Below are positions 1-64,000 of a DNA stretch of 64,000 nt, piece by piece. The position numbers and the translations under genes are program-made. The stretch lies in assembly GCF_040024445.1 (NCBI RefSeq), contig NZ_CP157276.1:2232001-2296000 (forward strand), written 5' to 3'. Below the pieces are notes generated by a model that worked only from the letters and a program-made list of their open reading frames with translations, was not told the origin of the DNA and did no database searches. This DNA comes from Prescottella soli. Lineage in GTDB: Bacteria > Actinomycetota > Actinomycetes > Mycobacteriales > Mycobacteriaceae. Position 1 is the first letter of the stretch, and each line of letters starts with the position of its first letter.

Positions 1-1700
1 TAGGCGGGACCGGCTTCGGGTGTCCCGTTCACGGTCAGGTCCAGTCGGATCGGCACCGGCCGCTTGTCGCCCTCGGCCTCGGTGGAACCCACCTTCACGG
101 CGATGTAGTACCACCCCGGCACGCCCTGCCGGCGGGTCTCGAGGACGTCGGACGTTCGGTTGCCGTAGCGGATCGGCACCGTGGCGAAAGCCGGTTCGTT
201 GGCCGGCAACACGGCGTCGGCACCGGTGTATGCCCCGAAGTCCCGGTCGATCTCCTCACGGGTCGGGGCATACAGCACGGTCTGGATGTTCGAGACGTTC
301 TCCACGCCGCGGCCACCGTTCGCGTCGTAATGCACGCGGTACGCCAGTCCCTGGCCCCAGTCCAGTTCGACCTTGTAGAACACGAATTCGCCGGTCTGGA
401 GGGTGTCGGTGTAGCGGCCACTCCCGTCGAGTTCGGTGGCGACGTTGAAGGATCCGCCTCCGACGGCAGGGGTACCGGCGCCGACGGGTTCGGTGAAGAC
501 AGTCGGCGCCGCGGCCGCCGCAGGACCGGGATCGGTTGCGGCGGGTTCGATTCCGACGAGCAGCTCGATCGGCAACCGTTCCGGCACCCCGCGGGAGACC
601 CTGTCCCAGGTCGGCGCGAAGTAGTAGCGTCCACCGCCCTTGCATGGGTCGGCGCTGCTGCCCTTCTTCGTCGCCCCGTCGAATTGCGTGGCGACCGTCA
701 GCGCCGCGCCGTCGCTCGAATTCGTCACCTGCTCGAATTCGTACTTGTTGCAGGCTCGGCCGTCCCTGCCGTACACCCGCAGGCTCAGAACATTCATGTC
801 TTCGACACTGGGAACGTCGGGTACGCGGGGAAAGGAGATGGTTCCGCTGAAGTAGGCGGTGGCCCCGTCCGGGACGTCGACGGCGTAGTAGCGAGATACC
901 TTCTGCCCGATCGTGTCCAGGTACTGCCCCGGCCGTGCCACCGGGGCGCTGTCGTACTTTGCAGCCCCGACGATCTGGGTACCGGCCGATTCGTAGTTGC
1001 GCAGCGCGGCTGCGGTGACTCTCGGCAGAATTCGTTCCAGAGCCGGTCCGTCTGCGGCATCGGTGTAGGTGCCCCCGGTCGCCTGCGCCATGCACGTGAG
1101 CTGGGCGCGGGCCGCGCTGTCGACCGCGAAGCCGATCGCGTGCATCACCAGATCGACGCCCTGCGCCTTCAATTCCCGCGCAACTTCACAGGGTTCGGGT
1201 GGCGAACAGGTGTCCTCGCCATCGGAGACCAGCACGATCGAGCGCGGTCCCGAACTCGGCATGGCCGCGGCGGCCTCCCGCAGAGCGTTGCCCATCGGCG
1301 TCCAGCCGCTCGCTTTGACGCCGTCGACCGCACTGCCGAGTGCGGCCCTGTCGAGGGTGTCCGCCTTGTGCAGCACCTGAATGTCACGACAGCCCGCAGT
1401 CTTCTCGGCCTCGTCACTGCCGGTGCCGGTGCCGTACACCGTCAGTCCCACCTTCGAGTCGACCGGTGCCGCGTCGACGAATGTGTGGACCGCCTTCTTG
1501 GCGGCATCCATCATCGTGCCCGCCGGATCGGGACGCTGCATGGACCCGGACGCATCGAGAATGAGCATCGTCGGCGCGTACCGCGAACCCGATTCTTCAC
1601 TCCCCTGTGCCGCGGCCGACGATGCAGCCATCGTCAGACCGATCAGTGCTGCGGCCATCCCCGCGGTCAATTTCGTAAGTCGCTCAGCAATCTTCGGCAT
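1..1700 (-). CDS. Exported von Willebrand factor A domain protein (3' end may lie beyond the window)
   Basis: The minus-strand frame starting at ATG 1700-1698 stays open for 566 codons to the window edge, with no stop inside the window. The N-terminus is a Sec-type signal peptide (positive start MPKIAERLTK, then a hydrophobic stretch ending in SSAAAQG). A vWA domain follows: the MIDAS motif DASGSM at about residue 49 and the later metal-site region VLVSDGEDTC. The C-terminal half is beta-rich and unassigned. Such proteins are secreted or anchored and bind ligands through a divalent metal. The last two bases seen (TA) could begin a stop, so the gene may be nearly complete. It is transcribed in the same direction as the steroid operon but is separated from ltp2 by a strong hairpin. 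The function is not known. Confidence 0.85.
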   Translation of the reverse strand, partial: MPKIAERLTKLTAGMAAALIGLTMAASSAAAQGSEESGSRYAPTMLILDASGSMQRPDPAGTMMDAAKKAVHTFVDAAPVDSKVGLTVYGTGTGSDEAEKTAGCRDIQVLHKADTLDRAALGSAVDGVKASGWTPMGNALREAAAAMPSSGPRSIVLVSDGEDTCSPPEPCEVARELKAQGVDLVMHAIGFAVDSAARAQLTCMAQATGGTYTDAADGPALERILPRVTAAALRNYESAGTQIVGAAKYDSAPVARPGQYLDTIGQKVSRYYAVDVPDGATAYFSGTISFPRVPDVPSVEDMNVLSLRVYGRDGRACNKYEFEQVTNSSDGAALTVATQFDGATKKGSSADPCKGGGRYYFAPTWDRVSRGVPERLPIELLVGIEPAATDPGPAAAAAPTVFTEPVGAGTPAVGGGSFNVATELDGSGRYTDTLQTGEFVFYKVELDWGQGLAYRVHYDANGGRGVENVSNIQTVLYAPTREEIDRDFGAYTGADAVLPANEPAFATVPIRYGNRTSDVLETRRQGVPGWYYIAVKVGSTEAEGDKRPVPIRLDLTVNGTPEAGPA

Positions 1701-1798
1701 CGTCCCCCGCCTGATTCGTGTCTCCGTTCGCTTCCGGGCACGACCATACATGTCAGCCGGTTTTCCTCGCCTCCTTGGACGTCGCCCGAAACTGCGAA

Positions 1799-1841
1799 GT
1801 CCCCGCCGACAGCCGATGCGTGATCGGCCGCTGACGGGGAC
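1799..1841 (-). terminator. Hairpin terminator after the steroid operon
   Basis: Arms GTCCCCG (1799-1805) and CGGGGAC (1835-1841) enclose a second partly paired segment. The hairpin lies 34 bases downstream of the ltp2 stop and upstream of the vWA start. There is no U-tract, as is common in high-GC actinobacteria. Confidence 0.55.
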
Positions 1842-1874
1842 CTCGAAAGGTGCACGCGTTCAGACGAACTCGTC

Positions 1875-3044
1875 CTACACGGACAGCACGAGTCCCGAAG
1901 TGGGAACACCGGTTCCGGCGGTGACGAGGACGTTCTCGACGTTCGGCACCTGGTTGACCGAGGTGCCGCGGATCTGGCGGACGCCCTCGGCGATGCCGTT
2001 CATGCCGTGGATGTACGCCTCGCCGAGCTGGCCGCCGTGGGTGTTGATCGGCAACCGTCCACCCTGCTCGATGGCGCCGCCGGCGATGAAGTCGCGGGCC
2101 TCGCCACGGCCGCAGAAGCCCAGCTCCTCGAGCTGCATCAGCACGTACGGCGTGAAGTGGTCGTACAGCACCGCCGTCTGCATGTCCGACGGCCGCAGCC
2201 CGGACTGCTCCCACAGCTGATCCCCGACCAGACCCATCTCGGGCAGACCGGTCAGGCCGTCCCGGTAGTAGCTGGTCATGATGTACTGGTCCGCCCCGCT
2301 GCCCTGCGCAGCCGCCGCGATGATCGCCGGCTTGTTCGGCAGATCCTTGGCCCGCTCGGGCGACGTCACGACGATCGCGATGCCGCCGTCGGACTCCTGG
2401 CAGCAGTCCAGCAGATGCAGCGGCTCGGCGATGAACCGCGAGTTCTGGTGGTCCTCGAGGGTGATCGGCTTGCCGTAGAAGAACGCCTTGGGGTTGGTGG
2501 CGGCGTGCTTGCGGTCGGCGACCGCGACGCGGCCGAAATCCTCACTCGTGGCGCCGTACACGTGCATGTACCGCTGCGCGATCATCGCGACGAACGACGC
2601 CGGCGTCCCCAGACCGTGCGGGTAGGAGAACGCGTTGTCGGTGCCCGACGAGTTGACCTGCTGCACCAGCCCGGCGTTGACCTGACCGAAGCGGGCACCC
2701 GAACGCTCGTTGAACGCCCGGTACGCCACCACGACGTCGGCCACACCGGTCGCGACGGCCATCGCGGCCTGCTGGATGGTGGCACACGCCGCGCCGCCGC
2801 CGTAGTGGATGCGGCTGAAGAACTTCAGGTTCGGGATCCCCACCGAACGGGCAACGGCCGCTTCGGTGTTGGTGTCCATCGTGAACGACGTGAGACCGTC
2901 GACGTCCGACGGCTTCAGTCCCGCGTCGTCGAGCGCGGCCTGAACCGCCTCGGCGGCGAGCCGCAGCTCGCTGCGGCCCGAGTCCTTCGAGAAGTCGGTG
3001 GCGCCGATGCCGACGATCGCTGCCTTGCCGGACAGCCCGCTCAT
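1875..3044 (-). CDS. ltp2: Steroid side-chain aldolase Ltp2 (thiolase fold)
   Basis: This 389-residue protein has the SCP-x/thiolase-like fold and closely matches the length and sequence pattern of mycobacterial Ltp2 (Rv3540c, 386 aa). In that family Ltp2 works with the DUF35 part of ChsH2 to cleave the 17-hydroxy side-chain thioester retro-aldol-wise, releasing propionyl-CoA and leaving the steroid nucleus. It is cytoplasmic. Its ATG overlaps the chsH1 stop (ATGA), which indicates translational coupling. It is the last gene of the chsE1-chsE2-chsH2-chsH1-ltp2 operon and is followed by a hairpin. Confidence 0.92.
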   Translation of the reverse strand: MSGLSGKAAIVGIGATDFSKDSGRSELRLAAEAVQAALDDAGLKPSDVDGLTSFTMDTNTEAAVARSVGIPNLKFFSRIHYGGGAACATIQQAAMAVATGVADVVVAYRAFNERSGARFGQVNAGLVQQVNSSGTDNAFSYPHGLGTPASFVAMIAQRYMHVYGATSEDFGRVAVADRKHAATNPKAFFYGKPITLEDHQNSRFIAEPLHLLDCCQESDGGIAIVVTSPERAKDLPNKPAIIAAAAQGSGADQYIMTSYYRDGLTGLPEMGLVGDQLWEQSGLRPSDMQTAVLYDHFTPYVLMQLEELGFCGRGEARDFIAGGAIEQGGRLPINTHGGQLGEAYIHGMNGIAEGVRQIRGTSVNQVPNVENVLVTAGTGVPTSGLVLSV

Positions 3045-3460
3045 TTCTCAACTCCGTCAGTGTCATTGAATACGAGGGTCACCGTGGACGTGATGTGGTC
3101 GCCGAGGCTGTCGGCACCGACGACCTTGACGGTCACCAGGCCGTCCTCGGCGGCGACGACCTCACCGGAGAGGTTGAGCGTGTCGTACGCGTACCACGGC
3201 ACACCGAGGCGCAGCTTGATCGACGTGATCCGCGCCCGCGGGCCGGCCCAGTCGGTGACGAAACGCTGCACCAGTCCGGTGTCGGTGAGGATGTTGACGA
3301 AGATGTCCTTCGACCCGCGCTGCTGCGCCTTGTCCCGATCGTGGTGTACGTCCTGGAAGTCCCTGGTGGCCAACGCCGTCGAGACGATGAACGTGGGATC
3401 CCCGTAGATCGACAGGCCCGGCAGCTTGTCGCCGACGGCGATGTCGAGTGCGCTGGTCAT
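3041..3460 (-). CDS. chsH1: MaoC-like enoyl-CoA hydratase subunit ChsH1
   Basis: This 139-residue single hot-dog domain protein matches Rv3541c (ChsH1, about 129 aa). In Mycobacterium ChsH1 and ChsH2 form a heteromeric hydratase that adds water to the 17(20)-unsaturated three-carbon side-chain CoA ester made by ChsE1-ChsE2. The stretch around residues 38-50 (DVHHDRDKA) carries the Asp/His pair typical of MaoC hydratases. The start lies directly against the chsH2 stop and the end overlaps the ltp2 start by four bases, so the three genes are tightly coupled. Confidence 0.92.
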   Translation of the reverse strand: MTSALDIAVGDKLPGLSIYGDPTFIVSTALATRDFQDVHHDRDKAQQRGSKDIFVNILTDTGLVQRFVTDWAGPRARITSIKLRLGVPWYAYDTLNLSGEVVAAEDGLVTVKVVGADSLGDHITSTVTLVFNDTDGVEK

Positions 3461-4477
3461 CTACGACTCCTTCACCGGACGCCACGCGTACAGCGTCCAG
3501 GGCTCGTTACCGGTCTCGTCATCGCCCGGGAAGTCCAGGTAGAGCGCCTGCACCGGCATCCCCACCGCGACCTCGGACGGGTCGACGTCGCGCAGCTCGC
3601 CGAGCATGCGCACGCCCTCCTCGAGTTCGACGAGCGCCACCACGAACGGCAGCGACCGCCCCGGCACCTTGGGTGCGTGGTGGACGACGAAACTGAAGAC
3701 CGTGCCCCGCCCGGACGCGACGACGTAGTCGGTGGTCTCGGTCTTGTCCTTCCACAGCGCCGGCACCGGCGGGTGCTGGAGCGACCCGTCGGGCCGCTGC
3801 TGGATCCGCAGCTCGTGCGCGGCCACGCCGTCCCAGAAGAACTGGGTGTCCCGAGACGGGGTCGGTCGCAGCATGCGCGACGAATCGAGATCCTCGGGGA
3901 CCGAGGCGTTCCCGGAAGCCTGCGCCTGCTCCACCTTTGCGGGAGGCGCGAACTTGAGGATGCGGAACAGCATCTCGGCGACGACCTCGTCGCCGACCTT
4001 CCACAGGTTGCGGGTCGTGAAGAACCAGCCCTCGCCCAGCCCGGTCTTCTTGGGGCCGACGACGTCCTCGAGGGTCGACTCGATGGTCACCTCCTCGCCG
4101 GGACGGAGGTAGCGGTGATAGATCTGGTCGCAGTTCGTCGCGACCACCGACGTGTACCCGGCGTCGTCGAGGATCTGCGTCATCCGGCCCAGCGGATCGT
4201 CCTCCTCGCGGACCGCGCCGAGACCGCGCATGGTCCACACCTGCGCCATCGCCGGCGGCGCCACGAGGCCGCCGTGGCCCGCCGCAGCTGCTGCGTCGTC
4301 GTCCACGTAGATCGGGTTCTCGTCGCCGATCGCCTCGAGCCAGTTCCGGATCATCGGCATGTTGATCGGGTCGCGGCCGGCGCGCGGCTTGCTCGACCCG
4401 CCGGCCTTGACCTGTTCGGCCCCGGCCAGAATCTGCGCGGTCGTGCTGTTTCCGTCGGACACGGTGTTGTCAGTCAT
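3461..4477 (-). CDS. chsH2: MaoC-DUF35 fusion hydratase/aldolase partner ChsH2
   Basis: This 338-residue protein has an N-terminal MaoC hot-dog domain (about residues 15-190) and a C-terminal DUF35 OB-type domain (about 200-338). It corresponds to Rv3542c. The MaoC half pairs with ChsH1 for hydration; the DUF35 half binds and activates Ltp2. No zinc-ribbon cysteines are visible where many DUF35 proteins have them. The start was placed at ATG 4477-4475 because it overlaps the chsE2 stop as ATGA. A longer open frame upstream is only chsE2 read in another frame. Confidence 0.92.
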   Translation of the reverse strand: MTDNTVSDGNSTTAQILAGAEQVKAGGSSKPRAGRDPINMPMIRNWLEAIGDENPIYVDDDAAAAAGHGGLVAPPAMAQVWTMRGLGAVREEDDPLGRMTQILDDAGYTSVVATNCDQIYHRYLRPGEEVTIESTLEDVVGPKKTGLGEGWFFTTRNLWKVGDEVVAEMLFRILKFAPPAKVEQAQASGNASVPEDLDSSRMLRPTPSRDTQFFWDGVAAHELRIQQRPDGSLQHPPVPALWKDKTETTDYVVASGRGTVFSFVVHHAPKVPGRSLPFVVALVELEEGVRMLGELRDVDPSEVAVGMPVQALYLDFPGDDETGNEPWTLYAWRPVKES

Positions 4478-5622
4478 CGCGGCACCTTCGGCAATCCCAG
4501 TCCGGCCACGGCGATGAGTTCGCGCATGACCTCGTTGACGCCACCACCGAAGGTGATGACCACGTTTCGCTTCACCTGGACGTCGAGCCACCGCATGAGC
4601 GCCGCGGTCTCGGGGTCGCCCGGGTCGCCGTGGGCGCCGACGATCTCGTCCGCGATCCGACCCACTCGCTGAATGCGTTCGGTCGCAAAGACCTTGGTGG
4701 CCGACGCGTCGGCGATGTCGACGTCGCCGGTGGCGGCCGCGACCTGCCAGTTGAGCAGTTCGTTGAGACGGTAGGTGGCGTGGATCTCGCCGAGTCCGCG
4801 ACGGACGTCGGGCAGGTCCAGCAGGTCCCGCTTCGCGGCCCAGTCGTGGACCTTCTCGTACAGGCCCGCGACACGTCCGGCGGGGCCCAGCATGACGCGC
4901 TCGTGGTTGAGCTGCGTCGTGATGAGCCTCCAGCCCTTGTTCTCCTCACCGACGAGCATGCTCGCCGGAACCCGGACGTCCGTGTAGTAGGTCGCGTTGA
5001 CGTGGTGCGCGCCGTCGGCGGTGATGATCGGGGTCCACGAGAACCCGGGGTCCTTCGTGTCGACGATCAGGATCGAGATGCCCCGGTGCCGCGACTCGGC
5101 GTCGCCCGTGCGGACCGCGAGCCAGATGTAGTCGGCGTCGTGGCCGCCGGTGGTGAAGATCTTCTGGCCGTTGACGACGTACTCGTCACCGTCGCGGACC
5201 GCGGTGGTGCGCAGCGCCGCGAGGTCGGTACCGGCGTCGGGCTCGGAGTAGCCGATCGCGAAGTGCACCTCGCCGGCGAGGATCGCCGGCAGGAACTTGC
5301 GCTTCTGCTCCTCGGTTCCGTAGACCTGCAGCGTCGGACCGACGGTCTGCAGCGTGACCGACGGCAGCGGAACATCCGCGCGCACAGCCTCGTTGACGAA
5401 GATCTGCTGTTCGATCTCCCCGAAACCGCGGCCGCCGAACTCGACCGGCCAGCCGACGCCGAGCCAGCCGTCCTTGCCCATCCGACGGATGACCTCGCGA
5501 TAGGTGGGTCCGTGCCGTTCGGTCAGCATGATCTCGGCCTCGGCCGGCGAGATCAGTCCGGAGAAGTAGCGGCGCAGTTCCGCCTGCAGCTCACGCTGCT
5601 CGGGCGTCAGATCGATGAACAC
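4474..5622 (-). CDS. chsE2: Steroid side-chain acyl-CoA dehydrogenase subunit ChsE2 (FadE29)
   Basis: This 382-residue acyl-CoA dehydrogenase is very like mycobacterial FadE29 (Rv3543c), with FAD/substrate motifs such as FAIGYSEPDAGTD and ITFGGGVNEVMRE. With ChsE1 it forms an alpha2beta2 flavoenzyme that introduces the 17(20) double bond into 3-oxo-4-pregnene-20-carboxyl-CoA. The chosen start is GTG 5622-5620, giving the N-terminus (V/M)FIDLTPEQREL seen in the family. It overlaps the end of chsE1 by 16 bases. The open frame continues upstream inside chsE1, but that extension is not family-like. Confidence 0.92.
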   Translation of the reverse strand: MFIDLTPEQRELQAELRRYFSGLISPAEAEIMLTERHGPTYREVIRRMGKDGWLGVGWPVEFGGRGFGEIEQQIFVNEAVRADVPLPSVTLQTVGPTLQVYGTEEQKRKFLPAILAGEVHFAIGYSEPDAGTDLAALRTTAVRDGDEYVVNGQKIFTTGGHDADYIWLAVRTGDAESRHRGISILIVDTKDPGFSWTPIITADGAHHVNATYYTDVRVPASMLVGEENKGWRLITTQLNHERVMLGPAGRVAGLYEKVHDWAAKRDLLDLPDVRRGLGEIHATYRLNELLNWQVAAATGDVDIADASATKVFATERIQRVGRIADEIVGAHGDPGDPETAALMRWLDVQVKRNVVITFGGGVNEVMRELIAVAGLGLPKVPR

Positions 5623-6680
5623 CGGGCCCCCACGAGGTCGAGTCGGTACGAGGCACCGCCGACGAGGCGAGCCAGGTCTTTGGCAATGGAGAAGTAGCGG
5701 TGCATCGGGTACGTGACGTCGACGCCGATACCGCCGTGCAGGTGGTGCAGCGTCCGCATCGCGGCCGGCACCTCCGTCGCGATCCAGTAGGCCAGCACGT
5801 CGAGATCGTCTGCGGCATCGAGACCTTCGGACACCCGCCACGCCGACGCGAGCGCCGAAACGTGCAGCGTCCGGGACGTGACGTAGACGTCCGCGATCTG
5901 CTGGGCCACCGCCTGGAAGGCGGCGAGCGGCTTGCCGAACTGCTCACGCGTGGTGAGGTGGTCGGCGGCCAGGCCGGTGGCCCCGGCGAGCAGCCCGTCG
6001 GCGTACGCGCCGATGCCGGCGAGCGCGATCCGGTACAGCGTCGCGACACCATCGAGTCCGCCACCGAGGACGTCGGCGGCGGGGACGCGCACCGCGTCCA
6101 GCCGAACCGAGAACTCCGGTCCCCCGGCCGAAGTCGCGCTCTTGGTGAGCGTGACGCCCGGCGCGTCCGGGGCCACCGGCACCACGCCGGCGTCGGTGGG
6201 CACCAGGATGCGGTGCGCGATGTCCGCGAACGGCACCGCGATCTTGAGACCGGTCACGACGACGTCGGCGCCGTCCGCGACGGCGGTGGTCGACGGCAGC
6301 GCCGGGAACGCGGCGCCCTGCTCGGCGAGCGCTGCGGTGAGCACCCGACCGGCCGCCACACCCTCGAGCAGCGCGTCCTGCTGCTCCGTGGAGCCGAGGG
6401 CGAGCACCGGGAGGACGCCGAAGCCGAGGGTCGCGAGCGCCGGAACCGGCGCGGCACCGCGTCCGATCTCGGTGAGCATCGTCGTCACCTCCAGCACGCC
6501 CAGTCCGTCGCCGTCGAGCCGCTCGGGCACCGCGAGCGAGAGCAGGTCCGCTTTCGCGAGGGCCTGCCACAGCTCGGGGCTGAAGCCACCGGTGTCGGCG
6601 GGATCGGTGTGCTCGCGGGCCAACAGGCCCACGACGATCTCCGCCACCGTTTCTTGAGTCTGATCCAGAGTGAAATCCAC
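5607..6680 (-). CDS. chsE1: Steroid side-chain acyl-CoA dehydrogenase subunit ChsE1 (FadE28)
   Basis: This 357-residue protein of the acyl-CoA dehydrogenase family resembles FadE28 (Rv3544c, about 339 aa). In the family it provides half of the FAD site of the ChsE1-ChsE2 heterotetramer and cannot act alone. It begins ATG GAT TTC ACT and is the first gene of the operon, with a 13/14-match KstR box 23 bases upstream of its start. In M. tuberculosis the P450 gene cyp125 precedes fadE28; here no P450 gene is present in that position. Confidence 0.92.
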   Translation of the reverse strand: MDFTLDQTQETVAEIVVGLLAREHTDPADTGGFSPELWQALAKADLLSLAVPERLDGDGLGVLEVTTMLTEIGRGAAPVPALATLGFGVLPVLALGSTEQQDALLEGVAAGRVLTAALAEQGAAFPALPSTTAVADGADVVVTGLKIAVPFADIAHRILVPTDAGVVPVAPDAPGVTLTKSATSAGGPEFSVRLDAVRVPAADVLGGGLDGVATLYRIALAGIGAYADGLLAGATGLAADHLTTREQFGKPLAAFQAVAQQIADVYVTSRTLHVSALASAWRVSEGLDAADDLDVLAYWIATEVPAAMRTLHHLHGGIGVDVTYPMHRYFSIAKDLARLVGGASYRLDLVGARCSSI

Positions 6681-6702
6681 GCTGCCAATCCCGCCTACGA
6701 TT

Positions 6703-6716
6703 TAGAACGTGTTCTT
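6703..6716. promoter_or_regulatory. KstR operator upstream of chsE1
   Basis: TAGAACGTGTTCTT matches the published KstR consensus TnnAACnnGTTnnA at every fixed position but the last. It lies just before the chsE1 start, so the side-chain operon is predicted to be repressed by KstR and released by 3-oxo-steroid-CoA thioesters. Confidence 0.85.
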
Positions 6717-6755
6717 GTTGTATCACCTGCAGCTTAGCGAAGAAAGGGCCCGGCT

Positions 6756-6787
6756 CCACGAGAACACGTTCACCGCAGTTCTCGTGG
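6756..6787 (-). terminator. Hairpin between fadE34 and the chsE1 operon
   Basis: A perfect 10-bp stem, CCACGAGAAC (6756-6765) and GTTCTCGTGG (6778-6787), with a 12-base loop, lies 21 bases past the fadE34 stop and before the chsE1 promoter. The loop side also holds GAACACGTTC, a KstR-core-like sequence lacking the outer T and A. Confidence 0.6.
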
Positions 6788-6807
6788 CGCCAGGCCCGTC
6801 ACCGGAG

Positions 6808-8997
6808 TCAGCCGCGCGGCAGCCCCAGAAGTTGCTCGGCCGCGACCGTGAGCAGGATCTGCGTGGTGCCACCCGCGATCGACAGGCACCGCGTGTTGAG
6901 GAACTCCCGCGTGAGCGGACCCTCCACCCAGCCGGCCTCGCCCGCGAGCTCGACGGCGAACTCCGCGACGCCCTGGCGGTTGCGGACGCCGACGAGCTTG
7001 CGCACGCTCGACGCCGGACCGGGGTCCTGCCCGTCGAGCTGACGCAGCGTCGTGCGCAGCTCGAGCAGCGACCCGACGAGCGCCTCGGCGATCAGCGCGC
7101 CCAGGTGGTCGGCCGTCACGACGTCGGGCTCGCCCGCGAGCTCGAGCAGTTCCTCGACGGCCTTGCCGAGCGACGACCCGCCGCTCATCGCCACCCGTTC
7201 GTTCGCCAGGGTCGTGCGGGCGAGCTTCCAGCCGCCGTTCACCTGCCCGACGACGCACTCGTCCGGGACGAAGACGTCGTCGAGAAACACCTCGTTGAAC
7301 AGCGCGTCGCCCGTGATCTCCCGCAGCGGGGAGATCCGGATGCCCGCGGTGCGCATGTCGAGCAGGAAGTACGTGATGCCCTTGTGCTTCGGCGCGTCCT
7401 TGTCGGTGCGGGCCAGGCAGATGCCCCAGTCGGCCTCGCGGGCGAGCGACGTCCACACCTTCTGCCCGTTCAGCTTCCAGCCGCCGTCGACCTTCTCGGC
7501 AGTGGTCCGCAGCGACGCCAGGTCCGAGCCCGCGCCGGGCTCGCTGAACAGCTGGCACCAGGTGATCTCGCCGCGCAGCGTCTGCATCGCGAAACGCTCG
7601 ATCTGCTCGGGGCTGCCGTGCTCGAGGACGGTCGGCACGGCCCACCAGCCGATGACGAGGTCCGGACGGTCGACGCCGGCCGCGGCCATCTCCTCGGCGA
7701 TGAGGATCTGCTCGGCAGCGCTCGCGCCGCGGCCGTACGGGGTCGGCCAGTGCGGTGCCGCGTAACCCGACTCGGCTACCGCGACACGACGCTCGGACTC
7801 GGGCACCGCCGCGAGAGCGGCCACGTCGTCGCGGATCGCGGCCCGCTCGGACTCGAGCTCCGACAGGTCGATCGTCAGGTGTCGGCGAGCGCCGGCGCGC
7901 GTCAGTTCGGTCACCCGTGCGCGCCAGACGTTGCTGCCACCGAGGAACTGCTTGAGCGAGACTGCGCGGCGCAGGTAGAAGTGCGCGTCGTGCTCCCACG
8001 TGAACCCGATGCCGCCGAGGACCTGGATGCAGTCCTTGGCGTTCTGCACCGCGGCGTCGAGGGCGACCGCCGCGGCGACCGCGGCGGCGATCGGCAGTTC
8101 CGATTCCGCCGACCGGTCGGCGTCCGGATCCGGCAGCGCGTCCTCGGCCGCGACGGCCGCGTCCCACGCGACTGCGCGGGCCTGCTCGACCCGGCAGAGC
8201 ATCTCCGCGCACAGGTGCTTGATCGCCTGGAACGAGCCGATCGGCTTGCCGAACTGCTCGCGGATCTTGGCGTACTCGACCGCGGTGCGCAGGGTCCAGC
8301 CCGCGACACCGGCAGCCTCCGCGGCCGCGAGCGTCGCCGCGAGATCACGGACGAGCTCCGGTGCGACGCCCGTGACGACGCGGTCCGGGGACACGACGAC
8401 GCCCTCGCAGCGCACCCGCGCGGTGGCGCGGCTCTTGTCGAGGATGTCGAGCGGCGAGGTCGTCAGTCCCGGTGCGCCACCGTCGATCAGGCACCACACC
8501 GTGTCACCGGCGGAGTCGCCGGCGCGAACCGGCACGAGCACCGAGACGCCCGGCTCACCGCCCAGGGCGTTGCCCGCGTCGCCGGTGAGGACCAGCCCGC
8601 CGTCCGCGTCCGGGGTGGCCGACAGCGCCGGCGCGTCGAGCACGACGGAGATCGGCAGCTCGCCCTCCGCGATCCGTTCCGCCCACTGCTTCGCGGCGGC
8701 ACCCGAGCTGCGCCCGAGCACCAGGCCGGCGAGCGCGGTCGGGAGAATTGGGCCACCCACAAGTTCGGTTGCGGCCTGTTCCAACATGGCGGCGAGGTCG
8801 ACGATCTGCCCGCCGACGCCACCGACCGACTCGGGAACGCCCACCGCGAACAGCCCCAGTTCGGCCATCGACGGCCACGACTGGCGCCAGAAATCAGCAG
8901 GTCCCTCGCGTAAAATAGCAACCGGGGTCGCCGAGCGAGCCCACGCCTGAATCGACTCTTGGACGGCCTTCTGTTCGTCGGTCGTGGCGATTGTCAC
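6808..8997 (-). CDS. fadE34: Double-domain steroid acyl-CoA dehydrogenase (FadE34/ChsE3 type)
   Basis: This 729-residue protein carries two tandem acyl-CoA dehydrogenase units (about 1-350 and 360-729). The second has the family motifs LFSEPGAGSDLASLRTTAE and SIAGGTTQILL. It matches FadE34 (Rv3573c; ChsE3), which oxidises a steroid side-chain CoA ester one cycle earlier than ChsE1-ChsE2 and does so as a fused homodimer. It starts with GTG 8997-8995 and is divergent from kstR across a consensus KstR box, the same pairing as Rv3573c/Rv3574. The substrate is inferred from the family; C24 bile-acid side chains are also possible. Confidence 0.88.
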   Translation of the reverse strand: MTIATTDEQKAVQESIQAWARSATPVAILREGPADFWRQSWPSMAELGLFAVGVPESVGGVGGQIVDLAAMLEQAATELVGGPILPTALAGLVLGRSSGAAAKQWAERIAEGELPISVVLDAPALSATPDADGGLVLTGDAGNALGGEPGVSVLVPVRAGDSAGDTVWCLIDGGAPGLTTSPLDILDKSRATARVRCEGVVVSPDRVVTGVAPELVRDLAATLAAAEAAGVAGWTLRTAVEYAKIREQFGKPIGSFQAIKHLCAEMLCRVEQARAVAWDAAVAAEDALPDPDADRSAESELPIAAAVAAAVALDAAVQNAKDCIQVLGGIGFTWEHDAHFYLRRAVSLKQFLGGSNVWRARVTELTRAGARRHLTIDLSELESERAAIRDDVAALAAVPESERRVAVAESGYAAPHWPTPYGRGASAAEQILIAEEMAAAGVDRPDLVIGWWAVPTVLEHGSPEQIERFAMQTLRGEITWCQLFSEPGAGSDLASLRTTAEKVDGGWKLNGQKVWTSLAREADWGICLARTDKDAPKHKGITYFLLDMRTAGIRISPLREITGDALFNEVFLDDVFVPDECVVGQVNGGWKLARTTLANERVAMSGGSSLGKAVEELLELAGEPDVVTADHLGALIAEALVGSLLELRTTLRQLDGQDPGPASSVRKLVGVRNRQGVAEFAVELAGEAGWVEGPLTREFLNTRCLSIAGGTTQILLTVAAEQLLGLPRG

Positions 8998-9033
8998 AAC
9001 GGCTACCAGCCTCTCATGGATGACATTTTCATC

Positions 9034-9047
9034 TAGAACGTGTTCTA
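9034..9047. promoter_or_regulatory. KstR operator in the fadE34-kstR divergent promoter
   Basis: TAGAACGTGTTCTA is a perfect 14-base palindrome and a full match to TnnAACnnGTTnnA. It sits 37 bases upstream of fadE34 and 44 bases upstream of kstR, so it should give autorepression of kstR together with control of fadE34. Confidence 0.92.
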
Positions 9048-9090
9048 ATATGTTCGGCCGTCAAGAGTCAAGGCGTGAAGGAAACTGTCG

Positions 9091-9729
9091 ATGACCACCT
9101 CATCTCGATCCCGTTCCGCAGGGGGCCCGGTCTCGACCCTCAGCGACGACGATCTCAGCTCCAACGCTCAGCGCGAGCGTCGCAAGAGGATCCTCGACGC
9201 CACCCTCGCGCTGGCCTCCAAGGGCGGCTACGAGGCCGTGCAGATGCGCGCCGTGGCCGAGCGTGCGGACGTCGCCGTGGGCACCCTGTACCGCTACTTC
9301 CCGTCGAAGGTGCACCTGCTGGTGTCGGCCCTCGCGCGCGAGTTCGAGCGGATCGAGTCGAAGGGCAAGATCCCGCCGGGTCGCAGCCCGCTCGAGCGGA
9401 TGCAGCTGATCCTGGGCCAGATCACCAAGGCGATGCAGCGCGATCCGCTCCTCACCGAGGCCATGACCCGGGCGTTCATGTTCGCCGACGCATCGGCGGC
9501 CGCGGAGGTCGATCAGGTCGGCAAGCTCATGGACACGCTGTTCGCGCGCGCCATGACCGACGGCATCCCCACCGAGGAAGAGCTGGCCATCGCACGCGTC
9601 ATCAGCGACGTGTGGCTGTCCAATCTGGTGGCCTGGCTCACTCGCCGCTCGTCGGCGACCGATGTCGCAAAGCGCCTGGAACTCACCGTCGAACTGCTCC
9701 TCGGCGACGGGTCCAAGACCCCCGTCTGA
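9091..9729 (+). CDS. kstR: TetR-family cholesterol catabolism repressor KstR
   Basis: This 212-residue TetR regulator has a DNA-binding domain (about residues 28-75, with RMAVAERADVAVGTLYRYFPSK-like helices) nearly identical to KstR of M. tuberculosis (Rv3574). The C-terminal ligand domain contains the conserved VISDVWLSNLVAWLTRR segment. KstR represses upper steroid degradation genes and is released by 3-oxo-cholestenoyl-type CoA thioesters. An AAGGAA ribosome site precedes ATG 9091. The N-terminal 20 or so residues are variable, so a start slightly further in is possible. Confidence 0.95.
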   Translation: MTTSSRSRSAGGPVSTLSDDDLSSNAQRERRKRILDATLALASKGGYEAVQMRAVAERADVAVGTLYRYFPSKVHLLVSALAREFERIESKGKIPPGRSPLERMQLILGQITKAMQRDPLLTEAMTRAFMFADASAAAEVDQVGKLMDTLFARAMTDGIPTEEELAIARVISDVWLSNLVAWLTRRSSATDVAKRLELTVELLLGDGSKTPV

Positions 9730-9797
9730 GCGACCGACGACGCTCTCGTGACCATCGCGACGCGCCAGCGCGGCGCTGATCGCTTAGGTTTGACACT

Positions 9798-12359
9798 GTG
9801 AGCGCTCTGGATCTGCCGATCGAACTCCGCCGGGCCCTGTCCACCGTGGCCCGGACCCCGCGCCTACTGGTGGCGTCCGACTACGACGGCACGATGGCGC
9901 CCATCGTCAACGATCCGGAGAAGGCGTATCCCCACGCCGAGTCGGTGCGCGCCCTGCGCGCCCTCGCCGGACTCGCCGCGACGACCGCGGCGGTCATTTC
10001 CGGCCGCGCCCTCAAGGACCTCGCGACGCTGTCGCGACTGCCGGTCGAGGTGCAGTTGGTCGGCAGCCACGGCTCGGAGTTCGACGTGGGATTCATCCAC
10101 GCGATCGACGCGAACGCCCGCAAGTTGCTGCGCGAGGTCACCTCGGAGCTGTCCCGGATCGCGGACCTGCACCCCGGCGTGACCGTCGAGACCAAGCCGG
10201 CGAGCGCGGCGCTGCACGTGCGCAACGCCAGTCCCGAGGTGGGCGCGAAGGCACTCGCCGCGGTGCACGCCGAGGCCGCACTGTGGACAGGCGTGCAGGT
10301 CACCGAGGGCAAGTCCGTCGTCGAACTCGCCGTCATCGCCACCGACAAGGGCAACGCGCTCGACATCCTCCGGCACCAGGAGGCGTCGACGGCCGCTGTC
10401 TTCTTCGGCGACGACGTCACCGACGAGAAGGCCTTCAGCCGGCTCCAGGGCCCGGATCTCGGCATCAAGGTCGGCGAGGGCGACACGGTGGCCGCGTACC
10501 GCGTCGACTCCACCGAGGACGTCGCCGCCGCGCTTGCGTTCCTCCTCGAGGAACGGCGTACATGGCTCTCCGGGGCCGACGCCCCGCCCATCGAACGTCT
10601 GACCATGCTTGCCAGTCCTCGCTCCGTCGCGCTCATCACGCCCGACGCGAACATGACGTGGCTGTGTCATCCCGAGCCGGACTCGGCGGCCGTGTTCGCC
10701 CACCTGCTCGGCGGCACCGAGGCCGGCCACTTCAGCGTGGGCCCGCAGCGCGAGGCGCTGCCGCTGAGCCAGCAGTACCTCGACGGCACCATGACGGTGC
10801 AGACCCGCTGGGCCAGTCTCACGGTCACCGACTACCTGCCGCACGACGTCCAACCGAACCGCACCGACCTCACTCGCGTCATCACGGGCCGCGCGAAGGC
10901 GGTCGTCAGCTTCGCGCCGCGACCGGAGTTCGGCCAGGTCCAGGTGCAGCTGGAGTCGGACACCGACGGGCTCCGGGTCTCCGGCACGAGTGAGCCGATG
11001 GTGCTGCGCTCCCCCGGCGTGCACTGGGACATCACCACCGACGGCACCCAGCAGACCGCGCACGCGGTCGTCGACCCGTCACGGGGCCCGGTGGTTCTCG
11101 AACTGCGTTGCGGCACCGAGGATCTGGGCCCTTCGCAGATTTCGGAGCCGGAACGCCGGGAGATCGCCGAATCGTACTGGCGAGACTGGGTGAACACGCT
11201 CGAGCTTCCGCCGCTCAAGCCGGATCTGATGAAGCGGTCGGCTCTCACGCTGCGCGGGCTGGTGCACGCGCCCAGCGGATCGATCCTCGCGGCGGCCACG
11301 ACGTCGCTGCCCGAGGAGATCGGCGGCGTCCGCAACTGGGACTACCGCTACTGCTGGCTGCGCGACGCGGCACTGACGGCCGCGGCCCTCGTGAGCCTCG
11401 GCTCCCTCGAGGAGGCTGAGAACTACCTCGAGTGGGTGCACGGCGTGCTCGAGACGCTCCACGGCCCGGAGCGGCTGCACCCGCTCTACACGCTGTACGG
11501 AACCGGCCTGCCGCCGGAGGCGGTGATCGATTCGCTGCCCGGATATGCGGGATCCCGTCCGGTGCGCGTCGGCAACGCCGCGAACCAGCAGGTCCAGCTG
11601 GACGTGTTCGGCCCCATCGTCGACCTGATCTCGAACCTGGCCCTGGCCCGGCAGAAGAAGGGCATCACCGGATCCGACGCACTCACCGACCGCGACTGGG
11701 AACTCGTGTCCGCAATGGTCGAGGCGGTCGAGCGGCGCTGGAGCGAGCCCGACCACGGCATCTGGGAGATCCGCGACAACCCCCGGCACCACGTGTACTC
11801 GAAGGTGATGGGGTGGGTCACCGTCGACCGCGCCCTCACGCTGGCCGAGAGCTTCGGCCGTCCGGCGCGGGAGACGTGGGCGGCGTTGCGCGACGAGATC
11901 GCCGAGGAGGTGACCGAGAAGGGCTGGAACGCGGACGTCGAGTCGTACACGGCCGCCTACGACGGCACCGACCTCGATGCCGCGACGCTGCACATCGGGC
12001 TGTCCGGGTTGATCGACCCCAAGGACGAGCGGTTCGCCGCGACGGTGGTCGCGACGGAGGCCGAGCTGCGCAGCGGTTCCACCGTGTACCGGTACCACCA
12101 CGACGACGGCCTGCCCGGCACCGAGGGCGGCTTCCACCTGTGCGCAGCGTGGCTGGTGGAGGCGTACCTGCTGATCGGTCAGCGGTCGGATGCCGAGGCA
12201 TTGTTCAAGCAGTTGGTGAACGCGGCGGGCCCGACCGGCCTGCTGGCCGAGGAGTACGACCCGGTGGCCGAGCGGTCCCTGGGTAATCACCCGCAGGCGT
12301 ACAGCCACCTCGGTCTGCTGCGGTGCGCGCAGCTGCTGAGCGCCGACGCGAAACGGTAG
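9798..12359 (+). CDS. Trehalose-6-phosphate phosphatase / GH15 glucoamylase-trehalase fusion
   Basis: This 853-residue protein has two enzymes in one chain. Residues about 1-260 form a HAD-type OtsB phosphatase (nucleophile motif SDYDGTMAP at about 27; acidic motif FFGDDVTDEKAF). Residues about 265-853 form a GH15 domain with the family signatures NWDYRYCWLRDAAL and GTEGGFHLCAAWLVEAY. OtsB makes trehalose from trehalose-6-phosphate; bacterial GH15 members of this type include trehalases, so the fusion could go directly from trehalose-6-phosphate to glucose. No otsA lies nearby. The start is GTG 9798. A long hairpin follows the gene. The substrate of the GH15 half is inferred, not proven. Confidence 0.88.
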   Translation: MSALDLPIELRRALSTVARTPRLLVASDYDGTMAPIVNDPEKAYPHAESVRALRALAGLAATTAAVISGRALKDLATLSRLPVEVQLVGSHGSEFDVGFIHAIDANARKLLREVTSELSRIADLHPGVTVETKPASAALHVRNASPEVGAKALAAVHAEAALWTGVQVTEGKSVVELAVIATDKGNALDILRHQEASTAAVFFGDDVTDEKAFSRLQGPDLGIKVGEGDTVAAYRVDSTEDVAAALAFLLEERRTWLSGADAPPIERLTMLASPRSVALITPDANMTWLCHPEPDSAAVFAHLLGGTEAGHFSVGPQREALPLSQQYLDGTMTVQTRWASLTVTDYLPHDVQPNRTDLTRVITGRAKAVVSFAPRPEFGQVQVQLESDTDGLRVSGTSEPMVLRSPGVHWDITTDGTQQTAHAVVDPSRGPVVLELRCGTEDLGPSQISEPERREIAESYWRDWVNTLELPPLKPDLMKRSALTLRGLVHAPSGSILAAATTSLPEEIGGVRNWDYRYCWLRDAALTAAALVSLGSLEEAENYLEWVHGVLETLHGPERLHPLYTLYGTGLPPEAVIDSLPGYAGSRPVRVGNAANQQVQLDVFGPIVDLISNLALARQKKGITGSDALTDRDWELVSAMVEAVERRWSEPDHGIWEIRDNPRHHVYSKVMGWVTVDRALTLAESFGRPARETWAALRDEIAEEVTEKGWNADVESYTAAYDGTDLDAATLHIGLSGLIDPKDERFAATVVATEAELRSGSTVYRYHHDDGLPGTEGGFHLCAAWLVEAYLLIGQRSDAEALFKQLVNAAGPTGLLAEEYDPVAERSLGNHPQAYSHLGLLRCAQLLSADAKR

Positions 12360-12445
12360 GGTCCACCCCCACTGAGATCCCGCCCGGGTCCTCGGCGACG
12401 CGCCCGGGCGCGGATCATTGAACCTCTAGTGCCCCAACAGAACTC

Positions 12446-12485
12446 GAAGGCCCCTACCGGGATGTCAGCTCCGGTAGGGGCCTTC
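12446..12485 (+). terminator. Strong hairpin after the OtsB-GH15 gene
   Basis: A perfect 15-bp stem, GAAGGCCCCTACCGG (12446-12460) with its complement at 12471-12485, has a 10-base loop. It is the main feature of the 271-base gap between 12360 and 12630. Confidence 0.8.
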
Positions 12486-12630
12486 GCTGCGTGGAACCCG
12501 GGGCGCTGGGACCGGATCGGGTCGGATCGAACACCCGACACGAGCGGGGCCGAAATTCACGCCACCTACCCGCCGGTAATCCACCAGAATCGCGATTGCC
12601 ACTGTTTGTTCGAGCTTATGAGGTGCGTAG

Positions 12631-13374
12631 ATGCAGAGTCAGTTCGATCAGCTCCCGGATCTGTACGAGGACATGGCCGATTGGCCCTTCCGCCGATTCC
12701 TCGAGATCCCCAACTTCCTCGCCGCACTGGGCGACCTGTCCGACCGAGACGTACTGGATTTCGGTTGTGGGAACGGCATGTACTCGCGATTACTGAAGGA
12801 GAAGGGCGCTCGCCGGGTCGTCGGCTACGACGTCTCGGACGGCATGCTCGCGTTCGCCCGGGCGCGCGAGTCCGAGCAGCCACTGGGCATCGACTTCACT
12901 TCCGATCTCGGGGACGACCTGGCCGGCCAGTTCGATCTCGTCCTCGCCGTCTATGTGCTGCCGTACGCCACGACCAGGGACGAATTGCGGGTGATGTGTG
13001 AACAGATGGCCAAGCCGCTGCGCCCGGGAGGGCGCCTCGTCACCCTGCCGATCCATCCCGACTACGTGCGCGATCCGGCCTACTACGAGCGGTTCGGATT
13101 CCGCTTGACGCCTATCGGCCCGGACATCGACGGCGGAGAGGTGCAACTCGACCTGTTCGGCCCTGACGGCACCGGGCCCGACGAGGACACGGTAACTGCG
13201 TATGTGTGGACGAAGGAAAGTATCGACGAGGCGATGCACGCCGCTGGGTTCGCCATTACACAGTGGATCGACTACGGCCGGTTCCGTTCGGCCGAGGCAG
13301 ACGCCCAGGAGGAACTACTGCGCGGGTACTGGGAGCGCCCGCATGCCGCGATCGTGAACTGCCGAGTGAGCTGA
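12631..13374 (+). CDS. Class I SAM-dependent methyltransferase
   Basis: This 247-residue protein has a clear SAM-binding motif I (VLDFGCGNGMYSRLL at about residues 41-55), an acidic end of strand 2 (GYDVS) and the motif IV region FDLVLAVYVL. The C-terminal part carries a substrate-cap segment. It resembles UbiE/toxoflavin-type small-molecule methyltransferases, but the substrate cannot be told. It starts at ATG 12631 after a weak AGGTGCGTAG site. It stands alone, convergent with the LacI gene across a bidirectional hairpin. Confidence 0.8.
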   Translation: MQSQFDQLPDLYEDMADWPFRRFLEIPNFLAALGDLSDRDVLDFGCGNGMYSRLLKEKGARRVVGYDVSDGMLAFARARESEQPLGIDFTSDLGDDLAGQFDLVLAVYVLPYATTRDELRVMCEQMAKPLRPGGRLVTLPIHPDYVRDPAYYERFGFRLTPIGPDIDGGEVQLDLFGPDGTGPDEDTVTAYVWTKESIDEAMHAAGFAITQWIDYGRFRSAEADAQEELLRGYWERPHAAIVNCRVS

Positions 13375-13388
13375 CGCGGGTACGGTCA

Positions 13389-13416
13389 CCCCGCCCGTGC
13401 TAGGGCTCGGGCGGGG
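13389..13416. terminator. Bidirectional hairpin between methyltransferase and LacI genes
   Basis: A 9-bp stem CCCCGCCCG (13389-13397) / CGGGCGGGG (13408-13416) whose loop contains the LacI stop codon serves both convergent genes. Confidence 0.65.
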
Positions 13417-14491
13417 CGGCCGCGGTGTGGCCGCGCACCAGTTCGGTCTCGAGCACCTCGATGGTCGTGACGCCGGAGTCCGAGCCCGACATCAACATCG
13501 CGCCGGCCCGTCGGCCCTTGTCCTCCTGCGGCTGGCGCACGGTGGTCAGGCCCTCGCGCAGCGCCTCCTCGATGCCGTCGAAACCCGTGATCGACAGCCG
13601 CCCCGGGACGTCGACGCCCTCGCACCGCGCCCAGTCCAGGGCGCCGAGCGCGAGGACGTCGGTGGTGCACACGAGCGCCGTGATGCGGGGATTGACGGCG
13701 AGCGCCTGCGCCGCGGCGGAGTGCCCGGCCTGCGCGGTGTGCTCGTAGCGTTCGACGACGGTGAGCGACGCGGGATCCAGGCCCGCGTCCTCCAAGGCGT
13801 CCCGGACGCCGGCGATACGCTCGCGCTGGACGTGGAAGTTCGGGGCGTGCAGGCGCTCACCCTTGGCCACGCCGTCGGAGCGGTCGCGACCGAGTCGCAT
13901 GCACAGCACACCGATCTCCCTGTGCCCCAACGAGATCAGATAGTCGGCAATCTTGCGCATCGCACCGCGGTCGTCGATGCCGACGAGCGAGGCCCCCGAC
14001 ATCCCGCGCGGCTGGTCGCAGATGACGGTCGGCAGGTGCCGTTCACGCACCGCCGCCAGGTACGGATCGTCGTCAGCGACGGAGTACACGACGAAGCCGT
14101 CGACACCGGCCTGTTGAACCACCGCGGCGGCCTCGACGTCGTCGCGGCCGGGCCCCGCGGGAATGAGGAGCAGCCCCTGCCCCGCCGCCTCGCACGATTC
14201 GGTGAGTCCTGCGAGGAAGCTCATCGCGGCCGGATCGCGGAACGAGTAACTGAGCGCCTCGGTGAGCAACAGGCCGACGGCGCCCGCGCGCCGGGTGCGC
14301 AGCGAGCGGGCCACCGGGTCGGGCCCGGGATAGCCGCGCCGTTTGGCGGCGAGCAGCACCCGTTCGCGCAACTCCGCCGACAGCTGGTCGGGGCGGTTGT
14401 ACGCGTTGGAGACGGTCGTCCGCGAGACCTTGAGTTCGGCGGCGAGCGACGCCAGGGTGGCTTGGCGGCGTGGCTGACGAGACCTTGGCAT
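13400..14491 (-). CDS. LacI-family transcriptional regulator
   Basis: This 363-residue protein has an N-terminal LacI helix-turn-helix (TLASLAAELKVSRTTVSNAYNRPDQLS, shown here only in part of residues 11-35) and a periplasmic-binding-protein-like sensor domain with the conserved AGALMLMSGSDSG-type C-terminal region. An orthologous LacI gene (Rv3575c) is the neighbour of kstR in M. tuberculosis, so this one looks ancestral at the locus. It is divergent from znuA; an operator-like inverted repeat lies between them. Its effector is unknown. Confidence 0.88.
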   Translation of the reverse strand: MPRSRQPRRQATLASLAAELKVSRTTVSNAYNRPDQLSAELRERVLLAAKRRGYPGPDPVARSLRTRRAGAVGLLLTEALSYSFRDPAAMSFLAGLTESCEAAGQGLLLIPAGPGRDDVEAAAVVQQAGVDGFVVYSVADDDPYLAAVRERHLPTVICDQPRGMSGASLVGIDDRGAMRKIADYLISLGHREIGVLCMRLGRDRSDGVAKGERLHAPNFHVQRERIAGVRDALEDAGLDPASLTVVERYEHTAQAGHSAAAQALAVNPRITALVCTTDVLALGALDWARCEGVDVPGRLSITGFDGIEEALREGLTTVRQPQEDKGRRAGAMLMSGSDSGVTTIEVLETELVRGHTAAAPPEP

Positions 14492-14606
14492 AACGGGACG
14501 GTAGCGGTTCGGGGGCCGCTGGGCGAACTGGGACGCGCGCTTGACACGAACTGATGAAGATGTGACGAGACCTGCGCGTTCACGACCTGCAGACTTCCGC
14601 TAAAGT

Positions 14607-14624
14607 GTAAACGGAAACGGTTAC
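14607..14624. promoter_or_regulatory. Inverted repeat upstream of znuA (LacI or Zur operator candidate)
   Basis: GTAAAC-GGAAAC-GGTTAC is an 18-base imperfect palindrome (one mismatch in the 6-bp arms) 62 bases before the znuA start. It sits between the divergent lacI and znuA genes. The core resembles LacI-family operators more than the AT-rich published Zur boxes, but both readings are open. Confidence 0.45.
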
Positions 14625-14685
14625 CAATAGCGTTTAGGGCCGGTTCCGGCCCGTGTCGTCTCGAAGTTGTGACCAGGAGAAAGTT

Positions 14686-15648
14686 GTGCGCATGTCCCGC
14701 GAAACCCGCACTTTGCGTTCGGCCGCGGCGGCCATCGGGGTGGCCCTCGCCGCGGTGACGCTGACCGCGTGCGGCAGTTCTCCCGGCTCCGACGGCAAGA
14801 TCCGCGTCGTCGCCTCCACCAACGTGTGGGGCAGCGTCGCGCAGGCCGTCGCGGGCGACCGTCTCGAGGTCACCTCGATCATCGACGCGCCGTCGGCCGA
14901 CCCGCACTCGTACGAGGCCAGCCCCGCGGACGCCGCGAAGATCACCGACGCGTCGCTCGTCGTCCTCAACGGCGGCGGCTACGACCAGTTCGTCGAGGAC
15001 ATCCTCGGCACGGCCGGCGCCAAGCCCACCGTCGACGCGTTCGAGCTGCACGAGGCGCAGACCGGCACGCACACCGACACGACGGAGTCCCCCAGCCACG
15101 ACGGTCACGATCATGGTGCCGTCAACGAGCACGTCTGGTATGACATGCCCACCGTCGACGCGACCGCGACCGCGATCGCCGAGCAGCTCGGCAAGCTCGA
15201 TCCCGAGGGCGCCGACACCTACACCCGCAACGCCGAGGCGTTCCGCGCGCAGCTGCGCGAGGTGTCGGCCACGACGGCCGGGGTCGCGTCCGCGCACCGC
15301 GACGCCCCGATCGCGCAGACCGAGCCGATCGCGCACTACCTGGTGCAGGCCGCGTCGCTGACCGACCTCACGCCCGCCGCGTTCACCAACGCGGTCGAGA
15401 ACGGCACCGACCCGTCGCCCGCGTCGATCGCCGAGACCCGGCAGCTGTTCTCCGACAAGAAGGTCCGCGCCCTCGTCTACAACACGCAGACCGAGGACAA
15501 GGTCACCCGGAACATGCGCGAGACCGCGCAGGCCGCCGGCATCCCCGTCGTCGAGGTCACCGAAACCCTGCCCGAGGGCATGGACTTCGTGCAGTGGCAG
15601 ACCCGGGCCGCGCAGTCGCTCGCCGACGCCCTGAACTCCGCATCATGA
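14686..15648 (+). CDS. znuA: Zinc ABC transporter substrate-binding lipoprotein
   Basis: This 320-residue cluster A-I solute-binding protein has a lipoprotein signal with the lipobox LTAC (cysteine at about residue 28). It has a His-rich loop (HDGHDHG) followed by a metal-site HVWYDMPTV region and the C-terminal ETLPEGMDFVQWQ segment. Such proteins capture Zn(II), sometimes Mn(II), outside the membrane for an ABC importer. The start was set at GTG 14686, eight bases after an AGGAGA site; ATG 14692 is the alternative. It overlaps znuC by four bases (ATGA). Confidence 0.9.
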   Translation: MRMSRETRTLRSAAAAIGVALAAVTLTACGSSPGSDGKIRVVASTNVWGSVAQAVAGDRLEVTSIIDAPSADPHSYEASPADAAKITDASLVVLNGGGYDQFVEDILGTAGAKPTVDAFELHEAQTGTHTDTTESPSHDGHDHGAVNEHVWYDMPTVDATATAIAEQLGKLDPEGADTYTRNAEAFRAQLREVSATTAGVASAHRDAPIAQTEPIAHYLVQAASLTDLTPAAFTNAVENGTDPSPASIAETRQLFSDKKVRALVYNTQTEDKVTRNMRETAQAAGIPVVEVTETLPEGMDFVQWQTRAAQSLADALNSAS

Positions 15649-16517
15649 GCACAGCGAGCACAATCACGACCGACACCACGCCGCCCGCCGTCGAACTGCG
15701 CGACGCGCGCCTGTCCTTCGGTGACCGCACCCTGTGGTCGAACCTGAACCTGTCCGTGCAGCAGGGCGAGTTCATCGCGGTCCTCGGCCCCAACGGGTCG
15801 GGCAAGACGTCGCTGCTCAAGGTCCTGCTCGGGCAGCTCGCGCCGACGTCGGGCACGGTGCGGATCGCCGGCACCCCGGCACGGGCCGGGAACGCGAACG
15901 TCGGGTACGTGCCGCAGCAGAAGTCGCTCGACGACGGCCTGCCGTTGCGCGGGCGCGACCTCGTCGGACTCGGCGTCGACGGACACCGCTGGGGCATCGG
16001 GCTGTCGGGCCGGGCCAAGCGGCGCGCGATCGTCGACTCCGCCATCGCCCAGGTGGGCGCGCAGGCCTACGCCGATGCCCCGATCGGGTCGATGTCCGGC
16101 GGCGAGCAGCAGCGGCTGCGGATCGCGCAGGCCCTCGTCGGCGACCCCAAGGTGCTGCTCTGCGACGAGCCGTTGCTCAGCCTCGACCTCGCGAACCAGC
16201 ACCGCGTCTCCGAGCTGATCGACCGGCGGCGCCGCGAACACGACACCGCCGTCCTGTTCGTCACCCACGAGATCAACCCGATCCTGCCGCTCGTCGACCG
16301 CGTGCTCTACCTCGTCGACGGCCAGTTCAAGATCGGCACCCCCGAGGAGGTCATGACCTCCGAGGTGCTGTCCGAGCTGTACCGCACCGACGTCGAGGTG
16401 CTGCACGTGCGCGGCCGGCTCGTCGTCGTCGGCACCGGCGACACCATCGATGCGCTCGGCAGCGGCGGCGGGCCGCGCCCCGGCGAGGGCGTCCACCACA
16501 CCGAGGACCACGCATGA
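15645..16517 (+). CDS. znuC: Zinc ABC transporter ATP-binding protein
   Basis: This 290-residue ABC ATPase has Walker A GPNGSGKTSL, the signature MSGGEQQRL and Walker B VLLCDEPLL, with the H-loop FVTHEINP. It powers the ZnuACB importer on the cytoplasmic face. The start at ATG 15645 overlaps the znuA stop and its own stop overlaps znuB, so all three genes are translationally coupled. The last 25 residues are Gly/His-rich (GGGPRPGEGVHHTEDHA) and could help bind metal. Confidence 0.92.
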   Translation: MSTASTITTDTTPPAVELRDARLSFGDRTLWSNLNLSVQQGEFIAVLGPNGSGKTSLLKVLLGQLAPTSGTVRIAGTPARAGNANVGYVPQQKSLDDGLPLRGRDLVGLGVDGHRWGIGLSGRAKRRAIVDSAIAQVGAQAYADAPIGSMSGGEQQRLRIAQALVGDPKVLLCDEPLLSLDLANQHRVSELIDRRRREHDTAVLFVTHEINPILPLVDRVLYLVDGQFKIGTPEEVMTSEVLSELYRTDVEVLHVRGRLVVVGTGDTIDALGSGGGPRPGEGVHHTEDHA

Positions 16518-17413
16518 GCAACAAGTTCACCGAGGCGATGTCGCACCTGCTCGACTTCTCCGCGACCGCCGATCTGCTGCGGTACGACTTCGTGCAGCAG
16601 GCGCTGATCGCCGGCGCGATCCTGGGACTGCTCGCCGGCGTGATCGGCCCGCTGATCGTCAGCCGGCAGATGTCGTTCGCGGTCCACGGGACGTCGGAGC
16701 TGTCGCTGACCGGTGCGTCGGCGGCGCTGCTGATCGGCGTCGGTGTCGGGATCGGCGCAGTCGTCGGATCCGTGATCGCGGCCGTGTTGTTCGGCTTGCT
16801 GGGAACCAAGGCGCGGGAACGCGATTCGGTGATCGGCGTGATCATGGCGTTCGGCCTGGGGCTGTCCGTGCTGTTCCTATGGGCCTACGACGGCCGTGCC
16901 GGCACCAGCTTCTCGCTGCTGGTGGGACAGATCGTCGCGCCCGGCAATTCGGGCCTGGCGCTGCTGCTGCTGTGCGCCGTCGTCGTGCTCGGCACGCTGT
17001 CGGTGATCTACCGCCCGTTGCTGTTCGCCAGCACCGACCCCGAGGTGGCCGCCGCCCGCGGCGTCCCGGTGCGGGGCCTGTCGATCGTGTTCGCGGTCCT
17101 GGTCGGTATCACCGCCGCGATGGGCGTCCAGATCGTCGGCGCACTGCTCGTGATGGCGCTGCTGATCACCCCGGCCGCCGCGGCCGCGCAGGTCACCGCG
17201 AGCCCGCTGCGCGCGACCGTGCTCGCGGTCGTGTTCGCCGAACTCGCCGCCGTCGGAGGCATCCTGCTCTCCCTCGCACCGGGGGTGCCGGTGTCGACGT
17301 TCGTCACCACGATCTCGTTCGTGATCTACCTGGTGTGCCGCGCGATCGGGTCGGCCCGGCGCCGGTCGGCGGGGCGCGTCGTCGTCCCGGCCGGGGAGCA
17401 CGTCCACGCGTGA
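16514..17413 (+). CDS. znuB: Zinc ABC transporter permease
   Basis: This 299-residue integral membrane protein of the ABC-3 family has about eight hydrophobic segments and the conserved DPEVAAARGVPVRGL cytoplasmic loop. It forms the membrane channel of the ZnuACB zinc importer. It starts at ATG 16514 overlapping the znuC stop. Its final codons (encoding GRVVVPAGEHVHA) recur as a diverged relic before pxpA at about 20500-20579. Confidence 0.92.
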   Translation: MSNKFTEAMSHLLDFSATADLLRYDFVQQALIAGAILGLLAGVIGPLIVSRQMSFAVHGTSELSLTGASAALLIGVGVGIGAVVGSVIAAVLFGLLGTKARERDSVIGVIMAFGLGLSVLFLWAYDGRAGTSFSLLVGQIVAPGNSGLALLLLCAVVVLGTLSVIYRPLLFASTDPEVAAARGVPVRGLSIVFAVLVGITAAMGVQIVGALLVMALLITPAAAAAQVTASPLRATVLAVVFAELAAVGGILLSLAPGVPVSTFVTTISFVIYLVCRAIGSARRRSAGRVVVPAGEHVHA

Positions 17414-17430
17414 CAGTTTCACCGACGCCG

Positions 17431-17476
17431 CAGGGCGGCGGGTTGATGGATCGACTGTCCATCGCCCGCCGCCCTG
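17431..17476. terminator. Bidirectional hairpin after znuB
   Basis: Outer arms CAGGGCGGCGGG (17431-17442) and CCCGCCGCCCTG (17465-17476) are perfect, and an inner GATGGA/TCCATC pair extends the stem. It lies between the convergent znuB and GNAT genes. Confidence 0.8.
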
Positions 17477-17496
17477 TGTCGTTCCCGGCCGACCGG

Positions 17497-17961
17497 CTAC
17501 TCCTGCACGGACGGCTGGGCCTCGTAGGTGACCCAGTTCGTACGCTTCGCGAGGGTGTCGTAGAGCGCCTGAGCCTGGTGGTTGTCCTCGGCGGTCACCC
17601 ACTGCACCAGCGAGCGCCCTTCCGCGGTGGCCATTTCGGTGAGACGCCCGATCAGGGCCCGTCCGACGCCCCGGCCTCGAGCGGCAGGGTCGGTGAACAG
17701 GTCGTCGAGGAAGATTCCGGTGGTGCCGGTGTACGGCGAGGAGAAGCGGCGGTGGTGCGCGAACCCGAGGATCGAGCCGTCCGATTCCGCGACGAGGGCC
17801 TTGCATTCGTGCCGGGGATCCATGAACCAGCCCCAGGCGCGGGAGACGACCTCCTCCGACTCGGGCAGTTCGTAGAACTCGCGGTACTCGCGGAAGAGGA
17901 CGCGCCAGCGTTGCTCGTCGGCGGGGAGGAGGGGCCGGATCGTCGGGGTGGTGGTTGCCAT
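17497..17961 (-). CDS. GNAT-family N-acetyltransferase
   Basis: This 154-residue single GNAT domain has the acetyl-CoA pyrophosphate loop ARGRGVGRALI at about residues 93-103 and the downstream WVTAEDNHQAQALYD motif typical of small-molecule acetyltransferases. The start is ATG 17961 (MATTTPTIRPL); a longer frame upstream lacks similarity. It is the third gene of a minus-strand set with the DapA-like lyase (53-base gap) and class II aldolase. The substrate is unknown. Confidence 0.8.
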   Translation of the reverse strand: MATTTPTIRPLLPADEQRWRVLFREYREFYELPESEEVVSRAWGWFMDPRHECKALVAESDGSILGFAHHRRFSSPYTGTTGIFLDDLFTDPAARGRGVGRALIGRLTEMATAEGRSLVQWVTAEDNHQAQALYDTLAKRTNWVTYEAQPSVQE

Positions 17962-18014
17962 GGTGGCGCTCCTGTCGTGTTCGAGGGTCGTGCGATATGG
18001 GCAGGGGTGTCCCG

Positions 18015-18914
18015 CTACCGGCAGGCGGCAGCGATCAGCTCTCGGAGGTGGGCGGCTTCGGGCTCCCCGAGGGGGAGCTGGGGCAGACGCGGAGGCCCCG
18101 CCTCGACGCCGATGCTGCGGAGCCCGGACTTGATCGTGGTCGGGAGCCCACGGCTGACGATCATGTCGAGGAAGGGACGGATCCGGCGGAAGAGATCGGC
18201 GGCCTCGTCGTCCTTCCCGGCGGTGATCGCGCGATGGAACTCGACGATCCGGTCCGGGATCAGGCACGGCGCCGCCGTGCACCACCCGGCGGCGCCCGCT
18301 CGAAAAGCCTCCTGCGCGAGCGGGTTACTGCCGTTGAAGAACGGGAGCGTGCCACCGCTGAGGTCGTCGAGTCGGCGCATGCGCGTGATGTCTCCGCTGG
18401 ACTCCTTGACCATCGTGACGTTCTCGACGGTCGCGACCAGGTCGAACAGAAACTCCGCGGACATGTCGATGCCCGTGGTGGCCGGATTGTTGTAGACCAT
18501 CACCGGGATGCCGACCGCGCCGGCGAGGGTGGTGAAGTGCTGCCGGATCTCCTGCTCGGTGAGGCGCCAGTACGAGATGGGCAGCGCCATCACTGCCGTG
18601 GCGCCGAGACGCTCGGCGATCTGCGCTCGACGGACCGTGCCGGCGGTCGTGAGGTCGGAGACTCCCACGACGGTCGGCACCCGACCGTCGACGTGCTGGA
18701 TGGTTTCGGCCGCGACTGTGATCCACTCGTTGCGGTCGAGGTAGGCGCTCTCCCCGGTGCTTCCGAGGGGCGCGATCGCGTCCACACCCGCATCGATCAT
18801 GCGATCGAGCAGCAGGTGCAGGACGGCGACGTCGATCCTGCCGGGGTCGCGATTGTCGAACGGTGTCACGGGATACGCGACGATTCCGCTGATCGTGGTC
18901 AAAGTGCACTCCAA
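18015..18914 (-). CDS. DapA/N-acetylneuraminate-lyase family aldolase or hydratase
   Basis: This 299-residue TIM-barrel protein of the DHDPS/NAL family has the substrate loop GSTGES (GTTGE in DHDPS), the Tyr motif VYNNPATTG and the Schiff-base lysine in MVKESSGD at about residue 165. These are class I pyruvate-dependent lyases. The YNNP/GSTGE variants argue against lysine biosynthesis and for a catabolic 2-keto-3-deoxy acid or related lyase. It lies 27 bases after a class II aldolase gene, which fits a catabolic cassette under the divergent XRE-cupin regulator. The exact reaction is not known. Confidence 0.82.
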   Translation of the reverse strand: MECTLTTISGIVAYPVTPFDNRDPGRIDVAVLHLLLDRMIDAGVDAIAPLGSTGESAYLDRNEWITVAAETIQHVDGRVPTVVGVSDLTTAGTVRRAQIAERLGATAVMALPISYWRLTEQEIRQHFTTLAGAVGIPVMVYNNPATTGIDMSAEFLFDLVATVENVTMVKESSGDITRMRRLDDLSGGTLPFFNGSNPLAQEAFRAGAAGWCTAAPCLIPDRIVEFHRAITAGKDDEAADLFRRIRPFLDMIVSRGLPTTIKSGLRSIGVEAGPPRLPQLPLGEPEAAHLRELIAAACR

Positions 18915-18941
18915 GCTGGTTCGAGGTTGGGGGTCGGCGGG

Positions 18942-19730
18942 TCAGTGGCGGTCGATAGCGTCCGGGTGCGAGCGCAGGGCCTTGCGCGCGTAGTAGCCGA
19001 AGTTGGCTTCGCTGCGTCGGGGCGTCAGGGTCCAGTCGTGAGCTTCCTTGGCCAGCCGCCGAGGAAGCGGCTTGATCTCGCCGGCCGCCATGGCGAGCAA
19101 CTGCAGTCGGGCCGCACGTTCGATCAGGTGCGCCAACGAGCAGGCCTCCTCGATGGTGTCTCCGACGACGAGCTGCCCGTGGTGCGCGAGCAGGATCGCG
19201 CGCTTGTCGCCCAGTGCGGCAGCGATGATCTCGCCCTCCTCGTTGCCCACGGGCACACCCGGCCAGTCGGGGAGGAACGCGCAGTCGTCGTAGAGGGGCG
19301 CTGTGTCCATCTGCGAAACCTGCAGTGGGATCTCGAGCATCGACAACGCCGCCGCGTGCAGCGGATGCGTGTGGACGATGCAGTTCACGTCCGGCCGCGC
19401 CCGGTAGATCCAGCTATGGAACCTGTTGGCCGGGTTGGCCATTCCACCGCCCTCGAGAACCTCGAGGTCCTCGTCGACGAGTAGCAGGTTCCCTTCGGTG
19501 ATCTCGTCGAAACCGAGACCCAGTCGCTGCGTCAGGAACGTCCCCGGCTCCGTGCCGCGCGCGGAAATCTGCCCCGCCAGACCGGAGTCGTGCCCGGCAT
19601 CGAAGAGCGCACGACACGTGAGGGCGATCTTCTGCCGGTCCGTCCAGTGCTCGGTCGGGACCTCGGTGAGCATTGCCGCCTTGGCGGTCTCCATCAGCTC
19701 GGCCTTGCCGAGCCTCTTCGTCGTCGCCAT
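18942..19730 (-). CDS. Class II aldolase/adducin family protein
   Basis: This 262-residue protein has the AraD/FucA fold. The zinc ligands are visible as the HTHP motif (about residues 120-123) and a later HHGQLV. Family members are metal-dependent aldolases, epimerases or decarboxylases acting on hydroxy-acids or sugar phosphates. It is the first gene of a three-gene minus-strand set and has a 31-base palindromic operator 45 bases upstream. The substrate cannot be assigned. Confidence 0.85.
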   Translation of the reverse strand: MATTKRLGKAELMETAKAAMLTEVPTEHWTDRQKIALTCRALFDAGHDSGLAGQISARGTEPGTFLTQRLGLGFDEITEGNLLLVDEDLEVLEGGGMANPANRFHSWIYRARPDVNCIVHTHPLHAAALSMLEIPLQVSQMDTAPLYDDCAFLPDWPGVPVGNEEGEIIAAALGDKRAILLAHHGQLVVGDTIEEACSLAHLIERAARLQLLAMAAGEIKPLPRRLAKEAHDWTLTPRRSEANFGYYARKALRSHPDAIDRH

Positions 19731-19774
19731 TCTCGGGACTCCCTTTCAACCGGAACGAATAGGTGACACAAGAA

Positions 19775-19805
19775 GCACTATAGGACACAAGGTGTCCTAT
19801 AGTGC
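19775..19805. promoter_or_regulatory. Perfect 14+14 bp palindromic operator
   Basis: Arms GCACTATAGGACAC (19775-19788) and GTGTCCTATAGTGC (19792-19805) are exact complements around AAG. The site lies between the divergent class II aldolase and XRE-cupin genes, so it is the likely binding site of the XRE-cupin regulator for both promoters. Confidence 0.85.
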
Positions 19806-19890
19806 AACCGAGTAGATCGATCGTTAGGGTGGGAGGGCGCGCGGAGACGCCTGTCTACGCAGAGCACGAGCGAGAGAGAGGTTTCGACGG

Positions 19891-20439
19891 ATGGCGGCGC
19901 TACTGAGGTCGCATCGACGCCGGGCAGGCCTGACCCTGGAGTCCCTCGCCGAGGACACCGGGCTGACCAAGAGCTACCTGTCGAAGATCGAGCGCGGAAT
20001 CAGCACGCCCTCGATCGCGGTGGCGCTGAAGATCGCGCGGGCCCTGGACGCCGACGTCAGCCAGCTGTTCTCCGACACCCCCGACAACAGCGTGATGGCG
20101 ATCGAGCGCCGCGGCGAACGCGCACAGGTCGACGACAGCGACGACAGCGCCGTCTACGATGCGATCGCGACCCGCATGATCGGTAAAGCCATGCAGCCGT
20201 TCATCGTTCATCCGACGACGCAGATCCGCTCCGACTACATGGAGCACCCCGGTGAGGAGTTCATCTTCGTCAAGGAGGGAACCGTCGAGGTGACCATTCC
20301 CAATCAGGTCATCACCCTCGACGCAGGCGACAGCCTCTACTTCGACGCCAACACACCGCATCGAGTCCGATCGGTGTCGCCGGCGCGGGCCGTCCTGGTG
20401 GTGGTCGTCCACGACCGGAACGGCTGTTCCGCGCCGTAG
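19891..20439 (+). CDS. XRE-family regulator with C-terminal cupin sensor
   Basis: This 182-residue protein has an HTH_3 domain at residues about 3-58 (SLAEDTGLTKSYLSKIERG) and a small cupin barrel at about 110-178 (HPGEEFIFVKEGTVEVTIP). Members such as PuuR and SutR sense a small molecule or metal in the cupin pocket and repress neighbouring catabolic genes. It is divergent from the aldolase-DapA-GNAT set with a strong palindrome between, so local regulation is likely. Confidence 0.88.
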   Translation: MAALLRSHRRRAGLTLESLAEDTGLTKSYLSKIERGISTPSIAVALKIARALDADVSQLFSDTPDNSVMAIERRGERAQVDDSDDSAVYDAIATRMIGKAMQPFIVHPTTQIRSDYMEHPGEEFIFVKEGTVEVTIPNQVITLDAGDSLYFDANTPHRVRSVSPARAVLVVVVHDRNGCSAP

Positions 20440-20499
20440 ACACACGCTCGGCCTGACCCACAGCACCATCACTGGCGTCCGTGGCCCGGGGGAACGTCG

Positions 20500-20579
20500 C
20501 GGCAGATCCTCACGGGGCGGCCCGCCGCACGGTAGCGGGGCGCGTCGTCGCCCCTGCCGGGCAGCACGTCCACGCCTGA
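20500..20579 (+). pseudogene. Relic of the znuB 3' end
   Basis: Codons at 20520-20579 read ARRTVAGRVVAPAGQHVHA followed by TGA, against ARRRSAGRVVVPAGEHVHA-stop at the end of znuB (17354-17413). The nucleotide match is close to 90 percent over the last 47 bases, including the stop and following CAG. Weaker similarity continues to about 20500 with a small indel. The relic stops 21 bases before pxpA. It suggests that znuB once lay directly before pxpA and that the GNAT-XRE cassette came between. Confidence 0.75.
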
Positions 20580-20600
20580 CAGCGGCCCAGGATCTACATT

Positions 20601-21359
20601 ATGTCGGTGATCGATCTCAACAGCGACCTCGGCGAGAGCTTCGGCGCGTGGACCCTCGGCGACGACGCGGCGATGCTCGACCTCGTCACGAGCGCGAACG
20701 TCGCGGGCGGGTTCCACGCCGGCGACCCGGCCACCCTGCTGCGCACGTGCCACGATGCGGCCGAGCGGAGTGTGCGGATCGGTGCGCAGGTCGGCTACCG
20801 CGACCTCGCCGGGTTCGGGCGCCGGTTCATCGACGTGGCGCAGGCGGACCTGACCGCCGACGTGATCTACCAGATCGGTGCGCTCGACGCGTTGGCCCGC
20901 ACCGCCGGCTCGTCCGTCACCTACGTCAAGCCGCACGGCGCGCTGTACAACGCGATCGTCCACCACCGCGTCCAGGCCCGCGCCGTGGTCGCGGCCGTGC
21001 GGGCGGTGAACCCGTCGCTGCCGGTGCTGGGCCTCCCCGGATCGGTCTTCCTCGAGGAGGCCGAGGCGGCCGGATTGCGCACCGTCACCGAGGCGTTCGC
21101 CGACCGCGCCTACACGCCCGCGGGCACGCTGGTCCCGCGCACCGAACCGGGCGCGGTCGTGCACGACCCCGACACCGTCGCGGCACGAGTGCTGCAGCTC
21201 GTCACCACCGGGACGATCGAGGCGATCGACGGCACCCGGATCGCGGTCCCGGCGGAGACGATCTGCGTGCACGGGGACACACCCGCCGCCGTCGAGATGG
21301 CCACGGCCATCCGCAAGCTGCTCGACGACGAGAAGATCCACGTGAATCCGTTCGTGTGA
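20601..21359 (+). CDS. pxpA: 5-Oxoprolinase subunit A (LamB/YcsF)
   Basis: This 252-residue LamB/YcsF-family protein begins with the signature [13 protein letters not shown] and contains VKPHGALYN and ICVHGDTP. PxpA with PxpB and PxpC forms the widespread prokaryotic ATP-dependent 5-oxoprolinase that opens pyroglutamate to glutamate. Its stop overlaps the pxpB start by one base (TGATG). PxpC is not next in line but lies 34 kb away. The start follows the znuB relic by 21 bases. Confidence 0.93.
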
Positions 21360-21964
21360 TGCGCATCCTCGACATGGGCGACCGGGCACTCCTGGTCGAA
21401 TTCGACGGCCTCGACACCACACTCGCCCACTACCGCGGGCTCGCGTCGAACCGGCACCCGGCCGTCACCGACCTCGTACCCGCGGCCCGCACGATCCTCG
21501 TGCGGTTCGGTGGCACCCGCCCGGACCGGATCGCGGCATGGGTGCGCTCGACCGCCCCGCTGGCCGCCGACGCGCTGTCCGCGCTCGATCCGGTCGAGAT
21601 CCCGGTCCGGTACGACGGACCCGACCTGACCGAAGTCGCCGAGCTCACCGGACTCGGCGTCGACGGCGTGATCACCGCCCACACCACACGGACCTGGACG
21701 GTGGCATTCGTCGGCTTCAGCCCCGGGTTCGGCTACCTCGTCGGCGGGGACACCGGCCTGCACGTTCCCCGCCGCTCGTCGCCCCGCACGAGTGTCCCGG
21801 TCGGCGCCGTCGGGCTGGCTGGAGACTTCTCGGGCATCTACCCCCGCAGTTCCCCCGGCGGCTGGCAGTTGATCGGCACCGCCGCCGAGCGCATGTGGGA
21901 CGTCGACCGCGACCCGCCGGCGCTGCTGCAGCCGGGGGCCGCGGTCCGGTTCGTCGCGGTCTGA
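21359..21964 (+). CDS. pxpB: 5-Oxoprolinase subunit B (KipI-like)
   Basis: This 201-residue protein belongs to the allophanate hydrolase subunit 1/KipI family, with the conserved FVGFSPGFGYL and FSGIYPRSSPGGWQLIG segments. It is the ATP-binding partner of PxpC in 5-oxoprolinase. The start ATG 21359 overlaps the pxpA stop. Its own stop lies two bases from the stop of the convergent ligase gene, in the palindrome TGACGTCA, with no visible terminator. Confidence 0.93.
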   Translation: MRILDMGDRALLVEFDGLDTTLAHYRGLASNRHPAVTDLVPAARTILVRFGGTRPDRIAAWVRSTAPLAADALSALDPVEIPVRYDGPDLTEVAELTGLGVDGVITAHTTRTWTVAFVGFSPGFGYLVGGDTGLHVPRRSSPRTSVPVGAVGLAGDFSGIYPRSSPGGWQLIGTAAERMWDVDRDPPALLQPGAAVRFVAV

Positions 21965-21966
21965 CG

Positions 21967-23571
21967 TCACACCCGGGACTGCACCGCGGCCCGCAGTTCG
22001 TGTTTGCGGGTCTTGCCGGTCGCGGTCTTGGGCAGGGCGTCGAGCAGTACCACCCGCTTCGGAACCCGGAAGCCCGCGAGGGTCGCCCGGGCATGTTCGA
22101 CGATCCGGTCCGCCAGCCCCTCGTCCGCATCCGGCGCCGGCACGACCGCGACACACACGGCCTCGCCCCACCGCTCGTCCGGCACCCCGATCACCGAACA
22201 CTCGAGCACGCCGGGGACGTTCGCCACCACACGCTCGACCTCGATCGAGGAGACGTTCTCGCCACCGGTCTTGATGATGTCCTTGAGCCGGTCCGTGAAC
22301 CAGACGACACCTTCGTCGTCGAGATGGCCGATGTCGCCGCTGTGGAACCACCCGTGCGCGAAGGCCTTCGTGTTCGCGTCGGTGTTGTTCCAGTAGCCGC
22401 TGCACACGTGCGGGCCCCGGTAGACGATCTCCCCCGTCTCTCCCGGCGACAGGAGGCGCCCGTCGGGATCCATGATCGCGACCTCGACGGTGGGGACCGG
22501 CGGACCCCACGAGCCGGCCTTGGTGTGGCGGTGCTCGGGCCACTGCAGCACGGTCGCGGGCACCACCTCGGTCTGCCCGGATCCGAGAACCACTGCGGCG
22601 TTGGGGAACGCTGTGTCGACACGGTCCAGGACGTCCGCGGGCATCTGAGCCATCGCGTAGATGCACAGCCGAACCGATCCGACGTCCCGCGGCGCGGCGT
22701 CGTTGACGTCGACGAGCGCCTTCCACATGATCGGCAGCAGCATCGCGTGCGTGACATCGTGGCGTTCGATCGCGTCGAGCATCTCCGCGGGGTCGAAGCG
22801 CCCGGGCAGCACCACCCGGCCCCCGGTCAGGAGGGTCGGCAGGACGAGGGCATTGAGTCCGGTCGTGTGGAAGAGCGGCAGTACGTTCAGCAGCGTCGCG
22901 GGCTCGGCACCCCACGAACCGCCCTGCAGCAGGGCGTTGGTCAGGCCACCGATCATCACCGAGACATGGCTGGTGAGAACACCTTTCGGCCTCGATGTGG
23001 TGCCCGACGTGTACAGGCACTGAACGCAGTCCCGGTCCTCGACCGCGACCTCGATACGGCTGACCTGCGCCTTGGAGGCCAGCGCCTCCCACCGCTCGAC
23101 GGGCCGGCCCGCGATCTCGTCGACATCGGCGTCGACGACGACCACCATCTTCACCGAATCCAGTTTCGGCAGAAAGGATTCGAGCAAGGGCACGAAGGGA
23201 GCATCCGCGACCACGACAGCGGCATCGGAATCACGCAGAATCCATTCGATGTCGTCGGCAGTGAGGGCGATGCTCACCGGCATCGCGACGAGAGCCGACT
23301 TGGCGCAGGCGAAGTAGGTGGAGATCAGTTTCCACCCGTCGAACATGAGCATCGCCACCGGCTGCTGCCGCTCGATCCCCGCGTCGAGAAAGGCCCGCCC
23401 CAGGGCCTCCGCCGCCGCGTCGAGTCGGGCATAGCTGATCGACGCCCCGCGGTCGACGATCGCTTCACGGTCTCCGAATACGCGCGCGACCCGAGTCAAC
23501 GCGTCCCCCACACTCACACGGGTGGCGAGATTCACCTCCAGCGAATCAACACCGGACAGATCGGATTTCAC
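21967..23571 (-). CDS. Acyl-CoA synthetase (AMP-forming ligase)
   Basis: This 534-residue ANL-superfamily enzyme has the P-loop LYTSGTTSRPKGV (about residue 180), A5-type GSGQTE, GYWNNTDANT, the hinge GWFHSGDIGHLDDEGVV region and the C-terminal catalytic lysine motif PKTATGKTRK. It activates a carboxylic acid to its CoA thioester via an acyl-adenylate; the substrate is unknown, with medium or aromatic acids both possible. The start was set at GTG 23571, nine bases after AAGGAAGG. The frame runs open further upstream but crosses the intergenic palindrome. Confidence 0.85.
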   Translation of the reverse strand: MKSDLSGVDSLEVNLATRVSVGDALTRVARVFGDREAIVDRGASISYARLDAAAEALGRAFLDAGIERQQPVAMLMFDGWKLISTYFACAKSALVAMPVSIALTADDIEWILRDSDAAVVVADAPFVPLLESFLPKLDSVKMVVVVDADVDEIAGRPVERWEALASKAQVSRIEVAVEDRDCVQCLYTSGTTSRPKGVLTSHVSVMIGGLTNALLQGGSWGAEPATLLNVLPLFHTTGLNALVLPTLLTGGRVVLPGRFDPAEMLDAIERHDVTHAMLLPIMWKALVDVNDAAPRDVGSVRLCIYAMAQMPADVLDRVDTAFPNAAVVLGSGQTEVVPATVLQWPEHRHTKAGSWGPPVPTVEVAIMDPDGRLLSPGETGEIVYRGPHVCSGYWNNTDANTKAFAHGWFHSGDIGHLDDEGVVWFTDRLKDIIKTGGENVSSIEVERVVANVPGVLECSVIGVPDERWGEAVCVAVVPAPDADEGLADRIVEHARATLAGFRVPKRVVLLDALPKTATGKTRKHELRAAVQSRV

Positions 23572-23709
23572 AGGCGCTGACCTTCCTTCTGCAGAAGCGG
23601 ACCGAAGCGAAACACAAGCGACCCGGACGGCTCCACGACCACACGGGGCGTGAGGTAGATCACGTTTCGACCGGGCCGCGGCCAGCATTTCATCCGACAC
23701 CAAAGAAAG

Positions 23710-23725
23710 CAAGCATGCGTGCTTG
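23710..23725. promoter_or_regulatory. 16-base inverted repeat upstream of the ligase gene
   Basis: CAAGCA-TGCG-TGCTTG lies right after the 5-oxoprolinase stop and 139 bases before the ligase start. It resembles a TetR-type operator. No cognate regulator gene is adjacent. Confidence 0.4.
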
Positions 23726-27343
<3,618 letters not shown>

Positions 27344-27376
27344 CGGCTCTCCCTACGCGAGTGCTTGGCATCAATC

Positions 27377-27680
27377 CTAGGAGTTCACCGCGGTCCTGAC
27401 CTCGTACGATTCCTGGCGCGGGCCGGGGATCGAGACAACGGGCGCCCCGACTTGTTCGTGATCGGTGAGGATGGGATCGCGCCAGCGGTCTTCGAAGGTC
27501 GGCGGCGCGGTCGCCGGTGAACTGTCGCGGATATGGCCGAGGGGATCGGTGGTTGGCGGGCGTCGGCGGGAATCCGGCCCGCGGGACGAGTCGGCGTAGC
27601 CCCGCTCGATCTCCCAGTCTCGGATTTTCTCGCGATTCTCCGCGGCAGCGATGCGAACGGTGTGGTCCGCGACGGGCCGA
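27377..27680 (-). pseudogene. Possible frameshifted Lsr2-like C-terminal domain
   Basis: On the minus strand near 27645-27580 the frame reads REKIRDWEIERGYADSSRG; one extra G at about 27577-27583 then shifts it, and the other frame continues GRIPADARQ. Together they resemble the Lsr2 DNA-binding segment IREWARxNGxxVSxRGRIPAD. The N-terminal dimerisation domain of Lsr2 is not seen, and the surrounding residues are low-complexity. The reading is an inference from a short motif; the boundaries are approximate. Confidence 0.35.
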
Positions 27681-28274
27681 TTGCGCTTGCAGCGCGCAGA
27701 CGCCTCCGTGGTCGGGCGGCCCGATCTCGATCCCGATCGGATGCCTCTCTCGAGCCCGAGCCAATGTTCGAGCTTGCCGTCCGCAGTCTCGACCGTGCTG
27801 CTGCGGATGTCCCCTTCGCACTCCCCGACGATGTTCTCGCGGAGACAACCATGCTGGCGGCGCGAATCGTGGTGGCAATCGGCGACAGCGCCACCGCGTT
27901 GATGTTCCTCACCGATCCTCCGGACTGTCATCATTCTGGTTGCGCCGCAAAGAGCCTAGCCACGGATGCGGCTTCGCCGGCCGCTGTCGTGGGGCTTGTC
28001 TCAAGTGTCGAAGCCGTCGCCTTGTAGCGCATCGTTCCGCGGCGTCGGCGTATCCGCAGCTGTAGTGCCCCCACGTGGCTGTCGACTGACTGACATTCTC
28101 CGAAGTGTGAGCGGTGAAGTCGATTTCGGAGTCCTTCCCACACGAGGCGCAGATACCCGGGTCGTATCCGCCGCCGCGGATCCCGACTTCGCCCCCAGAG
28201 GCTCCAACCCCGCAAGCCCAGCTCGAAACCGACTGATAGTCTCCATTCCATGGACATCGAGGTCGACAGAATCT

Positions 28275-28324
28275 AGCCACCGAACTGCCGGTGGCTTTTA
28301 CCGAGTAGGGCGCGGATCGCGCCC
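28275..28324. terminator. Two tandem hairpins
   Basis: The first is AGCCACCG (28275-28282)/CGGTGGCT (28289-28296) followed by TTTTA, a good intrinsic-terminator shape. The second is GGGCGCG (28308-28314)/CGCGCCC (28318-28324). No intact upstream gene was found for them to serve, so they may end a decayed gene. Confidence 0.45.
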
Positions 28325-28648
28325 CGGTGATTGACCTCTCCCGTTTCGTCGAAGATTGTGGCCTGGCCCACACCTGCGCCATCTTGTCGCGACTTCTGAC
28401 TGCGCCCACTCCGGCACGTTCGCGCCGCACCGATCACCGGTCATGTTCTGTGCACGGAGCGATGCCAGCTGTCCTCGCCCGTCCCGCCATGTCAGCCCCA
28501 GGCTGATTTGTCTGGGATGCGGTTCGGCACTTGGAATTCGAGCTTCCTCTGCCCCACGTATGCCCGTGGCCGGCGCCGACAACAAAAACACAGAACCCGT
28601 CTGATCACACTGACCGTTCGCTGCGAGCGGTCGAAGGAGAATCCAGCC

Positions 28649-30274
28649 ATGTCCACGACCTCCGCCGTCACCCTCAGAGACCTCACCTTCGAATGGCCTG
28701 ACGGCACTGTTGCGCTCGACCACCTCAGCGGAACGTTCACGGCGGGCCGCACCGGACTCGTCGGCCGCAACGGCGCCGGCAAGTCCACGCTGCTGCGCCT
28801 GATCGCCGGCCTGCTGCGTCCCACATCGGGACAGATCGACACCGTCGGCGACGTCGGATACCTTCCCCAAACGCTCACTCTCGGGAAGGACTCGACGGTC
28901 GCCGGGCTCCTCGGCATCGACCGAATCCTCGCCGCGCTCCGGGCAATCGAGTCCGGAGACGTCGCCGGGCATCACTTCGACACCGTCGGCGACGACTGGG
29001 ACATCGAGGCCCGCGCCGACGAGGCCCTGCACGAGATCGGCTTCTCGGCCGCCGACCTCGATCGCCGGGTCGACGAGGTCTCCGGCGGCGAGGCGATGCT
29101 CATCGCCATCACCGGCCTGCGGATCCGCCGCACCCCGATCACCCTGCTCGACGAGCCCACGAACAACCTCGACCGCGCCACCCGCGCGAAGCTCGCCCAG
29201 TTCGTCGATGCCTGGCCGGGCACGCTCATCGTGGTCAGCCACGACCTGGAACTGCTCGAACACATGGATCACACCGCGGAATTGCACGCCGGGCGTCTCG
29301 ACGTTTTCGGCGGGCCCTACAGCGCATGGAAGGAGCATCTCGAGCAGGAACAGGCTGCGGCCGTCCAGGCCGCCCGCTCGGCCCAGCAGGCGCTCAAGGT
29401 GGAGAAGCGTCAGAGGATCGAGGCCGAGACCAAGCTGGCCCGCCGCGAACGCACGGCGAAGAAGACCCAGAAGGACGGCGGGATCCCCAAGATCCTGGCC
29501 GGCAACCGAGCCAGCAAGGCTCAGGCGTCCGCAGGGTCGATGCGTTCGACGCTCGATGCCAAGGTCGAGGCGGCGCAGGCCGCCGTCGATGCCGCAGATC
29601 TGCGCGTGCGGGAGGACGAACACATCCACCTCGTGCTCCCCGACCCGGACGTCCCCCGGAGTCGGCGCCTCGTCGAGTTCCACGACGCGGGTGGCACGGT
29701 CGTGGTCCAGGGTCCCGAGCGCGTCGCGCTCGTCGGCCCCAACGGTGCCGGAAAGTCCACACTCCTCCAGCATCTCGTCCACGGCACCGCCGGAGACCCG
29801 GACCGGGTGAGCGGTGTGTTGCTGACCGAACGAGTCGGGTACCTCCCGCAGCGGCTCGACAACCTCGACGGAGCCGCGAGCGCACTGGAGAACGTGCAGA
29901 AGGTCGCGCCCGGCACATCCGCGGGCACGATCCGCAATCAGCTCGCCCGTCTGCTGCTGCGTGGGAGCAGCGTCGACCGGCCAGTCGCCACCCTCTCCGG
30001 CGGAGAACGCTTCCGTGTCTCGCTTGCCAAGCTGCTCCTGGCAGACCCACCCGCGCAACTGCTGATCCTCGACGAGCCGACGAACAATCTCGACATCTCC
30101 AGCGTCGAGCAACTCGCCGAGGCACTCGACGGCTACCGCGGGGCGATCCTGATCGTCAGCCACGACTACGAGTTCCTGCGTCGGGTCGGGATCGACATCG
30201 TCTTGGAACTCGACGAGAACGGACGGATCCACCGTCGCGGCACACTGAGCGCTGGGGATGATGTCGGGGCGTGA
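28649..30274 (+). CDS. ABC-F family ATPase
   Basis: This 541-residue protein has two ABC ATPase domains and no membrane segments. Walker A motifs are GRNGAGKSTLL (about residue 38) and GPNGAGKSTLL (about 365), signatures are SGGEAM and LSGGERFRVSL, and both Walker B regions end in DEPTNNLD. A charged linker (about 225-330, rich in Lys/Arg/Glu) lies between. ABC-F proteins act on ribosomes, including antibiotic-resistance types and translation factors. The start ATG 28649 follows GAAGGAGA. The substrate or drug link is not known. Confidence 0.88.
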   Translation: MSTTSAVTLRDLTFEWPDGTVALDHLSGTFTAGRTGLVGRNGAGKSTLLRLIAGLLRPTSGQIDTVGDVGYLPQTLTLGKDSTVAGLLGIDRILAALRAIESGDVAGHHFDTVGDDWDIEARADEALHEIGFSAADLDRRVDEVSGGEAMLIAITGLRIRRTPITLLDEPTNNLDRATRAKLAQFVDAWPGTLIVVSHDLELLEHMDHTAELHAGRLDVFGGPYSAWKEHLEQEQAAAVQAARSAQQALKVEKRQRIEAETKLARRERTAKKTQKDGGIPKILAGNRASKAQASAGSMRSTLDAKVEAAQAAVDAADLRVREDEHIHLVLPDPDVPRSRRLVEFHDAGGTVVVQGPERVALVGPNGAGKSTLLQHLVHGTAGDPDRVSGVLLTERVGYLPQRLDNLDGAASALENVQKVAPGTSAGTIRNQLARLLLRGSSVDRPVATLSGGERFRVSLAKLLLADPPAQLLILDEPTNNLDISSVEQLAEALDGYRGAILIVSHDYEFLRRVGIDIVLELDENGRIHRRGTLSAGDDVGA

Positions 30275-30587
30275 CATGACTTCCCGACCTGATGGTTCGC
30301 GGTCGGGAGGGCAGCGAGACTGGTGTGCGTACGACGCCGGACATCCTGGGCATGTACACGAAACTGCCACTCGGGAAGTACGCCCGTCCGGCTTCGATCG
30401 TCCGAACGAAATACAGATCAGTTCGGATACTCGCTAACTCGGAAGGGGGGATCGCCCGCCCGCTGCGCACACAACGATCGTCTGCAGCCGCGGGCGGGCG
30501 TCCCGAACGGTAACGACCTCGGCGCTGGGAAGGCAGCGAAGTACCGGCGGTGCCCGGAACTGACGTGCCCGTAGTTGCAGGACAAAG
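30275..30587. other. 313-base intergenic region with inverted repeats
   Basis: It lies between the convergent ABC-F and dioxygenase genes. It contains an operator-like repeat TCCGAAC (30401-30407)/GTTCGGA (30421-30427) and a long-loop 10-bp stem GCCCGCCCGC (30454-30463)/GCGGGCGGGC (30490-30499), a possible terminator. No coding frame is convincing; an operator-like site between convergent genes hints at a lost gene. Confidence 0.5.
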
Positions 30588-31502
30588 TCAGGCTTCGGCG
30601 GGAACGAGTGGTTTGACGATGCCCGGTAGCTGTGTCTTGGCGGTCTCGGAGAGCTTGTGCCCCCAATAGCTTGGGCGGGTGTAGGTGCGCGCGACCCAGC
30701 TCAGATCGTCGACCGTCAATCCCCCATACCCGTATTCGATTTGGAGCCCCGATGGGCTTCCGATGTATACGGAGGTCACCATGTCGTTCGTGTGTCGGCC
30801 GAGGGACTGCATGATCTCGACGTCGTGCTCGTCAAGTAGGTCGATCAGCCGCCCGAGGTCATCCATCTGCTCGACCTCGAGCATCAGGTGGTTGAAGCCG
30901 ACGTGGCCCGGAAGTTCGGACAGCGCGAGTGAATGGTGGCGTCCGTTGACGTGATAGAAGCGGACGTTGAAGTACTTCGTGGTTATGCGATCGGACAGGC
31001 GAAATCCGAGGATGTCGACGTAGAACTCGTTGGCCTCTTCGATGTTCGGCACTTGGAAGACGATGTGTCCGAGCCCCTGGTCGCCGGTGACAAACCCGCC
31101 ACGCATCGTTCGTCCGGGCGTGAACGACAACGGCGTTGCCGCCTTTCCCCAGCTGAGTTCGTGGCGGATGCCCCAAGGGTCCGCGAACCACGCCAGTTCT
31201 GCCACCTGGCGTTCGCGAGTGAGTTCAGCGTCTCCCCAGTGCACTGTCACGCCGTGGGATTCGAGATGACGAGTGAATGCGTGGAGATCGGTCTCGTTTG
31301 CGAGTCCCCAACCGGCGTAGAGAAACTCGTCCTCAGGAGCCGGGTGGATGGCGATGCGATAGTTGATGTCGTCGACAGCGAGGCGCACGGCGCCACCCGG
31401 GCCATCCGAAGCGAGCATCGCACCGAGGAGTTTGGTGCCGTAGTTGCGCCAGTCCTCGGCTCGTGGCGAGCCGATTCCGATGTACGACAGTTCTTGAATC
31501 AT
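30588..31502 (-). CDS. Type I extradiol ring-cleavage dioxygenase
   Basis: This 304-residue protein has two vicinal-oxygen-chelate repeats. The C-terminal catalytic half shows the Fe(II) ligands of the BphC family: His in GLGHIVFQ (about 147), His in GFNHLMLEV (about 205) and Glu in LQIEYGYGG (about 256), plus the acid-base His in RHHSLAL. Such enzymes split catechols meta to the hydroxyls. The steroid enzyme HsaC is a relative, but no other ring-degradation genes are adjacent. The start is ATG 31502 after an AGGGGG site. A 17-bp-arm inverted repeat lies 85 bases upstream and a MarR gene is divergent. Confidence 0.88.
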   Translation of the reverse strand: MIQELSYIGIGSPRAEDWRNYGTKLLGAMLASDGPGGAVRLAVDDINYRIAIHPAPEDEFLYAGWGLANETDLHAFTRHLESHGVTVHWGDAELTRERQVAELAWFADPWGIRHELSWGKAATPLSFTPGRTMRGGFVTGDQGLGHIVFQVPNIEEANEFYVDILGFRLSDRITTKYFNVRFYHVNGRHHSLALSELPGHVGFNHLMLEVEQMDDLGRLIDLLDEHDVEIMQSLGRHTNDMVTSVYIGSPSGLQIEYGYGGLTVDDLSWVARTYTRPSYWGHKLSETAKTQLPGIVKPLVPAEA

Positions 31503-31586
31503 TACGTTCCCCCTTCGATCGGGACGATCTGGGCGGTGTCGTTTGACAAGTCCCCCACCACCGTCCGTAGTCCGACACGAGCGAAG

Positions 31587-31623
31587 ATACATGGCAATAC
31601 CAACCATTGGCAATGCCATGTAT
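31587..31623. promoter_or_regulatory. Inverted repeat in the dioxygenase-MarR promoter region
   Basis: Arms ATACATGGCAATACCAA (31587-31603) and TTGGCAATGCCATGTAT (31607-31623) pair with two mismatches around CCA. The length suits a MarR dimer covering the dioxygenase promoter. A second small repeat AGGG-AG-CCCT lies at about 31765-31774, just before marR. Confidence 0.7.
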
Positions 31624-31785
31624 TGACTCTTTGAGGTGCCCCTGCCCGTTCACTCCGCACAGAGGCCGGCCTGAGGTTAGGGCTCGGGCCGCTCACGGCT
31701 ACGCATCCGCTCGGCGCCACCAATGCCGGCAGCACTCACCCGATCGTTGGAAAATGCAATCATTAGGGAGCCCTATAGTTGGTCC

Positions 31786-32244
31786 ATGAGTTCGCCCGAC
31801 TACGCTCCCAGTCTGTCGCGCCGGCCCGGTTTCGTCTTCGTCCGTGCAGCGCTGAGGGTCCGGCAGGTTTACGCAGACGCACTCGCGGACGTCGGCCTTC
31901 TCCCGAACCATCACGCAATACTGAGCACGCTCGAAGAGCTCGGGCCATGCCACCAGAAGGAGCTTGCGAGCAGGGTCGTCGTGGACCAAGGCGATATCGT
32001 CGCGTACCTCGACGGGCTCCAGAACAACGGACACGTCATCCGCGAGCGGGACCCGAACGACAGGCGCCGTCAGATCGTCACGATCACCGATACCGGCCGA
32101 GGCAAGCTCGCCGAAGGCGATCACGCACTTGACCGCGTCGAAGCCCAAATGTTCTCGGCCATAAGCGCAAAGGATCGCGACCATCTCACCAGAATCGCGG
32201 CCAGCCTGTACACGGCAGCACACTCCGGCTCTCCGGAGCAATAG
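31786..32244 (+). CDS. MarR-family transcriptional regulator
   Basis: This 152-residue winged-helix protein has the MarR signature DPNDRRRQIVTITDTGR in the wing (about residues 84-100) after the recognition helix CHQKELASRVVVDQGDIVAYLDGLQ region. It starts at ATG 31786. It is divergent from the extradiol dioxygenase, so it probably represses that gene and is released by an aromatic ligand. DNA around it is more AT-rich than the core genes. Confidence 0.87.
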   Translation: MSSPDYAPSLSRRPGFVFVRAALRVRQVYADALADVGLLPNHHAILSTLEELGPCHQKELASRVVVDQGDIVAYLDGLQNNGHVIRERDPNDRRRQIVTITDTGRGKLAEGDHALDRVEAQMFSAISAKDRDHLTRIAASLYTAAHSGSPEQ

Positions 32245-32446
32245 GTAGATTCAGCTCAGCGGACTGATGATCATGCGAAACGCCCAGACACGAGTCTTCA
32301 GCTGGCTAGGCTGCGCCCCATGGCACGGTGGAGGACCTCGAAAGCAGCAGCGCCCCTATCAGCTCTGACCGCCAGGTGGGTAAGACAGCGGAAGTCTGAT
32401 AGCACTGCGCCGCAACGGATTAAAGTGCCTACTTTGTCAGATCATC

Positions 32447-32926
32447 ATGGCCGGGCTTTCCCCGTTGATCCTCGCCGGTTGCACTTCAGGGGACTCAAAC
32501 GCTGAACCCTCCGCGAGCGGAGTCGAATCGGTGGCACCGGTCACCGCGACCGCAGGCACAGACGAATGCGATGCAGTGGCGAAGCAGGCTGATGAGCTGT
32601 ACGGAAACGAATGGCTCCGGGCTTACAAGCAGGATCCGTCCCCGGGTGTGACCCTTCGGCGCTGTCACTACTCGAGCACAGAGAAGGGTATCGAACCAGT
32701 ACCGCCATCATCGGTTGTCACCGTTGACGTTGATGTCCGGACGACCATCCTTTCACTCCCCGGTTCAACCGATCCCGGCCATCGCTGTGGGCCGGGAGGC
32801 GACTAGTTGTTCGTCTTCACCTTCGACGAGTTCACCGTGCTCGATCAGTCTGGAACGCCAGTGGCGACGTTCCAGACAAGCGAGAACAACCCCTGCGGGA
32901 TCAACAACGTCATCCCCTCGGTATGA
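32447..32926 (+). pseudogene. Lipoprotein gene with in-frame TAG
   Basis: From ATG 32447 the frame encodes a short signal with the lipobox ILAGC, then a small secreted domain with paired cysteines. TAG at 32804-32806 interrupts it, yet the same frame continues with protein-like sequence (LFVFTFDEFTVLDQSG, then a further Cys) to TGA at 32924-32926. The whole would be a lipoprotein of about 159 codons. Readthrough, a recent nonsense mutation or a sequencing error are possible; mutation is favoured because neighbouring genes are also broken. The signal peptide lacks a basic N-terminus, so the true start may also have been lost. Confidence 0.55.
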
Positions 32927-33044
32927 CCACGCGTTGGTCGTTCGAGGCGCTCACCCGCTGACCCGACGTCCCGCACCGTCGAGGTGACGTCATCGCTCTC
33001 AGCTGTCGGCATAACCCTCGTTCGGCCCATGCGCCCATGTGCAT

Positions 33045-33076
33045 TTCGGCGTTTCCGCCGCGACGGATACGCCGAA
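33045..33076. repeat. Hairpin in the gap before the GDH pseudogene
   Basis: Arms TTCGGCGTTTCCG (33045-33057) and CGGATACGCCGAA (33064-33076) pair with one mismatch around CCGCGA. It sits in the 238-base gap after the lipoprotein pseudogene and may be its terminator. Confidence 0.45.
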
Positions 33077-33164
33077 GTGTCCAGCCGAGGAAGCCGGTGG
33101 GCAAGGAACACTCAGACCGGTCGGATCCGACGAATCCAACAGCCGCTGACCGAACAGGTGTTCA

Positions 33165-36100
33165 ATGACCAACCGCTTGGGATCAATGACGCTCCCCTCG
33201 ACCACAGACGCCGACGACGCCGATCCCCGGGCCAGGCCCCGGATGGAGTTCGTCTCCCCCGCTGACACCGCCCATCACACCGACACGCTGGACGCGGTCG
33301 TGGTGTGGCCCGGCGCCCGTCCCCCGCTGGCCGACGTCGCCAGGGACTTCGAGTGCTTCGGCCTGCGCATCGAAGAACACGAGCCGATCGATTCCGCTTC
33401 GGCCCACCCGCGCGGGCGTGGGCGGAGGACGCCGGCGCCCTGCTCGTCGACGCGTTCGAGACCGCGGTCGCCGAGGGTCTCGAGATCGACCGGTTCTGCA
33501 TGCTCACCCCCGTCGCCGGCCTCTCGTGGCGCGACGTCGCGCTGGTCCGATGCATGGTCCGCTACCTCCAGCAGGTGGGCCTCGGATTCTCCGACGCCTT
33601 CCTCATCGATACCCTGTTGCGGCACAACACCTTCACCAACACTGTGGTGTCGCTCTTCCACGCCCGGTTCGACCCGGCGCTCCCCGATCGCGATGGCCGG
33701 ACCGCCGAGCTCCAGACCCGCCTGAGCACGCTCGTCGAGGACGCCGCGACCCTCGACGAGGACCGGATCCTGCGCGCGCTGTCGAGTTTCGTGACGGCCG
33801 TCCTGCGCACCAACTGGTACCAGCGCGCGGCGGACGGCACCGCTAAGGCCTACGCCTCGTTCAAGCTGGACCCGTCACGGCTGGCGCAGCCGGGCGGCAT
33901 CGTTCCGCACCGCGAGATCTTCGTCCGCGGCGGGGGTGTCGAGGGCGTCCACGTCCGGGCGGGCGCGGTGGCGCGCGGCGGACTGCGCTGGTCGGACCGC
34001 CCCGAGAGCTACCGCACCGAGGTGCTGGGGCTGATGACCACGCAAACCGTGAAGAACTCGCCGATCGTCCCGACCGGGGCCAAGGGTGCCTACGTCCTGC
34101 TCGACGGCGTCGAACCCGCCGCCGGGTACGCGACGTTCATCCGCGGACTACTGGACGTCACCGACAACCTGGTCGACGGCGTCGTCGTCGCGCCGGCGGA
34201 CACCGTCGTGCACGACGACGCCGACCCCTACCTGGTGGTCGCCGCCGACAAGGGCACCGCGCGATTCTCCGACGTCGCGAATGCCGTTGCCGCCGAGTAC
34301 GACTTCTGGCTCGGTGACGCCTTCGCGTCGGGCGGGTCGCGGGGCTACGACCACAAGGCGATGGGCATCACGGCCCGTGGGGCGTGGCTGTCGGTTCGTC
34401 GGCACTTCGCCGAGCTGGGCGTGGACAGCCAGGCCGACGCCGTGAGCGTCGTCGGCATCGGCGACATGTCCGGCGACGTGTTCGGCAACGGGATGCTGCT
34501 CTCGCGCACCATCAGGCTGGTGGCGGCCTTCGACCACCGCCACATCTTCCTGGACCCCGACCCCGATCCCGACGCCTCGTTCGGGCACCGCCGCACCCTG
34601 TTCGACGCCCCGGGGTCGAGTTGGGACGACTACCCGCGCGACGCCATCTCCGAGGGCGGCGGCGTCTGGCCCCGCTCGGCCAAGCAGGTGCCGCTGTCCC
34701 CGGCCGTGCGGGAACGGCTCGGCGTGGACGTCGAGGCGCTCGCGCCGGGCGAGCTGATCCGCGCGATCCTCCGTGCACCGGTGGATCTGCTGTGGAACGG
34801 CGGCGTCGGTACCTATGTGAAGGCGTCGGCCGAAACGGACACGGATGCAGCCGATCCCGCGAACGACGCGGTCCGCGTCGATGCCGCCGACATGCGGTGC
34901 CGAGTGGTGGGTGAAGGCGGCAACCTGGGCTTCACCCAGCGGGCGCGGATCGAGTTCGCCCTCGGCGGCGGTCGCATCAATGCGGACTTCATCGACAACG
35001 CTGCCGGGGTGGCGACGTCCGACCGGGAGGTCAACCTCAAGATCGCGCTGGACGGCGCGGTGGCCGCGGGCGAGCTCACCCGGGACGCCCGCAACGCGCT
35101 GCTGGCCGAGTGCACCGACCACGTCGCAGCCGCGGTGCTGGGCGACTGCGCGAGCCAGACACTGGCCATCAGCCTCGCGGAGTCTCACGCGGCGTCGCTG
35201 CTCGGGCGACACGAGCGACTGATCGTCAACCTCGAGACGGTCAGCGGGCTGGACCGCACTCGCGCCGTCCTGCCGAGCAAGCAGGAACTGGTGCTGCGGA
35301 CCGAGGCCGGTCTAGGACTGACGCGACCCGAAATCGCCACGCTGCTGGCACATTCGAAGAACGCGGTGCGCGACGACCTGCTCGGCTCCAGCGTTCCGGA
35401 CGAGCCGATCTACGCTCACCTCCTGGTCGACTACTTCCCGCCGTCGCTGCGCGACCGGTTCCCCGGACATGTCCGCGAGCACCGGCTGAGCAGGGAGATC
35501 ATCGCCACGCAGATCGCGGACCAGCTGATCAACCACGTCGGGCCGGGCCTGATCTACCGGCTCGAGGAGCGGCTCGGCGTGAGCACGCCGCAGGTCGCGC
35601 TGGCGTACGCGGTGATTGCAGAACTGTTCGACGTGGATGCGATGTGGGATCGGGCGCTCGCCGTCGTCGACCCGGCCGACCGCCGCTCGTGGGGTCCACT
35701 GCACGCGGTCCAGACGCTGATCGAGCGCGCCTGCGCCTGGCTGCTGCGCAACCGCCCGCTGCCGCTCGATCCCCAGTCGGAGGTCCGACGGTACCGGGAG
35801 GCGGTTCGTCACCTGCTCGACGACGACTCGCCCATGCATGCCGACGGGACGATCGCCGGAACCTCGTCGACGCTCCTCGGCGAGGCCCTTCCGTTCGCGG
35901 ACACTGCTCTGGCACTGGGGATTCCAGTCGCCGAGGTGGCCGAGACGTACCTGGACCTGGGAGACGAACTGGGCGTGTTCCGCGCCGTCGACCGTCTGGA
36001 GCAGTGGCCGCGCGCGTCCTACTGGGATGCCCTGGCCGCAGCGGCGCTGCGCGACGAGATGTGCGCGCGACTGCACGCACTGGTCGGGTCCGCCGTGGCG

Positions 36101-36283
36101 CACGCGGGTGACGACGACCCGACCGACGCGCGGCTGGGACGGTGGCGCGCACACCACGATCCGGTGCTGACCAGGCTGCACCGGATCGTTGTCGAGGCGC
36201 AGGCCGACGGCGGCGTCGACCTCGCGCGGGCCTGCACGATCAACGCGGAACTGGCGACGACACTGGCCGCGGTGACGCGGTAG
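33165..36283 (+). pseudogene. Truncated, frameshifted NAD-specific glutamate dehydrogenase
   Basis: The bulk (about 33385-36283) encodes 965 residues of the large bacterial NAD-GDH family, including the catalytic core VPTGAKGAYVLL, NGGVGTYVKAS and RVVGEGGNLGFTQ. Family enzymes of this class are about 1600 residues, so about a third at the N-terminus is absent. About 45 residues of family-like sequence (DTLDAVVVWPG, LADVARDFECFGLRI) are encoded just upstream in another frame. The change of frame is at about 33380-33400. NAD-GDH oxidises glutamate to 2-oxoglutarate. A C-terminal product starting inside could be made, but full function is unlikely. A sequencing error at the shift cannot be excluded, though it would not restore the missing N-terminus. 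Confidence 0.7.
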
Positions 36284-36311
36284 CACCGCACCCGTCCGCA
36301 CGCTCCCCCGC

Positions 36312-36344
36312 GTAGTGCCCGGAACGACCCGTTCCGGGCACTAC
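36312..36344. terminator. Bidirectional hairpin between GDH and PucR1
   Basis: A perfect 14-bp stem GTAGTGCCCGGAAC (36312-36325)/GTTCCGGGCACTAC (36331-36344) with a 5-base loop overlaps the pucR1 stop codon. It serves both convergent genes. Confidence 0.8.
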
Positions 36345-37867
36345 GCCTGCGAGGCGATGATCGCGAGGAGCAGTTCCGCGCGCACCCGGGCGACGTCGAG
36401 CCTGCAGTCCAGCAGCGACTCGATCTTGGCGATCCTGCTCCTGAGGGTGTGGCGGTGCACGCCAAGCGCATTCGCCGCCGACTCCCAGTGACCGTTCGCC
36501 TCGAGGAATGCCCGCAGCGACGCGACCAGGTCCGTGCCCTGGTCGCGATCGTGGTCGGCGAGCGGCGTGATCGTCGTGTCGGCGATGCTGCAGAGCACCT
36601 GGCGGGTGGAGTCGAACGTGAGCAGGGCACTACCGGTCAGTGCCGAGAACTCGAGGGCTGCCGTTCCCGCCCCGGCCGCCGATGCCGCCAGGCGAGCCTG
36701 GTCGATCGCGTCGACGAAGCGCGCGACCGGCAGGCGCCCGCTCAGTCCGACGCGGGTGGACCGCCGGACGCTCTCTGCTGCACCGGCGAGCAGTGTGCGC
36801 GCGAACGTGCCGTCGTCGGTTCCACGGAGGAGGACCGTCACCCGGCCCTCCGTCCGGCGCAGGAAGAGCGGCCGGCCGACCTCGTTCATGGCCGACTCGA
36901 TGGCCGCCGCGACCGCCTCGGCGTCCGCCGGTGACGCGCAGACCGCGGCCAGGGCGCGGATGACGCCGCGGTCGTCGGCGGCCGGGGCGAGTTGCTCACG
37001 GGCCGGCTCGAGATCGATGTCCTCCGACAGCAACAGCCCCAGGATCTGGGTGTTCAGCTGGTTCTGCGCAGCCCGCAGTCGCACCGGCTTCTCGAAGTCC
37101 AGCGCCAGCAGCGAGTTGGCATGGCCCAGCAGAACCTGATCGACGGAGCCGAGCGGTTTCGGACTCACCACCGCGAGGCAGCCGTGGAGACTGTTTCCCA
37201 GCCCGATCCGCTGCACCGTCATCGACTGGCCCGAATGCGCCTGGGCGACAATGCTCGACGCCGCCTCCGACACCGAGTCGATCAGGCCCGACACCTCCGC
37301 GACGGTGTCGCTGTCGACGTCCGCAGGGTGCCGCTCGAGGAGCCGACCGCGGCGGTCGAGCAGCAGCACCGTGGCACCGGTTGCGGTCGCCAGTTCACGC
37401 ACGATCGCACGCGCGCCGCCCTGGACCACGGCCCGCGTCATCCGCGGCTGCGCGCGGGAGGCACGCAGCAGCTCGTCGTACCGCTGCTCGGCCAGGCTGT
37501 CCATCACCCGCTTCGTGACCGCGGCGAACGGGGTGGGCAGCGGCACCTCCAGCAGCGGCAGCCCGGTCTCGTCGGCCGCCGCGACGAGCTCCGCGGGGAT
37601 CTCGGCGTGGGTGAGGCCGACTCCGAATCCGACCGCCGCGACCCCGGCGTCGAACAGGCGACTCAGGTAGTCCCGGTACCCGACCGCGGCCGTCGGCACC
37701 CCCAGACCCGTGGTCAGCAGCAGTTCGCCACCCGAGAGCCACGGCGACGGGTCCGACAGCTCGGTGGTGATGGCGAACTCGATGTCCCGGTCGAGGCCCA
37801 AGGCCCCACCGCGCAGACGGAGGGCCAGCTCCGGCTGCGCCAGCACCCACCGGACGGTCACGCCCAT
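36341..37867 (-). CDS. PucR-family transcriptional regulator (divergent from gabTD)
   Basis: This 508-residue PucR-type activator has an N-terminal PurC-like ligand domain (about 1-130, with LSGGELLLTTGLG), a middle GAF/GGDEF-like region and the C-terminal HTH_30 (LRAFLEANGHWESAANALGVHRHTL; the HTH is about residues 455-490). The start is ATG 37867 (MGVTVRW). PucR regulators control catabolism of purines, GABA, proline and similar nitrogen compounds. The divergent placement 141 bases from gabT makes GABA or a precursor the probable inducer. Confidence 0.87.
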   Translation of the reverse strand: MGVTVRWVLAQPELALRLRGGALGLDRDIEFAITTELSDPSPWLSGGELLLTTGLGVPTAAVGYRDYLSRLFDAGVAAVGFGVGLTHAEIPAELVAAADETGLPLLEVPLPTPFAAVTKRVMDSLAEQRYDELLRASRAQPRMTRAVVQGGARAIVRELATATGATVLLLDRRGRLLERHPADVDSDTVAEVSGLIDSVSEAASSIVAQAHSGQSMTVQRIGLGNSLHGCLAVVSPKPLGSVDQVLLGHANSLLALDFEKPVRLRAAQNQLNTQILGLLLSEDIDLEPAREQLAPAADDRGVIRALAAVCASPADAEAVAAAIESAMNEVGRPLFLRRTEGRVTVLLRGTDDGTFARTLLAGAAESVRRSTRVGLSGRLPVARFVDAIDQARLAASAAGAGTAALEFSALTGSALLTFDSTRQVLCSIADTTITPLADHDRDQGTDLVASLRAFLEANGHWESAANALGVHRHTLRSRIAKIESLLDCRLDVARVRAELLLAIIASQA

Positions 37868-38008
37868 CTCAACTCCTGACCTGGCCCGCCATGCGGGCCG
37901 AAACGGCGAATCAACTACGGCACCCCGCTCCATTCTGGCAGGTGCCCCGCGCACCACGGCGAACCAGACTGGACGTGACAGCTCTTCACGACAGGGGTCC
38001 TCCACGAT

Positions 38009-39358
38009 ATGAACGCCAGCGAAAACACCGCCTTCCGGCTTCCGCAGAAGCGCAACCTGGTCACCGAACTGCCCGGCCCGAACTCGCGGGCCCTCACCGA
38101 GCGTCGCCGCGCCAGTGTCGCGGCCGGGGTCGGGTCCAGCGTGCCCGTCTACGCGGCCGACGCCGACGGCGGCGTGATCGTCGACGTCGACGGGAACTCG
38201 CTGATCGACCTCGGCGCGGGCATCGCGGTCACCAACGTGGGCGCGTCGCATCCCGCCGTCGTCGATGCGGTGCGCGACCAGGCCGGACGCTTCACCCACA
38301 CGTGCTTCATGGTCACCCCGTACGAGGGATACGTGCAGGTCGCCGAGGAACTTGCGGCGCTGACGCCGGGCGACCACGACAAGCGCACCGTGCTGTTCAA
38401 CTCCGGCGCCGAGGCAGTGGAGAACGCGATCAAGGTCGCGCGCCTGGCGACCGGCCGCACCGCCGTCGTCGCGTTCGACCACGCCTACCACGGCCGCACC
38501 AACCTGACGATGGCGCTCACGGCCAAGTCGATGCCGTACAAGACCAACTTCGGCCCGTTCGCCCCCGAGGTGTACCGGATGCCGATGTCGTACCCGTTCC
38601 GCGACGACAGCGGCCTGACGGGCAAGGAGGCGGCGCAGCGCGCGATCACCCAGATCGAGAAGCAGATCGGTGCGGACTCGCTGGCCGCGATCATCATCGA
38701 GCCGATCCAGGGCGAAGGCGGGTTCATCGTCCCCGCACCGGGATTCCTCCCGACCCTCGCGTCGTGGGCACGCGCCAACGGCGTCGTCTTCATCGCCGAC
38801 GAGGTCCAGACCGGCTTCGCGCGCACGGGCTCGTGGTTCGCGTGCGACCACGAACTGGTGGTGCCCGACATCATCGCGATGGCCAAGGGCATCGCCGGCG
38901 GCCTCCCGCTGTCCGCGATCACCGGCCGGGCAGAGCTGCTCGACAAGGTGCACGCCGGCGGCCTCGGCGGCACCTACGGTGGCAATCCGATCGCGTGCGC
39001 TGCCGCGCTCGCCACGATCGAGACCATGCGCGAGCTCGACCTTCCCGCGCGGGCGCGTCACATCGAGGAGGTCGTGACGACCCGTCTCCGCGCTCTGGCA
39101 GAGGAGATTCCGGCGATCGGCGACGTCCGCGGCCGCGGCGCGATGCTCGCGATGGAGTTCGTGGTCCCGGGCACGACCGAGCCGGACGCCGAGCTGACCC
39201 GCGCGGTTGTCGCCCGCGCGCTCGAGCAGGGCGTCATCCTGCTGACCTGCGGAACCTACGGCAACGTGGTGCGCCTGCTGCCGCCGCTCGTCATCGGAGA
39301 CGATCTCCTCGCCGATGCGCTCGACGTGATCGAGGGCGCCGTCCGCGCCGCCTCGTGA
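38009..39358 (+). CDS. gabT: 4-Aminobutyrate aminotransferase
   Basis: This 449-residue class III PLP aminotransferase has the aldimine-forming lysine in AMAKGIAGGLPLSA and conserved NSGAEAVENAIKVAR, AYHGRTNLTMALT and EPIQGEGGF. It converts GABA and 2-oxoglutarate to succinate semialdehyde and glutamate in the cytoplasm. gabD follows 53 bases later in the same direction, giving the two-step route to succinate. The divergent PucR gene is the likely activator. Confidence 0.93.
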   Translation: MNASENTAFRLPQKRNLVTELPGPNSRALTERRRASVAAGVGSSVPVYAADADGGVIVDVDGNSLIDLGAGIAVTNVGASHPAVVDAVRDQAGRFTHTCFMVTPYEGYVQVAEELAALTPGDHDKRTVLFNSGAEAVENAIKVARLATGRTAVVAFDHAYHGRTNLTMALTAKSMPYKTNFGPFAPEVYRMPMSYPFRDDSGLTGKEAAQRAITQIEKQIGADSLAAIIIEPIQGEGGFIVPAPGFLPTLASWARANGVVFIADEVQTGFARTGSWFACDHELVVPDIIAMAKGIAGGLPLSAITGRAELLDKVHAGGLGGTYGGNPIACAAALATIETMRELDLPARARHIEEVVTTRLRALAEEIPAIGDVRGRGAMLAMEFVVPGTTEPDAELTRAVVARALEQGVILLTCGTYGNVVRLLPPLVIGDDLLADALDVIEGAVRAAS

Positions 39359-39411
39359 TCACCGAAAGCCATTGACGATCAACACATCCGGAATCTACTG
39401 GAAGCAGAACG

Positions 39412-40869
39412 ATGATTGATGTCTCCACCCTCGTCTCCCGCATCCCGACCGGGCTGTGGATCGACGGCGAGTCCACCGCGCCGGTCGGCGGCGGGACGTT
39501 CCCGGTGCTCGATCCCGCGACCGGTGAGGTCCTGACCACGGTGGCCGACGCCGGTGCCGACGACGCGATCCGGGCGCTCGACGCGGCATGCCGCGTGCAG
39601 GCGGAGTGGGCCGCCACCTCGCCCCGCGAACGCTCGATCATCCTCCGCAGGGCGTGGGAGCTCGTGGTCGAACGGACCGAGGACCTGGCGCTGCTGATGA
39701 CGGCCGAGATGGGCAAGGCCCTGCCGGAGAGCCGCAGCGAAGTCGCGTACGGCGCCGAGTTCCTGCGCTGGTTCAGCGAGGAGGCCGTCCGCATCCAGGG
39801 CCGCTCGACGAGGTCTCCGGGCGGCGCCGGGCGCATCCTCGTGAACAAGGTGCCGGTGGGCCCGTGCCTCGCGATCACCCCGTGGAACTTCCCCCTGGCC
39901 ATGGGAACCCGCAAGATCGGCCCCGCACTCGCCGCGGGCTGCACCATGATCGTCAAACCCGCCGCGGAGACGCCGCTGACGATGCTCGCGTTCGCGCAGA
40001 TCCTCGCCGAGGCGGGCCTGCCGGCCGGAGTCGTCTCGGTGCTGCCGACGTCGGACGCCGCCGCGGTGTCCGGGCCGCTGCTCGCCGATCCCCGCCTGCG
40101 CAAGGTCACCTTCACCGGTTCCACCCCCGTTGGCCGCATCCTCATCGAGCAGGCCGCCCGCAACGTCCTGCGCACGTCGATGGAGCTGGGCGGCAACGCA
40201 CCGTTCGTCGTGTTCGACGACGCGGATCTGGACGCGGCGCTCGACGGGGCGATGGCCGCCAAGATGCGCAACGGCGGCGAGGCGTGCACCGCCGCGAACC
40301 GAATCATGGTGGCCAACTCGGTCCGTGAGGAGTTCACCGCGAGGCTCACCGAGCGGATCGCCGCGCTGAAGCTCGGCCCCGGACACGAGCCCGGCGTCGA
40401 CGTCGGGCCGCTCGTGAGCGCCAAGCAGCGCGCGAGCGTGGCGGCACTCGTCGACGAGGCGGTCGCGGCGGGCGCCCGGGTGCGCACCGGCGGCCGGACC
40501 GTGGACGGCCCCGGCTTCTTCTTCGAGCCGACCGTCCTCGACCAGGTGCCGGCCGACTCGCGCATCGTCCGCGACGAGATCTTCGGCCCGGTCGCCGCGA
40601 TCACCGGGTTCGACACCGAAGAGGAGGCGATCGCCGCGGCCAATGACACCGAATATGGTCTCGCTGCATACATTTTCACGCAGAACCTCGACCGGGCGCT
40701 GCGGGTGGCCGACGCGCTCGAGTCGGGCATGGTGGGCGTCAACCGCGGCGTCGTCTCCGACGTCGCCGCTCCTTTCGGCGGCGTCAAGCAGTCCGGGCTC
40801 GGCAGCGAGGGCGGCGTCGAGGGCATCGACGAGTACCTCGACACCAAGTACATCGGGTTCACGGCCTGA
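39412..40869 (+). CDS. gabD: Succinate-semialdehyde dehydrogenase
   Basis: This 485-residue aldehyde dehydrogenase has the oxyanion-site ITPWNFPLAM, catalytic Glu in LELGGNAPFVVFDD-type context and catalytic Cys in GGEACTAANR. The pattern and its place after gabT identify it as the NAD(P)-dependent SSADH that sends the GABA carbon into the TCA cycle. It is followed by a structured terminator. Confidence 0.92.
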   Translation: MIDVSTLVSRIPTGLWIDGESTAPVGGGTFPVLDPATGEVLTTVADAGADDAIRALDAACRVQAEWAATSPRERSIILRRAWELVVERTEDLALLMTAEMGKALPESRSEVAYGAEFLRWFSEEAVRIQGRSTRSPGGAGRILVNKVPVGPCLAITPWNFPLAMGTRKIGPALAAGCTMIVKPAAETPLTMLAFAQILAEAGLPAGVVSVLPTSDAAAVSGPLLADPRLRKVTFTGSTPVGRILIEQAARNVLRTSMELGGNAPFVVFDDADLDAALDGAMAAKMRNGGEACTAANRIMVANSVREEFTARLTERIAALKLGPGHEPGVDVGPLVSAKQRASVAALVDEAVAAGARVRTGGRTVDGPGFFFEPTVLDQVPADSRIVRDEIFGPVAAITGFDTEEEAIAAANDTEYGLAAYIFTQNLDRALRVADALESGMVGVNRGVVSDVAAPFGGVKQSGLGSEGGVEGIDEYLDTKYIGFTA

Positions 40870-40883
40870 CCCCAGAACAACGA

Positions 40884-40933
40884 AAGCCGGTGGCCCCGCG
40901 ATCCCCGAAAGGGGTGAGCGGAGCCACCGGCTT
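40884..40933 (+). terminator. Terminator after gabD
   Basis: Outer stem AAGCCGGTGGC (40884-40894)/GCCACCGGCTT (40923-40933) encloses a small inner hairpin CCCC-GAAA-GGGG. It also lies 18 bases past the end of the small minus-strand gene and could end that as well. Confidence 0.8.
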
Positions 40934-40951
40934 CGTCGTGCAGTGGCTGGA

Positions 40952-41062
40952 CTACAGGAACAGCGTCGCCGCGCCGGCGACAGCGCCGACGACAGCGGCA
41001 ATGGCCGAGATGAGTCCGGCGACAGCGCCGACCTGACCGAGCTCAGTAGCAGTGGAACCCAT
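40952..41062 (-). CDS. Small 36-residue hydrophobic peptide
   Basis: ATG 41062-41060 is preceded at the right distance by AAGGAG, and the frame encodes 36 residues. These are a polar start (MGSTATELGQ) and then one Ala/Val/Gly/Ile-rich helix to the stop TAG at 40952-40954. This would be a single membrane-spanning or membrane-associated peptide. It lies on the same strand as the aminotransferase-mmsA genes, 245 bases after the aminotransferase stop and beyond that gene's terminator, so it likely has its own promoter. No family is recognised; a role as a small transporter subunit or stress peptide would be speculation. Confidence 0.6.
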   Translation of the reverse strand: MGSTATELGQVGAVAGLISAIAAVVGAVAGAATLFL

Positions 41063-41260
41063 GGAAATACTCCTTAGTCATCGATTGGTGTAGAACTTCT
41101 CCTGCGACAGCCCGACGGGCTGTTCGTTCACGACCGTCCCGTGTCCAGTCCCTCCCTCCCACGAACGGCCCGGGCGTCCGGTGACGCCGGGAGACCACGA
41201 AGGCCGGTGACGAGTTCGACTAGCTCGCAACGGGTCCGATGTTCGAGGACCCGGAGACGT

Positions 41261-41301
41261 CGATCCGCCCCGGGGAACGCCAGGCTCCCTGGGGCGGATC
41301 G
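41261..41301 (-). terminator. Terminator after the omega-aminotransferase gene
   Basis: A perfect 11-bp stem CGATCCGCCCC (41261-41271)/GGGGCGGATCG (41291-41301) begins seven bases after the aminotransferase stop. Confidence 0.75.
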
Positions 41302-41307
41302 GTCGCA

Positions 41308-42699
41308 TCACCGGCCGGTGTGACTGTCTGCCACCTCGAACGCCGCATCGAGGATCGCCAGGCCCTCGCGCGCCTCGGCCTCGGTGACGGTGCACGGCGG
41401 CACGGCGTGGATCCGGTTGAAGTTCGCGAACGGCAGCAGCCCACCGGACTTGCACGCGGCGATCACCTCGTTCATCGCCGGGCTCGACCCGCCGTACGGT
41501 GCGAGGGGCTCCCTCGTGGCGCGGTCGGCGACCAGTTCGATCGCCCAGAACACACCGAGCCCGCGCACCTGCCCGATCGACGGATGCCGCTCCGCGAGCG
41601 CCCGCAGGCCGGGGCCGAGGACCTCGGCGCCGATCCGCGCGGCGTTGTCGACGATGCCTTCGTCCTCCATCGCCTCGATCGTGGCGACCGCGGCGGCCGT
41701 CGCCAGCGGGTGGCCCGAGTAGGTGAGGCCGCCGGGGTAGGCGCGGTCGTCGAACGTGGCGGCGATCTTTGCACTGATCGCGACGCCACCGAGCGGGACG
41801 TATCCCGAGTTGACGCCCTTGGCGAAGGTGATCAGGTCCGGCACCACGTCGAAATGATCGATGGCGAACCACTTTCCGGTACGACCGAACCCGGCCATCA
41901 CCTCGTCCGCGATGAAGACGATCCCGTAGCGGTCGCAGATCTCCCGGACCCCGGCCATGTACCCGGGCGGCGGGACCATGATGCCGGCCGTACCGGGGAC
42001 CGACTCGAGGACGATCGCCGCGATCGTGCCCGGACCCTCGAGCCGGACGAGTCGGTCGAGGTGCTCGAGGGCGCGCTCGGTCTCCTGCTCCTCGTTCTCC
42101 GAGTGGAACGCCGAACGGTAGAGGAACGGACCGTCGAAATGCACGACGCCGCTGTTGCCGTGGTCGTTGGGCCACCGACGGGGATCGCCGGTGAGGTTGA
42201 TGGCCGTGTCGGTACCGCCGTGATACGAGCGGTACCGCGACAGCACCTTGTAGCGACCGGTATGCAGGCGTGCCATCCGCACCGCGTGCTCGTTGGCGTC
42301 GGCGCCGCCGTTGGTGAAGAACACCTTGTCCAGGTCGCCCGGGGTGCGCCCGGCGATCAACCGGGCGGCCTCCGAGCGCGCGTCGTTGACGTGCTGCGGG
42401 GCGATGGTGCACAGCTTCGCCGCCTGTCGCTGCACCGCCTCGACGACCCTCGGATGCTGATGCCCGATGTTGGTGTTGACCAGCTGGGACGAGAAGTCCA
42501 GCAGGCGATTTCCCGCGCCGTCCCACACGTACGAGCCCTCGGCGGCAAGGATCGTCATCGGCGTGATCTGCGCCTGCGCGGACCACGAGTGGAACACGTG
42601 CGCCCGATCGAGGGTGTAGGCGCGCTCACCGTCGGCGCGGGCGGCGTCGAGATCCTGCCCGGTCGGCAGGATGACGGCCCGGTCGGTTGTCGTCGTCAT
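41308..42699 (-). CDS. Class III omega-amino acid (beta-alanine-type) aminotransferase
   Basis: This 463-residue PLP aminotransferase has FTNGGADANEHAVRMAR, YHGGTDTAINLTGDPRR, VIADEVMAGFGRTG-like sequence and the PLP lysine in TFAKGVNSGYVPLGG. These features match the beta-alanine/taurine:pyruvate aminotransferase group rather than GabT. With mmsA 21 bases upstream in the same operon, the likely reaction is beta-alanine to malonate semialdehyde. Taurine or another omega-amino acid is an alternative. Confidence 0.85.
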   Translation of the reverse strand: MTTTTDRAVILPTGQDLDAARADGERAYTLDRAHVFHSWSAQAQITPMTILAAEGSYVWDGAGNRLLDFSSQLVNTNIGHQHPRVVEAVQRQAAKLCTIAPQHVNDARSEAARLIAGRTPGDLDKVFFTNGGADANEHAVRMARLHTGRYKVLSRYRSYHGGTDTAINLTGDPRRWPNDHGNSGVVHFDGPFLYRSAFHSENEEQETERALEHLDRLVRLEGPGTIAAIVLESVPGTAGIMVPPPGYMAGVREICDRYGIVFIADEVMAGFGRTGKWFAIDHFDVVPDLITFAKGVNSGYVPLGGVAISAKIAATFDDRAYPGGLTYSGHPLATAAAVATIEAMEDEGIVDNAARIGAEVLGPGLRALAERHPSIGQVRGLGVFWAIELVADRATREPLAPYGGSSPAMNEVIAACKSGGLLPFANFNRIHAVPPCTVTEAEAREGLAILDAAFEVADSHTGR

Positions 42700-42720
42700 G
42701 TCCGGTGCTCCTTGTCCGAC

Positions 42721-44232
42721 TCAGTTGTTCTGGGGGAAGCCGAGGTTGATGCCGCCGTGGCTGGGGTCGAGCCAGCGGGTCGTGACGACCTTGCCGCGGG
42801 TGAAGAAGTGGACGCCCTCGGTGCCGTGGGCGTGGGTGTCACCGAACAGCGAGCTCTTCCACCCACCGAAGCTGTAGTAGGCCATCGGAACCGGGATCGG
42901 GACGTTGATGCCGACCATGCCGACCTCCACCTCGTTCTGGAAGCGGCGCGCCGCCCCACCGTCGTTGGTGAAGATCGCGGTGCCGTTGCCGAACGGGTTC
43001 GAGTTCACCAGCGCGAGCGCCTCGTCGTAGGACTCCACGCGGACGACCGACAGCACGGGGCCGAAGATCTCGTCGGTGTAGACACTCATGTCCGGGGTGA
43101 CGTGGTCGAGCATGGTGGGCCCGAGCCAGAAGCCGTCCGCTCCCCCGTCCGCCTCGATGCCGCGCCCGTCCACCACGACGGTGGCGCCGGCGGCCTCGCC
43201 CGCGTCGACGTACGACGCGACACGGTCTCGGTGGGCCTTGGTCACCAGCGGGCCCATGTCCGCGTCGCGCGTCCCGTCGCCGGTCTTGAGCGCCCGGGTG
43301 CGCTCGGCGATCTTGTCGACCAACTCGTCCGCGATGTCGCCGACCGCAACCATCACGGAGATCGCCATGCAGCGCTCACCTGCGGACCCGAAACCGGCGT
43401 TCACCATGGCGTCCGCGGCCAGATCGAGGTCCGCGTCGGGGAGCACGATGGCGTGGTTCTTCGCGCCGCCCAGCGCCTGGACCCGCTTGCCGTGGGCGGT
43501 GCCGGTGGCGTACACGTACTGGGCGATCGGCGTCGAACCGACGAACGAGATCGCCTTGATGTCCGGGGAGGTGAGCAACTCGTCGACCGCGGTCTTGTCG
43601 CCCTGCAGCACGTTGAACACGCCTGCGGGCAGGCCGGCCTCGGCCCACAGCTCCGCCATCCAGATCGACGCCGTCGGATCCTTCTCGGACGGCTTGAGGA
43701 CGACCGTGTTGCCGGTCGCGACGGCGACCGGGAAGAACCACATCGGGACCATGGCCGGGAAGTTGAACGGGGAGATGATCGCGACCGGGCCGACCGGCTG
43801 CCGGATCGAGGCGACGTCGACGGACGTCGACGCGTTCTCGGTCATGCCGCCCTTGAGCAGATGCGCGATGCCGCAGGCGAATTCGACGACCTCCTGACCG
43901 CGCGACACTTCACCGAGCGCGTCGGAGAGCACCTTGCCGTGCTCGGCCGTGATGATATCGGCCAGTTCCTGCTTGCGCTCGTTGAGCAGTTCGCGGAACT
44001 TGAACAGCACAGCGGTGCGCTTGGCCAGCGAGCTGTCCCGCCACGCCGGGAACGCCGCCGACGCCGCCGCGATCACCGTCCGGGCGTCCTCGACACTCGC
44101 CAGTGCGACCTGGCCGGTGACCGCGCCGGTCGCCGGGTTGGTGACGGGGGCGGTGTTGCCGCTCGTTCCGGCAAAGCCCTTGCCGTCGGACCAGTGCGCG
44201 ATCGTCCGTGCCGCGCCGTCACTGTGGGTCAT
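42721..44232 (-). CDS. mmsA: Methylmalonate/malonate-semialdehyde dehydrogenase (CoA-acylating)
   Basis: This 503-residue aldehyde dehydrogenase of the MmsA/IolA group has the diagnostic catalytic motif GSAGERCMAIS, ISPFNFPAMVPMWFFPVA and SFVGSTPIAQYVYATG. It turns malonate semialdehyde into acetyl-CoA and CO2, or methylmalonate semialdehyde into propionyl-CoA. No other valine or inositol genes are adjacent, whereas an omega-aminotransferase follows, so beta-alanine breakdown is favoured. It is divergent from a PucR gene with an inverted repeat between. Confidence 0.92.
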   Translation of the reverse strand: MTHSDGAARTIAHWSDGKGFAGTSGNTAPVTNPATGAVTGQVALASVEDARTVIAAASAAFPAWRDSSLAKRTAVLFKFRELLNERKQELADIITAEHGKVLSDALGEVSRGQEVVEFACGIAHLLKGGMTENASTSVDVASIRQPVGPVAIISPFNFPAMVPMWFFPVAVATGNTVVLKPSEKDPTASIWMAELWAEAGLPAGVFNVLQGDKTAVDELLTSPDIKAISFVGSTPIAQYVYATGTAHGKRVQALGGAKNHAIVLPDADLDLAADAMVNAGFGSAGERCMAISVMVAVGDIADELVDKIAERTRALKTGDGTRDADMGPLVTKAHRDRVASYVDAGEAAGATVVVDGRGIEADGGADGFWLGPTMLDHVTPDMSVYTDEIFGPVLSVVRVESYDEALALVNSNPFGNGTAIFTNDGGAARRFQNEVEVGMVGINVPIPVPMAYYSFGGWKSSLFGDTHAHGTEGVHFFTRGKVVTTRWLDPSHGGINLGFPQNN

Positions 44233-44320
44233 GGGAGTCCTTAACTGAGTCGATCGACACGCGCGATCACGCGTAGTGCCTCAACTCTGGCCGTCCGCCC
44301 CACCACCGCAGGGCTGCACT

Positions 44321-44350
44321 GTGTAAAAGGATCGGACTTCTGATTTACAC
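44321..44350. promoter_or_regulatory. Inverted repeat between mmsA and PucR2
   Basis: Arms GTGTAAA (44321-44327) and TTTACAC (44344-44350) are perfect with a 16-base spacer. The position, 9 bases before pucR2 and 89 bases before mmsA, suits control of both genes by PucR2. Confidence 0.55.
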
Positions 44351-44358
44351 TTCGTCAA

Positions 44359-45999
44359 ATGCAGCCGACCGTCCGCGAGATCCTCGCCCTCCCGGTCCTC
44401 CAGCACGGCGAGCCGGAGGTGATCGGCGGCGGCACCCTCGACCGCCGGGTCCGGTGGGTGCACGTGAGCGATCTGCGGGACCTGTCGAACCTGCTCCAGG
44501 GCGGCGAGCTCGTCCTGACGACGGGACACGCCCTCACCGATGATCCTGTGGGTTACCTGGAGGGCCTGGCCGCCGCCGGGGCGACCGGCCTCGTCGTCGA
44601 ACTCGGACTGCACGTCGACGCGATCCCGCCGGAGGCGGCCGAGGCCGCGGACCGGCTCGGGCTGCCGGTGGTGGCCCTCCACCGGGAGGTCCGGTTCGTC
44701 GAGGTCACCGAGGAGGTGCACCGCTCGATCGTGGCCGACCAGTATGCCGAGGTGGCGTTCGCCCGCAACACCCACGAGGCGTTCACCGACCTGAGCATGA
44801 AGCGGGCGTCGCCCGGCGAGATCGTCGAAGCCGCAGCGGCGATACTCGGAGCACCGATCGTCCTCGAGGATCTGGCGCGGCAGGTCCTCGCCTTCGCATC
44901 GCAGGGCCTCGAGACCGCGGAACTGCTGTCGGACTGGGAACGCCGGTCGCGGCTGACGCCGGTCGCGCGCGAGACGGGGATCGGCGGACCGGAATCCTGG
45001 ATCACCACACCGGTGGGCGCCCACCGGCAGGAATGGGGCCGGCTCGTCGTCCCCCGCCCGACCGGCAACGACACCCGAACCCGCATGACCATCGAACGCG
45101 CCGCCCAGGCACTCGCGCTGGGGCGCATGGCGGAGCGTGAGGGCACCGCCCTCCAACAGCAGGCCCAGAGCGGCCTCATCGACGAGCTGCGCCGCGGTCG
45201 CATCCAGGACGAGGCCGAGGCGACCGCCCGCGCACACGCCCTCGGGTTGCGACCCGCGCTGACATACCTGCCGCTCACCATTCGCGTTGCTGAGACCCCC
45301 AGCGCCGACCAGGTTTTCACGCAGCGGCGACGGGTCCGCATGCTCGACGCCATCCGTCACGCCGTGCGGACGTCGCGGTTGACGGCGCTCACCACCAATC
45401 CGCGGGCCGGCTGGTTCGACCTGCTGATCTCACAGCCCCCGGGCGGTTCCGGACCCGACGCCCTGCAGCCGCTGTGCGCCGAGATCCACGCCGCGCTCGG
45501 GCGGATCGACGGCGTCGTGCGCTGCACCGTCGGCGTCGGCCCGGACTCGACCCGGCTGCTGGACGCCGCGCGCGGTCTCACCGAATCGGCCCACATCGCC
45601 GACGTGGCACAGTCGTTGCCGCGGGACGGCAGGTTCTGCCACCGCTCCGCGGACATCCGGTTGCGCGGGCTGATCGCGCTCATCCGCACGGATCAGCGTG
45701 TGCAGGCCTTCGCCGAAGCCGAACTGCGCGGCCTGCTCGAGCACCGGGCACGGCACGGCGACGACCTGCTGGACCTCCTGCGCGCCTACCTCGAACTCGG
45801 CGGCAACAAGGCCGAACTCGCCAAGCGGATGCGGATCTCGCGCCCCACGCTGTACGCCAAGCTCGCGACCGTCGAACGTCTCCTCGGAGTGGACCTGGAC
45901 GACGCCGAGTCCCGGACGTCGCTGCACACGGCCGTGCTGATCCTCGACAGTCATTCGAGCGCGCCCGCGGAGGAGGCGGGGGCAGCGCCCGGGACCTGA
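44359..45999 (+). CDS. PucR-family transcriptional regulator (divergent from mmsA)
   Basis: This 546-residue regulator has an N-terminal PurC-like domain (residues about 5-125, with LLQGGELVLTTGHAL) and a C-terminal HTH_30 (LRAYLELGGNKAELAKRMRISRPTLYAKLATVE; about residues 480-515). It is a paralogue of the PucR beside gabT. It is divergent from mmsA-aminotransferase and so a probable activator of the beta-alanine arm. A strong hairpin follows the gene. Confidence 0.88.
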   Translation: MQPTVREILALPVLQHGEPEVIGGGTLDRRVRWVHVSDLRDLSNLLQGGELVLTTGHALTDDPVGYLEGLAAAGATGLVVELGLHVDAIPPEAAEAADRLGLPVVALHREVRFVEVTEEVHRSIVADQYAEVAFARNTHEAFTDLSMKRASPGEIVEAAAAILGAPIVLEDLARQVLAFASQGLETAELLSDWERRSRLTPVARETGIGGPESWITTPVGAHRQEWGRLVVPRPTGNDTRTRMTIERAAQALALGRMAEREGTALQQQAQSGLIDELRRGRIQDEAEATARAHALGLRPALTYLPLTIRVAETPSADQVFTQRRRVRMLDAIRHAVRTSRLTALTTNPRAGWFDLLISQPPGGSGPDALQPLCAEIHAALGRIDGVVRCTVGVGPDSTRLLDAARGLTESAHIADVAQSLPRDGRFCHRSADIRLRGLIALIRTDQRVQAFAEAELRGLLEHRARHGDDLLDLLRAYLELGGNKAELAKRMRISRPTLYAKLATVERLLGVDLDDAESRTSLHTAVLILDSHSSAPAEEAGAAPGT

Positions 46000-46020
46000 G
46001 TGACCGACGGGGACACGACG

Positions 46021-46058
46021 AGGCCCCCGGCACCCGATCGTTCGGGTACCGGGGGCCT
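46021..46058. terminator. Bidirectional hairpin between PucR2 and the SMR gene
   Basis: Arms AGGCCCCCGGCACCCGA (46021-46037) and TCGGGTACCGGGGGCCT (46042-46058) pair with one mismatch around a 4-base loop between convergent genes. Confidence 0.85.
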
Positions 46059-46073
46059 GTCGTCTTCCGGCCG

Positions 46074-46454
46074 TCAGTGGTCGTGCACGACCGCGGCCGC
46101 GGGATCCGGTTGCTCCGGCGATCCCGTCGTCGCACGGTTGCCCAGTTCGATCAGCACGACACCGGCGATGATCAGTGCGATACCCCCGATTGCCGTGACG
46201 GACAACGACTCCCGGAACAGCAGAACTCCCAGGACCGCCACCGCCGTCGTTCCGACCGCGGACCAGATGGCGTAGCCGACGCCGACATCCAGACCGCGCT
46301 GGAGAGCGAAGCCGAGCAGAGCGAACGCCGTGGCGTAGCCGATCACGACGATCACCGACGGCAGCAGCCGGCTGAAACCGTCGGCGGCCTTGAGGGACAG
46401 CGTCGCAACGATCTCACACGCGATTGCGCCGGCCAGGAGTCCGTAAGCGCTCAT
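46074..46454 (-). CDS. Small multidrug resistance (SMR/EmrE-like) exporter
   Basis: This 126-residue protein has four hydrophobic helices and the essential membrane glutamate at residue 14 (AIACEIVATLSLKAADGF), which also supports the ATG 46454 start over a GTG one codon earlier. SMR dimers exchange protons for cations such as quaternary amines, guanidinium or, in MdtJI, spermidine. Its start overlaps the stop of the amine permease by one base (TGATG), so the pair are translationally coupled; export of polyamines or amines is an inference from that. Confidence 0.88.
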   Translation of the reverse strand: MSAYGLLAGAIACEIVATLSLKAADGFSRLLPSVIVVIGYATAFALLGFALQRGLDVGVGYAIWSAVGTTAVAVLGVLLFRESLSVTAIGGIALIIAGVVLIELGNRATTGSPEQPDPAAAVVHDH

Positions 46455-47869
46455 CACCCCACCTGTTCGGGAACGGATCGACGGTCCTGAACCTTACGCC
46501 GGTAGAGCCACAGCACGACCGCAGCCGCCAGTACGCCGAACGCCACCGACAGCTCCTTGAAGCCGCCGTACCCCGTGACCTCGAATCCCGTGGCGCCCAC
46601 GACGAGAATGACGGCGAGCACTGCCGAGAGCACCAGCGACAGCGGAACGAACATCGCCGGCAGACGAATCGGACGGGCCAGGTCGGGGCGGTCCTTGCGC
46701 AGCAGGAAGAAGCCCGACAGCGCGAAGATGTGGGTCAGGATGTAGCCCAGGTTGCCCGTGACGATGATCGCGAGCGGCGTCTTGAGCACGGTCAGGACCA
46801 GGACGTTGACCACCAGCGCCACGGTGAGCGCCCGGACGGGAACGCCCCTCTTGTTCAGCACACCGAACTGCCGCAGACTCGTCCCCTCCTTGCCCATGTT
46901 GTAGAGAACGCGCGAGCCGTCGGCGAGACCGGTCACCATGATCAGCAGCAGCGAGCAGATCAGGAACAGCACCATGACGTCGGCCGCGCCGCCGACCAGG
47001 TTCTGGAAGGCCTCGACGTAGAACGTGGTGGGCGCGTCGGCAATCACGCCCTCGCCGACGTACCCCGTCAGGATGAGCGGCAGCAGCACGAAGACGCCGA
47101 GCGAGAACAGGACGCCCGCCTTGAGGGCCTTGGCCGTGTCGGAGACGGTGTTGCGGTACTCCGGTGCGAACGTCGCGCAGACCTCGACGCCGAACGACGT
47201 CCACGCCATCACGTACAGCCACACCAGCGCGGTGCGCAGCCCTTCGACGCCGTGCAGGTTCCAGGTGAGCGCGGAGACGTCGAAGCCGTTGGCCAGCAGC
47301 GGTCCGACGATGAACACCGCGAGCGGGATGAGCAGGATGCCGCCCGTGATGTACACGAACGTCATGGTGATGCGGACGCCGACGACGTTGAGCAGGTAGA
47401 GAATTCCGATCACACTGAGGCCGACCACGATCGGGAAGTTCAGCTCGATCGGTCCCAGCTCCCACGACCAGTCCTGATCCGGGAACCACTGCGATTGGAC
47501 GAGGGCGCCGATGATGCCGGCGTAGACGGACAACGATGTGGTCCACGGGAACCAGTACCCGACGGCGGCGAGCGGTCCGACGATCGGCGCACGCTTCTTC
47601 CACGCCTCGGCGGCGTAAGCCGCGATACCGCCCGACGACTCCGGGAACATCGCGGCGAGTTCGGTGTAGATCCAGTTCGCCCCGGTCGCGAGGAGCATCG
47701 AGACGCTCCACAGGAGCACTGCGCCCCATCCGCCGAGGCCGACGATCGAGGCGCCGAGCGAGGCGATCAGCGCGGCCGGCATCGTCAGCGACATCGCGAA
47801 GCCGTCGTACCAGCGCATCGTCTTGTGCAGTTCGGTGGAGGTCTGTTCGGTGGACGTTGTTTCGGCCAT
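46454..47869 (-). CDS. APC-superfamily amino acid/polyamine permease
   Basis: This 471-residue protein has about twelve hydrophobic segments. It has the APC N-terminal signature (LTMPAALIASLGASIVGLGGWGAVL) near residues 28-52, of which only the pattern is cited, and FPESSGGIAAYAAEAWKK in the second helix loop. The start was placed at ATG 47869 (MAETTSTEQ). It is a secondary importer at the cytoplasmic membrane; its place between the GABA/beta-alanine modules and the amine oxidase suggests an amine or omega-amino acid substrate. A diverged copy of the shared operator lies 54-71 bases upstream. Confidence 0.87.
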   Translation of the reverse strand: MAETTSTEQTSTELHKTMRWYDGFAMSLTMPAALIASLGASIVGLGGWGAVLLWSVSMLLATGANWIYTELAAMFPESSGGIAAYAAEAWKKRAPIVGPLAAVGYWFPWTTSLSVYAGIIGALVQSQWFPDQDWSWELGPIELNFPIVVGLSVIGILYLLNVVGVRITMTFVYITGGILLIPLAVFIVGPLLANGFDVSALTWNLHGVEGLRTALVWLYVMAWTSFGVEVCATFAPEYRNTVSDTAKALKAGVLFSLGVFVLLPLILTGYVGEGVIADAPTTFYVEAFQNLVGGAADVMVLFLICSLLLIMVTGLADGSRVLYNMGKEGTSLRQFGVLNKRGVPVRALTVALVVNVLVLTVLKTPLAIIVTGNLGYILTHIFALSGFFLLRKDRPDLARPIRLPAMFVPLSLVLSAVLAVILVVGATGFEVTGYGGFKELSVAFGVLAAAVVLWLYRRKVQDRRSVPEQVG

Positions 47870-47922
47870 GGCATTCCTAAGTCCCGTTGGGGGGCGCCAC
47901 GGGGGCACCCGGATATGACGGT

Positions 47923-47940
47923 GACTCGGACGGAACAGTG
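47923..47940. promoter_or_regulatory. Diverged third copy of the amine operator
   Basis: GACTCGGACGGAACAGTG matches about 15 of 18 positions of the operator at 48226-48243 (CACTCG-ACGGAA-CGAGTG), with one base less in the right half. It lies in the permease leader. The 440-base gap 47870-48309 otherwise holds only the amine oxidase promoter. Confidence 0.45.
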
Positions 47941-48191
47941 CGGAATCGACCCCCGCGGCAAGGGGATCGAACCCATCGACCCCGGAATGCGGACCCCGAC
48001 GACGTCGATGCGGCGGACGAAGTATGGATCACGCCGCGAGCGATGACAAGCCCCGACGGGTGCCGGAGGAGACCTGCCCGCGCCGCGTGAGGTTGCGCGG
48101 AACCATCTCGCCAACATTGACGATGCAGAAACGAAACCGCTCAGGATGTTGCTCAAATGACAAACATCGGCGGTGATTTCTGCTCATCGGC

Positions 48192-48243
48192 GTGACAGGG
48201 GCTCGCCGAGTCGATATCGTGACCGCACTCGACGGAACGAGTG
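48192..48243 (+). promoter_or_regulatory. Promoter and operator of the amine oxidase gene
   Basis: GTGACA (48192-48197), a 17-base spacer and TATCGT (48215-48220) look like -35 and -10 elements. The inverted repeat CACTCG-ACGGAA-CGAGTG (48226-48243) follows at the expected transcription start, which suits repression. Nearly the same array occurs at 49914-49966. Confidence 0.7.
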
Positions 48244-48309
48244 ACCTGCACCACATCCACGGCGTTGGCAGCGCCACATCACACGACACGCGTCGCAGGA
48301 GAAACCCAG

Positions 48310-49713
48310 GTGAATCCAGTCAACGGTCCAGACATCCAACTGACGCGGCGCCGCCTGCTCGGCTACGGCGGCGCCGTCGGCCTCTCGGCGCTCCTCTTCG
48401 CCGGCACCCCGCAGGCCCGGGCACAGACGGGATCGGTCGGATCGCTCGGATCCCCCGACTCGAATCACGCGGACGTGATCGTCCTCGGCGCCGGCGTGTC
48501 CGGCCTGGGCGCGGCGCGCACGGTCGCCGACGCAGGCAGATCGGTGATCGTCCTCGAGGCCCGCGATCGGATCGGCGGCCGGCTCTGGACGGACCGCACG
48601 ACCATGGGCATCCCGGTCGAGCGGGGCGCCGAACTCATCCACGGTGCCGACGTGTCCACCTGGGACATCGTCGGCCCGGCGAACATCTCGACACATCGGT
48701 GGGGGACCAAGATGTCCCGATTCGATCCGTCCACGCCGTGGGTCGACCAGGACACCTGGCAGTTCTACAACTTCCCGCAGGGAAAGCCGGGCGTACCGAC
48801 ACCGCTCCCGGCCCCGAACCCCGGCGAGACCGCAGAGCAGTACCTCGGGCGGCTGGGCATCTCTCGGGCGAACTACCCGCTCGCCTTCCTGGTCATCGAG
48901 GTGGACAGCGAGCAGTCCGACAAGCTTCCCGCCGAGGACGTGGTCGAGGCACTCGAGACCGCGCTGACGGCCCCGGACAGCGGGCCGATCCCGAGTGACG
49001 GGTACGGGGATTTCCGCGTGATCGGCGGCTACGACCAGGTCGTCCGGATTCTCGCCGAGGGAATCGACGTGCGGACGAATCACGAGGTCGCCCGCGTCGC
49101 TCACTCTCGTCACGGCGTGGAGGTGCTGGCGAACGGCACCCGGTTCACCGCCCGCAAGCTCGTGATCGCACTGCCCGCAGGCGTGCTGCAACAGGAGTCG
49201 ATCGCGTTCGACCCGCCGCTACCTTCGACGCAGCGTTCCCGGATCTCCGAGGTGGTCTACCTTCCCGTCTACAAGGGCCTGCTGGAGTTCTCCGCTCCGG
49301 TTCTGCCGGACGGATGGGACCTCGCAGAGGATTACCTGGTCAACCCGCCGACGTTGTGGAACGGGTCGGCCGCGGCGCCCGGCTACGCGGGGCAGGTCGT
49401 CGTCGCCTGGGCGACCGGAGACGAGGCCCGGGAACTGCTGGCGGCGACGGAGGCCGAGCGCCTCGCCCAGTCGCTGGAGGCGGTCCGATCGATGGCCGGC
49501 GACGCGGGGCTGACAACTGTGGCCACGTCGACCTACGACTGGTCCCTCGACGAGTTCGCGCGGGGCGCCTACCCGGGGCCGACCTCGCGCCGCGAGGGGT
49601 TGTACGACCCCATTCAGCGGACCGTGTTCTGGGCGGGCATGGTCACCAGCACCGTCAGCTCGTCCCTCGACTCGGGCCGCACCGCCGGTACCGCAGCCCT
49701 GGGGGCGCTGTGA
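48310..49713 (+). CDS. Tat-exported flavin monoamine/polyamine oxidase
   Basis: This 467-residue protein begins with a twin-arginine signal (TRRRLLGYGG, then a hydrophobic stretch ending ARAQ at about residue 38). A flavin amine oxidase fold follows, with the dinucleotide motif VIVLGAGVSGLGAAR, EARDRIGGRLW and a C-terminal FWAGMVTSTVSSSLDSGRTAG segment at the flavin. It oxidises an amine to aldehyde, H2O2 and ammonia or amine. Export with bound FAD through Tat would place this reaction outside the cell. The start GTG 48310 follows GGAGA. It shares its promoter type with the aldehyde dehydrogenase at 50025. Confidence 0.87.
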   Translation: MNPVNGPDIQLTRRRLLGYGGAVGLSALLFAGTPQARAQTGSVGSLGSPDSNHADVIVLGAGVSGLGAARTVADAGRSVIVLEARDRIGGRLWTDRTTMGIPVERGAELIHGADVSTWDIVGPANISTHRWGTKMSRFDPSTPWVDQDTWQFYNFPQGKPGVPTPLPAPNPGETAEQYLGRLGISRANYPLAFLVIEVDSEQSDKLPAEDVVEALETALTAPDSGPIPSDGYGDFRVIGGYDQVVRILAEGIDVRTNHEVARVAHSRHGVEVLANGTRFTARKLVIALPAGVLQQESIAFDPPLPSTQRSRISEVVYLPVYKGLLEFSAPVLPDGWDLAEDYLVNPPTLWNGSAAAPGYAGQVVVAWATGDEARELLAATEAERLAQSLEAVRSMAGDAGLTTVATSTYDWSLDEFARGAYPGPTSRREGLYDPIQRTVFWAGMVTSTVSSSLDSGRTAGTAALGAL

Positions 49714-49736
49714 GCCCCCGGAAAGGACCGCGCGCC

Positions 49737-49880
49737 ATGGCGATGCAGCGCCATCCACCGGCAGCCCGGCACTCCGATCGATCCGGGGACGACCTGTCGT
49801 CGCACGATCTCGCGCTGGTGATCGAAGCGTTGACCGGCGAACGACTTGAGCCAAAATCTGACACAACTTCTGCTCATTGA
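49737..49880 (+). CDS. Hypothetical 47-residue protein
   Basis: ATG 49737 lies nine bases after AAAGGA and the frame runs 47 codons to TGA 49878-49880. It directly follows the amine oxidase gene (23-base gap). The product is hydrophilic (LSSHDLALVIEALTGERLEP) with one short helix-like stretch and no recognised family. Its end runs into the upstream region of the next promoter. It could be a small cotranscribed protein or a chance frame. Confidence 0.4.
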   Translation: MAMQRHPPAARHSDRSGDDLSSHDLALVIEALTGERLEPKSDTTSAH

Positions 49881-49913
49881 ACAGTTTCTAAGCTCAAATT
49901 CTGCCCATAGGGG

Positions 49914-49966
49914 GTGACATGGGCCACGATTGCCGTTATCGTGGCCACACTCGCACGGAACGAGTG
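49914..49966 (+). promoter_or_regulatory. Promoter and operator of the aldehyde dehydrogenase operon
   Basis: GTGACA (49914-49919), a 17-base spacer, TATCGT (49937-49942) and CACTCG-CACGGAA-CGAGTG (49948-49966) repeat the array found before the amine oxidase gene, including the flanking TTCTGCYCAT upstream. Just upstream, 49868-49908 holds repeated TTCTGCTCAT / TTCTAAGCTCA / TTCTGCCCAT half-sites that could be Lrp/AsnC contacts. Confidence 0.7.
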
Positions 49967-50024
49967 ATCCCCAGCACAGCCACCGAGGGCATCGGCAGCC
50001 CTACCCACACCAAGAGGGTTTCTC

Positions 50025-51485
50025 ATGACGACATCCATCCCGACCGCCCCGCGCCAGCAGCTCTACGTGGACGGCGCGTACACCGACGGCAGCACCGGCG
50101 AGTCCGTCGAGGTGATCAGCCCGGTCACCGGTGGCCACATCGGCACCATCCCGGTCCCCTCCACCGCGGACCTCGACAAGGCCGTCGACGCCGCCCATCG
50201 GGCCCAGGCCGAGTGGCGCAAGGTGGGCGTGTGGCAGCGCGCCGAGATCTGCCACCGCATCGGCGACGAACTCGAGAAGCGGATCGACTTCCTGGCCCGC
50301 CTGCAGACCCTCGAGCAGGGCAAGCCCCTCGCCGAGTCCATCGCCGACGTGACCGAGGCCGCGCAGCTGTTCCACCTGCACGCCGAGGACGCGGTCCGCC
50401 TGCACGGCGAAACCCTGCCCTCGAACGATCCGCAGAAGCGGATGTGGACCTTCTACCGGCCGGTCGGCGTCTGGGGCATCATCACGCCCTGGAACTTCCC
50501 GCTGCTGATGCTCACCGAGTTCGTCGCTCCGGGCCTGGCGACCGGCAACGCCCACGTCGTCAAGCCGCCGACCCACACCTCGCTGACCGTGCTGGCCGCG
50601 ATGGAGGCGTTCGAGGCGGCAGGCCTGCCGGCCGGTCTCGTGAACATCCTTCCGGGAGAGGGCAACTTCGGTGCCGACCTGGTCTCGCATCCGGGCATCG
50701 ACGCCATCGGCTTCATCGGTTCGTCGCAGACCGGCGCGAAGATCCAGGCGACCGCCGGCCTGAAGCGGTCCATCATGGAGTGCTCGGGCAACGGCCCGCT
50801 CATCGTGCTCGCCGACGCCAACGTCGAGGCCGCGGCCAAGGCGGCCGCCGACGCCGCGTACTACTGCGCGGGTCAGGTCTGCTGCGCCACCGAGCGCGCA
50901 CTGGTGCACGCCGACGTGCACGACGCATTCGTCGAGGCACTCGTCGCGTACTCCGGCTCGGTCAAGCTCGGCGATCCGTTCGACTCCGCGGTCAACCTCG
51001 GTCCGCTCAACAACGAGGGTGTCGCCGCGAAGATGGACCGGCACCTGGCCGACGCCCGCGAGCGCGGCTTCGACGTCCTGGTCGGCGGCGGCCGCCGCGA
51101 GGGATTCCCGACCGACCTGTACTACGACTTCACGGTCGTCGACGGCGTCACCCCCGACAGCCTCCTCAGCAAGGAGGAGTCGTTCGGCCCGGTCGTGCCG
51201 ATCATCACGGGCCGCGACGACGACGAACTTCTCCGCCTGGCCAACAGCGACGCGCTCGGCCTCCAGGCTGCGGTCTTCACCGAAAGCCTCACCAAGGCTT
51301 ACCGATTCGTCGAGGAGGTGGAGACCGGACAGGTGATCGTCAACGACAGCACCGGATTCTGGGACATCAACATGCCGTTCGGCGGCGCGGGCGGCAAGGG
51401 CACCGGGTGGGGCCGGATCGGCGGCAAGCACACGCTGATCGACATGTCCGACCTGCGCACCGGTGTCATGCACCTGGGCCGCTGA
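50025..51485 (+). CDS. Aldehyde dehydrogenase (aminoaldehyde-type candidate)
   Basis: This 486-residue NAD(P)-dependent aldehyde dehydrogenase has ITPWNFPLLML, an active-site Glu in MECSGNGPLIVLAD and catalytic Cys in AGQVCCATERAL. It is the first gene of an operon with an amine-oxidising flavoprotein, an AsnC regulator, a cupin and a second aldehyde dehydrogenase. Its promoter matches that of the amine oxidase, so its substrate is probably an aldehyde released by amine oxidation, such as 3-aminopropanal. That assignment is inferred from context only. Confidence 0.87.
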   Translation: MTTSIPTAPRQQLYVDGAYTDGSTGESVEVISPVTGGHIGTIPVPSTADLDKAVDAAHRAQAEWRKVGVWQRAEICHRIGDELEKRIDFLARLQTLEQGKPLAESIADVTEAAQLFHLHAEDAVRLHGETLPSNDPQKRMWTFYRPVGVWGIITPWNFPLLMLTEFVAPGLATGNAHVVKPPTHTSLTVLAAMEAFEAAGLPAGLVNILPGEGNFGADLVSHPGIDAIGFIGSSQTGAKIQATAGLKRSIMECSGNGPLIVLADANVEAAAKAAADAAYYCAGQVCCATERALVHADVHDAFVEALVAYSGSVKLGDPFDSAVNLGPLNNEGVAAKMDRHLADARERGFDVLVGGGRREGFPTDLYYDFTVVDGVTPDSLLSKEESFGPVVPIITGRDDDELLRLANSDALGLQAAVFTESLTKAYRFVEEVETGQVIVNDSTGFWDINMPFGGAGGKGTGWGRIGGKHTLIDMSDLRTGVMHLGR

Positions 51486-51523
51486 CTCGCGACGAACACG
51501 CTCTTCCAATGAAAGGTCTCCGC

Positions 51524-52921
51524 ATGCCCACCACCAGCCCGTCGACGATCGACGGGGTGCACCGCTCCCCGTACTGGTTCGACGTGACGCCGGCCCCGAC
51601 GCCGCGCCCGGCGCTCGCGACGACGCTGTCCGCCGACCTGCTGGTGGTGGGCGGAGGCTATACCGGCCTGTGGACCGCGCTCATGGCCAAGGAATCGGAA
51701 CCCGATCTGCGCGTGGTGCTCCTCGAGGGCCACACCATCGGGCACGCCGCAAGCGGCCGCAACGGCGGCTTCTGCTCCCCGAGCATCACTCACGGCCTCA
51801 TGAACGGCGTGAACCGCTGGCCGAACGAGGCCGCGGCCATGCACCGGATGGGGCTCGACAATCTCGCCGGAATCGAGGAGTCCCTCGAGCGCTACGCCAT
51901 CGACGCCGACTACCGACGGCCGGGCAAGGTCAGCTTCGCCCGGACCACCTGGGAACTCGAGGGTCTGCGCGCCTACTCCGAGATGAGTGGGCGCTACGGC
52001 GAGACGTCGCGGTTCATCCCGCCGTCGGAGGTCGGCGACTGGACCGCGTCGCCCGTCTACGTCGGCGGCCTGTACCTGCCCGACTACGCGCTGGTCGATC
52101 CGTACAAGCTCGTGCTCGGCCTGCGGCAGGCATGCCTCGACCTCGGCATCGAGATCCACGAGAACACCGCGGTCACGTCGATCGGCAAGACGTCCGGCGA
52201 GCGCATCGCCGCGACCACACCGCGCGGCCGGGTCGAGGCGAAGCGAGTTGCACTGGCCACCAACGCCTTCGAGCCACTACTGCGCCGCCTCACGAACACG
52301 ACCATCCCGGTCTACGACTACGCGCTCGTCACCGAGCCGCTGAGCGACGCCGACCTCGAGTCCATCGGGTGGACGCAGGACTTCGGTCTCACCGACGCCG
52401 GCAACCAGTTCCACTACTACCGCAAGACCGCGGACAACCGGATCCTGTGGGGCGGCTACGACGCGATCTACCACTACGGCTCCCGACGCGACGAAGAACT
52501 GCTCGACCGACCGGAGACCTACGCGCGGCTCGCGGCGAACTTCGCCGCGACGTATCCCCAGCTGGCCCACGTGCGGTTCACCCACGGGTGGGGCGGCATG
52601 ATCGACTCGTCGACGCGGTTCTGCCTCACCGCCGGCTCGGCGTACGGCGGACGCGTCGCGTACGCCACGGGTTTCACCGGCCTGGGCGTCACCGCGACCC
52701 GCTTCGGCGCACAGGTGATGCTCGACCGTCTGGCGGGACGCCGGACGGAGCGCACGGAACTGGCGATGATTCGGCGGCCGGCGGTGCCGTTTCCCCCGGA
52801 ACCGGTGCGTTACTTTGGTGTCCAGGCAACCAGATGGTCGCTGGCCCGGGAGGACGACCACGGTCGCCGCAACCTGTGGTTGCGACTCCTCGACAGCATC
52901 GGACTGGGATTCGATTCCTAG
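51524..52921 (+). CDS. FAD-dependent amine/amino acid oxidoreductase (DAO/PuuB-like)
   Basis: This 465-residue DAO-family flavoprotein has the FAD motif LLVVGGGYTGLWTALMAK at about residue 40, GHAASGRNGGFCSPS (typical of gamma-glutamylputrescine oxidase-like enzymes) and the C-terminal YATGFTGLGVTATRFGAQ. It oxidises a C-N bond with oxygen. ATG 51524 follows AAAGG, 38 bases after the aldehyde dehydrogenase stop. No glutamylpolyamine synthetase gene is in view, so the substrate may be a free amine rather than a glutamylated one. Confidence 0.85.
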   Translation: MPTTSPSTIDGVHRSPYWFDVTPAPTPRPALATTLSADLLVVGGGYTGLWTALMAKESEPDLRVVLLEGHTIGHAASGRNGGFCSPSITHGLMNGVNRWPNEAAAMHRMGLDNLAGIEESLERYAIDADYRRPGKVSFARTTWELEGLRAYSEMSGRYGETSRFIPPSEVGDWTASPVYVGGLYLPDYALVDPYKLVLGLRQACLDLGIEIHENTAVTSIGKTSGERIAATTPRGRVEAKRVALATNAFEPLLRRLTNTTIPVYDYALVTEPLSDADLESIGWTQDFGLTDAGNQFHYYRKTADNRILWGGYDAIYHYGSRRDEELLDRPETYARLAANFAATYPQLAHVRFTHGWGGMIDSSTRFCLTAGSAYGGRVAYATGFTGLGVTATRFGAQVMLDRLAGRRTERTELAMIRRPAVPFPPEPVRYFGVQATRWSLAREDDHGRRNLWLRLLDSIGLGFDS

Positions 52922-52948
52922 TCGCACCGAACCGGTTCGGAGGACACC

Positions 52949-53467
52949 TTGAACACACCGAGCATCGACGCGATCGACGCACGGATCATCGAGCTCCTGC
53001 AGAAGGACGGTCGACTCCCGTACCGGCAGATCGCAGAGGAGCTCGACATTCCCCCGTCGTCGGCGCGATACCGCGTGCAGCGACTCGAGGACGCCGGGAT
53101 CCTGCAGATCGTCGGGATCGCCAACCCGATGCGAATCGGCTTCGACCGCATGGCGATCGTCGGCATCCACACCCGCGCGGGCACCGCACGCTCGGTGTGC
53201 CAGGCGGTGGCGGCACTGCCCCAGACCAGCTACGTGATCGTCACGTCCGGGCGGTACGACGTCATCGTCGAGGTGATCTGCAAGGACACCGAGGACTTCA
53301 CCCGCCTGATGCACGACCAGCTGCACGCCATCGACGGCGTGCTCTCCACGGAGTCGTTCTTCGTCCTCGAAGTGGGGAAGTTGGCGTACGGCTGGGGAGT
53401 CGGCAACCCGCCGATGCTCCACGAGGTCGTCTCTGCGGAGAACGCATCGGTCGAGCCCGACGAGTGA
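52949..53467 (+). CDS. Lrp/AsnC-family transcriptional regulator
   Basis: This 172-residue protein has an N-terminal AsnC helix-turn-helix (ARIIELLQKDGRLPYRQIAEEL, positions about 10-31; signature PPSSARYRVQRLEDAG) and a C-terminal RAM ligand domain. The start is TTG 52949 after GGAGGA, an unusual start codon that may keep expression low. It lies 27 bases after the flavoprotein gene and is the only regulator inside the amine operon, so it is the prime candidate for the shared operators and half-sites. Confidence 0.85.
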   Translation: MNTPSIDAIDARIIELLQKDGRLPYRQIAEELDIPPSSARYRVQRLEDAGILQIVGIANPMRIGFDRMAIVGIHTRAGTARSVCQAVAALPQTSYVIVTSGRYDVIVEVICKDTEDFTRLMHDQLHAIDGVLSTESFFVLEVGKLAYGWGVGNPPMLHEVVSAENASVEPDE

Positions 53468-53559
53468 CCAGCGGCGCCGGCGCACCTTCCCCGCGCCGGC
53501 GCAGCGCCGTGATCGGGTCCGACCTCAACCATCGAAACATCGACTCGACAGGCCCAGCA

Positions 53560-53919
53560 ATGACTTCCACACATCCCCTGCCCGGAGCGGACGAGAACAG
53601 CGTCGACGTCACCGCAGCGACCCTCGATCACCGTGCGCTACCGGACGACCTCGTCGTCCACGGATCACCCACGACCGCCCACCGGGCCCTGACCTCACTG
53701 CCGGGGACGACGGTCGGCGTCTGGGAGCACTCTCCCGGAACCTCGCGCGACGTCGAGGTGGACGAGGTGTTCTTCGTCGTCGACGGTCAGGGCCTGCTCG
53801 AATTCGAGGACGGTTCTCCCGCAGTCGAGCTCCGCCCCGGCATCCTCGTCCGCCTGCGTGCCGGACAGCGCACCGTGTGGACGGTGCGCGAGACGCTCCG
53901 CAAGATCTACATCTCCTGA
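53560..53919 (+). CDS. Small cupin (DUF861-like) protein
   Basis: This 119-residue single cupin barrel has the first motif near GTSRDVEVDEVFFVVDGQGLLEF and the second at PAVELRPGILVRLRAG. Similar Cupin_3 proteins occur beside amine and amino-acid catabolic genes. The first motif lacks the usual His pair (it has VEVDE), so metal binding is uncertain. It lies between asnC (92-base gap) and the aldehyde dehydrogenase (32-base gap). Confidence 0.75.
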   Translation: MTSTHPLPGADENSVDVTAATLDHRALPDDLVVHGSPTTAHRALTSLPGTTVGVWEHSPGTSRDVEVDEVFFVVDGQGLLEFEDGSPAVELRPGILVRLRAGQRTVWTVRETLRKIYIS

Positions 53920-53951
53920 CGACCCGGCGCCCAGGCTCCGACGACGAAAGC

Positions 53952-55436
53952 ATGGACACGATGCACCAGTACATCGACGGGATCCGGTGCGACGGGTCCT
54001 CCGGTTGCACCCAGGACGTGATCGACCCCTCGACCGGCGAGACGATCGTCACCGTCACCCTCGCGAGCCGCGCCGATGTCGACCGCGCGGTCGCCGCCGC
54101 CCGGCGCGCATTCGGATCGTGGTCGCGGACCACCCCGGCGGAGCGCTCGGCGCTCCTGCTCCGCGTCGCCGACATCCTGCGCGGTCGCACGGACGAACTC
54201 GCGGCGCTCGAAAGCCGTCAGTGCGGCAAGCCGATCCGGCTGGCGCGCGAGTTCGACGTCCCGGGCTCGATCGACAACATCGAGTTCTTCGCCGGGGCCG
54301 CTCGCATCCTCGAGGGCAAGGCGACGGGCGAGTACTCCCCCACCCACACCTCGAGCGTCCGCCGCGAGCCGCTCGGGGTCGTGGGCGCGGTCGCGCCGTG
54401 GAACTACCCGCTGCAGATGGCGGTGTGGAAGATCTTCCCCGCGATCGCCGCCGGCAACACCGTCGTTCTCAAGCCCGCCGAGATCACGCCGCTGACCGCG
54501 CTGCTGCTGGCCGAGGCGATCACCGAGGCCGGTATCCCCGACGGTGTGGTCAACATCGTCGTCGGCAGCGGCCAGGAAGCCGGCGCGGCCCTGGCACGCC
54601 ACGTCGGCGTCGACATGATCTCGTTCACCGGATCGACCGCGGTGGGACGCTCGATCCTCGAGGCCGCCGCGACCAACGCCAAGCGCGTCCACCTCGAACT
54701 GGGCGGCAAGGCGCCCTTCGTCGTGTTCGACGACGCCGACCTGGAGGCCGCGATCCACGGAGCGGTGGCCGCGAGCCTGATCAACGGCGGACAGGACTGC
54801 ACGGCCGCCACTCGCGCGATCGTGCACGAGTCGGTCGTCGACGCGTTCGTCGCGGGTGTGGCCGAGCTGTACGAATCGGTGACGCTGGGTCCGACCGCCG
54901 ATGAGGCGACGGATCTGGGCCCTCTGAGCTCCTACGCGCACCGCGACCGAGTCGCCGCAATGGTCGACCGCGCACGCGATTACGCGACGATCGTCACCGG
55001 CGGCACCGCCGGCGACGGACCACTCGCCGCAGGCGCCTACTACCGTCCGACGCTCGTCACCGGCGCCCCGGTCGACAGCGAGATCTACCGGGACGAGGTG
55101 TTCGGCCCGGTGCTGACGGTGACGCCGTTCCGCGACGACGACGAGGCCATCGCCCTCGCCAACGACACTCCCTACGGGCTCGCCGCGTCGGCGTGGACCA
55201 GCGACCTGCACCGCGCACTGCGCGCGACGCGCGAGATCGCGGCCGGCTGCGTGTGGGTCAACGACCACATCCCGATCGTGAGCGAGATGCCGCACGGTGG
55301 GGTCAAGCAGTCCGGATTCGGCAAGGACATGTCGTCCTACTCGTTCGAGGAATACACCACGGTCAAGCACGTGATGTTCGATCTCTCGCGCGACGCGCGG
55401 AAGGAGTGGCACCGGACCGTCTTCCGCACGAACTGA
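53952..55436 (+). CDS. Gamma-aminobutyraldehyde dehydrogenase-type enzyme
   Basis: This 494-residue aldehyde dehydrogenase has APWNYPLQMAVWKIFPAIAAG, LELGGKAPFVVFDDAD, the catalytic cysteine in NGGQDCTAATR and the C-terminal HGGVKQSGFGKDMSSYSFEEYT segment, which is characteristic of aminobutyraldehyde/betaine-aldehyde dehydrogenases (PatD group). It would turn 4-aminobutanal from putrescine into GABA, the substrate of gabT in this window. The start was set at ATG 53952; ATG 53961 is possible. It is the last gene of the amine operon. Confidence 0.87.
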   Translation: MDTMHQYIDGIRCDGSSGCTQDVIDPSTGETIVTVTLASRADVDRAVAAARRAFGSWSRTTPAERSALLLRVADILRGRTDELAALESRQCGKPIRLAREFDVPGSIDNIEFFAGAARILEGKATGEYSPTHTSSVRREPLGVVGAVAPWNYPLQMAVWKIFPAIAAGNTVVLKPAEITPLTALLLAEAITEAGIPDGVVNIVVGSGQEAGAALARHVGVDMISFTGSTAVGRSILEAAATNAKRVHLELGGKAPFVVFDDADLEAAIHGAVAASLINGGQDCTAATRAIVHESVVDAFVAGVAELYESVTLGPTADEATDLGPLSSYAHRDRVAAMVDRARDYATIVTGGTAGDGPLAAGAYYRPTLVTGAPVDSEIYRDEVFGPVLTVTPFRDDDEAIALANDTPYGLAASAWTSDLHRALRATREIAAGCVWVNDHIPIVSEMPHGGVKQSGFGKDMSSYSFEEYTTVKHVMFDLSRDARKEWHRTVFRTN

Positions 55437-55448
55437 CGCCGGGGTGGC

Positions 55449-55468
55449 GGGCGCGTTCCTACGCGCCC
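55449..55468. terminator. Short bidirectional hairpin
   Basis: Stem GGGCGCG (55449-55455)/CGCGCCC (55462-55468) with its loop over the zip stop codon lies between convergent genes. Confidence 0.5.
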
Positions 55469-56148
55469 AGGGCAAAGGCGACGAGGAAGCCCAGCGCCGT
55501 GGAGATCCCCACCCACCAGCCGCCCTCGCGGTAGGCCTCCGGCATGAGCGAATCGGCAAGCACCGCAATGGTCGCGCCGCCCGCGAAGGCCTGGATCACC
55601 GCGATGCGGCTGTCCGGGATGGTGTCGGAGACGGCGTTGGCGCCGATCACGACCAGCACCAGCACCGCGGCCGTGATCGACCACACCCCGAACGCCCGAC
55701 GCGCGTCGAAACCCGGCTGCTTGCGCATCGACGCCGCCCCGGCGACGGCCTCGGGGACGTTGCCGACGGCGACCGCCACCAGCAGGACCACTCCCCCGCC
55801 AGCCGTCAGCGAGACGCCCAGCGCGGTGTTCTCGGGGATGCCGTCGAGCAGCGCGCCGAGCATCAACGCCCACCCCAGTGCGGCGGGACCGAGCTTGTTC
55901 TCGATCAGGTGGTCGGCCACGACGTACACCACCGCACCCGCGAGCAGCGCCGACCCCGCGACCCACACCCCCTCGATCGCGAACGCGGGCGCGAACAGCT
56001 CCGACGACACCGCCGCCACCATCGTGCCGGCGCCGAATGCCATGAGCGCCGCCAGCAATGGGCGCGGCAGGTCGAAGCGCAGTCCCACCCACGCACCGAA
56101 CAAAAGCGGCAGAGCCGTCCCCAGACCGTACAGCGCAGCCGTCAGCAT
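55459..56148 (-). CDS. ZIP-family metal transporter
   Basis: This 229-residue protein has about seven hydrophobic segments and the ZIP core motifs LLDGIPENTALG and VGNVPEAVAGAASM, corresponding to the metal-site helices 4 and 5. ZIP proteins carry Zn(II) and other divalent metals into the cytoplasm. The start is ATG 56148, giving MLTAALYG; the frame remains open upstream through pxpC antisense. It is divergent from pxpC across 45 bases. Zinc uptake recalls znuACB at the other side of the accessory region. Confidence 0.85.
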   Translation of the reverse strand: MLTAALYGLGTALPLLFGAWVGLRFDLPRPLLAALMAFGAGTMVAAVSSELFAPAFAIEGVWVAGSALLAGAVVYVVADHLIENKLGPAALGWALMLGALLDGIPENTALGVSLTAGGGVVLLVAVAVGNVPEAVAGAASMRKQPGFDARRAFGVWSITAAVLVLVVIGANAVSDTIPDSRIAVIQAFAGGATIAVLADSLMPEAYREGGWWVGISTALGFLVAFALGA

Positions 56149-56193
56149 CGGCCGATCGTAGTCACCGCCGACCCGATCGGACACAATCGACAC

Positions 56194-57057
56194 ATGGCAT
56201 GGCTCGAAGTCCTGCGTGTCGGCGCACGCACCACCGTCCAGGACCGCGGGCGGGCCGGACACGCGGCGCTCGGGGTCGGGGTCTCGGGCGCCGCCGACGT
56301 CGTCGCGCACGACAGCGCCAATCGCCTCGTCGGCAACGATCCCGCGGCGGCCGGCCTCGAGGTGACACTGGGCGGACTCCGGACACGCGCGATCGGCCCG
56401 GCGACGATCGCGGTGACCGGCGCCCCGATGCCCCTCACCGTGAACGGCGAACCGCGCCCGCTCTACTCGACGCTGCACGTCCGGGACGGCGACGAGATTG
56501 CCCTGGGGATCGCGCCCACGGGACTGCGGACCTATCTCGCGGTCCGCGGCGGTATCGACGTCCCCGCCGTCCTCGGCAGCCGCGCCACCGACACCCTGTC
56601 GGGGATCGGACCCGAACCGCTCCGCGAGGGCGATCGGCTGCCGATCGGAGACCTGCACGGCGAGTTGCCGATCGAGGAGCTCATCCCCCCGCCGGCACCG
56701 GCCGGCGACCCCGTCGAGCTGCGTATCCGGATGGGCCCGCGCGACGACTGGTTCACCCCGGCCTCCCGGACCGCCCTGGTGCAGCGGACGTGGACGGTCA
56801 CCACCGACACCGACCGGGTGGGCGCGCGCCTCGCGGGCCCGGGTCCGCTGCACCGCGCGCACCGCGGTGAGCTGGCCAGCGAGGGCATGGTGACGGGGGC
56901 CCTGCAGGTCCCGCCGAACGGCATGCCGGTGCTGTTCCTCGCCGACCACCCGGTGACGGGCGGCTACCCGGTGATCGCCGTCGTCCTGGAAGACGACATC
57001 CCGGCCGCAGCTCAGCTACGACCGGGATCTCGAATCAGGTTTCGCCGGGTGCAGTGA
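56194..57057 (+). CDS. pxpC: 5-Oxoprolinase subunit C (KipA-like)
   Basis: This 287-residue protein of the biotin-dependent carboxyltransferase/allophanate hydrolase subunit 2 family begins LEVLRVGARTTVQDRGRAGHA and contains RGGIDVPAVLGSRATDT and TGGYPVIAVV, as PxpC does. It is the third subunit of the PxpABC 5-oxoprolinase, yet pxpA and pxpB end at 21964, 34 kb away. Normally these genes adjoin. It starts at ATG 56194 with no strong ribosome site and has only 45 bases upstream, so its promoter may have been acquired after the split. Confidence 0.92.
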   Translation: MAWLEVLRVGARTTVQDRGRAGHAALGVGVSGAADVVAHDSANRLVGNDPAAAGLEVTLGGLRTRAIGPATIAVTGAPMPLTVNGEPRPLYSTLHVRDGDEIALGIAPTGLRTYLAVRGGIDVPAVLGSRATDTLSGIGPEPLREGDRLPIGDLHGELPIEELIPPPAPAGDPVELRIRMGPRDDWFTPASRTALVQRTWTVTTDTDRVGARLAGPGPLHRAHRGELASEGMVTGALQVPPNGMPVLFLADHPVTGGYPVIAVVLEDDIPAAAQLRPGSRIRFRRVQ

Positions 57058-57070
57058 CCTCGACGGATCG

Positions 57071-58035
57071 TCAGCCGCGCCGCTGGCGCGCGATCTCCGA
57101 CAGCACGACGCCCGCGGCGACCGACGCGTTGAGCGACTCCACCTCGCCGGCCATCGGGATGCTCAGGATCGAGTCGCAGGTCTCGCGGACCAGGCGGGAC
57201 AGGCCCTTGCCCTCGGAACCGACGACGATCACGACGGGACCGGTGCCCTCGTAGGTGTCGAGGCTCGCGTCCCCGCCCGCGTCGAGGCCCACCACCTGGA
57301 CGCCCTTCGCCTGCCAATCCTTCAGCGTGCGAGTCAGATTCGTGGCGCGCGCGACGGGCAGCCGGGCGGCGGCACCGGCGCTGGTGCGCCACGCGACCGC
57401 CGTGACGCTGGCGCTACGGCGCTGCGGGATCACCACCCCGTGGCCACCGAACGCCGCCACCGAACGCACCACGGCGCCGAGGTTGCGCGGATCGGTGATG
57501 TTGTCGAGCGCCACCAGCAGCGCCGGCTCCTGGCGGGTACGGGCCGCCGTGAGCAGGTCGTCCGGGTGCGCGTACCGGTACGGCGGGACCTGGAGCGCGA
57601 TGCCCTGGTGCATGCCGTTGGCGCTCATCCGATCCAGATCGGTGCGCGGCACCTCGAGGATCGAGATGCCCTCGTCCGCGGCCCGCTGCACGGATTCCTT
57701 GAGACGGTCGTCGGTCTCCGCACCCACCGCGACGTACAGCGCCGTCGCGGGCACGCCCGCGCGCAGGCACTCGACGACGGGGTTGCGCCCGAGCACCATC
57801 TCGGGTGAGTCGTCCGCACGGCGGATCGCGGCCGCGCGCTGCATCTGCCGCTGATCCGCCGCCCGTGCGGCAGCCCGCGCCTTCTTCGCCGCGGGATGCT
57901 TGGTCCGCGCCTCGGCGGGCGGCGTGGCACCGCGGCCCTCGAGGCCCTTGCTGCGCTTGCCGCCCGATCCGACGACCTGGCCCTTCTTGGTGCCGCCCTT
58001 GCGGATCGCGCCACGCCTACTCGAATTACCAGCCA

Positions 58036-58036
<1 letters not shown>
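57071..58036 (-). CDS. rlmB: 23S rRNA 2'-O-methyltransferase RlmB-like (SpoU family)
   Basis: This 321-residue protein has a basic N-terminal tail (about 1-75, Lys/Arg-rich), an L30e-like substrate domain ([12 protein letters not shown]) and the SpoU knotted methyltransferase with [24 protein letters not shown] and the final [11 protein letters not shown] motif. It corresponds to Rv3579c. The start ATG 58036 overlaps the cysS stop by one base. It is the last gene of the carD-ispD-ispF-cysS-rlmB run. Confidence 0.93.
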
Positions 58037-59445
<1,409 letters not shown>

Positions 59446-59456
59446 GACGAGCGATT

Positions 59457-59933
59457 CTACCGGGCGCTATCAGCGGGGATGATCAGCGCGGTCGCGACGG
59501 CGGCGATCCCCTCACCGCGGCCGGTGAGCCCCAGTCCGTCCGTTGTGGTGGCCGACACCGAGACCGGGGCGCCGAGCACGCCGGACAGCACCTGCTGGGC
59601 TTCCTCGCGACGCGGACCGATCTTCGGCCGATTGCCGATGACCTGCACCGACGCATTACCGACGACGTATCCGGCGTCGTCCAGCAACCGTCGGACCTCG
59701 GTGAGCATCCGCACACCGCTCACGCCGTCCCACTCCGGGCGGCCGGTGCCGAACACCGAGCCGAGGTCACCGAGTCCCGCCGCGGACAGCAGCGCATCGC
59801 ACAGCGCGTGGGACGCGACGTCGCCGTCGGAATGCCCGGCGCAGCCGTCTGCGTCCTCGAACAACAGGCCCGCCATCCAGCATGGACGACCGGGCTCGAT
59901 GGGATGGACGTCGGTGCCGATGCCGACTCGCAC
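59457..59933 (-). CDS. ispF: 2-C-methyl-D-erythritol 2,4-cyclodiphosphate synthase
   Basis: This 158-residue protein has the metal-binding start GIGTDVHPI and [18 protein letters not shown], the standard IspF signatures. It acts as a trimer in the MEP isoprenoid pathway after IspD and IspE. It follows ispD on the minus strand with a 44-base gap that contains a direct repeat of CCCGGGACTA. The order ispD-ispF is as in M. tuberculosis. Confidence 0.96.
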
Positions 59934-59977
59934 GCTCGGAACTCCCTATCCTCGGATTCGCCCGGGACTACCCGGGA

Positions 59978-60661
59978 CTACTCGGTTTCCGCCCGCCCGA
60001 GCAGAATTCGGGCCAGGGCAAGATCCCACGGTGTCGTGATCTTGAATGCTTCGGGTTCGCCGACGATGGTGCGCACCTGCTCCCCGAGCCGCTCGACCAG
60101 TCCGGCGTCGTCGGTCGCATCGCCGTCGACGTCCTGGTACGCGCGGCGGAGGAGGTTGGCGTCGAAGCCCTGCGGCGTCTGGACCGCACGCAGCTCCGAA
60201 CGCGGCGGGGTACCGGTGACGGCGCCGAGCACGTCGACGGTCTTGATGGTGTCGCTGACCGGCAGCACCGGGATGACCGCGGTGCGTCCGGCGTGCAATT
60301 CCGCGACGACCCGCGCGATGAGCGTCGGCGTGGTCAGTGCGCGGGCCGCGTCGTGCACGAGGACCAGCTCGGCGCCGGTCGCGGCGGCGAGTCCGGCCCG
60401 AACCGAATCGGCCCGCTCCGCGCCGCCGACGACCACGACGACACCGTCGGGCAGATCCGCCCGCGCGACGTCGACGAGATCCTCGGGCACGATCACGACG
60501 ACCGTGTCGACCACACCGGACTCGAGAAGTCCGTCGACGGACCTGCGCAGCATGCTGCGACCGGCGAGTTCGACGAACGCCTTCGGAACGGACTCGCCCA
60601 GCCGGACGCCACGTCCGGCAGCAGGGACCAGCGCGACAACCGGCCCTCGACTCTCACTCAC
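59978..60661 (-). CDS. ispD: 2-C-methyl-D-erythritol 4-phosphate cytidylyltransferase
   Basis: This 227-residue nucleotidyltransferase has the CTP-binding start VPAAGRGVRLGESVPKAF, the VHDAARALT segment and a C-terminal KITTPWDLALA. It transfers CMP to methylerythritol phosphate in the MEP pathway. It starts at GTG 60661, two bases after the carD stop, so the two genes are cotranscribed, as Rv3583c-Rv3582c. Confidence 0.96.
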   Translation of the reverse strand: MSESRGPVVALVPAAGRGVRLGESVPKAFVELAGRSMLRRSVDGLLESGVVDTVVVIVPEDLVDVARADLPDGVVVVVGGAERADSVRAGLAAATGAELVLVHDAARALTTPTLIARVVAELHAGRTAVIPVLPVSDTIKTVDVLGAVTGTPPRSELRAVQTPQGFDANLLRRAYQDVDGDATDDAGLVERLGEQVRTIVGEPEAFKITTPWDLALARILLGRAETE

Positions 60662-60663
60662 CG

Positions 60664-61182
<519 letters not shown>

Positions 61183-61220
61183 TTAACACGTGACCAAACG
61201 ATCGTCCCATCAACGGCGCA

Positions 61221-61244
61221 GGTCAGGGGCGTCCTTGCCTGACC
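61221..61244. repeat. Hairpin in the carD-lpqE divergent region
   Basis: Arms GGTCAGG (61221-61227) and CCTGACC (61238-61244) lie in the 297-base divergent region. TTGACA at 61252-61257 could be a -35 element for lpqE, though no clear -10 was found at 17 bases. Confidence 0.4.
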
Positions 61245-61449
61245 TCAGGGCTTGACAGGACGCGTCAACCGTGCATTTCGGACCGCCTCGGGCGCCCGTT
61301 CGACGGGCCCCGGAAGACGCCCGAACCCGCACTCCGACAACCGTTGTGCACCCGACACGACCTCGTTACGAGTACCCAGCGCGCGACCGCTCGAGGCTGA
61401 CTACTACTCTGCCTAGTGGATTGTGAACCTGACCCATGGAGGACAACCC

Positions 61450-62049
61450 GTGACTGCTCTCACTGCGTCGCCGACTCGCCGAGTCGCCACCGCTGTCGCC
61501 CTCGCTGCCGGCGCGACGCTGATGCTGTCCGCATGCGGCGCAGGTCAGGTCTCGCAGACGGCCACTCAGGTCGCCGCGGTGAACGGCAACCAGGCGACGA
61601 GCGGCAACATCGCGCTGCGCAACGTGCACGTCGTCTACCCGAACTCCGAGGAGTACAGCATCGAGCCGGGCGGCACCGTGCAGCTCGCGTTCACCGCTGT
61701 CAACCTCAGCGAGCATGCGACGGACAAGCTGACGGGCATCAAGACCGACTACGCCGGCTCCGTCACCATCGACGACAAGGCGGGCACCCGCGAGATCAAG
61801 CCGCAGGCCGCGCTCGGCGCAGGCAACCCCGACGTGACGGTGCCCGAGGAGGCTCCCGAGACGCTCAGCCTGATCGACGTCACCCTCGACGACATCCGCG
61901 CCGACGTCCGTCCGGGCCTGACCTTCCCAGTCACCTTCACGTTCCAGAACGCGGGCGACGTCGTCGTGCAGGTCCCGGTCGACGCGGGCCACGCCACCGA
62001 GCGTCACCAGTCGGAGAAGTCCCCCGACGTCACCGAGGGGCACCACTGA
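61450..62049 (+). CDS. lpqE: Lipoprotein LpqE
   Basis: This 199-residue lipoprotein has a signal peptide ending in the lipobox LSAC (cysteine at about residue 29) and a copper-chaperone/DUF461-like beta-sandwich with RNVHVVYPNSEEY. It corresponds to Rv3584, with the same neighbours carD and radA. The start was moved to GTG 61450 because GGAGGA lies 8 bases before it; the open frame begins earlier at 61423. Its role is unknown, although the fold suggests metal or ligand binding at the cell surface. Confidence 0.88.
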   Translation: MTALTASPTRRVATAVALAAGATLMLSACGAGQVSQTATQVAAVNGNQATSGNIALRNVHVVYPNSEEYSIEPGGTVQLAFTAVNLSEHATDKLTGIKTDYAGSVTIDDKAGTREIKPQAALGAGNPDVTVPEEAPETLSLIDVTLDDIRADVRPGLTFPVTFTFQNAGDVVVQVPVDAGHATERHQSEKSPDVTEGHH

Positions 62050-62083
62050 TCCTTCGGATCACAGCGATCCGCAGTTCCTCCGG

Positions 62084-62116
62084 AAGAGCCCGGGCGACAC
62101 CGTCGCCCGGGCTCTT
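62084..62116 (+). terminator. Terminator after lpqE
   Basis: A perfect 15-bp stem AAGAGCCCGGGCGAC (62084-62098) and its complement (62102-62116) with loop ACC lies in the lpqE-radA gap. Confidence 0.85.
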
Positions 62117-62145
62117 CTGTCGGTCGGGGTCACTAGGCTGCCCGC

Positions 62146-63534
62146 GTGGCAAAACCTAAATCGAGCTTCCGGTGTTCGTCGTGTCAGCACACGGTGGCCA
62201 AATGGGTGGGCCGCTGCCCCGAGTGCGGCACGTGGGGCTCGATGGACGAGGCACCCGCCCTCACCGCTGTCGCCGCCCGCCCCGGCGCCTCATTGGCCCG
62301 CAGCGGCGCAGCGGCGCTGCTGCCGACCACCCCGGCGTCCCCGATCACCCAGATCGACGGCACGGCCACCCGCGCCAAGGCCACGGGCGTCGACGAACTC
62401 GATCGGGTGCTCGGCGGCGGCGTCGTGCCCGGGTCGGTGGTGCTGCTGGCCGGTGAGCCCGGCGTGGGCAAGTCCACCCTGCTGCTCGAGGTCGTGCACC
62501 GGTGGGCGTGCCGCAGCGCCGACGACCGCGCGCTGTACGTCACCGGCGAGGAATCGGCGGGCCAGGTCCGGCTGCGCGCCGATCGGACCGGTGCGGTGCA
62601 CGAGCGGGTCTACCTCGCCGCCGAGTCGGATCTCGCGACGGTCCTCGGGCACATCGAGCAGGTCCGGCCCACGCTGCTGATCGTCGACTCCGTTCAGACC
62701 ATGCTCGCCGCGGACGTCGACGGCGTCGTCGGCGGCGTGACGCAGGTGCGGGCCATCACCAGCGCGCTGACGTCGCTCGCGAAGGCGAGCGGCGTGCCGG
62801 TCCTGCTGATCGGACACGTCACCAAGGACGGCGCGGTCGCCGGACCCCGCTCTCTCGAACACCTCGTGGACGTGGTGCTGCACTTCGAGGGCGACAAGCA
62901 CTCGTCGCTCCGGATGATCCGCGGCATCAAGAACCGGTTCGGCGCGGCCGACGAGGTGGGCTGCTTCGAACTGCGCGAGGACGGCATCGTCGGCGTCAGC
63001 GACCCGTCGGGGCTGTTCCTGCACCACCGGACCGACGAGGTGTCGGGCACCGCCGTCACGGTCACGATGGACGGCAAACGGCCGCTGCTGGGCGAGGTCC
63101 AGGCGCTCGTCGCGCCCACCCACAACCCGTCGCCGCGGCGAGCGGTCAGCGGACTCGACTCGGCGCGGGTGTCGATGGTGCTGGCGGTTCTCGAGCGACG
63201 CCACGGCATCAAGCTGTCCGACCGCGAGGTCTACGCCGCGACGGTCGGCGGAATGCGGATGACCGACCCGTCGTGCGATCTGGCGCTGGCCGTCGCGGTC
63301 GCGTCGGCCGGCAAGGACCGCCCCATCCCGACCGGAACCGTCGTGCTCGGCGAGGTAGGACTGGCCGGCGAGGTCCGGCGGGTGTCCGGCGTCGCCCGGA
63401 GGGTCGCCGAGGCCGCGCGACTGGGATTCACCCGCGCTGTGGTGCCGGTCGACTCCGGGGACCTCCCGAAGGGAATCCGCCCCCTCGAGGTATCGAACGT
63501 CGGAGATGCCTTGCGGGCGTTGAATCTTCGCTGA
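62146..63534 (+). CDS. radA: DNA repair protein RadA
   Basis: This 462-residue protein has the N-terminal zinc finger [19 protein letters not shown], a RecA-like ATPase with Walker [12 protein letters not shown], the RadA motif [12 protein letters not shown] and a C-terminal Lon-like domain with a [17 protein letters not shown] segment. It acts in branch migration during recombination. It corresponds to Rv3585. The start is GTG 62146. Confidence 0.96.
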
Positions 63535-63537
63535 GCG

Positions 63538-64000
63538 TCAGACCGCCGACGTGCCGAACGGGGACCTCGGGTCGCCGTCGACGAACGCCGCCGTCGGCGC
63601 GAAGTGCTCCGGGTTGACCGTCAGGAACAGGCCCCGGGACGTCGCGACCGGAGTCTCCGGGTCCGTGCCCGGGCCCTCGACGATGAACGCCTCCGACGTC
63701 GTGTACACCTTGCGGCGGACCGTGCCCTCGATACGCGCACGGAACTCGAGGACCGAGCTGAGCGGGATGGGCCGCGCGAAGTCGATCTCGAGGTGCGCCG
63801 TGACGACGGGACCGCCGAGCACCATGCACGCCATGCCCTGGACCTCGTCGAACGCGGTCGACAGGATGCCGCCGTGGATCACGCCGGGACCGCCCTGGTA
63901 GCGGTTGGCCACCTCGAGCCGGCCCGTGACGGCCAGCTTCTCGCCGGCCTGGAAACTCATCGCCATACCGGCAGGCTGATCGTCGCCACAGCCGAAGCAC
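63538..64000 (-). CDS. PaaI-type hot-dog thioesterase (5' end beyond the window)
   Basis: The frame contains a hot-dog domain with the catalytic region NRYQGGPGVIHGGILSTAFDEVQG typical of PaaI/THEM4 acyl-CoA thioesterases (catalytic Asp/Glu in TAFDEV). It is open to the right edge, and residues before ATG 63966 read CFGCGDDQPAGM, matching the CFxCGxxNPxGL start of this family, so the real start lies outside. Its stop lies three bases from the radA stop (convergent). Confidence 0.82.
   Translation of the reverse strand, partial: CFGCGDDQPAGMAMSFQAGEKLAVTGRLEVANRYQGGPGVIHGGILSTAFDEVQGMACMVLGGPVVTAHLEIDFARPIPLSSVLEFRARIEGTVRRKVYTTSEAFIVEGPGTDPETPVATSRGLFLTVNPEHFAPTAAFVDGDPRSPFGTSAV

Follow-up and report, generated by a model that had tools for sequence, protein, structure and literature searches.

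The genes for a flavin amine oxidase (AO) and an aldehyde dehydrogenase (ALDH) in a predicted amine-catabolic cluster of Prescottella soli are preceded by the same promoter array, and the two arrays are probably copies of one promoter cassette. The model that we favor, with about an even chance of being right as a whole, joins a duplicated cassette, activation by a PucR-type regulator, and an element at the predicted transcription start (+1) that would provide a second layer of control. The window analysed here (the whole stretch of 64,000 nucleotides from contig NZ_CP157276.1) is part of a 5.48-Mb single-contig genome of the genus Prescottella; judged by its predicted products, the region from position 44359 onward is an amine-catabolic cluster encoding a PucR-type regulator, an SMR exporter, a permease, the flavin amine oxidase, the ALDH, a DAO-type oxidase, an AsnC/Lrp regulator, a cupin, and a second ALDH:

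44359..45999, forward strand: PucR-type regulator gene, candidate activator, with PucR, GGDEF_2 and HTH_30 domains (PF07905 9e-34, PF13556 2e-15; orthologue in 4/4 cassette genomes)
46074-46457: SMR exporter of the Qac/EmrE type (match scoring below curated cut-offs), directly behind the permease
46454..47866, reverse strand: amino acid/amine permease gene with ATG start (PF13520); the listed open reading frame extends to a GTG at 47908
48310..49713, forward strand: flavin amine oxidase (AO) gene with GTG start (PF01593 3e-49) and a twin-arginine motif (by eye)
50025..51485, forward strand: aldehyde dehydrogenase (ALDH) gene, heading the ALDH-oxidase-AsnC run (PF00171)
51524..52921, forward strand: FAD-dependent oxidoreductase gene of the DAO family (PF01266)
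52949..53467, forward strand: AsnC/Lrp-family regulator gene, second candidate regulator (domain match; orthologue search)

The position of the SMR exporter behind the permease is also kept in genomes G003, G007, and G033. As originally predicted, the same array was located at 48192-48243 and 49914-49966; it consists of GTGACA-N17-TATCGT, followed by CACTCG-(A or CA)CGGAA-CGAGTG:

48192..48220, forward strand: AO promoter, -35 GTGACA, 17 bp, -10 TATCGT (sequence and promoter scan)
48226..48243, forward strand: AO +1 palindrome or hairpin 1 (H1), CACTCG-ACGGAA-CGAGTG (pattern match, folding)
49914..49942, forward strand: ALDH promoter, -35 GTGACA, 17 bp, -10 TATCGT (sequence and promoter scan)
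49948..49966, forward strand: ALDH +1 palindrome or H1, CACTCG-CACGGAA-CGAGTG, with a 7-nt centre (pattern match, folding)

The likeness of the two arrays is beyond chance, as had also been claimed: the pattern CACTCGN{4,9}CGAGTG has two occurrences in the window where shuffles predict 0.13, and 0/100 shuffles had two. Genome-wide, the bare palindrome was found at 10 places (3 for a reversed-pattern control), and a search for the palindrome preceded by TATCGT, proposed with the original prediction, matched these two arrays only (control 0). Both -35/-10 pairs were found independently in a promoter scan of 47700-50100, with 9/12 matches each, among a total of four promoters where 0.2 were expected; the remaining two are the permease promoter and a promoter-like site at 49830-49857. 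H1 is the same, except for an optional C, in all eight copies from two genera; the leader behind it falls to 28/45 identity between any two promoters, and over the stretch between -110 and -36 the pairwise promoter identity lies between 34/74 and 56/73. By these comparisons, the +1 block is evidently under strong selection. The base preceding the predicted +1 A differs in the genome of the second genus (G033), where the outer C-G pair is gone.

The clearest candidate regulator sites lie upstream of the -35 boxes. The motif TTCTGCYCAT, originally noted ahead of each promoter, is present; that description was incomplete in that the motif is one of two sites spaced 31 bp apart:

48147..48156, forward strand: distal activator-like site of the AO promoter, TGTTGCTCAA (motif and pair search)
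48178..48187, forward strand: proximal activator-like site of the AO promoter, TTCTGCTCAT, 31 bp from the distal site (motif and pair search)
49868..49877, forward strand: distal activator-like site of the ALDH promoter, TTCTGCTCAT (motif and pair search)
49899..49908, forward strand: proximal activator-like site of the ALDH promoter, TTCTGCCCAT, 31 bp from the distal site (motif and pair search)

Such TTTTGCTCAT-like sites occur twice per promoter, exactly 31 bp apart, at 6/6 Prescottella promoters (three genomes with two promoters each), and in all six the nearer site is 14-15 bp upstream of -35. A search of the whole window for same-strand TTTTGCTCAT-like pairs (spacing 20-44, at most 3 mismatches per site and 4 summed) returned only two, both with the 31-bp spacing and both ahead of these promoters. 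In G033, the nearer site is within 3 mismatches in both promoters and the distal site is beyond 3 in both. By eye only, distal sites seem partly palindromic, for example TTGCTCA-N-TGAACAA at the ALDH promoter. The PucR-type regulator has orthologues of 77-97% identity in the three other cassette genomes, the weaker matches (30-38%) being further matches in G003, and the same search of seven non-cassette genomes gave no match at E<=1e-20 in any of the seven. One ALDH copy of G033 starts directly downstream of PucR. The tandem upstream pairs point to activation by PucR (44359) rather than to AsnC alone; PucR appears to be the better-placed regulator, AsnC is still a candidate, and activation of both promoters by PucR is, in our judgment, quite probable.

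According to excerpts of a study of the PucR-type regulator GabR of Corynebacterium glutamicum, GabR binds two 21-bp inverted repeats, located between -87 and -23 and adjoining -35, in a promoter with a GlxR site downstream of +1 (PMC7652997). The Prescottella cluster is like the GabR/gabTDP system, as described there, in that a PucR-family gene is found beside amine-compound catabolic genes, two predicted sites lie immediately upstream of -35, and a permease and an aldehyde dehydrogenase are among the regulon members; it is unlike the system of these excerpts in having two promoters with a 31-bp pair, and a conserved palindrome and hairpin at +1 (PMC7652997). Layout and co-occurrence thus suggest that the upstream part resembles a GabR-type promoter in the way it works.

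In the favored model, a PucR-type activator, most likely the 44359 product, would bind the two sites just upstream of -35, whose 31-bp distance corresponds to about three helical turns, and, in the presence of an amine-derived inducer, would bring RNA polymerase to GTGACA-17-TATCGT. The predicted first base of the transcript is the A of ACTCG; both messages would then open with the conserved block ACTCG(C)ACGGAACGAGTGA as their initial 18-19 nt, with a GGCA-loop hairpin behind it. This +1 element would add the second layer of control, with about equal likelihood as a DNA site or as RNA, through paired, fixed-loop hairpins of the transcript. The result would be a compact, testable regulon, with one PucR protein, two promoters that share a phased pair of sites, and a +1 block found in two genera; with the paired site as a rule, PucR targets could also be searched for in Prescottella-like actinobacteria.

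For the +1 block, the original prediction had proposed a repressor site: the palindromes and a weaker third copy at 47923-47940 would be operators, perhaps of AsnC (52949), whose occupancy blocks transcription until an inducer is available. We regard this as a real possibility that falls short of an even chance. The palindrome does sit at the predicted +1, and the third copy is real and better than weak, yet it is oriented antisense to the permease gene, and in the second genus the right arm is lacking:

47923..47965, forward strand: third copy, antisense to the permease, GACTCGGACGGAACAGTG, then a hairpin CCCC-CGCGGCAA-GGGG at 47950-47965 (pattern match, second-genus comparison)
48021..48049, reverse strand: predicted permease promoter TTGTCA-17-CATACT (promoter scan)

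With the permease promoter predicted at this position, the antisense element falls within the permease leader. The window has exactly three error-free matches to ACTCG-N0/1-ACGGAAC, one of them being ACTCGGACGGAAC of the third copy at 47924; reversed and scrambled controls had zero matches. The permease leaders of the three Prescottella genomes and G033 share an identical 19-mer, ACGGTGACTCGGACGGAAC, and both genera have a GGCA hairpin behind it (CCCC/GGGG vs. GCCCT/AGGGC). This antisense copy, kept in two genera irrespective of orientation, speaks for a DNA site, in which case a second regulator would be layered on a PucR promoter. AsnC has orthologues in 4/4 cassette genomes (85-96% identity in the three others), and in G033 one ALDH copy ends directly ahead of the AsnC gene; as with Lrp/AsnC local regulators, an AsnC-type gene is part of the same gene run and is kept with the cassette. 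However, a simple dimer operator is disfavored: the constant half-site spacing that is expected of a dimeric repressor operator is absent, with arms 6 bp apart in the AO copies and 7 bp apart in the ALDH copies, and the asymmetric centre ACGGAA is conserved, unlike the sites of Lrp/AsnC local regulators. The third copy retains the left arm and the centre only, with the right palindrome arm absent in G033, and the hairpins behind the palindromes are left unexplained. AsnC is tied to the site by adjacency and co-occurrence only, its gene is not behind the DAO-type oxidase in G033, and its binding here is putative.

These hairpins, missing from the original description of the array, are the second part of the element; behind each palindrome, every leader has a second hairpin (H2) with GGCA in its loop and a stem that differs from copy to copy:

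48261..48275, forward strand: AO hairpin 2, GGCG(T)-TGGCA-GCGCC (folding, stem scoring)
49986..50002, forward strand: ALDH hairpin 2, AGGGC-ATCGGCA-GCCCT (folding, stem scoring)

Five versions of H2 were scored (Prescottella AO and ALDH, G033 ALDH, and the permease of both genera), and taken together they are above chance; their summed stem score was reached by 1/20,000 flank shuffles, and a random draw of five among the window's 701 GGCA sites reaches it at a frequency of 0.0027. The single shuffle frequencies are 0.008 for AO, 0.003 for ALDH, 0.040 and 0.034 for the permease, and 0.126 for the G033 ALDH hairpin, which by itself is not significant. Each H2 alone is weak, since among 460 [CT]GGCA sites of the window, scored under slightly wider loop limits, approximately 6-18% reach the five H2 scores.

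The two hairpins could instead constitute a cis-acting RNA element, in which a 5'-terminal fixed-loop hairpin and the second hairpin are bound by a protein or a ligand, or protect the 5' end; we consider this reading of the +1 block credible, if somewhat improbable, and it would amount to a new leader element. It is consistent with conservation that starts at the predicted +1 A, with a loop of 6 or 7 nt that RNA easily accommodates, and with GGCA remaining constant while the H2 stems differ and the spacing between the parts varies (the H1-H2 linker is 17 nt in AO and 19 nt in ALDH). RNA, or else an unusual protein site, is favored by the two lengths of the centre (6 and 7 nt), by its fixed asymmetry, and by the presence of a second hairpin. 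Yet the seven-row alignment contains no covariation in H1, whose 5 pairs never vary, and no H2 pair that changed on both sides, the H2 stems differing by register and not by clean pair swaps; the folding stability of the leaders is ordinary (z 0.03 and 0.42), and the antisense third copy in the permease leader is not explained by a cis-acting RNA element. An Rfam 15 covariance-model search produced nothing near any gathering score; the only matches overlapping the elements were chance-level, minus-strand ones, namely tRNA-Sec (E 3.3) and mir-2518 (E 3.4), both overlapping the permease copy, and EBER1 (E 9.6), overlapping the ALDH leader. The lowest E of all was that of RsmV (0.0033; 23 bits, with a gathering score of 100), whose match is within the ALDH gene.

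An ANTAR-target RNA was considered and rejected. Excerpts of PMC8164766 describe such RNAs as two hairpins with hexanucleotide loops bearing A1 and G4, joined by a linker of 2-25 nt; the leaders are like these actinobacterial targets in having two hairpins, a 17-19 nt linker, and, in AO H1, a loop ACGGAA with A1 and G4. The sense-leader loops of the window are ACGGAA, which fits, CACGGAA, TTGGCAG or TGGCA, and ATCGGCA; only one of the four is an A1/G4 hexaloop as described in these excerpts, and neither hairpin 2 qualifies (PMC8164766).

It is unlikely, although conceivable, that the bipartite element (the 5'-terminal ACGGAA-loop hairpin and the GGCA-loop hairpin) represents an undescribed leader element common to all three transcription units of one amine regulon, which would be read in the enzyme transcripts and, in complementary form, in the permease leader, and would tie uptake and breakdown together after transcription begins; a literature search found no description of the leader element. 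Pairing in trans, in which the AO and ALDH leader RNAs would pair loop to loop with the antisense copy of the permease and thereby tie uptake to catabolism, is very improbable: complements of both loop sequences are present in the permease leader of both genera, single mismatches aside, but the predicted duplexes are no better than shuffled ones (62/300 and 40/300 shuffles were as low), and the complementarity comes free from an inverted DNA site.

The view that this is a small dedicated regulon is well supported by the occurrence of the full cassette at these promoters only, and by the co-occurrence of the cassette with PucR and AsnC. Orthologues of both regulators were found together with the cassette in 4/11 genomes tested and in 0/7 of the others; for AsnC, six of these seven had no match at E<=1e-20, and the seventh (G004) had a 35% match only, which was excluded as an orthologue. 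A second AsnC match in G003 is also at 35%. In its form as an RNA model (R1), the leader element gave 8 matches of 69-85 bits in 4/401 family genomes (G000, G003, G007, and G033), followed by a next best score of 26.7 bits, and among 394 class genomes, which overlap with the family set, only the window's own genome scored high. The best other class match (G527, 27.8 bits, CTCGCACGGAACGAG) has an outer G-C for A-U that would be compensatory if real; it was judged to be chance because it falls within a long open frame and lacks an aligned hairpin 2. An exact-pattern search matched 7 of 301 family genomes, and by eye the three beyond the cassette genomes (G298, G244, and G158) have no cassette promoter. 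A looser bipartite pattern returned 9 rows in the four cassette genomes, 8 of them in the cluster; the ninth, elsewhere in G007 (2479946) and without a right arm, was judged to be chance, and this pattern is a poor counter because the AO and ALDH copies of the window itself escaped it. The plasmids searched had no leader match, and relatives of the DAO-type oxidase on them were below 60% only.

The amine oxidase was matched at E 1e-60 in 3/14 genus genomes, including the window's own (G000, G003, and G007), and the ALDH, at a strict cut-off of 1e-190 in 345 class genomes, in the own genome only; a search of six second-genus genomes gave no ALDH at 1e-150, probably because contig ends cut the ALDH copies of G033. 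Outside the four cassette genomes, more distant oxidase relatives occur in 30/251 family genomes. Stretches of approximately 8 kb around 15 of these 30 contained no permease or amine oxidase match; ALDH50 matches near them were at 27-34% only, and the regulators in these 15 neighborhoods were one PucR at 42% and four Lrp at 32-36%.

The gene order in G033 suggests how unrelated genes came to share the cassette. There, the divergent neighbor of the permease is an ALDH start, with the element ahead of it, and a second ALDH start, the one behind PucR, carries an identical leader (+20 to +65 identical, 47/47); contigs break within the repeated ALDH gene at loci L122 and L123. The DAO-type oxidase follows the end of a different ALDH copy than the AsnC gene does, and an amine oxidase, 54% identical, is found within the permease-SMR run. 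Since the Prescottella amine oxidase occupies the position held by ALDH in G033, we infer a duplication of the promoter-leader cassette, which has since come to serve a different gene. Duplication does not account for the constancy of the +1 block amid drifting surroundings; descent alone, with a duplicated promoter and leader and a +1 block without regulatory role, would fit the duplicated G033 leader and the exchanged gene position, but is hardly credible given AO and ALDH leaders that diverged elsewhere while the +1 block stayed constant, the optional C aside, in 8/8 copies from two genera.

Two minor observations concern pucR. Genome G003 (Prescottella defluvii CP121458.1) belongs to the same genus and has the same locus as the window, with pucR in two overlapping pieces in different frames and an amine oxidase with an internal stop; sequencing error is likely, since the completeness of this genome is 79%. 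In the gap between PucR and a divergent semialdehyde dehydrogenase gene in the window (44225-44362), an inverted repeat GTGTAAA ... TTTACAC with a long gap was noted by eye; it differs from the cassette motifs and is perhaps a different operator.
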